NCBI GenBank assembly: GCA_026706565.1
Contig: JAPOYM010000094.1
Span: forward strand, 1 to 38,026
From: a bacterium
GTDB taxonomy: Bacteria; Actinomycetota; Acidimicrobiia; Acidimicrobiales; CATQHL01
Length of the DNA stretch: 38,026 nt
Direction of reading: 5' to 3'
Made by a program: the position numbers and the translations under genes. The notes below the pieces were generated by a model. The model ran no database searches. It saw nothing but the letters and a program-made list of their open reading frames with translations, and was not told the origin of the DNA. Positions 1 through 38,026 of this stretch are shown here, in pieces. How positions within the stretch are numbered: the stretch's first letter is position 1; each line of letters starts with the position of its first letter.

Positions 1-422
1 TGGCCGCCACGCCGCTCGCCAAGGCGGGGGTGGGCTCGGCCGTCAACGACGCCACTCGGGAGATCGGCGCCGCGCTCGGCATCGCCACTGTGGGCACGCT
101 CTCGGCGGTGGTCTATCGCCGCAGCTTCGACGCCTCCGGTCTGGCTGAGGTGCTGGCGGACGCGGCCGCCGACTCGCCGGGGGCCGCGCTGGAGACGGCG
201 AGTGCCCTCGTCGGCGCCGGGGAGCTGCCGGCAGGCCAGACCGAGGCGGTCGCCTCCGCGGTGGCCGAGGCGTTCAGCAGGGCGTTCGGCGCAAGCATGC
301 TGGCCGCGGCGATCGTCTCGGGGCTCTGCGGCCTGTGCGTGCTGCTGGCCCGCCGGGCGGCCTCCGGCGTCGGGCGGAGCGAAGCGGGCGGCGCTCCGCT
401 GCCAGAGCGAGCGGCCTCCTAG
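1..422 (+). CDS. MFS drug/solute transporter, C-terminal fragment (DHA2-like)
   Basis: This is the last part of a membrane transporter whose 5' end lies outside the window; reading frame 3 is open from the first bases. The visible part holds a segment reading AVNDATREIGAALGIATVG, which resembles a late transmembrane segment of 14-helix DHA2 (EmrB/QacA-type) major facilitator proteins, where a conserved N-D-x-x-R-E-x-G-x-A pattern occurs. An extracytoplasmic Ala-rich stretch and one last hydrophobic helix follow, ending in a basic tail. Family knowledge points to proton-driven export of small molecules. The substrate cannot be told from this fragment. The glycosylase gene begins 10 bases after the stop but appears to have its own promoter. 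Confidence 0.75.
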   Translation, partial: AATPLAKAGVGSAVNDATREIGAALGIATVGTLSAVVYRRSFDASGLAEVLADAAADSPGAALETASALVGAGELPAGQTEAVASAVAEAFSRAFGASMLAAAIVSGLCGLCVLLARRAASGVGRSEAGGAPLPERAAS

Positions 423-425
423 CAT
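420..425 (+). promoter_or_regulatory. -10 box (TAGCAT) of a likely leaderless glycosylase mRNA
   Basis: TAGCAT fits the actinobacterial TANNNT -10 pattern. It ends 6 bases before the GTG at 432, so transcription would start at or beside the start codon. It overlaps the stop codon of the transporter gene. Confidence 0.5.
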
Positions 426-431
426 CGGGCT

Positions 432-1049
432 GTGCGAGGGAGCCGCCTGCACGAGGCCAGCGAGGAGCTGGCCTCCCGGTCTCCGGCACTGGCCCGCCTG
501 AGGGCTGTCCACGGGCCGTGCCGGCTGGGGAACCGGCCGCTCGCGTCAGAGCGGTTCGCATCGCTGGGGCGGGCGATCGTCCACCAGCAGCTGGCGGGCG
601 CAGCAGCGGCCGCCATCTGGCAGCGTGTACTCACGGCGCTGGACGGCGACTGCACTGCGTCGCGTGTCCTCGGGGCCGGTCGGGAGACGCTCCGGGCCGC
701 GGGCCTCTCGGCGGCGAAAGCGGCGGCCCTGGAGGATCTCGCCGAGCGCGACCTCGCGGGGGGACTCGGCTTAGCGGGACTCGGACGGCTCGGCGACGAG
801 GAGGTCGTCGCACGCCTCGTGCAGGTGCGGGGCATCGGGCCTTGGACGGCGCAGATGTTCCTGATCTTCACGCTGCACCGGCTGGACGTCTGGCCCACCG
901 GCGACCTCGGGGTGCGCAAGGGCTACGCGTCGGCGTTCGGGCTGGAGGACCTGCCCGCCCCGGCGGCACTCGAGGGCGCCGGTGAGGCGTTCCGGCCCTA
1001 CCGGACTGTCGCCGCCTGGTACTGCTGGCGGGCCTGCGAAGGGGCCTGA
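432..1049 (+). CDS. DNA-3-methyladenine glycosylase II-like (AlkA/HhH-GPD)
   Basis: A 205-residue base-excision repair glycosylase that would remove alkylated purines from DNA. The helix-hairpin-helix lies near residues 129-145 (VQVRGIGPWTAQ). The HhH-GPD catalytic aspartate is seen as Asp158 in PTGDLGVRKG, close to the AlkA-type motif. An N-terminal HQQLAGAAA segment (about 51-60) matches the conserved helix of this family. The length suits a single-domain AlkA-like enzyme without the extra N-terminal domain of E. coli AlkA. The GTG start is chosen because a -10 box sits 6 bases upstream and no ribosome binding site is evident. The exact substrate range is unknown. Confidence 0.85.
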   Translation: MRGSRLHEASEELASRSPALARLRAVHGPCRLGNRPLASERFASLGRAIVHQQLAGAAAAAIWQRVLTALDGDCTASRVLGAGRETLRAAGLSAAKAAALEDLAERDLAGGLGLAGLGRLGDEEVVARLVQVRGIGPWTAQMFLIFTLHRLDVWPTGDLGVRKGYASAFGLEDLPAPAALEGAGEAFRPYRTVAAWYCWRACEGA

Positions 1050-1053
1050 CGAG

Positions 1054-1112
1054 CAGCCCCGACGAGTGAGCAGCCCCGACGATCAGCCCCGGAAAGATCA
1101 GCCCCGGAAAAA
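1054..1112 (+). repeat. Four irregular CAGCCCC-headed repeats
   Basis: CAGCCCC occurs at 1054, 1071, 1084 and 1099. The first two copies continue as GACGA and the last two as GGAAAGA/GGAAAAA. Spacing is 17, 13 and 15 bases, so this is not a CRISPR array. It starts just after the glycosylase stop. Confidence 0.6.
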
Positions 1113-1117
1113 GGGGC

Positions 1118-1166
1118 GAGGCCCCGAGTAGCTTTCCGGCTAGGCCGGTCGGCTTCTCGGGGCCTC
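1118..1166 (+). terminator. Strong hairpin after the glycosylase gene, possible terminator
   Basis: GAGGCCCCGAG (1118-1128) and its exact reverse complement CTCGGGGCCTC (1156-1166) form an 11-bp stem, with further AGC/GCT pairing inside. There is no T-run, so a classical intrinsic terminator is not proven. It lies about 70 bases after the stop codon. Confidence 0.4.
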
Positions 1167-1565
1167 CGTCTCGAACCCTGCGGCCGGCCCACTCCGCAGA
1201 GGTGGGCACGGTTCCCCCGAACCTTCCGATCTCTACCGGGGGCCGAAGCCTCCGGCGGTTCCGGTCGGTTCGGAGCAAGCCCGCCTGCCTTGCGGCCTGC
1301 GGCCCCGCCTCCGGTCCCCGTTGCCGGGTCCCGGCGGATCCGATCCTGGCCGAACCTTCCGCCCCCCTTCCGCTGGAGCAGCCTCGTTCCGGTCGCCCGG
1401 TTCTTCGGCGCCTCCTGCGGACCCCTCTCCTCGCGGCAAGGACAGGAGCAGGCGGTTCGGTTGGCTGTCATTCAAGCAACCCCCATCGGGCGGCGCAATC
1501 GCCAACGGCCCGAGCGGGGCGAAATCCCCAGGATCCGCCGAGAAATCCCCAGCGGCAAGTCGCCT

Positions 1566-1602
1566 GTCAACAACCTGATCGGGGGTTGTCAACGATCTGA
1601 TC
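1566..1602. repeat. Two direct repeats spaced by two helical turns
   Basis: GTCAACAACCTGATC (1566-1580) and GTCAACGATCTGATC (1588-1602) match at 13 of 15 positions and are offset by 22 bases. The stretch between and around them also contains the inverted pair ACAACC/GGTTGT. Such spacing is usual for dimeric regulator sites, but no neighbouring start codon depends on it. Confidence 0.4.
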
Positions 1603-1623
1603 AACAGCGCCCCGCCGGTGGGG

Positions 1624-2385
1624 TCACCATGCTCGGCGCTCCCGCAGGACGCGGCGCAGGACGCTGGGGCGATCGGTCATCAGTCCGTCGGCGCCCATGT
1701 CCAGCAACCGGCGCATGTGGTCCTCGTCGTCCACGGTCCAGACGTGAACCTGCAGTCCGTTGCGGTGCGCCTGTGCGACGAACCGCTCGTCCACCAACCG
1801 GCGCCCTTCGATGAAGGAGGGCACTTGCACGCAGGCGGCGCCGCGGGCTGCGACCGGGGCGGGGAGCCCCAGCGAGGCCATCCTCAGCCGTGCCACCCCC
1901 GCCGGGCCGAGGCTCCGGCAGACGCCCGGCCCCAGCATCCTTGCCAGACGCGCCGTCCGCTGCGCCTTGAAGGAGCCGAAGCAGACCCTGTCGGCCATCC
2001 CCAGCCGCACCACGAGTTCAGCCAGCGGCGCCACTACCTCGTCGCACTTGGGGTCGATGTTGAAGCGCACCTGCTCCCATGCCCCCAGCACGTCCTCCAG
2101 CTTGGGCACCGCGGCGGCGCCCAGCACACGGGCTTCGGCCACCTCCTCCCAGCGGAGTTCGGCGAGCCGCCCGCAGCAGTCGGTCACCCGGTCCAGCACA
2201 GGATCGTGGAACGCCACCACGACGCCGTCGGCTGTCAGGCGGGCGTCGGTCTCGAGGTAGCCGAAGCCCATCTCGACGGCGCGCTCGAACGCCGCCATGG
2301 TGTTCTCAGGGGCTTCCAGGGCGCCGCCGCGGTGCGCGAACGCCAAGGGCCCGTCGTTGCGCAGGAACGGCGGCAGGCGGGCGAT
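1624..2385 (-). CDS. Glycerophosphodiester phosphodiesterase (first of two)
   Basis: A cytoplasmic GDPD-family TIM barrel of about 253 residues, which would hydrolyse glycerophosphodiesters to glycerol-3-phosphate and an alcohol. It shows FAHRGG with the first catalytic His, APENTMAAF, the metal-binding pair in LETDAR, the HD motif in AFHDPVLDR, and a distal NIDPK in place of the usual E-x-K ligand. No signal peptide is seen. There is no in-frame ATG or GTG close to the domain. The first ATG, at 2577, would lie well inside pyk. CTG at 2394 is possible, but ATC at 2385 is 7 bases after a TAACCT -10 box and gives an N-terminus of the same length as the second GDPD, so I use it tentatively. The function is secure; the start is not. 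Confidence 0.8.
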   Translation of the reverse strand: MARLPPFLRNDGPLAFAHRGGALEAPENTMAAFERAVEMGFGYLETDARLTADGVVVAFHDPVLDRVTDCCGRLAELRWEEVAEARVLGAAAVPKLEDVLGAWEQVRFNIDPKCDEVVAPLAELVVRLGMADRVCFGSFKAQRTARLARMLGPGVCRSLGPAGVARLRMASLGLPAPVAARGAACVQVPSFIEGRRLVDERFVAQAHRNGLQVHVWTVDDEDHMRRLLDMGADGLMTDRPSVLRRVLRERRAW

Positions 2386-2392
2386 AGCGCGC

Positions 2393-2398
2393 AGGTTA
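2393..2398 (-). promoter_or_regulatory. -10 box (TAACCT) before the first GDPD gene
   Basis: Read on the minus strand, TAACCT fits TANNNT and is followed after 7 bases by an in-frame ATC. This matches the leaderless layout seen elsewhere in the window. It lies in the short divergent space with pyk. Confidence 0.4.
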
Positions 2399-2442
2399 GC
2401 GACGCCGGTAGCCTGCCGGAACGATGGGTGGGTTCGGGCGCC

Positions 2443-3936
2443 ATGAGTACTGACATGTGTACTGACCGGCGCAGGACCAAGATCGTCGCGACGATCGGCC
2501 CCGCCTCGGAGAGCCCGCGCTCGGTGGCCGACCTCATGGCCGCCGGCATGGACGTGGCCCGTCTGAACCTCTCGCACGGGTCGCTGGAGGGGGCGCTCGC
2601 GCTATACGGACGGATCCGCCGGACCGCCGACGAGCAGCGCCGGCAGATCGGCGTCCTAGCCGACCTTCCGGGCCCGAAGATCCGCGTGGCGCCGTGCCCG
2701 CGGGGCGGGGTCGTCCTCGAGCAGGACGCAGAGGTGATCCTCCGTCCGGGGAGCACCTCCAGCGACGGCCGCGTCCTCGAAGTGGACTACGAAGGACTGC
2801 TCGACGACGTGCAGGCGGGCGACCGCGTCGGGCTGGCCGACGGGCAGATCCTCATCGAGATCTCCGACGTCGCGAGCGCGCACTTGCGAGGCCGTGTGCT
2901 CCACGGGGGGCTGCTGCGAGGTCGACCGGGGTTCCACGTCCCCGCGGACCGCCTCAGCATCGCCACGCCGACTCCCCGCGATCTCCGCTTCGCCGAGGCG
3001 TTCGTCGAGGCCGGGGTGGACTTCCTCGGCGTCTCGTTCGTGCGGGGGCCCGAGGACCTCCAGGCGCTGAGGGCTGCGGTGCCTGCTCCCGGGCCGCTGC
3101 TCGTGGCCAAGATCGAGACCCGCATGGCGGTCCAGAACATCGACTCGATCATCTCCGCCACCGACGCGATCATGGTGGCGAGGGGCGACCTGGGCATCGA
3201 GTTCCCCATAGAGGATCTGCCGCACCTGCAGAAGGACATCATCCGTCGCTGCATCGCCGGCGGCCGTCCCGCCATCACCGCCACGCAGATGCTGGAGTCT
3301 ATGATCGAGTCCCCCGTCCCGACGAGGGCCGAGGCTTCCGATGTGGCGAACGCGGTGTTCGACGGATCGAGCGCCGTCATGCTCTCCGCCGAGACGGCCA
3401 TCGGCGCCCACCCGGTGACTGTCGTGGCCACGATGGCTCGCATCGCCCAGGAGGCGGACAGCCGCTTCGACCATGCTCGCTGGGCGCAGAACATCACGAA
3501 GCTGCGCATGATCAACCCCACGCAGGCGTCGCTGTCGATCACCGACGCCATCACGATGGCGGCCTCGCGGGTCGTGGGGGAGGTGGACCTCGCGGCGCTG
3601 GTCTGCGTCTCGGGCAGTGGCTTCACCGTCCGCTCGATGGCACGTTTCCGGCCCCGGGTGCCGGTGCTCGGCTTCAGCGCCGACCCCCGGACTGTCCGCC
3701 AGCTCACGCTCAGCTGGGGAGTCGAACCGATCTGCCTCGCCAGCGAGATCGCGTACGAGCCCCGGGTGGCCGACGCAGTCGCCGCAGCCGTCGCGGGGGG
3801 CCACGTCAGCGCCGGGGACCTCGTGGCGGTGCTGGCGGGGATCAACCCGGCGATGCGCAGCACCGACGTGCTGCGACTGCTCCGCGTGCCCGAGGATCTC
3901 TCGGATCTCTGGAGCGCACCCCAGCCGGCGCGATGA
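2443..3936 (+). CDS. pyk: Pyruvate kinase
   Basis: A 497-residue glycolytic enzyme converting phosphoenolpyruvate and ADP to pyruvate and ATP. The N-terminal signature RRRTKIVATIGPASES is followed by MDVARLNLSHG. The active-site segment LLVAKIETR carries the catalytic lysine, and VARGDLGIEFP and TQMLESMIESPVPTRAEASD are family hallmarks. A C-terminal allosteric-type domain completes the usual length. The open frame extends far upstream on the shadow of the GDPD gene, so ATG 2443 is chosen near the conserved start; ATG 2455 and GTG 2428 are alternatives. DUF3151 follows after about 40 bases on the same strand. Confidence 0.95.
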   Translation: MSTDMCTDRRRTKIVATIGPASESPRSVADLMAAGMDVARLNLSHGSLEGALALYGRIRRTADEQRRQIGVLADLPGPKIRVAPCPRGGVVLEQDAEVILRPGSTSSDGRVLEVDYEGLLDDVQAGDRVGLADGQILIEISDVASAHLRGRVLHGGLLRGRPGFHVPADRLSIATPTPRDLRFAEAFVEAGVDFLGVSFVRGPEDLQALRAAVPAPGPLLVAKIETRMAVQNIDSIISATDAIMVARGDLGIEFPIEDLPHLQKDIIRRCIAGGRPAITATQMLESMIESPVPTRAEASDVANAVFDGSSAVMLSAETAIGAHPVTVVATMARIAQEADSRFDHARWAQNITKLRMINPTQASLSITDAITMAASRVVGEVDLAALVCVSGSGFTVRSMARFRPRVPVLGFSADPRTVRQLTLSWGVEPICLASEIAYEPRVADAVAAAVAGGHVSAGDLVAVLAGINPAMRSTDVLRLLRVPEDLSDLWSAPQPAR

Positions 3937-3975
3937 TGCGCCCGGCGTCGGTGCCACGACCGAACAGGAGCAGAG

Positions 3976-4422
3976 GTGAATGACATACCCATTGCGCTGA
4001 GCGCCTCCGGGGTGCCCGAGACGGTGCTCGACGGCGAACCCGGCGAGGCGCTCGGCCGCCTCGCGGAGGCCCTCCGGGCGTCCGGCGACCAGCGGCGGGC
4101 TCTGATTTCCGACGTCGTGGCGCGCTGGCCGCTGTTCCTGGACGGCTGGGCGCGGCTCGGCGAGGAGGCGCGGGACGCCGTCGAGGCGTACGCCTGCTTC
4201 CGTGTGGGCTACCACCGGGGCCTCGACAGGCTGCGCCGGAGCGGCTGGAGGGGCTCGGGGTACGTCCGCTGGCGGTTCCCCGAGAACCGGGGGTTCCTCC
4301 GCGCGCTGGCTGGTCTCGCCGCGGCGGCCGCAGCCCTGGGGGAGCAGGCCGAGGCGCAGCGTTGCGAGCAGTTCCTCCGTCAGCTCGACCCCGACTGGTC
4401 CGGCGACCTCCTCGAGTCGTGA
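3976..4422 (+). CDS. DUF3151 family protein
   Basis: A 148-residue soluble protein matching the actinobacterial DUF3151 family. The most telling stretches are PLFLDGWARLGEEA, EAYACFRVGYHRGLDRLR and FPENRGFLRALAGLA, which are near-invariant in that family. The protein is helical and ends with a segment rich in E-A-x-R-C, like a degenerate TPR. No enzymatic function is known. The start is GTG 3976 with AGGAGCAG just upstream. The mobA gene follows after 10 bases, so the two are probably co-transcribed. Confidence 0.85.
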   Translation: MNDIPIALSASGVPETVLDGEPGEALGRLAEALRASGDQRRALISDVVARWPLFLDGWARLGEEARDAVEAYACFRVGYHRGLDRLRRSGWRGSGYVRWRFPENRGFLRALAGLAAAAAALGEQAEAQRCEQFLRQLDPDWSGDLLES

Positions 4423-4432
4423 CGGCGCGCCG

Positions 4433-5104
4433 ATGACCTTCAGCGGCGCCGTGCTCGCCGGCGGCCAGAGCCGGCGGATGGGACGCGACAAGGCCTTCGT
4501 CACCCACGGCGGCCGACCCCTCGCAGGCATAGTGCGGGCCGCGCTGCTCGAGGCCGGCGCTGCCGAGGTGCTGAGCGTCGGGGGGGACCTCTGGCGGCTG
4601 TCGCGGCTGGGGTTCGCCGCGATCCCCGACGACGCGCCCGGTGAAGGGCCCCTGGGCGGAGTGCTCACCGCTCTGCGGGCGGCGGCTGCCGAGCAGGTCG
4701 CGGTCCTGTCGTGCGACCTGCCGCACGCCAGCGCCGCCACGATCCGCGAACTGCTGTGCCAGACCGCCGATGACACCGATGTGGTCGTGGCTCTGCTCGC
4801 CGGTCGCCCGCTGCCCACCCACGCTGTCTGGCGCCGGGAGTCCCAGGAGGTGCTTCAGGACCTCTTCGCGGGCGGTGAACGCCGCCTCGCTGCGGCGCTC
4901 GGGGCGCTGCGGGTGCGAGGCGTCGAGGTGAGCCGGCCCGACACGCTCCTCGACGTCGACACACCCGAGGGGCTGGCCGCCGCCCGGGCCGTGAGCGGCG
5001 CCGGCGGGGGCGCGCCCGAGGAGTCCGCGGGCGTCGGGGCCTCGGTGGGCCGCGGGGCTCGGGCCGGCCGGGGCGCGGACCGAACGACGGGGGCGCGGCG
5101 CTGA
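4433..5104 (+). CDS. mobA: Molybdenum cofactor guanylyltransferase
   Basis: A 223-residue nucleotidyltransferase that would attach GMP to molybdopterin to make the bis-MGD type cofactor. The nucleotide-binding loop VLAGGQSRRMGRDKA is at residues 7-21, and GEGPLGGVLTAL and LSCDLPHA (metal-binding Asp) are in the expected order. A run rich in Gly, Ala and Arg forms the last 35-40 residues; this tail is not part of the fold and may be disordered. ATG 4433 is the natural start. The stop overlaps the probable CTG start of rnd. No molybdoenzyme is encoded in the window. Confidence 0.85.
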   Translation: MTFSGAVLAGGQSRRMGRDKAFVTHGGRPLAGIVRAALLEAGAAEVLSVGGDLWRLSRLGFAAIPDDAPGEGPLGGVLTALRAAAAEQVAVLSCDLPHASAATIRELLCQTADDTDVVVALLAGRPLPTHAVWRRESQEVLQDLFAGGERRLAAALGALRVRGVEVSRPDTLLDVDTPEGLAAARAVSGAGGGAPEESAGVGASVGRGARAGRGADRTTGARR

Positions 5105-6258
5105 GCGACTACGAACTGGTCTCCGACGGGGCGCGCCTCGCAGAACTCCTAGCCGAAGCCTGCGCCGAGCCGCGGTACGCGCTCGACACAGAGTTCCACC
5201 GCGAGCAGACCTACTACCCCCGCCTGGGCCTGGTGCAGCTCGCCTGGGCGAACCGGGTCGTCCTCGTGGATCCTCTGGCTGTCGGTCCCGCCGGCCTCCT
5301 CGACCTGCTCGAAAGCCCGGCGACGGCCGTGATGCACGCCCCCGACCAGGATCTCGAGATCCTGCGACATGTCGTCGGGCGAGTGCCTTGCCGCCTGTTC
5401 GACACCCAGACTGCCGCGGGTTTCTGCGGCATGCGGTCGCCGTCGCTCAGCGGCCTCCTCGACAGGTTCCTCGCTTTGGAGCTGGCCAAAGGCGACCGCC
5501 TGAGCGACTGGCTCCGGCGACCCTTGCGACCCGAGCAGCTCGACTATGCCGCCGCCGACGTGATGCACCTGCTGGAGCTCCACGACAGGCTGCAAGCTGC
5601 CCTGGCGGCCCGCGGCCGGGTAGCATGGTGCGAAGAGGAGTGCGAGAAGCTCCGCGTTCAGCAGTCCTCGCCGCGCCGCCCCGAGGACGCCTGGCTGCGG
5701 GTGCGTGAACTGCGCCGGCTGCCCCGGCGGTCCCAACCGATGGCGTCAGCGGTGGGGGCGTGGCGGGAACGCAGGGCCGCGAGGCTGGACATTCCGGCCC
5801 GCCATGTGCTCAGCGACCTGGCACTGGCTGCGGTCACCCAGGCCGCCCCGCGCACACGCGCCGCTCTCGGCAAAGTCCGCGGCGTGGACCACCGGGCCGT
5901 CGCCGGCGCACCGGGCGAAGAGCTGCTCGAGGCCATCCGCGAGGCCCGGCGCGACCCGCCCAAGGTGCCCCCGGTGCCCGGCAGTTCCCGCCGGTCTCAG
6001 ACTCAGCCCGTCGCAGCGCTCGTGTCGGCGTGGCTGTCGCAGGTCGCCCGCGACGACGAGATGGATCCGGCCCTCGTTGCCACCCGCGCCGACCTCGAGT
6101 CGTTCCTGGAGGGTCAGCCGGGCGCCCGGCTGGCCGGCGGGTGGCGTTACGAGAGGTACGGCGCCCGCGTCGAGGAACTGGTCTCCGGCAAGGCGGCGGT
6201 GGCGTTGGAACCCGGCGGGAGGCTCCGCCTCGAGCAGCGGTCGGGCCGCCCGCTCTGA
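5101..6258 (+). CDS. rnd: Ribonuclease D (DEDD 3'-5' exoribonuclease) with CTG start
   Basis: A 385-residue 3'-5' exonuclease for tRNA and stable RNA 3' ends. The catalytic DEDD residues are seen as Asp29 and Glu31 in ALDTEFHRE, Asp84 in HAPDQDLEIL, and Tyr149 with Asp153 in LDYAAADVMHL. An HRDC domain spans about residues 190-270. The first in-frame GTG or ATG comes after the first catalytic motif, so it cannot be the start. No ATG, GTG or TTG lies upstream in frame before mobA coding sequence. CTG 5101 overlaps the mobA stop as CTGA and gives the N-terminus LSDYELVSD, close to typical RNase D starts. Coupled re-initiation at CTG is therefore inferred. Confidence 0.88.
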   Translation: MSDYELVSDGARLAELLAEACAEPRYALDTEFHREQTYYPRLGLVQLAWANRVVLVDPLAVGPAGLLDLLESPATAVMHAPDQDLEILRHVVGRVPCRLFDTQTAAGFCGMRSPSLSGLLDRFLALELAKGDRLSDWLRRPLRPEQLDYAAADVMHLLELHDRLQAALAARGRVAWCEEECEKLRVQQSSPRRPEDAWLRVRELRRLPRRSQPMASAVGAWRERRAARLDIPARHVLSDLALAAVTQAAPRTRAALGKVRGVDHRAVAGAPGEELLEAIREARRDPPKVPPVPGSSRRSQTQPVAALVSAWLSQVARDDEMDPALVATRADLESFLEGQPGARLAGGWRYERYGARVEELVSGKAAVALEPGGRLRLEQRSGRPL

Positions 6259-6351
6259 GGCGCCAGCCCCCAGAGCACCGAGCGCCGCTGCCTCCTGTCC
6301 CACCGCAGCGCCGGCCCGTCGAAGCTGCCGGAGATCGCCCCGCACGGCGGC

Positions 6352-6357
6352 TAAACT
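6352..6357 (+). promoter_or_regulatory. Candidate -10 box (TAAACT) in the rnd-6457 gap
   Basis: TAAACT fits TANNNT within the roughly 200-base gap. It would give a leader of about 90 bases to the GTG at 6457. No clear -35 is seen. Confidence 0.3.
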
Positions 6358-6456
6358 GGGCGGACCCGCGGCAACCGCGCCACGCAGCGGCAGGTCGCGG
6401 CAGAAAAGAGTGGGTGCCGCATACGCGGCCGGCACGTCTAGTTCGGAGTTCTGCCT

Positions 6457-6681
6457 GTGAAGAAGGGACGCCACCGCCGCTACGAGGAAGCGCGTGCGCT
6501 GAAGCGGACCAGCGACAGCTTCGACGAACTCTTCGAGGACGACGAGGAGCCGTGCCCCGAGTGCGCCGCTCTGCCGGGGCATGACCACCGCGCCTGGTGC
6601 GCGCACAGCGGCGGTTCCGAGAGCGGCGGCTCCGCGAGCGACGGTTCCGAGAGCGACGGGGCCGGCCAGACGTCGGCCTGA
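6457..6681 (+). CDS. Small Cys/His protein, unknown function
   Basis: A 74-residue protein with a basic N-terminus (KKGRHRRYEEARALKR), an acidic middle (FDELFEDDEEP) and a putative metal site CPEC-x7-HDHRAWC. A Ser/Gly/Glu-rich tail of about 25 residues with repeated GGSES-like units follows. The Cys-x2-Cys and His-x-His-x3-Cys spacing suggests zinc binding, but I do not recognise a named family. The start is GTG 6457 with CGGAG upstream. It converges on the ClC gene, with 41 bases between the stops. Confidence 0.6.
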   Translation: MKKGRHRRYEEARALKRTSDSFDELFEDDEEPCPECAALPGHDHRAWCAHSGGSESGGSASDGSESDGAGQTSA

Positions 6682-6722
6682 ACCCCGGGCGGGCGCGGGG
6701 ACGGCCCTGCTCCGAGGGGGCC

Positions 6723-8393
6723 TCAGCCGCCGGTCTCGTCGAGGATCTCGTCGAGCTTGAGGATGTCGTCCTCGAGGACGAGGCCCACGAAGGTGCCGTC
6801 GGCGGTGACCACGGCCAGCATCTCGACATCGGCCCGGTCCATCGCCGCCACGGCGTCCCGGAGCGTCCACGACGGCTGTGCGGCGGGGAGGTCGGTAGCG
6901 GCCATCTCCGAGACGGCGGTCGATTCCCATTCGCTGCGAGGCAGGTCGCCGATCTGGTCGAGTCCGCACATGCCCGCGTAGCGGTGGCCGTCCACGACCG
7001 CCACCTCGCGCTCCCGGCGCCCGAGCACATGCAGGGTCATGAGTTCTGAGATCGTCGCATCGGACGGGACCGTCATCACGTCGGTCCGCAGCACCGACGT
7101 GATCGGAAGCGTGAAGCGCTGCTCGAGGTGGCCGAGTCGCTCGGCCACCTGGTGGGAGGAGACGCTCGAACGTCCCGCCACGAGCTGCGCTACCGCCGCC
7201 GCCACCAACGCCGGGACCACGAACGAGGACCCCTGGCTGGACTCGGCCACGAACATCACCGCCGCGATGGGCGCCCGGTAACCGGCCCCGAGGAACGCGG
7301 CGAGGCCGAGGGTGGGGTACAGGCCGGTCTCGGGCTGGCCGACGAGGATGCCCACGACCGAGCCCATGAGCACACCCTGGACCGCCAAGGGGATGAACAT
7401 GCCTCCCGTGCCGCCCGCGGCGATCGTGGCCAGGGTGGCCACGAGGCGCAGGCCGAAGAGCGCCACGATGAGCCACACGCTGCGAGGCACCTCCAGCACC
7501 CACTCCGCCGAGCGCACCCCGGGGCCGAGGCTGAGGGGCGCCCCGTAGAGGGCGTCGGTGGCGAACGCCAGCCCGCAGAGCAGCCCGCCCGCGGCGAGGA
7601 TGCGGGGCACGGGGCCCGCGCGCCGCGGCAGGGCCTTGGCCCGGCGCACCAGCGCCGCGAAGCCGCGCCCGCCCAGACCAGCGGTCACGCCCACGAGGGC
7701 GCCCCCGAGAAGGTCCACGATCGCCAGGGTCCGGATGTCGCCGGCGAGCCCCGGGAAGACCGGACTGGTGTCGCCGAGCACCACCGCGAAGACCAGGAAG
7801 CTGACCGCCGAGGCCACCAGCGACGGCAGCAGCGCCCGGCGGGTGACGTCGTCGCGGTAGGGGGCTTCGAGGGCGAAGATCACCCCCGTGGCCGGCGCCC
7901 GGAAGATGGCCGCGACGCCGGCCGCGGCGCCGGCGGTGAGCAGCATCCGCGTCTCCTCGCGGCGCAGGAAGCGCTGGAGCAGCCGCTGGAGGTTGTACGA
8001 CACCGAGGCGCCGGCGAAGATCGACGGACCCTCCATGCCCAGGGCGCCGCCGCTGCCGATCGTGGCGGCGCCGGCTAGGAGCTTGGCGGGGAGCTGGCGC
8101 AGCGGCATGCGCGGCGAGCGCTCGTGGAAGGCCCTGATGTACTCGTCGGAGGTGGCCGGCGTGGTGCCCCGACCGCCGAGGCCCGCCAGCAGCAGCGCGG
8201 CCGCCGAGAGCCCGATGAGCGGTGCCAGCGCCTGCTGCCACAGCGGCAGCTCGAAGAGCCTCTCGAGCATGACCTCGACGACCACCTGCTCGAAGGCGGC
8301 GACGAGCAGGCCCACGCAGACGCCCACAACGACGGCCGCTCCCAGCACTCGCGGCAGGCGGCCCGCCGGCCGGAATGAGCGGAGGAAGCGCAC
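6723..8393 (-). CDS. ClC-family chloride channel/antiporter with two CBS domains
   Basis: A 556-residue membrane protein with about ten hydrophobic helices in residues 15-410 followed by a CBS pair (about 425-555). ClC hallmarks include GMEGPSIFAGA (the gating glutamate is kept in the GxEGP motif), AAAGVAAIFRAPATGVIFALE-like packing and GGTGGMFIPL. The usual GSGIP serine motif is replaced near residue 75 by GRGTTPATSDEY, so anion selectivity may differ. The CBS domains may sense adenine nucleotides, as in other family members. The start is GTG 8393 with a -10 box 8 bases upstream. It transports anions across the inner membrane; channel versus antiporter cannot be settled here. Confidence 0.88.
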   Translation of the reverse strand: MRFLRSFRPAGRLPRVLGAAVVVGVCVGLLVAAFEQVVVEVMLERLFELPLWQQALAPLIGLSAAALLLAGLGGRGTTPATSDEYIRAFHERSPRMPLRQLPAKLLAGAATIGSGGALGMEGPSIFAGASVSYNLQRLLQRFLRREETRMLLTAGAAAGVAAIFRAPATGVIFALEAPYRDDVTRRALLPSLVASAVSFLVFAVVLGDTSPVFPGLAGDIRTLAIVDLLGGALVGVTAGLGGRGFAALVRRAKALPRRAGPVPRILAAGGLLCGLAFATDALYGAPLSLGPGVRSAEWVLEVPRSVWLIVALFGLRLVATLATIAAGGTGGMFIPLAVQGVLMGSVVGILVGQPETGLYPTLGLAAFLGAGYRAPIAAVMFVAESSQGSSFVVPALVAAAVAQLVAGRSSVSSHQVAERLGHLEQRFTLPITSVLRTDVMTVPSDATISELMTLHVLGRREREVAVVDGHRYAGMCGLDQIGDLPRSEWESTAVSEMAATDLPAAQPSWTLRDAVAAMDRADVEMLAVVTADGTFVGLVLEDDILKLDEILDETGG

Positions 8394-8401
8394 CGGAGGC
8401 G

Positions 8402-8407
8402 AGGCTA
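8402..8407 (-). promoter_or_regulatory. -10 box (TAGCCT) of the ClC gene
   Basis: Read on the minus strand, TAGCCT ends 8 bases before the GTG start, which suggests a leaderless or nearly leaderless mRNA. Confidence 0.45.
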
Positions 8408-8489
8408 TCGGGACCGTCGCGCGACTCTGGGGCGGGCCGCCGAGACGGCCGGCACGCTGCGCCCCCGCCGCGGCCGAGCGCCCAGAGGG

Positions 8490-8495
8490 CAGACT
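8490..8495 (+). promoter_or_regulatory. Weak -10 box (CAGACT) before the small 8502 gene
   Basis: CAGACT keeps the A and final T of TANNNT and ends 6 bases before ATG 8502, the same geometry as the clear leaderless cases. Confidence 0.3.
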
Positions 8496-8501
8496 TCGGG
8501 C

Positions 8502-8729
8502 ATGGACGGCATCGAGGAGTCCCTCGAGCGCTTGGCGGCGCGACTGTCAGACATCGCCGCCGACATGGACGATCTCGGCTTCGAGCACCTGCGGGAAGCG
8601 GCGGCCGGGGGCGACGCCGCGCATCTAGCGGTCGAGCGGCGCCTGCTCAGAGCCCGGCGGGCGGTGGCCCGGGCGGTCGCAGCGCTGCGGGCCGACGACA
8701 CCGCCGCCGCGGGGCCGATCAGCCCGTGA
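8502..8729 (+). CDS. Small helical protein, unknown function
   Basis: A 75-residue, highly charged and probably all-helical protein starting MDGIEESLERLAARLSD. A second Arg-rich helix (RRLLRARRAVARAVAALRA) follows. No cysteines, signal or membrane segment are present. Similar short coiled-coil-like proteins occur widely in actinobacteria, but I do not recognise this one. Its last 11 bases overlap the end of tal on the other strand. The regular heptad-like composition and a -10-like box favour a real gene. Confidence 0.5.
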   Translation: MDGIEESLERLAARLSDIAADMDDLGFEHLREAAAGGDAAHLAVERRLLRARRAVARAVAALRADDTAAAGPISP

Positions 8730-9813
8730 GGTCCTCGGCGCGCCGCGCCAAGCTGTCGAGGAGCTCGTCGAAGGACTTGGCGAAGGCTGCCACGCCTTCG
8801 GCCTCGAGGACCTCTGCGACCTCTGCGAGGTCCACGCCGACGGTCGCCAGTGCCGCGAGCGCCTCCCCGGCGGCGCTGGCGCCGGCGTCTATCGTGCGCG
8901 CCACCGTGCCGTGGTCCTCGAAGGCTTCGATAGTGGCCTCGGGGAGGGTGTTCACCGTGTCGGGCCCGATGAGGTCGTCCACGTACATGGTGTCCGGGTA
9001 GGCGGGGTTCTTCGTGGAGGTGGAGGCCCACAGGGGCCGCTGCAGGCGGGCGCCGCGGGCGGCCAGGGCCTCCCAGCGCGATCCGGAGAAGCACCGCCGG
9101 AACGTGGCGTAGGCCAACTTGGCCTGCGCCAGCGCGATCCGGCCCTCCAGCGCGGCGGCCTGCGGCGTGCCGATCGCGGCCAGGCGGCGGTCGACCTCGG
9201 TGTCGACGCGGCTCACGAAGAACGAGGCGACCCCCGAGATGCCGCTCAGATCGCCGGGGCGGGACTCCAGACCCGACAGGTAGGCCTCGATGACGGCCTC
9301 GTAGCGCTGCAGGGAGAAGATGAGGGTCACGTTGATGCTGTAGCCCGCCGCCGTCAGCGCCTCCAGGGCATCGACTCCCGCGGCGGTGGCGGGAACCTTC
9401 ACGTAGAGGTTCGGCGCATCGATCCGGTCGTGCAGGCGCCGCGCCGCGTCCACCGTCGCCGCCGCGTCGTGCGCCAGCTCCGGCGCCACCTCCACCGAGA
9501 CGTAGCCGTCGAGGGCGTCGCTGGTGTCGTAGACGGGGCGCAGGATGCCCAGGGCGGCGCTGATGTCGCTGGTGACCAGATGCCAGTAGCTCTCCTCGGC
9601 GCCTGCGCCGCCGGCGGTCAGCTCCGCCAGCTCGGCGTCGTAGGCGTCGCCGGACGTCATGGCCTTCTGGAAGATCGTGGGGTTGGAGGTGACGCCGCGG
9701 CAGCCGCGCTCCACCCAGCGGGCCAGCTCGCCGCCGGTGATCCAGCTGCGCCTGAGGTTGTCCAGCCAGGGGCTCTGGCGGCCCAGCCGGTGCAGTTCGA
9801 GCAGTCGGGTCAT
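8719..9813 (-). CDS. tal: Transaldolase
   Basis: A 364-residue enzyme of the non-oxidative pentose phosphate pathway that moves a dihydroxyacetone unit from sedoheptulose-7-phosphate to glyceraldehyde-3-phosphate. The Schiff-base lysine is Lys139 in NLYVKVPATAAG. VTSNPTIFQKA and ASTSTKNPAYPDT are typical of the long actinobacterial and cyanobacterial TalB-like class. The ATG at 9813 overlaps the tkt stop (ATGA), so translation is coupled. It is the last gene of a minus-strand operon beginning at 13424. Confidence 0.95.
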   Translation of the reverse strand: MTRLLELHRLGRQSPWLDNLRRSWITGGELARWVERGCRGVTSNPTIFQKAMTSGDAYDAELAELTAGGAGAEESYWHLVTSDISAALGILRPVYDTSDALDGYVSVEVAPELAHDAAATVDAARRLHDRIDAPNLYVKVPATAAGVDALEALTAAGYSINVTLIFSLQRYEAVIEAYLSGLESRPGDLSGISGVASFFVSRVDTEVDRRLAAIGTPQAAALEGRIALAQAKLAYATFRRCFSGSRWEALAARGARLQRPLWASTSTKNPAYPDTMYVDDLIGPDTVNTLPEATIEAFEDHGTVARTIDAGASAAGEALAALATVGVDLAEVAEVLEAEGVAAFAKSFDELLDSLARRAEDLTG

Positions 9814-11864
9814 GGGTGCTCCCTTCGCTCCGGCGCCTCGGCTGGGGCGGTTCGGGCCGCCCGGCGGGCGCCGTTCAGCAGTTCCTTGGCGGCGGAGACC
9901 ACTCGTCGGGGGTTCATTCCCAACTCTGCCATCACGACCGCTCCCGGCGCCGATGCGCCGAACCGTTCGACGCCGAGGGCTCGGTCCACCCAGCGCTCCC
10001 AGCCCTGGGACACCCCGGCCTCCACAGCCAGGGACGGCCGGGCCGCAGGGACGGCTGACTCCCGGTAGGCAGCGCTCTGGGCGGCGAACAGCTCCCAGCT
10101 CGGCATGGAGGTGACCGCGGCGGCGATGCCTTCGGCCCGAAGCAGCTCGGCGGCGGCGACGCACAGCGCCACCTCGCTGCCCGAGCCCACGAGCGTGATC
10201 TCCGCTCCAGCGGGTTCGCTCAGGACGTACCCGCCGCGGAGCACGCCGTCAGGGTCCGAGCCTGTGAGCACGGGCGTTGCTTGGCGGGTCAGGATGAGGG
10301 CGGTCGGGCCGTCGCCCGCGAGGGCTGCCCGCCAGGCGCCCACGGTCTCGGGGGCGTCAGCGGGGCGGATGACGGTCAGGTCGGGGATGGCCCGGAGGCT
10401 CGCCAGATGCTCGACGGGCTGGTGCGTGGGGCCGTCCTCGCCCACCCCGAGCGAGTCATGGGACCAGCAGAACACTGCCCGGGCCCCCGACAGGGCGGCG
10501 AGGCGGACCGCCGGTCGCATGTAGTCGCTGAAGACCAGGAAGGTCCCCCCGACGGGGAGGAGCCCGCCGTGGTGGGCGACGCCCACCATGACCGAGCCCA
10601 TGGCGTGCTCGCGGACCCCGTAGAACACCTGCCGGGCGTCGCCGGCGGCGCGGCTCAGCGGCGCCTCGCCGGCGAGTCTGGTGCCCGTGTTGCCGGTCAG
10701 GTCGGCGCCGCCGGCCAGCATGTGTCCGACCGCCGAGGCGGCGGCGTTGAGGCACGCGCCGGAGGCGGCGCGGGTCGCCACGGGGTCGCCGGCTTGCCAC
10801 GGGCCCACGCCTGCGTCCCATCCGTCCGGCGCCCGAGCCGCCCAGGCACGCGGCAGGTCGGGCGCTCTGCGCACCGCCTCGGCCCAGCGCCGCTCCCAGT
10901 CCTGACGCCGCGAGGCGCCCCGCCGGCCCGCCTCCCGGTAGTAGGCCAGCACGTCGTCGGGCACCCAGAAGCTCTCGGCGGGCAGGCCCATGGCGGCCTT
11001 GGCGCGGGCGATCTCGGCATCCTTCAAGGCATAGCCGTGGGCGGCGGGCGAGTCGGTGAGGTCGGGGGACGGGTGCGCTATGTGGCTGCGCAGGATCAGC
11101 AGCGACGGCGCCTCGGCCGCCACGGCGCGCCGCAGCGCGGCTTCGAGGGAGTCGAGGTCGTCGGCCGCTTCGCCGAGCGTCTCGGTGTGCCATCCGTAGG
11201 ACGCGAACCGGCCGGCCGGATCGTCTGAGAGCCACAGGTCGGTACACCCGTCGATGGAGACGCGGTTGTCGTCGTAGACGTAGACCAATCGGCTGAGGCC
11301 GAGGTGCCCGGCGAGCGAGGCCGCCTCGTGGCTGACGCCCTCGGCGAGGTCGCCGTCGCTGCAGACCACGAACGTGTAGTGGTCGCAGAGCTCGGCGCCG
11401 TAGCGCGTGCGCAGCCAGCGCTCCGCTATGCCCATGCCCACCGCGTTGGCGAAGCCCTGGCCGAGCGGCCCCGTGGTGACCTCTGCGCCGATGGCTGCCT
11501 CGGCCTCGGGGTGGCCGGGCGTGCGGCTGCCCCACTGGCGGAACGCCCGCAGGTCGTCGAGGGTGAGGCCGTACCCGCAGAGGTAGGCCATCGTGTAGAG
11601 GAGGATCGAGGCGTGGCCGGCGCTGAGCACGAAGCGGTCCCGGTCGGGCCACTCGGGCGCTGTCGGGTCGTAGGTCATGACCCGGCTCCACAGCACGTGC
11701 GCGAGGGGAGCGAGGGCCATGGCGGTGCCCTGATGGCCGGACCGGGCGGCATGGGGGGCGTCCATCGCCAAGCCGCGGATCACGTTGACGGCGCGCCGCT
11801 CGAGGCCGGGGTCTCCGGGGAGGCCCGCGCCGGCGGGGTCGCCGCGCCTGTCCGCTGGGTTCAT
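9810..11864 (-). CDS. tkt: Transketolase
   Basis: A 684-residue thiamine-diphosphate enzyme that moves two-carbon ketol units between sugar phosphates. The N-terminal half shows GHASILLYTMAYL, GPLGQGFANAVGMG and the TPP/Mg site CSDGDLAEGVSHEA with DDNRVSIDG. The middle domain shows YGVREHAMGSVMVG with the catalytic glutamate and GGTFLVFSDYMRPAVRLAAL. The C-terminal domain is complete. ATG 11864 overlaps the stop of the FIST gene (ATGA) and its own stop overlaps the tal start, so three genes are chained by translational coupling. Length and motif order are normal. Confidence 0.95.
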   Translation of the reverse strand: MNPADRRGDPAGAGLPGDPGLERRAVNVIRGLAMDAPHAARSGHQGTAMALAPLAHVLWSRVMTYDPTAPEWPDRDRFVLSAGHASILLYTMAYLCGYGLTLDDLRAFRQWGSRTPGHPEAEAAIGAEVTTGPLGQGFANAVGMGIAERWLRTRYGAELCDHYTFVVCSDGDLAEGVSHEAASLAGHLGLSRLVYVYDDNRVSIDGCTDLWLSDDPAGRFASYGWHTETLGEAADDLDSLEAALRRAVAAEAPSLLILRSHIAHPSPDLTDSPAAHGYALKDAEIARAKAAMGLPAESFWVPDDVLAYYREAGRRGASRRQDWERRWAEAVRRAPDLPRAWAARAPDGWDAGVGPWQAGDPVATRAASGACLNAAASAVGHMLAGGADLTGNTGTRLAGEAPLSRAAGDARQVFYGVREHAMGSVMVGVAHHGGLLPVGGTFLVFSDYMRPAVRLAALSGARAVFCWSHDSLGVGEDGPTHQPVEHLASLRAIPDLTVIRPADAPETVGAWRAALAGDGPTALILTRQATPVLTGSDPDGVLRGGYVLSEPAGAEITLVGSGSEVALCVAAAELLRAEGIAAAVTSMPSWELFAAQSAAYRESAVPAARPSLAVEAGVSQGWERWVDRALGVERFGASAPGAVVMAELGMNPRRVVSAAKELLNGARRAARTAPAEAPERREHP

Positions 11865-13009
11865 CGGTCCGCCCCTCCGCCGAACAGGGCGACCGAGGCC
11901 GTGAAACCGTGCAAGTAGCTTCGGCGGCCCACGGGGCCGATCTCGCCGGCGCAGAACATGCCCCCCAGCGGTGCCGGCGAGATGGCGCCGGAGACGACTG
12001 AGGCGTCGTGGTCGGCGGTCCCGAACAGCCGCCGTCCGCGACCGTTGCAGGTGAACAGGAGAGCCCCCTCGGCCTGCCGGCCTGCCATCAGCCGGTGCAG
12101 GTCCTCGCCCGCCGTGGCTGCGTCGCGCACATGGAACTGCACCGAGGTGCCGGTCTCGACGATGTCGCCCACCGCCAAGCCGCGGGACTCCCGCTCTATG
12201 CCGAGCACCCCGCGCACCAGGAAGTCGCCCCTGTCGAACTCGAGTTTGTGCTCGTTGACCACGATGCCGACGTGCAGGCCGCGCTGTACCAGCCCGCGGT
12301 CGGCTTCGCTCAGGCCCTCCACGATCGTCTGCAAGCGCTCGAGGACCGGCTGGCCCCCCAGGTCGTGGATCAGATTGCGCTCGCCGCGGGTCACCACGTA
12401 CGGACGGCCGATGGGCCGGCACCCCTGGGAGACCACGGTGGCGACCTCCGCTGCGGGTTCCAGCAGCAAGCCCACCGCACCGTCGTCAAGCACTTCGCCT
12501 CCGAGCACCAAGCGGTTGCCGCCCGCCGACGCGGCCGCCGAGGCGAGGCCCCCGACCGTCTGGACCCCTAGGCGCCTAGCGTCGATCTCCCGCAGCAGGC
12601 GGTCCACGGGGAAGCTGAAGGGGTCCGCCAACAGCAGCAGCGTGCGCGGGCGCTCGTCGAGCAGGGGGAGCTCCTCGATCGGCGAGTGGTCCGGCCCCCG
12701 CGCGGGCCCGAATCGCACCGGAGCGCCGTGCGCCTCTCCGGCGCCCCAGGCGACGAGGGCGGGCACCTCCTCCAGCTCGCGGCCCGAGGCGACGACCGAC
12801 ACCGCGCCGGCGCCCAGCAGGACTCCAGGAGCGAGCCGCTCGGCGATGACCGCAGCGAGGGCGTCCATGGCACCGAGGTGCGCGGCGGTGGCGAAGAGCA
12901 CGACGAGGGAGGGGGAGTCGTCCCCGAATGCCGCGGCGAGGTCGTCGGCGACGGCCGCCGCGGCCTCGACGGCCGATTCCGCCTCCGAGCAGGCGACGGC
13001 GAAACTCAT
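11861..13009 (-). CDS. FIST-domain protein (FIST_N plus FIST_C)
   Basis: A 382-residue soluble protein with the layout of stand-alone FIST proteins: an N-terminal domain with LVVLFATAAHLGAMDAL, LLGAGAVSVVASGRE, GVQTVGGLASAA and GAVGLLLE, and a C-terminal domain with FLVRGVLGIE, VQFHVRDAATAGEDL, GALLFTCNGRGRRLFG and GGMFCAGEIGPVG. FIST is described as a sensory ligand-binding domain, often beside signalling genes. Here there is no kinase or cyclase fused. The gene lies directly upstream of tkt with an ATGA overlap, suggesting a role tied to central carbon flow, which is inference. It starts with ATG 25 bases after the preceding gene. Confidence 0.85.
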   Translation of the reverse strand: MSFAVACSEAESAVEAAAAVADDLAAAFGDDSPSLVVLFATAAHLGAMDALAAVIAERLAPGVLLGAGAVSVVASGRELEEVPALVAWGAGEAHGAPVRFGPARGPDHSPIEELPLLDERPRTLLLLADPFSFPVDRLLREIDARRLGVQTVGGLASAAASAGGNRLVLGGEVLDDGAVGLLLEPAAEVATVVSQGCRPIGRPYVVTRGERNLIHDLGGQPVLERLQTIVEGLSEADRGLVQRGLHVGIVVNEHKLEFDRGDFLVRGVLGIERESRGLAVGDIVETGTSVQFHVRDAATAGEDLHRLMAGRQAEGALLFTCNGRGRRLFGTADHDASVVSGAISPAPLGGMFCAGEIGPVGRRSYLHGFTASVALFGGGADR

Positions 13010-13034
13010 CGGTCCCGCGGCGACCGGGAGCGGC

Positions 13035-13424
13035 TCACGCGCCCGGCGGGGGGAGGAGCGTGTACGGGACGACCGTGGTCTCCCCGTCCCCGAGGCGGCA
13101 ATGCGCCTCCACCGTGCCGTAGTCCTCGAACTCCATCTCGGCGCGCACGAGGCGGAAGCTGAACTTCCCGGGCTCCACTTGCAGGAACTGCACGTTGCGG
13201 GCGATCTGGGCGCCGTCGCGCCTGTAGACCACTTCGAGGACGCCGCTGCCGTCGCCGCCGGCAGGGCAGCGGACGATCACGACGAGGTGCGGCGCCCACA
13301 CCGACGGGAGGCTCTCGGGCGCGACCGCTGAGAAATGCACACCGGTCAGATCGATGCGGGTGGAGGGCCCGGGCACCTGCCGGACGTCGATCTCCTCGAT
13401 GAAGACAGCCGCGACGATCTGCAC
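13035..13424 (-). CDS. Unknown 129-residue beta-rich protein heading the tkt operon
   Basis: A soluble protein with alternating hydrophobic residues typical of a beta-sandwich. The opening VAAVFIEEIDVRQV, the middle WAPHLVVIVRCPAGG and the stretch QFLQVEPGKFSFRLVRAEMEF are its clearest strands. The overall pattern resembles short bacterial proteins of the DUF6941 type, but I cannot confirm this. The start is GTG 13424, with a -10 box 6 bases upstream. It is the first gene of the operon leading to the FIST gene, tkt and tal. Confidence 0.65.
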   Translation of the reverse strand: MQIVAAVFIEEIDVRQVPGPSTRIDLTGVHFSAVAPESLPSVWAPHLVVIVRCPAGGDGSGVLEVVYRRDGAQIARNVQFLQVEPGKFSFRLVRAEMEFEDYGTVEAHCRLGDGETTVVPYTLLPPPGA

Positions 13425-13430
13425 GCTCTG

Positions 13431-13436
13431 ACCGTA
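13431..13436 (-). promoter_or_regulatory. -10 box (TACGGT) of the FIST-tkt-tal operon
   Basis: Read on the minus strand, TACGGT ends 6 bases before GTG 13424. It is the only promoter-like site found ahead of the four-gene operon and predicts a leaderless transcript. The same hexamer precedes lepB. Confidence 0.5.
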
Positions 13437-13507
13437 CCGCCTGTCCGATGCGATCGGGGGTTCTTGCAGGCGGGCGGCCCCTGCGCCGGTCGGGGCCCCA
13501 CGGGGCC

Positions 13508-13513
13508 TAAAGT
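13508..13513 (+). promoter_or_regulatory. -10 box (TAAAGT) of dacB
   Basis: TAAAGT fits TANNNT and ends 9 bases before ATG 13523. No ribosome binding site is visible, so the mRNA is probably leaderless or very short-leadered. Confidence 0.5.
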
Positions 13514-13522
13514 TTGGACGGC

Positions 13523-14968
13523 ATGCTCCGCGTCTTCGCTCCGGTCGTCCTGTTGGCAGTGGCCGTCACGACGCTGCTGGTGTCCAACAGGCTGGCTGAG
13601 GATCCGCCGCCGGCCGAACCTCGGGGGGTAGCCGCCGCAGAGGTCCCCGTGCTGTCGGCGCGGCGGTTGCCCGCCGTCGCTGCCAGCACCCCGCCGCCCA
13701 CGGCGGCGCCGCTGGAGGCGACACTCGAGCGCGACCTGACCGCGCTCGCGGTCCACTCCCCGCCCCGGAGCTGCATCCTCGTGCGTCAAGCAGGCGAGGA
13801 GCTGTTCGCGAAGGACGCCGAGGCGTCCCTGACGCCGGCGTCGCTGCAGAAGCTGGCCACAGCGCAGGCCGGGTTGTCGGCCCTCGGCCCGGACCACGTC
13901 TACCGCACCTCGGCCATCGCCGAGGCAGTGCCGGAGAACGGCGTGCTGGGCAACGACCTCTACCTGGTGGGAGGCGGCGACCCGCTCCTGGCCACCACCG
14001 ACTATGCCGCCCTGCTGGCCCCCCGGGGCGCCGTGGCCACGCCGCTGGACGAGCTGGCCGCGGATCTCGTGAGCATGGGCCTGACCCGTGTCTCCGGCGG
14101 CGTCATCGCCGTGGAGGACCGCTACGACGACGCCGGCGCCGTGGCCTCCTGGCCGGAGGCGTGGGTGGCGAACGGAGCGACCGGGACCCTCAACGCCGTG
14201 GCGCTGAACCAGGGCTACCAGACCCCCGAGGGCATCGCCGCAACAGCGGGACTGCTCCCCGAACCGGCGCCCTCCCTGCGCACCGCAGCGCTCTTCGACG
14301 ACATGCTCGAAGCCCGTGCGGTGACGATCCCCGAGAGGCCCGGCGTCTCGGCGCGGGACCGGGACTTCAGCGAGTACGCGACGCTCGCCGCGATCGAGTC
14401 GGCGCCGCTGAGGGAGTATCTGCGCTTCATGCTGGCTGAGAGCGACAACACCACCGCGGAACTGCTGCTGAAGGAGATCGGCCTGGCATGGTCGGGCACC
14501 GGCAGCACTCTCGACGGCGCTCTGGCGGTCCTGGATCTGCTGGCGGAGGAAGCGGGCCGACCCATTCTGGTCTTCCCTCCAGCCGACGGCTCGGGCCTCA
14601 GCCCCGAGAACGAACTGAGCTGCCGGCAGGCTGCGGACATACTCGAGATCGGCGGCGCCGACGGCCTGCTGGCCTCGTACCTCCCGGTCGCCGGCGAGTC
14701 GGGGACGCTGCGCAACCGCTTCGTGGATTCGACCGCCGCGGGCCGGGTGAGGGCCAAGACCGGATCGCTCCCCGGCGTCGCCGCCCTGGCCGGATTCGCC
14801 GCGGGCAGCGACGGCAGGCCGCTGACCTTCGCGGCGATCCTCAACGGCGACGACCTCGCTGCCACCACCGCCGACGCCTTCTTCCAGCAGCTTCTAGAGA
14901 TCCTGGTAGCCCACCCTGATCCCGCGGGCGCCCCCAGCGCCCCGAGCGCGGTGGAGGAGGGGGGATAG
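13523..14968 (+). CDS. dacB: D-alanyl-D-alanine carboxypeptidase/endopeptidase (PBP4, DacB type)
   Basis: A 481-residue class C penicillin-binding protein that trims peptidoglycan stem peptides and cross-links outside the cell membrane. The three active-site motifs are present: SLQK at 107-110, SDN at 307-309 and KTG at 412-414. An N-terminal hydrophobic helix (VFAPVVLLAVAVTTLLV) acts as signal peptide or anchor. A long insertion between the first two motifs matches the extra domains of the family. A TTG three codons earlier is possible, but ATG gives a cleaner signal peptide. A hairpin follows directly after the stop. Confidence 0.92.
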   Translation: MLRVFAPVVLLAVAVTTLLVSNRLAEDPPPAEPRGVAAAEVPVLSARRLPAVAASTPPPTAAPLEATLERDLTALAVHSPPRSCILVRQAGEELFAKDAEASLTPASLQKLATAQAGLSALGPDHVYRTSAIAEAVPENGVLGNDLYLVGGGDPLLATTDYAALLAPRGAVATPLDELAADLVSMGLTRVSGGVIAVEDRYDDAGAVASWPEAWVANGATGTLNAVALNQGYQTPEGIAATAGLLPEPAPSLRTAALFDDMLEARAVTIPERPGVSARDRDFSEYATLAAIESAPLREYLRFMLAESDNTTAELLLKEIGLAWSGTGSTLDGALAVLDLLAEEAGRPILVFPPADGSGLSPENELSCRQAADILEIGGADGLLASYLPVAGESGTLRNRFVDSTAAGRVRAKTGSLPGVAALAGFAAGSDGRPLTFAAILNGDDLAATTADAFFQQLLEILVAHPDPAGAPSAPSAVEEGG

Positions 14969-14971
14969 CCT

Positions 14972-14986
14972 CCCCCGGTGCGGGGG
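14972..14986 (+). terminator. GC hairpin after dacB
   Basis: CCCCCG and CGGGGG form a perfect 6-bp stem with a GTG loop 4 bases after the dacB stop. There is no T-run. It separates dacB from the promoter at 15010. Confidence 0.4.
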
Positions 14987-15009
14987 CCGAGGCCGAACGG
15001 GGCCGGCGG

Positions 15010-15015
15010 TAGGCT
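15010..15015 (+). promoter_or_regulatory. -10 box (TAGGCT) of the 15023 gene
   Basis: TAGGCT ends 7 bases before ATG 15023. The identical hexamer precedes tatA, supporting a real promoter class. Confidence 0.5.
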
Positions 15016-15022
15016 TGGGAAC

Positions 15023-15433
15023 ATGGTTGCGGCGGCGGGCGAGGAGACTCCGCACTCGGCGGAGTCCGCGGCCGGCCCGCAGGCGCCCGGCGGGGATCCA
15101 GCGGGACCGGCGCCAGCCGACGACCCGGCCGCGGTGCTGGGCGAACTCCGCGAGGTGGTCCTCGCGTACGTCCGCCAAGAAGCTGTCGAACCGCTCAAGC
15201 GGTTGGCCCTCTGGCTGGCGTTCGGGCTCGCCGGCGGCGTCTTCGTGAGCACAGGATTGGTGCTACTGGCGTTGGCCGGACTGCGGGCCCTGCAGACCGA
15301 GACGGGCGACCGCCTCGCCGGAAGCTGGAGTTGGAGTCCCTACGCCATCGTTCTGGCGGGGGTCCTGGCTGTCTTCCTGCTCGCAAGGTCGGCTGCTCGG
15401 GCGCGCCGCCGCACACCGGAGTCCTCCGCGTGA
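15023..15433 (+). CDS. Two-helix membrane protein, holin-like (possible phage_holin_3_6)
   Basis: A 136-residue protein with a Pro/Ala-rich cytoplasmic head of about 45 residues, an amphipathic helix (VLAYVRQEAVEPLKRLALWL), a hydrophobic helix LAFGLAGGVFVSTGLVLLAL, a short loop and a second helix YAIVLAGVLAVFLLA, ending in a basic tail. This layout is like the actinobacterial putative holin-X family, which occurs in chromosomes without phages. The true function is unknown. Its TGA overlaps the GTG start of the next gene (GTGA). Confidence 0.7.
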   Translation: MVAAAGEETPHSAESAAGPQAPGGDPAGPAPADDPAAVLGELREVVLAYVRQEAVEPLKRLALWLAFGLAGGVFVSTGLVLLALAGLRALQTETGDRLAGSWSWSPYAIVLAGVLAVFLLARSAARARRRTPESSA

Positions 15434-15642
15434 GCAGCGAGACCGAAGGGATCACCCGCGACGACCTCGAGGCCAAACTGAGGGAGGCGGCCGACGCCCT
15501 GAACGCCGCCAGCGCGCCCGCACGCCGAACCGCCTGGCGGGCGAGCGTGCTCTCTGCGGCGCTCCTCGTGGTGGCGTCCTACTTCTTGGGCCGCCGCCGC
15601 GGTCGCCTGTCGCGGACCTTCGTAGAGCTGCGGCGCTACTGA
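15430..15642 (+). CDS. Small single-pass membrane protein, unknown
   Basis: A 70-residue protein with an N-terminal helix (DDLEAKLREAADALNAA) and one membrane segment (ASVLSAALLVVASYFLG) followed by a strongly basic RRRGRLSR tail. GTG 15430 overlaps the previous stop. It is clearly in one operon with its neighbours. The membrane topology suggests the N-terminus is outside or buried and the Arg-rich tail is cytoplasmic. Confidence 0.6.
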   Translation: MSSETEGITRDDLEAKLREAADALNAASAPARRTAWRASVLSAALLVVASYFLGRRRGRLSRTFVELRRY

Positions 15643-15652
15643 GGCCGGAGCC

Positions 15653-15886
15653 GTGGGCGCCCTCGGACCGCTCTTGGCGCTCGCCCGCCGACGCGGCATC
15701 GCCCGCGGCCTGTTCGGCACGAGCACGGGCTGGCTGTTGGCGGCTCTGGTGGCTTGGGGCCTGCGGGGGCTGCGGCGCGCCCTGCGGCCGGCCACCCCCG
15801 GGGTGCAGAGCGTCTCGCGCCTGCGGCCCGGCGAGCGTCTCGTCGTCACCCACGGGCCGCGCCGGGGGCCCCGGCAGGGCGCGTGA
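15653..15886 (+). CDS. Small membrane-associated basic protein, unknown
   Basis: A 77-residue protein with a weak hydrophobic segment (GWLLAALVAWGLRGL) flanked by many arginines, and a C-terminal SVSRLRPGERLVVTHGPRR stretch that looks like a small beta motif. The start is GTG 15653, 10 bases after the preceding stop. Its stop overlaps the GTG of trmI. No family is recognised. Confidence 0.55.
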   Translation: MGALGPLLALARRRGIARGLFGTSTGWLLAALVAWGLRGLRRALRPATPGVQSVSRLRPGERLVVTHGPRRGPRQGA

Positions 15887-16698
15887 GCGAGGAGGGAGCG
15901 CGCACCTCTCCGGCGGGCGGCCGCGGCGGCGGGGTGTTCGCCGCCGGCGAGCTGGTGCTGCTCGTCGACCGCAAGGATCGGACCTACCTGCGCCGACTCG
16001 AGCCCGGCGGGTTCTTCCACTCCCATGGGGGCCTCGTGGCGTGGGACGATCTGCTGGGCCGTCCCGAGGGCAGCGAGGTGCGCTCGGCGGGCGGGGGCAG
16101 GTTCCGGGCCTTCCGCCCGACGCTGTCGGACTACATCGTGAAGATGAAGCGCGGCGCGCAGGTCATCTATCCGAAGGATCTCGGCCCCATCCTGCTGTTG
16201 GCCGACATCGCCCCCGGGGTCCGCGTCCTCGAGTCCGGGGTGGGTTCGGGAGCGCTGTCGATAGCACTGCTGCGCGCCGGCGCCGAGGTGGTCGGCTATG
16301 AGATCCGCGGCGACTTCGCCCGCAGGGCTCGCAAGAACGTGCGGGAGTTCCTCGGCGCCGAGGCGGCGGCGCGCTACCGCGTCGAGGAGCGAGACTGCTA
16401 CGAGGCCCTCGATCTGGAGGACCTCGACCGGGTGGCCCTCGATCTGCCCGAGCCCTGGCGGGTGGTCCCCCACGCGGCCGCTTCGCTGGCGCCGGGGGGC
16501 ATTCTCGTCGCCTACACCCCCAGCGTGACGCAGGCGGCCCGCCTTCGGGAGGCTCTGGCGCCGGGGCAGTGGGCCCTAGCCGCCACCGTCGAGGTCCTGC
16601 AGCGGGGTTGGCACATCGTCGGCGAGGCCGTGAGACCCGAGCACCGCATGGTGGCCCACACCGGTTTCGTGACCCACGCCCGGCGCCTGCCGTCCTAG
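15883..16698 (+). CDS. trmI: tRNA (adenine-58-N1)-methyltransferase
   Basis: A 271-residue SAM-dependent enzyme that would make m1A58 in the T-loop of tRNA. An N-terminal beta domain is followed by RPTLSDYIVKMKRGAQVIYPKD, a family hallmark, and the SAM loop VLESGVGSGALSIAL. The catalytic-region motif ALDLPEPWRVV and the C-terminal ERGWHI-like QRGWHIVGEAVRPEHRM are also present. GTG 15883 overlaps the previous stop (GTGA). In mycobacteria the homologue Rv2118c also lies near mpa, so this neighbourhood is conserved. Confidence 0.92.
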   Translation: MSEEGARTSPAGGRGGGVFAAGELVLLVDRKDRTYLRRLEPGGFFHSHGGLVAWDDLLGRPEGSEVRSAGGGRFRAFRPTLSDYIVKMKRGAQVIYPKDLGPILLLADIAPGVRVLESGVGSGALSIALLRAGAEVVGYEIRGDFARRARKNVREFLGAEAAARYRVEERDCYEALDLEDLDRVALDLPEPWRVVPHAAASLAPGGILVAYTPSVTQAARLREALAPGQWALAATVEVLQRGWHIVGEAVRPEHRMVAHTGFVTHARRLPS

Positions 16699-16716
16699 GA
16701 GCGGGAGACGGGCGCC

Positions 16717-17226
16717 GTGAACCTCTTGGACCTGGGGATCGTGGGCCTGCTGCTGCTGGGAGCGCTGCGGGGGCTCTGGACCGGGCTGCTGCGGCCGGGG
16801 CTGGCCTGGCTGGGCGTGGCGCCGGGTCTGTTCGTTGCGGTGGAGCTGCTGCCGTGGGTCCTCGATCAGATCGCCGAGCCTGTCGAGCAGTGGCACCCCT
16901 TGGCCTATCCGCTGGGGGTGAGCGCGGGGGTGCTCGTCACCGGGGCCCTCGCCGGGCGCCTCGTCGGCTCGGCTCTCGGGCGGACGCTGCAAGTCGCTCT
17001 CCCGGAGTCGGTGCGCAAGGCGGACCGGTTGGCGGGATGCCTCGTGGCCGCGGCGGCGGTGGGCGCAGTGGTCTGGCTGCTCGTGCCGATGGCCGCCACC
17101 ACTCCTGGCTGGCTGGCCGAGCAGGCCGAGGGCTCGGTGCTGGTGCGCTGGAGCCTCCAGCGGCTGCCGCCTCCGCCCGAGGGCCTCGACCGCGTCGTCG
17201 GCTGGGTGAGCCTCAGTCCCGGCTAG
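16717..17226 (+). CDS. CvpA-like membrane protein
   Basis: A 169-residue protein with four hydrophobic segments and the CvpA-type opening NLLDLGIVGLLLLGALRGLWTG-like pattern, in which a short helix is followed by R-G-x-x-x-G. Members are linked to colicin V production and, in actinobacteria, form the membrane part of the serine protease MarP. Here no protease domain follows. The start is GTG 16717 with GCGGGAG upstream. Its stop faces the ferredoxin gene at a distance of 13 bases. Confidence 0.7.
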   Translation: MNLLDLGIVGLLLLGALRGLWTGLLRPGLAWLGVAPGLFVAVELLPWVLDQIAEPVEQWHPLAYPLGVSAGVLVTGALAGRLVGSALGRTLQVALPESVRKADRLAGCLVAAAAVGAVVWLLVPMAATTPGWLAEQAEGSVLVRWSLQRLPPPPEGLDRVVGWVSLSPG

Positions 17227-17239
17227 CCGTGAGGCCGGC

Positions 17240-17479
17240 TCAGGCGTCGATCTCGATGAAGATGCACTCTCCGGGGCACTCTTCGGCGGACTCGATGGTC
17301 GCCTCTTCCTGGCCCGCCGGCACTACAGCTAGGCCAGAGGGGCCTCCCGGGTCGCTGAAGATCGTGTCCCCCTCGCGCACGTAGGCCAAGCCGTCGTCGA
17401 GCAGCGTGAACACGTCCGGCGCGATCTCCTCGCAGAGACCGTCGCCCGTGCACAGATCCTGGTCGATCCAGACCTTCAT
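17240..17479 (-). CDS. Single-cluster ferredoxin, probably [3Fe-4S]
   Basis: A 79-residue electron carrier. The cluster site reads LCTGDGLCEEIAPDVF, with Cys-x5-Cys and Asp at the place of the second cluster cysteine, and a last Cys in ECPGECIFIE. This pattern is typical of the [3Fe-4S] ferredoxins that serve cytochrome P450 and other oxygenases in actinobacteria. The sequence is strongly acidic. ATG 17479 follows a GGCAAG-type weak ribosome site. It is divergent from mpa, and a TATACT promoter lies about 60 bases upstream. No redox partner is encoded nearby. Confidence 0.85.
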   Translation of the reverse strand: MKVWIDQDLCTGDGLCEEIAPDVFTLLDDGLAYVREGDTIFSDPGGPSGLAVVPAGQEEATIESAEECPGECIFIEIDA

Positions 17480-17514
17480 CTTGCCGCTCCCCGATTGAGT
17501 GGATGGTGCGTGCC

Positions 17515-17540
17515 TGATCGGTGAATCACCGCCGCGATCA
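17515..17540. promoter_or_regulatory. Palindrome just downstream of the ferredoxin promoter, possible operator
   Basis: CGGTGAATCACCG (17519-17531) has 6-bp arms around one base, and it lies within an outer TGATC/GATCA pair (17515-17519 and 17536-17540). It would overlap the transcription start of the ferredoxin gene, a usual repressor position. Confidence 0.4.
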
Positions 17541-17545
17541 GTATA
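17540..17545 (-). promoter_or_regulatory. -10 box (TATACT) of the ferredoxin gene
   Basis: Read on the minus strand this is TATACT, one change from the TATAAT consensus. It predicts a leader of about 50 bases. No -35 consensus is seen at the usual distance. Confidence 0.5.
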
Positions 17546-17658
17546 GCGCCGGCCCGGGCACGCCCCGCACGGACCGGGCCCGGACGCCGCAACCGGCTTC
17601 GCCGCGAGCGCACCGCAGCCGGGGCGAGTGTAGTCACCTGAATCCATGGCGCCGCGTG

Positions 17659-17664
17659 TAGGGT
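17659..17664 (+). promoter_or_regulatory. Candidate -10 box (TAGGGT) of the mpa operon
   Basis: TAGGGT fits TANNNT and would start a transcript near 17671, giving a short leader that includes the strong ribosome binding site at 17686. Confidence 0.35.
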
Positions 17665-17685
17665 CGCATCCGACGATCCCCGGAG

Positions 17686-17701
17686 GGAGGTGAGAACCAT
17701 C
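17686..17701 (+). promoter_or_regulatory. Perfect Shine-Dalgarno facing an ATC codon at the mpa start
   Basis: GGAGGTGA (17686-17693) is an 8-base match to the 16S anti-SD. The annotatable GTG at 17690 lies inside it and cannot use it. The in-frame codon at the right spacing (5 bases) is ATC at 17699. GAGAACC stands directly before this ATC and also directly before the ATG of pup. Confidence 0.45.
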
Positions 17702-19423
17702 GACGAGGTCCCCAAGGATCAGGCCGTGCAGCTCAAGCTGCTGCGCCAGGAGATCGAGGCGCTGCGCCGCCGCCTGCAGGACACCCCCCAGCGCATCCGC
17801 ACGCTCGAGGAGCGGCTGCTGGAGACCAAGGGGCAGCTGGCCCAGGCGGTCTCGCAGAACGAGAAGCTCACCCACACCCTGCGCGAGGCGCGCGAGCACA
17901 TCAGCGCCCTGCGGGAGGAGGTCGAGAAGCTCACTCAGACCCCCAACGCCTACGGCACCGTCCTCCGGCTCAACGACGACGGCACCGCCGACGTCCTCTC
18001 CTCCGGGCGGAAGATGCGCGTGGCGATCCATCCCGAGGTGGAAGGCACCCTGGAACGCGGCCAAGAGGTTGCGCTGAACGATTCCCTCAGCGTGGTGCTG
18101 GCCCGCTCCGCCGACGGCACCGGCGAGGTGGTCACCCTGACCGAACTGCTGGAGGGCGGGCGCCGGGCGGTGGTGAGCTGCCGCGCCGACGAGGAGCGGG
18201 TCGTGGATCTGGCCGAGCACCTGGCCGGTGTCCCGCTCCGCGTCGGCGACCCGATGCTCATGGACACCCGCTCCGGCCTCCTCACCGAACGCCTCGTGCG
18301 CTCGGAGGTGGAGGACCTGGTGCTCGAGGAGGTGCCCGAGGTCACCTACGACGACGTCGGGGGGCTCGACGCGCAGATCGAGAAGATCACCGACGCCGTG
18401 GAACTGCCCTTCCTGCATGCGGATCTGTTCGCCGAGCACCGCCTGCCGGCCCCGAAGGGCATCCTGCTCTACGGACCGCCCGGCTGCGGCAAGACCCTCA
18501 TCGCCAAGGCGGTCGCCAACTCGCTCGCCACCAAGGTGGCCGCCGCCACCGGCAACGAGAAGGCGCGGAGCTACTTCCTGAACATCAAGGGACCGGAGCT
18601 GCTCAACAAGTACGTCGGCGAGACGGAGCGGCAAATCCGCAGGGTCTTCCAGCAGGCCCGGGACCGATCGGCAGAGGGCTGGCCGGTCATCGTGTTCTTC
18701 GACGAGATGGAGTCGCTGTTCCGCATGCGCGGCAGCGGCATCAGTTCGGACATGGAATCCACCGTCGTGCCGCAGTTGCTCGCCGAGATCGACGGGGTAG
18801 AGGCACTGCGGAACGTCATCGTGATCGGCGCCTCCAACCGGGAGGACCTGATCGATCCGGCGATCCTGCGCCCAGGACGCCTCGACGTGAAGATCAAGAT
18901 CGAGCGGCCCGACGCCGAGGCGGCCGCGGCGATCTACTCCCGCTATCTCACCGTGGAGCTGCCGATCGCCCACAGCGCCGTGGAGATCATCGGCGGCGGC
19001 GAGAGGGACAAGGCGGTGCGCGGCATGATCGAGCAGACGGTCGCCGAGATGTACAGCACCGAGGAGCGCAACGAGTTTCTCGAGGTCACCTACCAGAACG
19101 GCGACAAGGAGACGATGTACTTCCGCGACTTCGCCTCCGGGGCCATGATCGAGAACATCGTGCGGCGGGCCAAGAAGCTGGCCATCAAGCGCGTCATCGC
19201 CGGCGGTCCCGGTGGCATCACCCTCGAGGACCTGCTGCACTCGGTCGGCCAGGAGCACGCCGAGCACGAGGACCTTCCCAACACCACCAATCCCGACGAC
19301 TGGGCCAAGATCGCCGGCAAGAAGGGCGAGCGGATCACCTTCGTCCGCACCCTCGTGCACCGCGACGACACCAACACCGGCGGCCGCTCCATCGAGCGGG
19401 TTGCCACCGGCCAGTACCTGTAA
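17690..19423 (+). CDS. mpa: Proteasome-associated AAA+ ATPase (Mpa/ARC)
   Basis: A 577-residue (or 574 if ATC-started) hexameric unfoldase that recognises Pup and feeds substrates into the 20S core. Residues about 8-85 form the Pup-binding coiled coil ([17 protein letters not shown]). Two OB-like domains follow ([15 protein letters not shown] and RAVVSC). The AAA module has Walker A GPPGCGKT at 262-269, Walker B VIVFFDE at 333-339 and [19 protein letters not shown]. The C-terminus GQYL is the gate-opening tail known for Mpa. It begins the proteasome operon, followed after 20 bases by dop. Confidence 0.95.
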
Positions 19424-19443
19424 CAACGCGGACCTCGCCGAAC

Positions 19444-20949
19444 GTGGTCGTCCCCAAGATCTGCGGGCTCGAGACCGAGTACGGGATCACACATCGCGGC
19501 GCCGAGGAGTCCAACCCGATCACGGCCTCCTCGCTGCTGATCAACGCCTACCTGTCCGGCCTACAGCACGCGCCCGGCTCGCCGATCGCACGCGTGGAGT
19601 GGGACTTCGAGGACGAGATGCCGGGGCGCGACGCCCGCGGCGTCGGCGGGGGCGACATCGGTTACGAGCCCGAGACGCACCTCGTCAACGCCGTGCTGAC
19701 CAACGGCTCGCGCTACTACGTGGATCACGCCCACCCCGAGATCTCCGGGCCGGAGTGCGCCGATGCGCGCAGCGCCGTTGTGTGGGACCGGGCGGCGGAC
19801 GTCATCGCCCGGCGCTCCATGGAGGCGGCACGGGCACTGCTGCCGGAGGGCCAGGAACTCGTCGTCTACAAGAACAACTCCGACGGCAAGGGCAACTCCT
19901 ACGGCTGCCACGAGAACTACCTCATGGATCGCGCCACGCCCTTCGGGCGCATCGTGGTTGGGGCCACACCGCACTTCGTGACCCGGCAGATCTTCTGCGG
20001 GGCCGGGAAGGTGGGGACCGAGGCGGCGGGAGTGGAGCGCTTCTCGGTCCCATTCCAACTCAGCCAGCGGGCCGACTTCTTCGAGGAGGAGGTCGGGCTG
20101 GAGACGACCCTGAAGCGGCCGATCGTGAACACCCGTGACGAGCCTCACGCCGATGCCCGGCACTACCGGCGGCTGCACGTCATCGTGGGCGACGCCAACC
20201 TCGCCGAGGTGGCCACCTTCCTGAAGGTCGGCACCACCGCCCTGGTGCTGGCCCTCGTGGAGCACGATCTCTTCCCCGATGACCTGTGCCTGGCCGCGCC
20301 GGTGCAGGCGATCAGGGCCGTCAGCTGCGACCTGAGCCTGCGGCAGCCGTTCCGGCTCGCCGACGGCACCAGTGCCACCGCCCTGGACGTGCAGTGGGAA
20401 CTCCTCGAGCGCTGCGCCAAGTACTGCCACGACGTCGGCACCGAGGCGGTGGGCGGCGCGGTCGCCGACGAGGTGCTGGCGCGCTGGGAAACGGTGCTCA
20501 CGCAACTGGAGACCGATCCGCTCAGCCCTGCGACGACCGTCGACTGGGTGGCCAAGTACCGCCTGCTGGACGCCTACCGCTCCCGCAACGGCTGCGACTG
20601 GAGCGATTCCCGCCTGCAGGCCCTGGATCTGCAGTATCACGACCTGCGCCCGGAGCGATCGGTGGCGGACCGCCTCGCACTGGAGCGACTCGTGGACGCC
20701 GAGGAGGTCCGGTGGGCCACCGAGAACCCCCCGCCGGACACCAGGGCCTACTTCCGCGGCCGCTGCCTGCAGCAGTTCGCCTCCCACGTCGTCGCCGCCA
20801 ACTGGGACTCGGTGGTCTTCGACCTCGGCGGCGAGACTCTGCGCCGGGTCCCCATGATGGAACCTGCCCGCGGAACCCGGCAACATGTGGCTAGCTTGTT
20901 CGACGAGTGTCAGACCCCGGCCGACCTCATCGGGAGGCTGCAGCAGTGA
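19444..20949 (+). CDS. dop: Deamidase/depupylase of Pup
   Basis: A 501-residue carboxylate-amine-ligase-like enzyme that converts the C-terminal Gln of Pup to Glu and also removes Pup from targets. The ATP/Mg motif GLETEYGI is at residues 8-15. Asp94 in YYVDHAHPE is at the place of the catalytic aspartate. The extra loop between about residues 40 and 75 (Dop-loop) is present, which separates it from Paf[20 protein letters not shown] is strongly conserved. GTG 19444 gives MVVPKICGLETEYG. Pup follows after 18 bases. Confidence 0.95.
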   Translation: MVVPKICGLETEYGITHRGAEESNPITASSLLINAYLSGLQHAPGSPIARVEWDFEDEMPGRDARGVGGGDIGYEPETHLVNAVLTNGSRYYVDHAHPEISGPECADARSAVVWDRAADVIARRSMEAARALLPEGQELVVYKNNSDGKGNSYGCHENYLMDRATPFGRIVVGATPHFVTRQIFCGAGKVGTEAAGVERFSVPFQLSQRADFFEEEVGLETTLKRPIVNTRDEPHADARHYRRLHVIVGDANLAEVATFLKVGTTALVLALVEHDLFPDDLCLAAPVQAIRAVSCDLSLRQPFRLADGTSATALDVQWELLERCAKYCHDVGTEAVGGAVADEVLARWETVLTQLETDPLSPATTVDWVAKYRLLDAYRSRNGCDWSDSRLQALDLQYHDLRPERSVADRLALERLVDAEEVRWATENPPPDTRAYFRGRCLQQFASHVVAANWDSVVFDLGGETLRRVPMMEPARGTRQHVASLFDECQTPADLIGRLQQ

Positions 20950-20967
20950 TGGGTGAGCGCGAGAACC

Positions 20968-21165
20968 ATGGCTGAACGAGAGCGGATCCAGAAGTCGTCC
21001 CGGCCGAGCGCCGAATCGGTCCAGGAGGAGGAGACGCGGGCCGCCAGCCCCACCGGTGACCGTCTGAAGGCGGAACTCGACGACCTCCTCGACGAGATCG
21101 ACGAGGTGCTCGAGACCAACGCCGAGGAGTTCGTGAACTCCTACATCCAAAAGGGCGGGCAGTAG
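20968..21165 (+). CDS. pup: Prokaryotic ubiquitin-like protein Pup
   Basis: A 65-residue, intrinsically disordered protein tag. It has a charged N-terminal half and the Mpa-binding helical stretch LKAELDDLLDEIDEVLE, and ends IQKGGQ. The C-terminal Gln means that Dop must deamidate it to Glu before PafA can ligate it. ATG 20968 is chosen over GTG 20953, since it matches the usual Pup length and GAGAACC lies directly in front. GGGTGAG upstream serves as ribosome site. Confidence 0.95.
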   Translation: MAERERIQKSSRPSAESVQEEETRAASPTGDRLKAELDDLLDEIDEVLETNAEEFVNSYIQKGGQ

Positions 21166-21222
21166 CGCCTCGGCAGCGTCCCGCGCCGCAGCCCGCCGGC
21201 ACGATCGCGGCGCGGCGGCGAG

Positions 21223-21228
21223 TAGTCT
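21223..21228 (+). promoter_or_regulatory. Internal -10 box (TAGTCT) before prcB
   Basis: TAGTCT ends 6 bases before ATG 21235, with no ribosome site between. A leaderless transcript could start here, independently of mpa-dop-pup. Confidence 0.5.
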
Positions 21229-21234
21229 GCCGAC

Positions 21235-22062
21235 ATGGACCTCCCGCCGCTGCGGACTGTTCCCCTGTTCGGCATCGGCGAGGATCCCGGCCCGAGTTTC
21301 ACCGGCCTGCTCGCCCGCGGGGACTCCGCCGCCGTCGCCTCCTGGGGGCAGAGCGAGCTGCCCGGCGTCTCCGTGGCCACGACCGTCGTGGCCCTGCGCC
21401 ACCGCGACGGGGTCGTCATGGCGGGCGACCGGCGGGCGACGGCCGGCAACTTCATCAGCCACCGCACCATCGAGAAGGTCTTCCCGGCGGGTCGCTACGC
21501 GGCGGTGGCCATCGCCGGTGCGGCCGGGCCGTCGATGGAGATGGTCCGGCTCTTCCAACTGCAGCTCGAGCACTACGAGAAGGTCGAGGGGCGACCGCTC
21601 AGCCTCGACGGCCAAGCCAACCAGCTCAGCCAGATGGTGCGGGCCAATCTCGCCTCGGCCCTGCAGGGGCTCGTCGTCGTCCCGCTCTTCGCCGGCTGGG
21701 ACCAGGGTCGCCGCCGCGGCCGGCTGTTCCAGTACGACGTGACCGGCGGGCGGTACGAGGAGCAGGACTACGCCGCCGCCGGGTCCGGCAGCCTGCACGC
21801 CGGCACGGTCGTGAAGCTCGGCTTCCGGGGGGACTTGGAAGCGGCGGCGGCCGCCGACCTCGCCATCTCAGCGCTCTTCGAGGCGGCCGACGAGGACGCC
21901 GCCACCGGCGGCCCCGACCTGGTGCGGGGCATCTTCCCGGTCGTCGTGAACATCGACTCCGACGGCTACCGCCGCCTCGAGGACAGCGACGTCGAGGGGC
22001 GGTTCCGCTCGCTGCTCGCCTCACTCGAAGCGCCGGACGGGCCGGGCGCCGGCGGCGGCTGA
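21235..22062 (+). CDS. prcB: Proteasome beta subunit
   Basis: A 275-residue precursor of the proteolytic 20S subunit. A propeptide of 48 residues would be removed to free Thr49 as the N-terminal nucleophile. Counting from it, Asp17 (AGDRRAT) and Lys33 (IEKVF) are in the canonical places. GSGSLHAGTV and DEDAATGGPDLVRGIFP match actinobacterial PrcB. The residue before the nucleophile is Ala (VATTVVAL) where Gly is almost always found, as in mycobacterial HGTTIVAL. The length is normal. prcA follows after 51 bases. Confidence 0.95.
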   Translation: MDLPPLRTVPLFGIGEDPGPSFTGLLARGDSAAVASWGQSELPGVSVATTVVALRHRDGVVMAGDRRATAGNFISHRTIEKVFPAGRYAAVAIAGAAGPSMEMVRLFQLQLEHYEKVEGRPLSLDGQANQLSQMVRANLASALQGLVVVPLFAGWDQGRRRGRLFQYDVTGGRYEEQDYAAAGSGSLHAGTVVKLGFRGDLEAAAAADLAISALFEAADEDAATGGPDLVRGIFPVVVNIDSDGYRRLEDSDVEGRFRSLLASLEAPDGPGAGGG

Positions 22063-22113
22063 GGCCGAAGCCGCGGCCACAGGCGCCCACCGGGGCCGGA
22101 ACGGGGACCGACC

Positions 22114-22839
22114 ATGAACATGCCCTTCTATGTGGCGCCCGAGCAGATCATGAAGGACCGCGCCGACTACGCGCGCAAGGGGATCGCCCGCGGCAAGAGC
22201 CTCGTGGCGCTGACCTACCGCGACGGCATCCTGCTGTGCGCGGAGAACGTCTCGAACACTCTGCGCAAGATCAGCGAGATCTACGACCGCATCGCCTTCG
22301 CCGGGGTGGGCAAGTACAACGAATTCGACCAGCTGCGCATCGCCGGCGTCCGCCACGCCGACCTCAAGGGCTACGCCTACAGCCGCCAGGATGTGGACGC
22401 CCGCAGCCTCGCCAACCAGTACGCGCAGATCCTCGGGCACATCTTCACCCACGAGATGAAGCCCATGGAGGTGGAGATACTCGTCGCGGAGATCGGCGCC
22501 GAGCCGGGGGGCGACCAGCTCTTCCACATCCTCTACGACGGGACCGTCAACGACGAGCACCGCTGCTCGGTGCTCGGCGGCGAGGCCGACGCCATCTCCG
22601 AGCGATTGGCGGGCCTCTACGAGCCGGAGCTGGAGGCGGCGGCGGCGCTGCGGGTGGCCGCGGAGGCACTCGCCGGCGCCGACAGGACCGTGCGCGCCGA
22701 CGACCTCGAAGTGGCCGCCTTGGACCGCACGCTGGGCCGGCGCTGCTTCCGCCGCCTCGACCTAGCCGAGATAGACGCCCTGCTGCCTGCGCCCGGACGC
22801 CCGCCGTCGGACCGGCCCGAGGCCGGGCCCCCCGGCTAG
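22114..22839 (+). CDS. prcA: Proteasome alpha subunit
   Basis: A 241-residue non-catalytic subunit that forms the outer gate rings of the 20S core. It opens with [20 protein letters not shown], the typical gating helix, followed by [20 protein letters not shown] and [19 protein letters not shown]. No catalytic threonine is present, as expected. The last 20 residues are Pro/Gly-rich. ATG 22114 has no strong ribosome site, so it may rely on prcB translation. Confidence 0.95.
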
Positions 22840-22849
22840 AGGTCGCCCG

Positions 22850-24208
22850 GTGCAGCGGCGCATCTACGGCATCGAGAACGAGTACGGCGTCACCTTCGCC
22901 TTGGGCAGCCAGCGCCGCCTCAGCCCCGACGAAGTAGCGCGCTACCTGTTCCGCCGGGTCGTGTCGTGGGGTCGCAGCAGCAACGTCTTCCTGTCCAACG
23001 GCGCCAGGCTCTACTTGGACGTCGGCTCGCACCCCGAGTACGCCACACCGGAGTGCGACCGCCTCGAGGACCTCGTCGCCCACGACCGCGCCGGCGAGCT
23101 GGTGCTGGACCAGCAGGTCGCCTACGCCCAGGAGCGTCTCAATGCCGACGGCATGCGCGGGGAGATCTACCTCTTCAAGAACAACACCGACTCGGCGGGC
23201 AACTCCTACGGGTGCCACGAGAACTACCTCACCACGCGGCGCGAGGACCTGGCCGAGTACAGCGAAGTGCTCATCCCCTTCCTGGTTACCCGGCAGATCT
23301 ACGCCGGCGCAGGGAAGATCCTGCTGACGCCCCGCGGCGCCAAGTACTGCATCAGCCAGCGGGCGGAGCACATCTGGGAGGGGGTCTCGAGCGCCACGAC
23401 GCGCTCGCGCCCGATCATCAACACCCGCGACGAGCCGCACGCCAACGCGGAGCTGTTCCGCCGGCTGCACGTCATCGTGGGGGACTCCAACATGAGCGAG
23501 TACGCCACCTTCCTGAAGGTCGGCGCCTGCAGCATCCTGCTGCAGATGCTGGAGGAGCCGTCGGTGGTGCTGCGGGACATGACCCTCGAGAACCCCATCC
23601 GAGCCATCCGGGAGATCAGCCACGACCTCACCTGCCGGCGACGCGTGCGGCTAGCCAACGGGCGGCTGCTCAGCGCCTTGGACATCCAGCGCGAGTACTT
23701 CGAGAGGGCGCAGGACTTCTCGACGGGGTTCGACCTGGGCGTCGAGCAGAAGCGCGCCCTGCAGATGTGGGGCCACTGCCTGGAGCGGATCGAGCAGGAC
23801 CCGCTCAGCCTCGACCGGGAGTGCGACTGGGTAATCAAGTACCGGCTGATCGACGCCTACCGCCGGCGCCACGGGACCGCCTGGGAGGATCCGCGGCTGG
23901 CGCTGCTCGACCTCAAGTACCACGACGTGAGCCGCGAGCGGGGGCTGTTCCACAAGATGCAGCAGCGGGACATGGTCGAGTCGATCTGCCTGGAGTCCGA
24001 CGTGGCCGAGGCGATGCACCGGCCGCCCCAGACCACCCGCGCCCGGCTGCGCGGCGAGTTCGTGCGGCGCGCCAAGGAGCGCAAGCGGGACTACACCGTG
24101 GACTGGGTGCATCTGAAGCTGAACGACCAGGCGCAGCGCACCGTGCTGTGCAAGGACCCGTTCCGCTCCCACGATGATCGGGTCGAGAAGCTGATCGCCT
24201 CACTGTGA
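22850..24208 (+). CDS. pafA: Pup-protein ligase
   Basis: A 452-residue enzyme that activates the C-terminal Glu of Pup with ATP and joins it to a target lysine. It is a paralogue of dop in the same operon. The N-terminus reads [14 protein letters not shown]. Asp57 in [15 protein letters not shown] is the expected catalytic aspartate, and the Dop-loop is absent. [19 protein letters not shown] and the C-terminal [16 protein letters not shown] are characteristic. GTG 22850 lies 10 bases after the prcA stop. Confidence 0.95.
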
Positions 24209-24230
24209 GCGGCCGCGGGGAGCAGCAGCG

Positions 24231-26180
24231 GTGACGACCCCGGCGAGCGCCAAGCTGGAGAGGCTCCTGAACCTCACCGCCGCGCTGCTGGCGACCGAGC
24301 GGCTGCTGCCTGCCGCGGAGATCCGCGCCAAGGTGGCCGGCTATGCCGCCGGCAAGGAGGCGTTCCGGCGGACCTTCGAGCGCGACAAGAGCGAACTGCG
24401 CCAGATGGGGATCCCCCTGACTGTCGGCGCGGTGCCCGGCACCGACCCGCCCGTCGAGGGCTACCGGATCCGTCCCCGAGACTACTACCTGGACGATCCC
24501 GGGCTCGAGGCCGACGAGCGCGCCGCCCTGCATCTGGCGGCGCGCGCGGTGCGCCTCGAGGGCGTGTCGCCCGAGACCGCGTTCTGGGCGCTGGGCGGGG
24601 TGAGCCCGGCCGGCGACGAAGGGCCCGAACTCGCGGTGATCCCCTTCGATCAGAACTTAGCGGTGCTCTACCGCGCTGTCTCCGAGCGCAGCGCCGTCAG
24701 CTTCGGCCACCGCGGCGAGCGGCGCAGCGTCGAGCCGGCCCGCCTCCACTTCGCCCGCGGCCACTGGTACCTGGGGGGCTGGGACCGCGACCGCGGCGCC
24801 TGGCGGCACTTCCGCCTCGACCGCATCGGGGACCTCACGGTCGGGCCGCCGGGGACCTTCGAGCCGGCGGGCGCCCCCGCCGACGACCTGGAGCGGCCCC
24901 CCTGGGAGATCGGCGACGGCACGGGGGTGGCGCAGCTCACGGTGGACGCCGAGGTGGCCGACTGGGCGCTGGCGCAGACCGCCGGGGGTCTGCGCCACGA
25001 GCGGCGTCCGGACCGCTCGGTCTGCTTGGAGGTGTCCGTCGCCAACCCCGGCGCGCTCGTGGACTTCGTGCTCGGCCTGCTGGAACACGCCGAGCTCCTC
25101 GGCCCGCCGGAGCTGCGGGCCGAGCTCCTCCGGCGGCTCCGCGCCTGCGCCGCCGGCGGCGCGGCGGCGCCCATCGAGGGCCCCGGCCCCTGCGAGCGGA
25201 CCGTCGGGGACGCCCCGCGGCCCGCCGCAGACGCCGGAGGCGCACAGCGCGCCCTCACGTCGGCCGACCGGATGCAGCGGCTCCTGCAGCTCATTCCCTG
25301 GGTGGCCGGCCGCGGCGGCGCCTACCTGGCTGAGATCACCGAACGCTTCGACTATCCCGCAGACGAACTCCTGCCGGACCTGCAGCAGGTGGTCTTCATG
25401 GTGGGCGTCCCGCCGTACACGCCCGACGCCCTGATAGAAGTCGCGGTGGAGGAGAGCTGGGTCCAGATCAGCTTCGCCGACTATTTCGCCAAGCCGCTGC
25501 GGCTCACGCCCCCGCAGGCCGTCACGCTGCTCGTGGCGGCCACGAGCCTGCTCGGCGTCACCGGTGACAGCGCCCTGGCCCGCGGCCTCAGCAAGCTCGC
25601 GCGGGTGCTGGGGGTGAATCCCGCCGAAGCGCTCGAGGTACACCTCGGCGCCGGCGCCGCCGAGACCCTGGCGGTGCTCAGGGAAGGCTGCGAGAGCCGC
25701 ACGGCGACTTCTGTCCGCTACTACAGCTACGACCGCGACGCCGTCTCCGAGCGGGTGATCGAGCCTTACCGCACCTTCGCCCACGACGGGGCCTGGTACG
25801 TGCGGGGCTACTGCCGACTGGCCCGCGGCGAGCGCACCTTCCGGATCGACCGCGTCTCGGCGGCCGAGCTGACCGACGAGCCGTTCACGCCGCCGCCCGA
25901 GCCGCCCCCGGCGGTGGTCTGGGCGCCTTCCCCCGACGCCCCGTGGGTGGAGCTGGCCCTGGCGCCGGCGGCCCACTGGGTGCTCGACTACTACCCGACG
26001 ACCCGGCAGAGCTGGGACGGCGACACCTGCACGGCCCGACTGGAGGTGGGGGGCGTCGCCTGGTTGGAGCGCCTGCTGCTGCGACTCGGCCCGGCCGCGC
26101 GGGTCACTGCCGGAAGCGGAATCCCCGCGGATCCCGCCGGCGCGGCGGCCCGGCGGATCCTCGCCCGCTACGGCGAATAA
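24231..26180 (+). CDS. pafBC: Fused PafB-PafC WYL-domain transcription regulator
   Basis: A 649-residue protein made of two homologous halves, each with an N-terminal winged helix and a WYL domain. The first half starts AKLERLLNLTAALLATERLLP and has its WYL core near ARGHWYLGGWDRDR. The second half begins near residue 345 (ADRMQRLLQLIPWVAGRGG) and has its WYL core near AHDGAWYVRGYCRL. PafBC drives the RecA-independent DNA-damage response in mycobacteria, where the genes are separate; fused forms are known in other actinobacteria. GTG 24231 follows pafA by 22 bases with a GGGGAG site. Confidence 0.92.
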   Translation: MTTPASAKLERLLNLTAALLATERLLPAAEIRAKVAGYAAGKEAFRRTFERDKSELRQMGIPLTVGAVPGTDPPVEGYRIRPRDYYLDDPGLEADERAALHLAARAVRLEGVSPETAFWALGGVSPAGDEGPELAVIPFDQNLAVLYRAVSERSAVSFGHRGERRSVEPARLHFARGHWYLGGWDRDRGAWRHFRLDRIGDLTVGPPGTFEPAGAPADDLERPPWEIGDGTGVAQLTVDAEVADWALAQTAGGLRHERRPDRSVCLEVSVANPGALVDFVLGLLEHAELLGPPELRAELLRRLRACAAGGAAAPIEGPGPCERTVGDAPRPAADAGGAQRALTSADRMQRLLQLIPWVAGRGGAYLAEITERFDYPADELLPDLQQVVFMVGVPPYTPDALIEVAVEESWVQISFADYFAKPLRLTPPQAVTLLVAATSLLGVTGDSALARGLSKLARVLGVNPAEALEVHLGAGAAETLAVLREGCESRTATSVRYYSYDRDAVSERVIEPYRTFAHDGAWYVRGYCRLARGERTFRIDRVSAAELTDEPFTPPPEPPPAVVWAPSPDAPWVELALAPAAHWVLDYYPTTRQSWDGDTCTARLEVGGVAWLERLLLRLGPAARVTAGSGIPADPAGAAARRILARYGE

Positions 26181-26205
26181 CCGCAGTACATCCCACGCCG
26201 TCGGT

Positions 26206-26211
26206 TACGGT
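26206..26211 (+). promoter_or_regulatory. -10 box (TACGGT) of lepB
   Basis: TACGGT ends 9 bases before ATG 26221, giving lepB its own probable short-leader or leaderless transcript. Confidence 0.4.
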
Positions 26212-26220
26212 GAGTGACCG

Positions 26221-27360
26221 ATGGCCCAGCAGTCCCCAGGCGGACCACCGTCAGAGCCCGACCTCACCGAGCCGGGCTGGGTCGACCACATCCTCGATCA
26301 GCTGACCGACCGGCCGATGCCCGCGGCGGCTGACGCTGCGGCGGTGACCACACCCGATCCACCCGCCCCCGAGCCGGCGCCGGACGCTGCGCCCCAAGCC
26401 GAGGGCCCCGGTGCCCAAGCGCCGCCTCCCCCCGCGCCCGCGGTCCTCGCCGAGGAGCCGGAGGCGGCGCCCCCGGGCCTGCTGGACGAGCTGCTGGCGT
26501 CAGCCGCCGAACCCCCCGACGAACCGCCGGTGATCAGCAGCCGGCCCGAGGCCGACGCGCCGTCCGCCCCGGTGCAATCGTCCGCCCCGGTGACGTCGGA
26601 CCGCCCCCCGGACGCCGCCGATGCGGCGGTTCCCCCGCCGCCGCGCCGCCGCCGGCGGCCCGCCCGGGCGCCGAGCGGCGCGGACCCGCTGCTCGCGGCC
26701 GGGCCGCCGAGGGCGATGCCCGAGCCGCGCCGGCGCGCCCGGTCCGACCGGGCGGACGTGGAGCTGTTCGACGAGGAGGCCGACGAAGGCGACGGGGACT
26801 TCGGCGAGGACCTCGAGGAGGCCCGCGCCCCTTGGCGCACCGCGGCCGGGTGGGTCGTGACGGTGGCGCTCGCCGTCGTGCTGTCGCTGCTGATCCGCTC
26901 CTTCGTCGCTCACGCCTTCCATGTGGAGTCCGGCTCCATGGAGCCCACGCTGGCGCCCGGCGACCGGATTCTCGTCAACAAGCTCTCCGACAACCCGTCG
27001 CGGGGCGACCTAGTGGTCTTCAACCGTCCCGACGGCGACCTGGTGAAGCGGGTTGTGGCGCTGGAGGGCGAGACGGTCGACTTCGACGAGGGGATCGTGA
27101 AGATCGGCGACATGTGGCTGAGAGAGCCCTATCTGGCTGCGGGCGTCGGCACCTACGTCCGTTCCGCCATCCCCAACTGCGATCCCGACGCAGCCGCCGA
27201 CGCAGGCGCCTGCACGGTCCCCGAGGGCCACGTCTTCGTGCTCGGCGACAACCGGGACGTCTCGTTCGACAGCCGCAACTTCGGCCCCGTCCCGCGCGCG
27301 GATCTCGTCGGCAACGCGGCGTTCCAGTTCTGGCCCTTGGGCGACATGCGCGGTTTCTGA
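26221..27360 (+). CDS. lepB: Signal peptidase I with long disordered N-terminus
   Basis: A 379-residue membrane protease that cleaves signal peptides from Sec and Tat substrates. Residues 1-205 are rich in Pro, Ala, Glu and Arg and look disordered and cytoplasmic. One membrane helix follows (WVVTVALAVVLSLLIRSFV, about 207-226). The catalytic Ser239 is in SGSMEPTLAPGDRI and the general-base Lys276 in DLVKRVVALEGE. The C-terminal GDNRDVSFDSRNFGPV box is intact. Typical actinobacterial LepB has a far shorter head. It stands beside the Tat genes, making an export neighbourhood. Confidence 0.92.
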   Translation: MAQQSPGGPPSEPDLTEPGWVDHILDQLTDRPMPAAADAAAVTTPDPPAPEPAPDAAPQAEGPGAQAPPPPAPAVLAEEPEAAPPGLLDELLASAAEPPDEPPVISSRPEADAPSAPVQSSAPVTSDRPPDAADAAVPPPPRRRRRPARAPSGADPLLAAGPPRAMPEPRRRARSDRADVELFDEEADEGDGDFGEDLEEARAPWRTAAGWVVTVALAVVLSLLIRSFVAHAFHVESGSMEPTLAPGDRILVNKLSDNPSRGDLVVFNRPDGDLVKRVVALEGETVDFDEGIVKIGDMWLREPYLAAGVGTYVRSAIPNCDPDAAADAGACTVPEGHVFVLGDNRDVSFDSRNFGPVPRADLVGNAAFQFWPLGDMRGF

Positions 27361-27393
27361 GCCCCGGCCCCCGAGCGCCCCCGCGAGCAGCGA

Positions 27394-28122
27394 CTAGTCG
27401 TAGTAGCGGGCGATGGCGCTCACCATCCGGTCCACATGGTCGCTGTAGACCGCGTCGATCCCGGCGTCGAGCAGGTCCCCGAGGGTGCGGTCGTACTGGG
27501 CGTCCCATCCGAAGGCCTGCACCCCGAACCGGTGGAACAGCACCACGGTCCCTCCGGTCCAGTCGCCATGGGGCATGTTGACGGCGTCGATGCCGCTTCG
27601 GGCTAGGCGCGCCGCCAAGCGCTCGGGGCCGTGCTCCATGAGGCGCCGCCGCGTCGAGTGGACCAGACGCACGTCGCTCCAGCGTTGCCGCCACGCCCCG
27701 AGGACCGAGAGCGACGGCGAGCAGAGCCAGAGACGCCCCGCCGCCCCCTCCCCGGCACGGCGGGCTGCGGCCACGAGGCCCGGCGCCGCCCGGGGGTCCT
27801 TGACGTCGACGGAGAACTCGAAGCCGGCGCCGCAGGACTCGTAGAGCTCCTCCGGTGCCAGCACGCTCGCCGGCAGGTCCTCCCGGCGGGCCGCTCGCAG
27901 CGGCCGGCGGAGCGGACTCCGAAGGGAGGGCCGGAGGCGGCTGCCGTGGTGCAGGACCACCGAGCCGTCGGCGGTGGCGCGGGCGTCGCTCTCCAACCCG
28001 GTGGCGCCCGAGGCCAACGCGGCCTCGAAGGCGGCTAGGGAGTTCTCCGGGGCGTGCGCCTTGCCGCCCCGGTGAGCGAACCCGATGGGACGCGGCACGA
28101 GGGCTGCGAGCCGCGGGGCCAT
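27394..28122 (-). CDS. Glycerophosphodiester phosphodiesterase-like (second, divergent)
   Basis: A 242-residue GDPD-family protein. FAHRGG, HAPENSLAAFEAAL and LESDARATADGS keep the first catalytic His and the Glu/Asp metal pair. The next motif reads VLHHGSRLRP where the family has H-D, so the catalytic His is kept but its Asp neighbour is changed. The later ligand lies in FSVDVKD, as Asp rather than Glu. There is no signal peptide. The ATG at 28122 is 6 bases after a CACACT box. Activity is likely but may be changed; it is clearly a paralogue of the gene at 1624. Confidence 0.78.
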   Translation of the reverse strand: MAPRLAALVPRPIGFAHRGGKAHAPENSLAAFEAALASGATGLESDARATADGSVVLHHGSRLRPSLRSPLRRPLRAARREDLPASVLAPEELYESCGAGFEFSVDVKDPRAAPGLVAAARRAGEGAAGRLWLCSPSLSVLGAWRQRWSDVRLVHSTRRRLMEHGPERLAARLARSGIDAVNMPHGDWTGGTVVLFHRFGVQAFGWDAQYDRTLGDLLDAGIDAVYSDHVDRMVSAIARYYD

Positions 28123-28128
28123 GGCTCC

Positions 28129-28134
28129 AGTGTG
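28129..28134 (-). promoter_or_regulatory. Weak -10 box (CACACT) of the second GDPD
   Basis: Read on the minus strand, CACACT keeps the A and final T of TANNNT and ends 6 bases before the ATG. It faces the tatA promoter about 30 bases away. Confidence 0.3.
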
Positions 28135-28164
28135 CCCTCCACCGGCCCGATCGCGGCCCACCGG

Positions 28165-28170
28165 TAGGCT
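28165..28170 (+). promoter_or_regulatory. -10 box (TAGGCT) of the tat-helY operon
   Basis: TAGGCT ends 6 bases before the GTG of tatA. It is identical to the box before the gene at 15023. Confidence 0.5.
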
Positions 28171-28176
28171 GGCCGC

Positions 28177-28488
28177 GTGCTGAACGTCGGACCGGGCGAG
28201 GTCCTGGTGATCCTGGTGATCGCCTTGGTCGTCCTCGGTCCGAGCCGGCTGCCGGGCACGGCTCGGGCCATGGGCCGCATCCTGGCGAAGACCCGGCGCA
28301 TCGTCACGAAGTTCCAGCAGGAGATGCAGGCCGCGGCCGACGCGCCCCTCGAGGCGCTGGCCCGCGAGCGGGGCCGCAGCGAGCCCGCCGCGACGGCCGC
28401 GCCCGCCTCGGCGGGGCCCGCCGAAGAGACCGACGGGGCGCCCTCGCCCGAAGCCGAGCCCCGCCCCGAGACCAGCGACGCCCGATGA
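28177..28488 (+). CDS. tatA: Sec-independent translocase TatA/TatB family subunit
   Basis: A 103-residue membrane protein of the twin-arginine system, which exports folded proteins. It has a very short N-terminus, a single membrane helix (EVLVILVIALVVLGPSRLP), the GP hinge and an amphipathic helix (AMGRILAKTRRIVTKFQQEM), then an acidic Pro/Ala tail. GPSRLP at the hinge resembles TatB as much as TatA, so it may serve either role. Only one such gene is present. Its TGA overlaps the tatC ATG. Confidence 0.88.
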   Translation: MLNVGPGEVLVILVIALVVLGPSRLPGTARAMGRILAKTRRIVTKFQQEMQAAADAPLEALARERGRSEPAATAAPASAGPAEETDGAPSPEAEPRPETSDAR

Positions 28489-29324
28489 GCGACCCCGACG
28501 GCCCCGAGGGGCCTTCGAGGGGGCGCATGACACTCATCGAGCACCTCACCGAGCTGCGCCGCCGGCTGATCGTCTCCCTCATCGCCTTGGCCTGCGGCTT
28601 CGTCGCCTGCTGGGTGCTCTACCCGCAGATCCTGGACTTCCTCACGGCGCCGTACTGCGAGGTCGTCCCGCCCGACGCCGAGGGGCTCGACGCCCCCGGG
28701 AGCTGCCGCCTTCTCGTTCTCGACCCCCTCGAGCCGTTCGCCGTGCGCGTCAGCGTGGCCGGCTACGGCGGCGCGGCGCTGGCGATGCCCGTCCTGCTCT
28801 GGCAGGCCTGGCGCTTCGTGACGCCCGCCCTGTACCGGCGCGAGCGCCTCTTCGCCCTGGCGTTCGTGGTTGCGGCCTCGCTGCTGTTCGCCGGCGGCGC
28901 GGCGTTGGCGTTCTGGAGCATCCCGCGCGCCCTCGGCTTCCTAGCGACCGTCGGGGGCGAGGACCTCGTGAGTTTCTTCTCGCCGCGCCGCTACCTCTCG
29001 TTCGTCGTGAAGATGGCGCTCGCCTTCGGCTTGGGCTTCGAGTTCCCGATCGTGCTGATCTTCGGGCAGATCGCAGGCATTGTCCCGACCGCCGCGCTGC
29101 GGCGGGTCCGCCCGTGGGCCGCGGTGGGGATCGTCGTCGTCGGCGCGGTGATCACCCCCACCGGGGACCCCTTCACGCTCTTGGCGCTGTCGGTGCCTAT
29201 GTACGCGTTCTACGAGATATCGATCCTGTTCGGGGTGCTGAGGCGGCGACGCAAGGAGCGCGAGGAGGCCGCAGAGGGCCGCCCGGCTGCCGCGGTCGAG
29301 CCCGGCGCGGGCGGCCTCCGGTGA
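28485..29324 (+). CDS. tatC: Sec-independent protein translocase TatC
   Basis: A 279-residue inner-membrane protein with six helices that binds twin-arginine signal peptides. It has the hallmark MTLIEHLTELRRRL, then the second-helix region with DPLEPFAVRVSVAGYG, and FGLGFEFPIVLIF with the conserved glutamate. VGAVITPTGDPFTLLALSVPMY is typical. A short first periplasmic loop contains two Cys, which could form a disulfide. ATG 28485 overlaps the tatA stop (ATGA), and its own stop overlaps the helY GTG (GTGA). Confidence 0.95.
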   Translation: MSDPDGPEGPSRGRMTLIEHLTELRRRLIVSLIALACGFVACWVLYPQILDFLTAPYCEVVPPDAEGLDAPGSCRLLVLDPLEPFAVRVSVAGYGGAALAMPVLLWQAWRFVTPALYRRERLFALAFVVAASLLFAGGAALAFWSIPRALGFLATVGGEDLVSFFSPRRYLSFVVKMALAFGLGFEFPIVLIFGQIAGIVPTAALRRVRPWAAVGIVVVGAVITPTGDPFTLLALSVPMYAFYEISILFGVLRRRRKEREEAAEGRPAAAVEPGAGGLR

Positions 29325-31486
29325 CCGCGCCCGAAGCCGTGGAGCCGCCGAGCGCCTACCCGTTCGAGCTGGACCGCTTCCAGAGCGAGGCGATCGCCGC
29401 GATCGACGGGGGCGCCTCGGTGATCGTCGCCGCGCCCACGGGCGCGGGCAAGACCGTCGCGGCCCTCCACGCCGTGCGCGCCGCGCTCGCCGAGGGGCGG
29501 CGGGTCTTCTACACGGCGCCCATCAAGGCGCTGTCCAACCAGAAGTACACCGATCTGGTCCTCGAGCACGGCCCCGAGGCGGTCGGACTCCTCACCGGCG
29601 ACAACGCCATCAACCCTGAGGCCCCCGTGGTGGTGATGACCACCGAGGTGCTGCGCAACATGATCTACGCCGACTCGCCCGACCTGCGCCGTCTGGGCTG
29701 GGTCGTCCTAGACGAGGTGCACTACCTGCAGGACCCCTACCGCGGCCCGGTCTGGGAGGAGATCATCATCCACGCGCCGCCGGCGGTGCGGTTCGTGTGC
29801 CTCTCGGCCACCGTCTCCAACGTGGCCGAGATCCGTTCGTGGATCGCCGAACTGCGGGGCCCCGTGCAGGCCGTCACCGAGACCGAGCGGCCGGTGCGCC
29901 TCGACAGCCTGCTGTGCTTCGGGGACGGCGAGCGGGCGAGGCTGCGATTCATGCCGGTGCTCGTCGGCGGTCGCCCCAACCCCGAGGGGGAGCGCCTCGA
30001 CGGTGACCGTCGGGCGCGCCGGGGCGGGCGCGCCGGGGGGCGACGCTGGCGCGCCCCCGACCGAGAGGCTGTCATCGAGGCGCTGTCGCGTCGCCGCATG
30101 CTGCCGGCGATCTACTTCATCTTCAGCCGGGCGGCCTGCGACGACGCCGCCCGGCTGGCGGCCCGGGCGTCCCTGGAACTCACGACGCCCGCCGAGCGCC
30201 GACAGATCGCCGAGGTCGTCGAGCCCTATGCGGCGCCCCTGGGTCGCAACGACCGACGCGCCGTGGGTTACGAGGCCTGGCTGGCGCAGCTCTCCAACGG
30301 GGTCGCCGCGCACCACGCCGGCATGCTGGCGCCCTTCAAGGAGGCCATCGAGGCGTGCTTCGTCCGCGGCCTCATCAAGGTGGTCTTCGCAACCGAGACC
30401 CTGTCGCTGGGTCTCAACATGCCGGCCCGCACCGTGGTGATCGAGAAGCTCACGAAGTTCTCCGGCGACGGCCACGAGCTGCTCACGCCGTCGGCCTACA
30501 CGCAGCTCACCGGGCGCGCGGGTCGCCGGGGCATCGACGACCAGGGATACGCCGTGGTGCTGTGGCGCCCCCGCCTGCGGTTCGGCGACGTGGCGGGGCT
30601 AGTGAGCAACCGGACCTTCACCCTCGTCTCGGCCTTCGGGCCCACCTACAACATGGTGGTGAACCTGATCGGGCGGTTGCCGCCGGAAGAGGCGCGGAGC
30701 GTGCTCGGGCGGTCCTTGGCGCAGTACCAGTCCGACCGCGAGGTGGTCGTACTGGAACGACAGATCGCCGAGGCTCGCAGGGTGCTGGCCGAGGCCAACG
30801 CCGCGGCCCGCCGCAAGGGCGGCCACGAGGCGCAGCGGCGGCTCCGGCGCGCGGCGCGCAACCTGGAGGATCTCACCCACAGGCTGAGAAGCAAGAAGGA
30901 CACGCTGGCCGGCGAGTTCGACGAGCTCACCGAAGTCCTGCGCCGGCGCGGCCACCTCGACGGCTGGAAGCTCGCTGACAGCGGCGAGCGCCTCGCCGGC
31001 ATCTACCACGAACGCGACCTCCTCATCACCGAGGCGGTAGTGGGCGGGCACTTCGACGGCATCGACGCGCCGTCGTTCGCGGCGCTCCTGGCGTGCTGCA
31101 CCTACGAGCGCCGCGGCGGCGAGCTCCCCAGCGAGCCGCGCTGGCCGACCGCCGCGCTGCGCGGCGGCTGGGCCCGCCTGAGCGAGCTGTACGACTCGCT
31201 CGCCGCGGTCGAGACGGCGTGCCTCGGTCGTGCGCGCAACCCTCCCCCGGACGGGGGTTTCGCCCCGGCGGCCTACGCCTGGGCGGCGGGCGCCGCGCTG
31301 GGGGGCGTACTCGAGGGCGACTTCGCCCCGGGCGACTTCGTGCGGAACGTCAAGCTGGTCTGCGACTTGGCGCGCCAGGTCGGCCGTGCAGCGCCGCAGC
31401 CGGCCACCTCGGCGACCGCACGGGAGGTCGCGGCGGGGATGTTCCGCGGCGTGGTGGCCGCCTCCGCGCTCGACGCGGCGGGCTGA
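29321..31486 (+). CDS. helY: Ski2/Mtr4-like DEVH-box helicase
   Basis: A 721-residue RNA or nucleic-acid helicase. The Walker A motif APTGAGKT is at residues 38-45, APIKALSNQKY follows as motif Ia, the DEVH box is at 131-134 and SAT is motif III. The second RecA domain has VVFATETLSLGLNMPA and QLTGRAGRRGID. The C-terminal part holds a DSHCT-like domain ending FVRNVKLVCDLARQVG. It is about 180 residues shorter than mycobacterial HelY (906), through a reduced middle and C-terminal insert. GTG 29321 overlaps tatC. The tatA-tatC-helY order is common in actinobacteria. Confidence 0.93.
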   Translation: MTAPEAVEPPSAYPFELDRFQSEAIAAIDGGASVIVAAPTGAGKTVAALHAVRAALAEGRRVFYTAPIKALSNQKYTDLVLEHGPEAVGLLTGDNAINPEAPVVVMTTEVLRNMIYADSPDLRRLGWVVLDEVHYLQDPYRGPVWEEIIIHAPPAVRFVCLSATVSNVAEIRSWIAELRGPVQAVTETERPVRLDSLLCFGDGERARLRFMPVLVGGRPNPEGERLDGDRRARRGGRAGGRRWRAPDREAVIEALSRRRMLPAIYFIFSRAACDDAARLAARASLELTTPAERRQIAEVVEPYAAPLGRNDRRAVGYEAWLAQLSNGVAAHHAGMLAPFKEAIEACFVRGLIKVVFATETLSLGLNMPARTVVIEKLTKFSGDGHELLTPSAYTQLTGRAGRRGIDDQGYAVVLWRPRLRFGDVAGLVSNRTFTLVSAFGPTYNMVVNLIGRLPPEEARSVLGRSLAQYQSDREVVVLERQIAEARRVLAEANAAARRKGGHEAQRRLRRAARNLEDLTHRLRSKKDTLAGEFDELTEVLRRRGHLDGWKLADSGERLAGIYHERDLLITEAVVGGHFDGIDAPSFAALLACCTYERRGGELPSEPRWPTAALRGGWARLSELYDSLAAVETACLGRARNPPPDGGFAPAAYAWAAGAALGGVLEGDFAPGDFVRNVKLVCDLARQVGRAAPQPATSATAREVAAGMFRGVVAASALDAAG

Positions 31487-31530
31487 GGCGCCGCCGCGCC
31501 CCGCGAGCGGGACTACCCGGAGGATCAGGC

Positions 31531-32139
31531 GTGGGAATCCGCCGCGGCCAGAGCTGGGGGTCCCCCGGGGCGCTGCCCGACGGCAGCCCGATCGTCACCA
31601 GCGACGCCGAGGCTCGGCGGCTCGTCGAAGCGGCGCGCCGGAGAGGCGAGACTCTGCCGACGGTGGGCCTCGCCGGCGGGGACCTCTGCCGCACGCTCGG
31701 CGGCAGCGGCGACCTCGCCCGCCTCCGGGACGGCGGGCGCCTCTTGGCCTGCGACTTGGGCTCGGTCCTCCTCGACGGCCGGATCCACTGGTTCGTGGCG
31801 CACCTGATCGCCCGGCGCACCTGGCTCTCCGGGCGCGTCCTGGCCGTCATGAACGCCGCCTTCTGGGGGGACTGGAACCTGGGGCCACGCGCCCACCCCG
31901 GCGACGGCCTGCTCGACGTCAGCGATGCAGACCTGGGCCTCCGTCAGCGGCTCGCCGCCTGGCGGCGACTGCCGTCGGGCACGCACCTGCCGCACCCTGA
32001 CATCGCCACGAGCCGCCTCGCCAGCTTCAGCACCTCCTTCGAGCGGCCGGTCCCGGTGCTGCTGGACGGCGTGGCCGCCGGCGAGGCGCGGACGCTCACA
32101 GTCAGGGTTGAAGCGGACGCCCTCGCGGTGGTCGTGTAA
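31531..32139 (+). CDS. Degenerate diacylglycerol/lipid-kinase-like protein
   Basis: A 202-residue protein whose last 110 residues match the C-terminal beta-sandwich of YegS/DagK lipid kinases: VMNAAFWGDWNLGPRAHPGD, GLLDVSDADLGLRQRL, GTHLPHPDIATSR and PVPVLLDGV. The normal N-terminal catalytic domain is missing or shrunken; the place of the GGDGT motif holds VGLAGGDLCRTLGG. ATP binding is therefore doubtful. GTG 31531 has GGAGGA six bases upstream. It may be a binding or regulatory protein derived from a kinase. Loss of function is not proven. Confidence 0.6.
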   Translation: MGIRRGQSWGSPGALPDGSPIVTSDAEARRLVEAARRRGETLPTVGLAGGDLCRTLGGSGDLARLRDGGRLLACDLGSVLLDGRIHWFVAHLIARRTWLSGRVLAVMNAAFWGDWNLGPRAHPGDGLLDVSDADLGLRQRLAAWRRLPSGTHLPHPDIATSRLASFSTSFERPVPVLLDGVAAGEARTLTVRVEADALAVVV

Positions 32140-32176
32140 GCCCCGAGCAATCCGAAGAGCCGCTGACGGCGGGTGG

Positions 32177-32182
32177 TAGATT
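32177..32182 (+). promoter_or_regulatory. -10 box (TAGATT) of the M20 gene
   Basis: TAGATT ends 6 bases before GTG 32189, with no ribosome site, again leaderless in layout. Confidence 0.5.
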
Positions 32183-32188
32183 CGCCCC

Positions 32189-33397
32189 GTGGCCCAGAGT
32201 TCGCCCACCGCGGCCGACGCCAAGGCCCGCGCTGCGGCGGCCGTCGAAGCCCGGGCCGAGCAGCTGATCGACATCTCCCACCGCATCCACGAGAACCCCG
32301 AGTTGGGCTTCGAGGAGCATTTCGCGCACGACCTCCTCGCGGGCGCGGCCGAGGAGGCGGGCCTAGCGGTGCAGCGGCAGGCCTACGGACTGGAGACGGC
32401 GTTCGCGGCCCGTGCCGGGAGCAGCGGGCCTCAAGTGGCCATCCTGTGCGAATACGACGCCCTGCCCGGCATCGGACACGCCTGCGGGCACAACATCATC
32501 GCCGCCTCGGGCCTCGGCGCGGGACTCGCGGCGGCCGAGGTCGTAGAGGGTCTGGGCGGGCGCCTGCTGATCCTGGGCACGCCGGCCGAGGAGGGCGGCG
32601 GCGGCAAGGTCCGTCTCATCGACGGGGGCGCCTTCGACGGAGTAGACGCGGCGATCATGCTGCACCCCGCCGGACTGGAGCTCGCGGCTATGCAGACCCT
32701 CGCCGTGCAGCAACTCCGCGCCCGCTACACCGGCAGCGCCGCCCACGCGGCGGCCGCCCCGCAGGCGGGGCGCAACGCCTTGGACGGCGCGGTGCTGGGC
32801 TACATGGCCGCGGCCGCCCTGCGCCAGCACATCGCCCCCGATGAGCGGCTGCACGGCATCTTCACCGACGGAGGCCAGAAGCCCAACATCGTCCCCGCCT
32901 ACGCCGAGACCAACTGGTACGCGCGGTCGCCCACCCGAGCGCAGCTCGAGGCGCTGAAGGAGCGCTTGAGTGCCTGCCTGGCCGGCGGAGCCGCGGCCGC
33001 GGGCGTGGATCTGCAGCTCGACTGGGCCGACTACAGCTTCGCGGAGGTGCGAAGCAACGCGCCGCTCGTCGAGCTCTGGTGCGCCAATGCGGCGACCCTC
33101 GGCCGCCGCCCGCAGCCCCCTGCTCCGGGACGCACCGTGATGGGAAGCACCGACATGGGCAACGTCAGCCAGATAGTGCCCTCGATCCATCCCATGATCG
33201 CGGTGGCGCCCCCGGAGGTGGCCATCCACACCGAGTCCTTCGCTGCCTACGCCCGCAGCGCCAGCGGCGACCGCGGGGTGATCGACGGCGCCAAGACGCT
33301 CGCCGCAGTGGCCATCGACTTCTGGGACGACGAGTCGGTGCGCGCCGCGGCAGCCGCCGACTTCGCCGGCGGCCCGGTCGCCGCCGCGGCGGGCTGA
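32189..33397 (+). CDS. M20-family amidohydrolase/dipeptidase (AbgB/PM20D2-like)
   Basis: A 402-residue zinc metallohydrolase. It begins with DISHRIHENPELGFEE, followed by the metal-binding CEYDALPGIGHACGHNIIAASG and the catalytic glutamates in GTPAEEGGGGK. The dimerisation domain contains YTGSAAHAAAAPQAGRNALD. GSTDMGNVSQIVPSIHPM completes the site. This subgroup includes p-aminobenzoyl-glutamate hydrolase subunits and beta-alanyl-lysine dipeptidase, so an amide of an amino acid is the likely substrate. No signal peptide is present. Confidence 0.85.
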   Translation: MAQSSPTAADAKARAAAAVEARAEQLIDISHRIHENPELGFEEHFAHDLLAGAAEEAGLAVQRQAYGLETAFAARAGSSGPQVAILCEYDALPGIGHACGHNIIAASGLGAGLAAAEVVEGLGGRLLILGTPAEEGGGGKVRLIDGGAFDGVDAAIMLHPAGLELAAMQTLAVQQLRARYTGSAAHAAAAPQAGRNALDGAVLGYMAAAALRQHIAPDERLHGIFTDGGQKPNIVPAYAETNWYARSPTRAQLEALKERLSACLAGGAAAAGVDLQLDWADYSFAEVRSNAPLVELWCANAATLGRRPQPPAPGRTVMGSTDMGNVSQIVPSIHPMIAVAPPEVAIHTESFAAYARSASGDRGVIDGAKTLAAVAIDFWDDESVRAAAAADFAGGPVAAAAG

Positions 33398-33429
33398 CAG
33401 GCGGCGGGAGCAGGCGGCGGCCGCGGCCG

Positions 33430-35034
33430 ATGTACGTCGCAGAGAACTTCACAGACGCCGAGGGCGACATCCTGCGGCGCTACTTCACGAACCTCGACCA
33501 GCCCACCTTCGCCCTCGTGAACCTCCCCGAGGTGGTCAAGGGCGCGCTCTTCGCCCGCTACTCGCGGTCGGCCAAGAGCCTGCGGCGCCTGTTCCTCGAC
33601 GAGTTCGTCGGCGAGCTCGACGTCAGCGGCGACCTCGGGGTGGACGCCACCATCGGCCTGCGGCGCGCCGAGGACCTCTACGACAGAGTGTTCTTCGAGT
33701 ACGGCGACGATTCGGTCGCCCAACTCGGCGGCGTACACCTCGCCTGCGAGCAGTCCTCCAACCTGCTCACCAAGGTGCTCGAGTGGGGCAGGCTCATGTC
33801 CTACCTCGAGCAGTCCACGCGCTACGTGGCCTACGACGCGCGCCTCGGCGGCCGCTACCGGTACTACCGCGACCCGCACATCCTGCGCTCGCCGCACGGG
33901 ACGCGTTACGTGGCGGACCTCGACTGCATGTTCGAGTCCTACAGCTCGGCCCTTCCGGTCATGAACGAGCACTTCCGCCGGCTGTTCCCGAAGTCGCCCG
34001 GCGATTCGGACTTCGCCCACCGGCAGGCCGTCCGGGCCAAGTCGTTCGACGCGGTCCGCGGGATGCTGCCGGCAGCCTCGCTCTCCAACGTGGGCATCTA
34101 CGGCAGCGGGCAGGGCTACGAGAACCTGCTGCTGCGCATGCGGGCGCACCCCCTGCCCGAAGTCCGGAGTTACGCGGACATGATGTTGACCGAGCTGCGC
34201 AAGGTCATCCCGTCGTTCCTCAAACGCGTGGACATCGAGGACAGGGGAGTGGCCTGGAGCCGCTACCTGCGCACGACGCAGGAAGCCATGGGAGAGCTGG
34301 CCGAGAGCCTCTTCGACGGGGCCGGCGACACCTCGGCGGCGCCGGCCGTGCAACTCGTGGACTTCGACCCTCAGGCCGAGGTCAAAGTGGTGGCCGGCGC
34401 TCTCTATGACCATGTGGGCCTCCCGGAGGGGGAGCTGCGCGCCCGCGCGCGGGCCATGTCTGCCGAGGATCGTCTGAGAGTGCTGCGCACCTACGCCGGC
34501 GAGCGCGGCAACAGGCGCCACAAGCCGGGGCGCGCCCTAGAGTCGCCGTGCTACCGGTTCGAGGTGCTGTGCGACTACGGCGCCTTCCGCGACCTGCAGC
34601 GCCACCGGATGCTGACGATCCAATGGCAGCCGCTCTCAGTGGCCCACGGCTACAGCATGCCCGAGGCAGTCGAAGCGGCGGGCCTCGCGGGACTCTTCGA
34701 CGAGACGATGGCTCGCAGCGCAGACCTCCACGAAACGCTGGCGCCCAGATTCCCCGTCGGGGCCGCCTACGCCGTGACGCTGGCGCACCGCATCCGGTTC
34801 GTCATGCAGATGAACGCCCGCGAGGCCATGCACCTCATCGAGCTGCGCAGCGGCACGCAGGGCCACCCGGCCTACCGTCACGTGGCCCAGGAGATGCACC
34901 GTCTCATCGAGACCGCCGCGGGGCACCGCGCCATCGCGGGGATGATGAGTTTCGCCGACCGCTCCAGCGAGCCCGAACTGGAGCGGCTCGCCTCCGAACG
35001 CCGCGCCGCCACACGCCGCCGCAACGCCGTCTAG
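33430..35034 (+). CDS. Tandem ThyX-like protein (two flavin-dependent thymidylate synthase domains)
   Basis: A 534-residue protein made of two ThyX-like halves. ThyX makes dTMP from dUMP with FAD and methylenetetrahydrofolate and normally has about 220-250 residues and one RHRxxSxNExSxRY motif. In the first half the motif reads WGRLMSYLEQSTRY (residues 119-132), keeping the second half of the motif but not RHR. In the second half, RHR is kept at 391-393 (LQRHRMLTIQWQPLS) but the rest is lost. The second half ends with AREAMHLIELRSGTQGHPAYRHVAQEM, typical of the ThyX C-terminus. Long COG1351 proteins exist, but their activity is unclear to me. Confidence 0.8.
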   Translation: MYVAENFTDAEGDILRRYFTNLDQPTFALVNLPEVVKGALFARYSRSAKSLRRLFLDEFVGELDVSGDLGVDATIGLRRAEDLYDRVFFEYGDDSVAQLGGVHLACEQSSNLLTKVLEWGRLMSYLEQSTRYVAYDARLGGRYRYYRDPHILRSPHGTRYVADLDCMFESYSSALPVMNEHFRRLFPKSPGDSDFAHRQAVRAKSFDAVRGMLPAASLSNVGIYGSGQGYENLLLRMRAHPLPEVRSYADMMLTELRKVIPSFLKRVDIEDRGVAWSRYLRTTQEAMGELAESLFDGAGDTSAAPAVQLVDFDPQAEVKVVAGALYDHVGLPEGELRARARAMSAEDRLRVLRTYAGERGNRRHKPGRALESPCYRFEVLCDYGAFRDLQRHRMLTIQWQPLSVAHGYSMPEAVEAAGLAGLFDETMARSADLHETLAPRFPVGAAYAVTLAHRIRFVMQMNAREAMHLIELRSGTQGHPAYRHVAQEMHRLIETAAGHRAIAGMMSFADRSSEPELERLASERRAATRRRNAV

Positions 35035-35094
35035 CCCGACTCCCCGCCCCGCGAGCGCGGCTCGAGAGTCACCGCGTTCGGCTTCGCGCACCTC

Positions 35095-35100
35095 TATGAT
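35095..35100 (+). promoter_or_regulatory. -10 box (TATGAT) of the acidic DUF4193-like gene
   Basis: TATGAT differs from TATAAT at one place and would give a leader of about 40 bases containing the ribosome site GGAGAG before ATG 35148. Confidence 0.5.
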
Positions 35101-35147
35101 CCGCCTTCGCAGGTGGCCCGCACCTCCCCCCGCAATCGGAGAGACCG

Positions 35148-35630
35148 ATGTCCGACGATGACAACCTGACGGGGCTCGACCTCGACCTCGAGGACGACGC
35201 CGAAGGGGAGTTCGATCCGGAGTTCGACGAGGAACTCGACGACGATGAGGACTCTCTCGACGACGACGATGACGACCTCGACGAGGAGGACGAGGAAGAG
35301 GCCCCCGAGGTCAACCCGAAACGGACGAACACCGGCGAGGCAGACCTCGACGACGAGGTCGACCCGGACAACCTCGAGGCCGACCTCAACACCATCCTGC
35401 GCGACCGCATCGCCGCGGGCGACGACACCGCCGACGATGACGAGACAGACGAGAGCGAAGCGGGCCAGCCGGCGGAGATGCTCGGCTCGGTGACGCCGCG
35501 GCGGGACGACGAATGGCTCTGCGAGGGTTGCTTCCTGCTGGTGTCCAAGAGCCAACTCGGCAGCCGGACGGATCCTCGCTGCCCCTCCGGCGAGGAGATC
35601 TGTCCTTCACTCGACAGGCTGGGCCCCTGA
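35148..35630 (+). CDS. Very acidic protein with C-terminal zinc ribbon (DUF4193-like)
   Basis: A 160-residue protein. Residues 1-110 are mostly Asp and Glu (LDDDEDSLDDDDDDLDEEDE). The C-terminal 45 residues hold a four-cysteine site, WLCEGCFLLVSKSQLG followed by RCPSGEEIC, resembling the zinc ribbon of actinobacterial DUF4193 (Rv2699c type), where CSSCFLV is found. The acidic run suggests RNA-polymerase or basic-protein binding, which is inference. ATG has CGGAGAG before it. The stop overlaps the CTG start of the GNAT gene. Confidence 0.75.
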   Translation: MSDDDNLTGLDLDLEDDAEGEFDPEFDEELDDDEDSLDDDDDDLDEEDEEEAPEVNPKRTNTGEADLDDEVDPDNLEADLNTILRDRIAAGDDTADDDETDESEAGQPAEMLGSVTPRRDDEWLCEGCFLLVSKSQLGSRTDPRCPSGEEICPSLDRLGP

Positions 35631-36121
35631 GAGTCACCGTCGCCGCCGCCACTGCCGCCGACTGCAGCGCTCTGGCGGCTCTGGAGGGCGCCGCACGTCA
35701 GGAGGCGGCGGATCGGCGCGGCGGCGCCATGTTGCTGGCGATCCGCTATCCCGAGGCGCTCGGGGGCCCCGGCTTCGTCCGCCTCCTGGAGGGGGGTGCG
35801 GCGCGGGTCTGGGTGGGCGCCCTCGACGGCGCCTCGGTGGGTTTCGCCGTGGCCCGGCTCGTCGTCCTGGCGGACGGGAGGTCGCTGGCTGCCGTCGACG
35901 CTCTCTACGTGCTGGCCGAGGCCAGGGGAGTGGGCCTCGGGGAAGCGCTCATGGACGAGGTGCTGGCCTGGGCAGCCGCCGGCGGCGCCGCGGGCGTGGA
36001 CGCCGTCGCCCTGCCCGGCGACCGGGTCACGAAGAACTTCTTCGAGCGGTACGGGATGACGGCCCGCGCCCTGCAGGTCCACCGCCCGCTGAGCCCTCCG
36101 CCGGCCGCCAGCGAGTCCTGA
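35627..36121 (+). CDS. GNAT-family N-acetyltransferase with CTG start
   Basis: A 164-residue acetyl-CoA-dependent acetyltransferase. VTVAAATAADCSALAALE opens the fold. VDALYVLAEARGVGLGEALMDEVLAWA contains the acetyl-CoA loop in the R/Q-x-x-G-x-G/A style (ARGVGLG). NFFERYGMTARAL is the usual C-terminal strand-helix. There is no ATG or GTG at the right place. CTG 35627 overlaps the preceding stop as CTGA and gives LRVTVAAAT, a natural GNAT start; ATG at 35513 would add 38 residues read from the zinc-ribbon gene. The substrate is unknown. Confidence 0.78.
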   Translation: MRVTVAAATAADCSALAALEGAARQEAADRRGGAMLLAIRYPEALGGPGFVRLLEGGAARVWVGALDGASVGFAVARLVVLADGRSLAAVDALYVLAEARGVGLGEALMDEVLAWAAAGGAAGVDAVALPGDRVTKNFFERYGMTARALQVHRPLSPPPAASES

Positions 36122-36133
36122 TGCAACCAGCCA

Positions 36134-36185
36134 TGTCATTCCGGCGCAGAGCCTGCCCCGGACTTGATCCGGGGCCGGAGTCCAG
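36134..36185. repeat. REP-like palindromic repeat
   Basis: The element starts TGTCATTCCGG and ends CCGGAGTCCAG. It contains the perfect inverted repeat CCCCGGA-CTTGA-TCCGGGG (36156-36174). This is the style of the short dispersed palindromes found many times in several bacterial genomes. One copy is seen in the window, in the 100-base gap before the Nudix gene. Confidence 0.55.
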
Positions 36186-36221
36186 TGCTGTCCTGGCTCG
36201 GGTCGTGGGGAGCGAGCGCTG

Positions 36222-36623
36222 ATGCGGCCCGAGGTGTGCGTCGGCGCAGTCGCCGTCCGGGACGGGTCGGTGCTGCTGGTGCGGCGCGGGCACGGGCCCG
36301 CCGCCGGCCAGTGGTCGGTGCCCGGGGGACGGGTGGAGTGGGGGGAGACACTCGCCGCGGCCGTCGTCCGGGAGGTGGCGGAGGAGACCGGTCTGGAGGT
36401 TGTCTGCGACGGCTTCGCCGACTGGGTCGAGCGGATCGGCGCTCAGCACCACTACGTGATCGCCGACTTCTGGGTCTCGGTGGTGAGCGATCACCCTCCG
36501 GAGGCCGGCGATGACGCCGCTGAGGCGCGTTGGGTGCCCCTCGGGGAGCTAGGCGACCTCGACCTCACCGCCGGACTCGGCGACTTCCTGATCCACATCG
36601 GCGTCCTGGACCGACTCGCCTGA
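36222..36623 (+). CDS. Nudix hydrolase
   Basis: A 133-residue MutT-like hydrolase of nucleoside-diphosphate-linked compounds. The Nudix box spans [20 protein letters not shown] with ETG after it, giving the full G-x5-E-x7-R-E-x-x-E-E pattern. It opens [22 protein letters not shown], typical of ADP-ribose or NADH-type members. A GGGGAG site precedes ATG. Its last 75 bases overlap the end of the acidic protein gene on the other strand. Confidence 0.9.
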
Positions 36624-38018
36624 GGCCTCGGAGGCCTCGGCGGGCTCCTCGTCCGCGGCGGGCTCCTCGATCTTTTCGGTCTGCACCGGCGCCTCGGCAG
36701 CCTCCGCGTCACCGGCGGCCTCGTCGGACTCTTCGACCTCGGCGGGCTCTGCGGCTTCGTCGGATTGCATCGGCGCCGCGGGAGCTTCGGCGGCCTCGTC
36801 GGACTCTTCGACCTCGGCGGGCTCTGCGGTTTCGTCGGTCGGCACCGGCGCTTCGAGATGCTCCGCGAACTGGGCGCGCAGCGCCGGCAGCCGCTCCCCG
36901 AAACGACGAACCGTCCGCAACAGCCGCTCGGAGGGCTCGGGCGGCGGTTCCTGCGCCACTAGGACCAGCCGGATCGGGGATTGCGCCGCCGCTTCCAGCA
37001 TCCGCACCCACAGGTCGTCCTCGGCGCCCGCGTTCAGGTGCGACCGGGCGCCCCGCTCCAGGCTCTGCGCCAGACTCTCCGGCAACGGTGTCCCCGCCTT
37101 GGGGGGACGCTGGCTGACGCGCAGAGCGGTCACTAGGCGTTCTTTGCGGAGCAGCGAACCCAGATCGGCGATCCAGGCCGAGTGCTCACGGTCGACGCGG
37201 GCGGCCAGCTTGCCGCGGAGCTCCTCCGCCAGACTGCGCGCCTCGTCATCAGGGAGCTGCTGGGGGATTCCGGCGACGACGGAGCGCAGGTCGCGCAGGT
37301 CCACCTCATCGCTCACTTTGCGGGCCGCTTCGGCGCGGTCCCGCCAGTCCGCTGCACGGAAGGCCGCGAACAGTTCCTCCACGACCGCTAACCGTGCCTC
37401 GACGGCGTCAGCGGATCGGCCCGCTTCCTGCCCGTCGCTCTGCGGGCTCTCGGCCTGCAGCGCCTGACGCACCGCCCGGATCCCCTCGTTGACGAGTCGC
37501 TCGGCGAGGGGACGCTCGGCGGGCGAGAGCGTTTCCAACCAGGCGTCGCGATGGGTGCCGGCGGGACGCAGCCGGGGAGCGCGCTGGGGCTTCTCGCGAC
37601 CGCCGCGCCGACCGGATCCGTCTCTCTGAGGCCTCTGGGTTCGTTGCGACCTCCCGCCCTCTCGGGCCCGGCCACCGTCACCGTCCCGCCGCCGGCGCCC
37701 GCCGGGACCCCCGGTCGGCTCGGCCCGCTGCCGGGTGTGCTTGGCGGGGCCTGTCACCCCTTCGGTGAAGCGCCCGCTGCCGAGGTGCTCGACACGGGAC
37801 GGCGGCGGCCGTTCGGCCTTGGCCGGGAGCACCTGACGCACCGAGATGCCGTCCACGCCGACATCAGCTTCCACCCGCAGCACGTCGCCCACTGATGCCC
37901 CGGCCGGCGCCAGGCTCTCCTCGAGGACCCCCTTCGGCTGTCGAGCCCCCGCCGCCCGCCACGTCCATGTGCCGTCGGGGCGCCGGCTGGTCAGCATGAC
38001 CTCGAGGCGGTGCGACAT
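36549..38018 (-). CDS. Large acidic-tail protein, unknown function
   Basis: A 489-residue protein with four parts: a small beta-type N-terminus ([19 protein letters not shown], about 1-70), an Arg/Gly-rich basic linker (75-155), a helical domain (160-400) with [18 protein letters not shown] and [16 protein letters not shown], and a Glu/Ala/Pro-rich acidic tail (400-489) made of repeats. The basic linker followed by an acidic tail suggests nucleic-acid binding, but no known domain is recognised. ATG lies 8 bases inside the window edge; an upstream promoter cannot be seen. The tail overlaps the Nudix gene. Confidence 0.65.
36713..36838 (-). repeat. 75-base tandem repeat inside the acidic tail
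   Basis: A stretch of about 50 bases starting at 36713 recurs at 36788 with one mismatch, a period of 75 bases or 25 codons. On the protein this gives two copies of [13 protein letters not shown] weaker third unit flanks them. Confidence 0.7.
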
Positions 38019-38026
38019 GGCGTCAA

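Follow-up and report, generated by a model that had tools for sequence, protein, structure and literature searches.

The window, by which we mean the whole stretch of 38,026 nucleotides analyzed here, comes from a MAG of the class Acidimicrobiia and carries a gene for a tandem ThyX-like protein of 534 amino acid residues, the reading frame of which runs unbroken from ATG to stop (Table 1). The automatic open reading frame call for this gene begins further upstream, at a GTG at position 33079; the ATG was taken as the start because it is the one supported by the family alignment and the orthologues. A gene encoding an M20 amidohydrolase ends 32 bases upstream of the tandem thyX and neighbors it in 57 of 99 loci. 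This amidohydrolase is a probable operon partner; its substrate might be a folate breakdown product, or it may have nothing to do with the tandem gene. Elsewhere in the window, positions 22850 to 26177 encode the Pup ligase PafA (22850-24205) followed by a 649-residue protein that combines two WYL stretches with a PafC HTH, apparently a PafB-PafC fusion, and positions 29114 to 31486 encode a helicase closest to archaeal Hel308-type helicases, with scores well under the equivalog cut-offs. A prophage or phage origin of the tandem gene was considered and rejected in view of its housekeeping neighbors (PafA and a signal peptidase) and of its order-wide orthologues.

Table 1. The tandem thyX locus, its upstream neighbor and the motif positions of the two halves (Tm, T. 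maritima TM0449; Mtb, M. tuberculosis ThyX).
Feature	Position	Strand	Evidence
M20 amidohydrolase	32189..33397	+	TIGR01891, 207 bits (cut-off 153.75)
Tandem ThyX, proposed FAD-dependent thymidylate synthase	33430..35034	+	Translation; two PF02511 matches; order-wide full-length orthologues
N-terminal ThyX domain (aa 1-302), substrate-loop half	33430..34335	+	Pfam match; fold match of the domain alone
D93-D94-S95, equivalent of the GHxS helix (Tm His53/Thr55, Mtb His69/Ser71)	33706..33714	+	Alignment
W119-G120-R121, degenerate RHR of the N-half	33784..33792	+	Translation; alignment
E127-Q128-S129-T130-R131-Y132, substrate loop (Tm E86, S88, R90, Y91)	33808..33825	+	E, S, R and Y in 103/103
R210, equivalent of Tm Arg147	34057..34059	+	103/103; C-half position not conserved
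C-terminal ThyX domain (aa 303-534), flavin-phosphate half	34336..35031	+	Pfam match; structure match
R391-H392-R393, predicted flavin-binding RHR of the C-half	34600..34608	+	R 103/103, H 103/103, R393 101/103
N462-A463-R464, equivalent of Tm N163-A-R165	34813..34821	+	Alignment
R473, equivalent of Tm Arg174 (dUMP activation)	34846..34848	+	103/103

Two matches to the Pfam family Thy1 (PF02511) account for a total of 103.4 bits against a cut-off of 24.8, and the N- and C-halves each exceed the gathering score separately. Thy1 was the sole domain matched in the protein, from which the ThyA domain Thymidylat_synt (PF00303) is absent. The score obtained with the NCBIfam ThyX equivalog TIGR02170 (39 bits) falls below the cut-off of 87.9, and the protein is therefore named here a duplicated variant of ThyX and not a canonical one. 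A search of PDB sequences with the full protein returned chance matches only. The translation and the two PF02511 matches bear out the preliminary description of this gene as a tandem ThyX-like protein with a split signature motif, in its coordinates as well as in its letters.

ThyX methylates dUMP with methylene-tetrahydrofolate, FAD and NADPH, and the ordinary enzyme forms a symmetric homotetramer, in which four equivalent FAD sites lie where three subunits meet. In the M. tuberculosis ThyX, the RHR motif of subunit A (residues 95-97) holds the FAD of this subunit together with Ser71 and Arg190 of subunit B, while dUMP is bound by Arg95 and Arg199 in A as well as Arg87, Ser105 and Arg107 in subunit C, whose Tyr108 forms a lid over the nucleotide (PMC6514825). 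Residue numbering was converted by alignment to the M. tuberculosis and TM0449 chains, and the M. tuberculosis active-site residues map in this way to R78-H79-R80, R165, R174, S88, R90 and Y91 of the T. maritima enzyme. Roles in methyl transfer or dUMP activation have been assigned to S88, R90, Y91 and R174 of the latter (PMC8316439), and roles in flavin/folate gating to H53, Y91 and S88 (PMC11940539).

We aligned 103 tandem proteins, 98 close family members and five distant ones, originating from Acidimicrobiia, other Actinomycetota, Chloroflexota, phages and plasmids. Without exception (103/103), the equivalents of E86, S88, R90, Y91 and R147 were found in the N-half and those of R78, H79 and R174 in the C-half, and not one of the 103 proteins had both parts of the motif, RHR and ExSxRY, intact in one half. 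This partition is far beyond chance. When the halves are pooled, each chain holds one set of the catalytic-motif residues R78, H79, R80, S88, R90, Y91 and R174. Since published ThyX structures place RHR and Arg174 on one subunit of a given site and Ser88, Arg90 and Tyr91 on another, the split tracks a natural subunit boundary: upon subunit mapping, the C-half holds the residues of the A role (R391, H392, R393 and R473) and lacks those of the C role, and the N-half the reverse. Judging from these sequences, neither half seems able to function by itself. That the N-half combines WGR with EQSTRY and the C-half retains RHR without ExSxRY had been described correctly beforehand; the accompanying statement that the C-half had lost the rest calls for a correction, as the ThyX residues N462, R464 and R473 are retained.

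Among the 98 close members, the degenerate RHR of the N-half shows Trp 77 times and Arg 21 times at the position equivalent to R78 (residue 119), and Gly 97 times and Pro once at that equivalent to H79 (residue 120). The intact RHR of the C-half is followed by MLTIQWQPLS, and its last Arg is replaced by Asn in two of the 103 proteins, from Bacillus and Paenibacillus. The Ser of the GHxS helix (S95) is kept in all 103 tandems, and the His of this motif, retained in the five distant tandems, has changed to Asp in the main family. R236, near the R174 position, is conserved in the N-half of the close family and not in that of the distant tandems. Certain contacts of canonical ThyX are found in neither half, the His53 equivalent being Asp in the main family and the equivalent of M. 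tuberculosis Arg87 being mostly Asn.

The two halves are very divergent, with no significant BLASTP match between them and a profile-profile E-value of 0.005. Such divergence might be expected had the halves evolved into separate, partly working sites that share nothing, one half acting for instance as an FAD regulator and the other as a dUMP binder. This reading is very improbable given that solved ThyX structures join both residue sets in one cross-subunit site (PMC6514825) and that the joint invariance of both sets throughout 103 proteins fits a single shared site. The earlier proposal that the complementary halves build one composite site is, in contrast, supported, the residues following the published boundary of subunit roles in 103 of 103 tandems.

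A single-chain AlphaFold2 model computed with 66 sequences had a mean pLDDT of 84.3 and a pTM of 0.85, and its residues 303-514 superimposed on T. maritima ThyX with a Z-score of 16.5 and an rmsd of 2.7 Å over 192 residues. Folded alone, the N-half reached a pLDDT of 69.9; its best 44 matches among solved structures were all of the ThyX fold, the top one with a Z-score of 8.0 (164 residues, 4.0 Å). The pLDDT of the N-half loop (residue blocks 111-120 and 121-130) was 47 and 31 when this half was modeled alone versus 81 and 71 with the C-half present, which fits a predicted packing of the C-half against the substrate loop of the N-half.

Within the order, tandem ThyX was found in 58 of 60 genomes, most orthologues being full-length and 52-87% identical, and an alignment of 66 sequences contained more than 100 invariant columns. 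Across the same 60 genomes, thyA and DHFR (folA) were each detected in one, thymidine kinase in 12 and single-domain ThyX in none. Restricting the count to the 44 good-quality genomes gave 42 with the tandem protein, nine with thymidine kinase, and none with thyA, DHFR or single-domain thyX. Two good relatives (G007 and G038) yielded no thymidylate synthase of any kind. Both cases are probably gaps; G007 was rejected as a synthase-free genome, an assembly gap being likelier because the conserved upstream M20 gene is missing as well. The only genome of the 60 with thyA and folA (G050; loci L023 and L174; G050:C270:11445-12724) has the two genes adjacent to each other and still carries a tandem thyX (52% identity), possibly a replacement under way.

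The same picture emerged from a phylum sample of 149 genomes, 43 of which harbor the tandem gene besides the genome of the window and 36 of which are devoid of any PF02511 protein: thyA was present in one of the 43 tandem genomes, as a 74-residue fragment, versus 34 of the 36 PF02511-free genomes (Fisher p = 8e-19). Loss of folA is known to accompany ThyX, which yields tetrahydrofolate and not dihydrofolate. Tandem ThyX appears to be the sole thymidylate synthase of nearly the whole environmental class Acidimicrobiia, and public annotation labels the tandem proteins 'FAD-dependent thymidylate synthase'. The absence of thyA that had been noted for the window extends to its genome, where a search for thyA (PF00303) or a normal thyX found neither in an assembly that is 75.6% complete.

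This level of completeness, and the degenerate look of each half when read alone, would suit a decaying duplicated ThyX, a pseudoenzyme persisting beside a normal synthase that incomplete assemblies have missed. We hold decay to be extremely improbable, considering the order-wide conservation of the full-length protein, its more than 100 invariant columns and the lack of another synthase in complete-looking genomes. The preliminary description had also entertained a new function, which is unlikely because tandem-bearing genomes lack every other thymidylate synthase, rare exceptions aside. One form of it would have the composite site bind flavin and dUMP for another pyrimidine chemistry, such as hydroxymethylation or the PolB-like methylation of UMP, with thymidylate coming from elsewhere. 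PolB, a UMP/dUMP methylase of the ThyX fold, is indeed among the fold matches, and some distant tandems are phage-borne; against this quite improbable reading stand the low frequency of thymidine kinase (9/44) and the absence of thyA and single-domain thyX (0/44) in the good genomes of the order, as well as the full set of ThyX catalytic-motif residues present once per chain.

Altogether, the tandem protein is very likely to be the FAD-dependent thymidylate synthase of its host, a duplicated and sub-functionalized ThyX with composite sites, whose activity, dimeric state and number of sites we infer. The score below the TIGR02170 cut-off, the contacts absent from both halves and the two relatives in which no synthase was found count against this reading. 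So does Corynebacterium glutamicum, which possesses a ThyX (PDB titles 3ge9/3fnn), as an example of a ThyX fold that does not denote the essential synthase, although this organism depends on thyA. In the mechanism we propose, the C-domain would have specialized in the part of subunit A, and the N-domain in that of subunit C. In the distant tandems, whose N-halves retain the equivalents of H53 (5/5), Ser71 (5/5) and R165 (4/5), the N-domain would double as subunit B, and probably so in the present protein too; the assignment of the B role is less certain in the main family, which has the counterpart of Ser71 in the N-half but that of Arg165 in the C-half, Gln occupying the latter position in the N-half. 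Two chains would then pair into a homodimer, a pseudo-tetramer of domains. Two of its sites would be complete composites, each combining the RHR of a C-domain with the loop of an N-domain, and the other two would be dead, the WGR of an N-domain facing a C-domain devoid of the loop. Each 60-kDa chain is predicted to bind one FAD and one dUMP. By symmetry argument rather than from a computed model, a 222 arrangement in which A and D are C-domains and B and C are N-domains would give two complete and two dead sites, with the remaining two-fold axis relating both chains. A bolder and rather doubtful extension would make the enzyme an obligately asymmetric synthase in which the two dead ancestral sites are reused, e.g., as regulatory nucleotide- or folate-binding pockets; if so, this reuse would account for the strict conservation of G120-R121 and of R464 and H468 in the C-half.

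Related tandems occur in other Actinomycetota, Chloroflexota/Dehalococcoidia, Euzebya, Miltoncostaea, Parabacteroides and plasmids of Bacillus and Paenibacillus, and in Microcystis, Vibrio and Tunturiibacter phages; a scan of viral contigs with the tandem alignment retrieved one relative. The distant tandem of phage Tunturi_5 adjoins a dCMP deaminase gene and that of Euzebya a dCTP deaminase gene, both of which enzymes feed dUMP synthesis. When N-halves, C-halves and single-domain ThyX proteins were placed in one tree, the N-halves formed one clade (SH-aLRT 100) and the C-halves another (100), both apart from single-domain ThyX. This topology is consistent with one ancient duplication that would predate the parting of phages, plasmids and chromosomes, with long branches limiting the inference.

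Genome G008 encodes a second tandem ThyX (L024:1399-2907; 30% identical), the N-half of which has GHxS, Arg87 and NAR but DHR for RHR, and which possibly stands nearer to the ancestral tandem. A plasmid record of Parabacteroides distasonis (L180:2983-4602) carries a main-family tandem with 45% identity and the same split, far from its Actinomycetota and Chloroflexota relatives. The Bacillus and Paenibacillus copies (L168:1402-2988 and L170:1273-2970) are distant tandems located on linear plasmids of 200-230 kb, with RHN for RHR in the C-half. Two further genes (L146:1516-2412 and L147:1431-2291) were considered as naturally split halves and rejected as such; they encode single divergent ThyX-like proteins of ~300 residues in which NTHR..SRNS.SSRA replaces the usual motif, and represent another divergent single-domain ThyX group in Actinomycetota.

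ThyX is an antibacterial drug target. Mutating one subunit's share of an ordinary ThyX site is difficult because three subunits of a symmetric tetramer contribute to it. The tandem protein has these roles divided over two domains of one chain, and each subunit's share in flavin binding, folate access and methyl transfer is therefore open to ordinary mutagenesis. The family illustrates how duplication can lead to the partition of a multi-subunit site that is both essential and symmetric.

In common with TM0449 and the M. tuberculosis ThyX, the tandem protein has the fold, the PF02511 domain and each catalytic-motif residue once per chain, and it replaces thyA and folA. It differs from them in having two domains per chain, RHR and ExSxRY never being both intact in one domain, in the two sites expected per pseudo-tetramer instead of four, and in the change of His53 to Asp in the main family. 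Valas and Bourne remarked in 2009 that most Chloroflexi carry a domain-duplicated ThyX that 'has not been characterized' (PMC3224940). Going by the Chloroflexota members of our set, which share 54-56% identity, these proteins very probably belong to the same family; the paper mentions neither the motif split nor the subunit logic nor the distribution in Actinomycetota and phages. In the open-access literature searched, we found this 2009 remark on tandem ThyX and no description of a complementary motif split. What is new here is the complementary motif split of the already noted duplicated ThyX, with a specific and testable mechanism. The phage proteins gp020 of Microcystis phage Ma-LMM01 and gp50 of Tunturiibacter phage Tunturi_5 share the tandem architecture and the same split but are only ~26% identical, and both retain His53 in the N-half, to which Tunturi_5 adds the Arg165 equivalent. 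The monomeric dUTPase of herpesviruses, a duplicated chain with one active site whose motifs are spread over two pseudo-domains, offers a precedent from the same pathway, although its fold and reaction are unrelated and it is a monomer, whereas a dimer of tandem chains is expected here.
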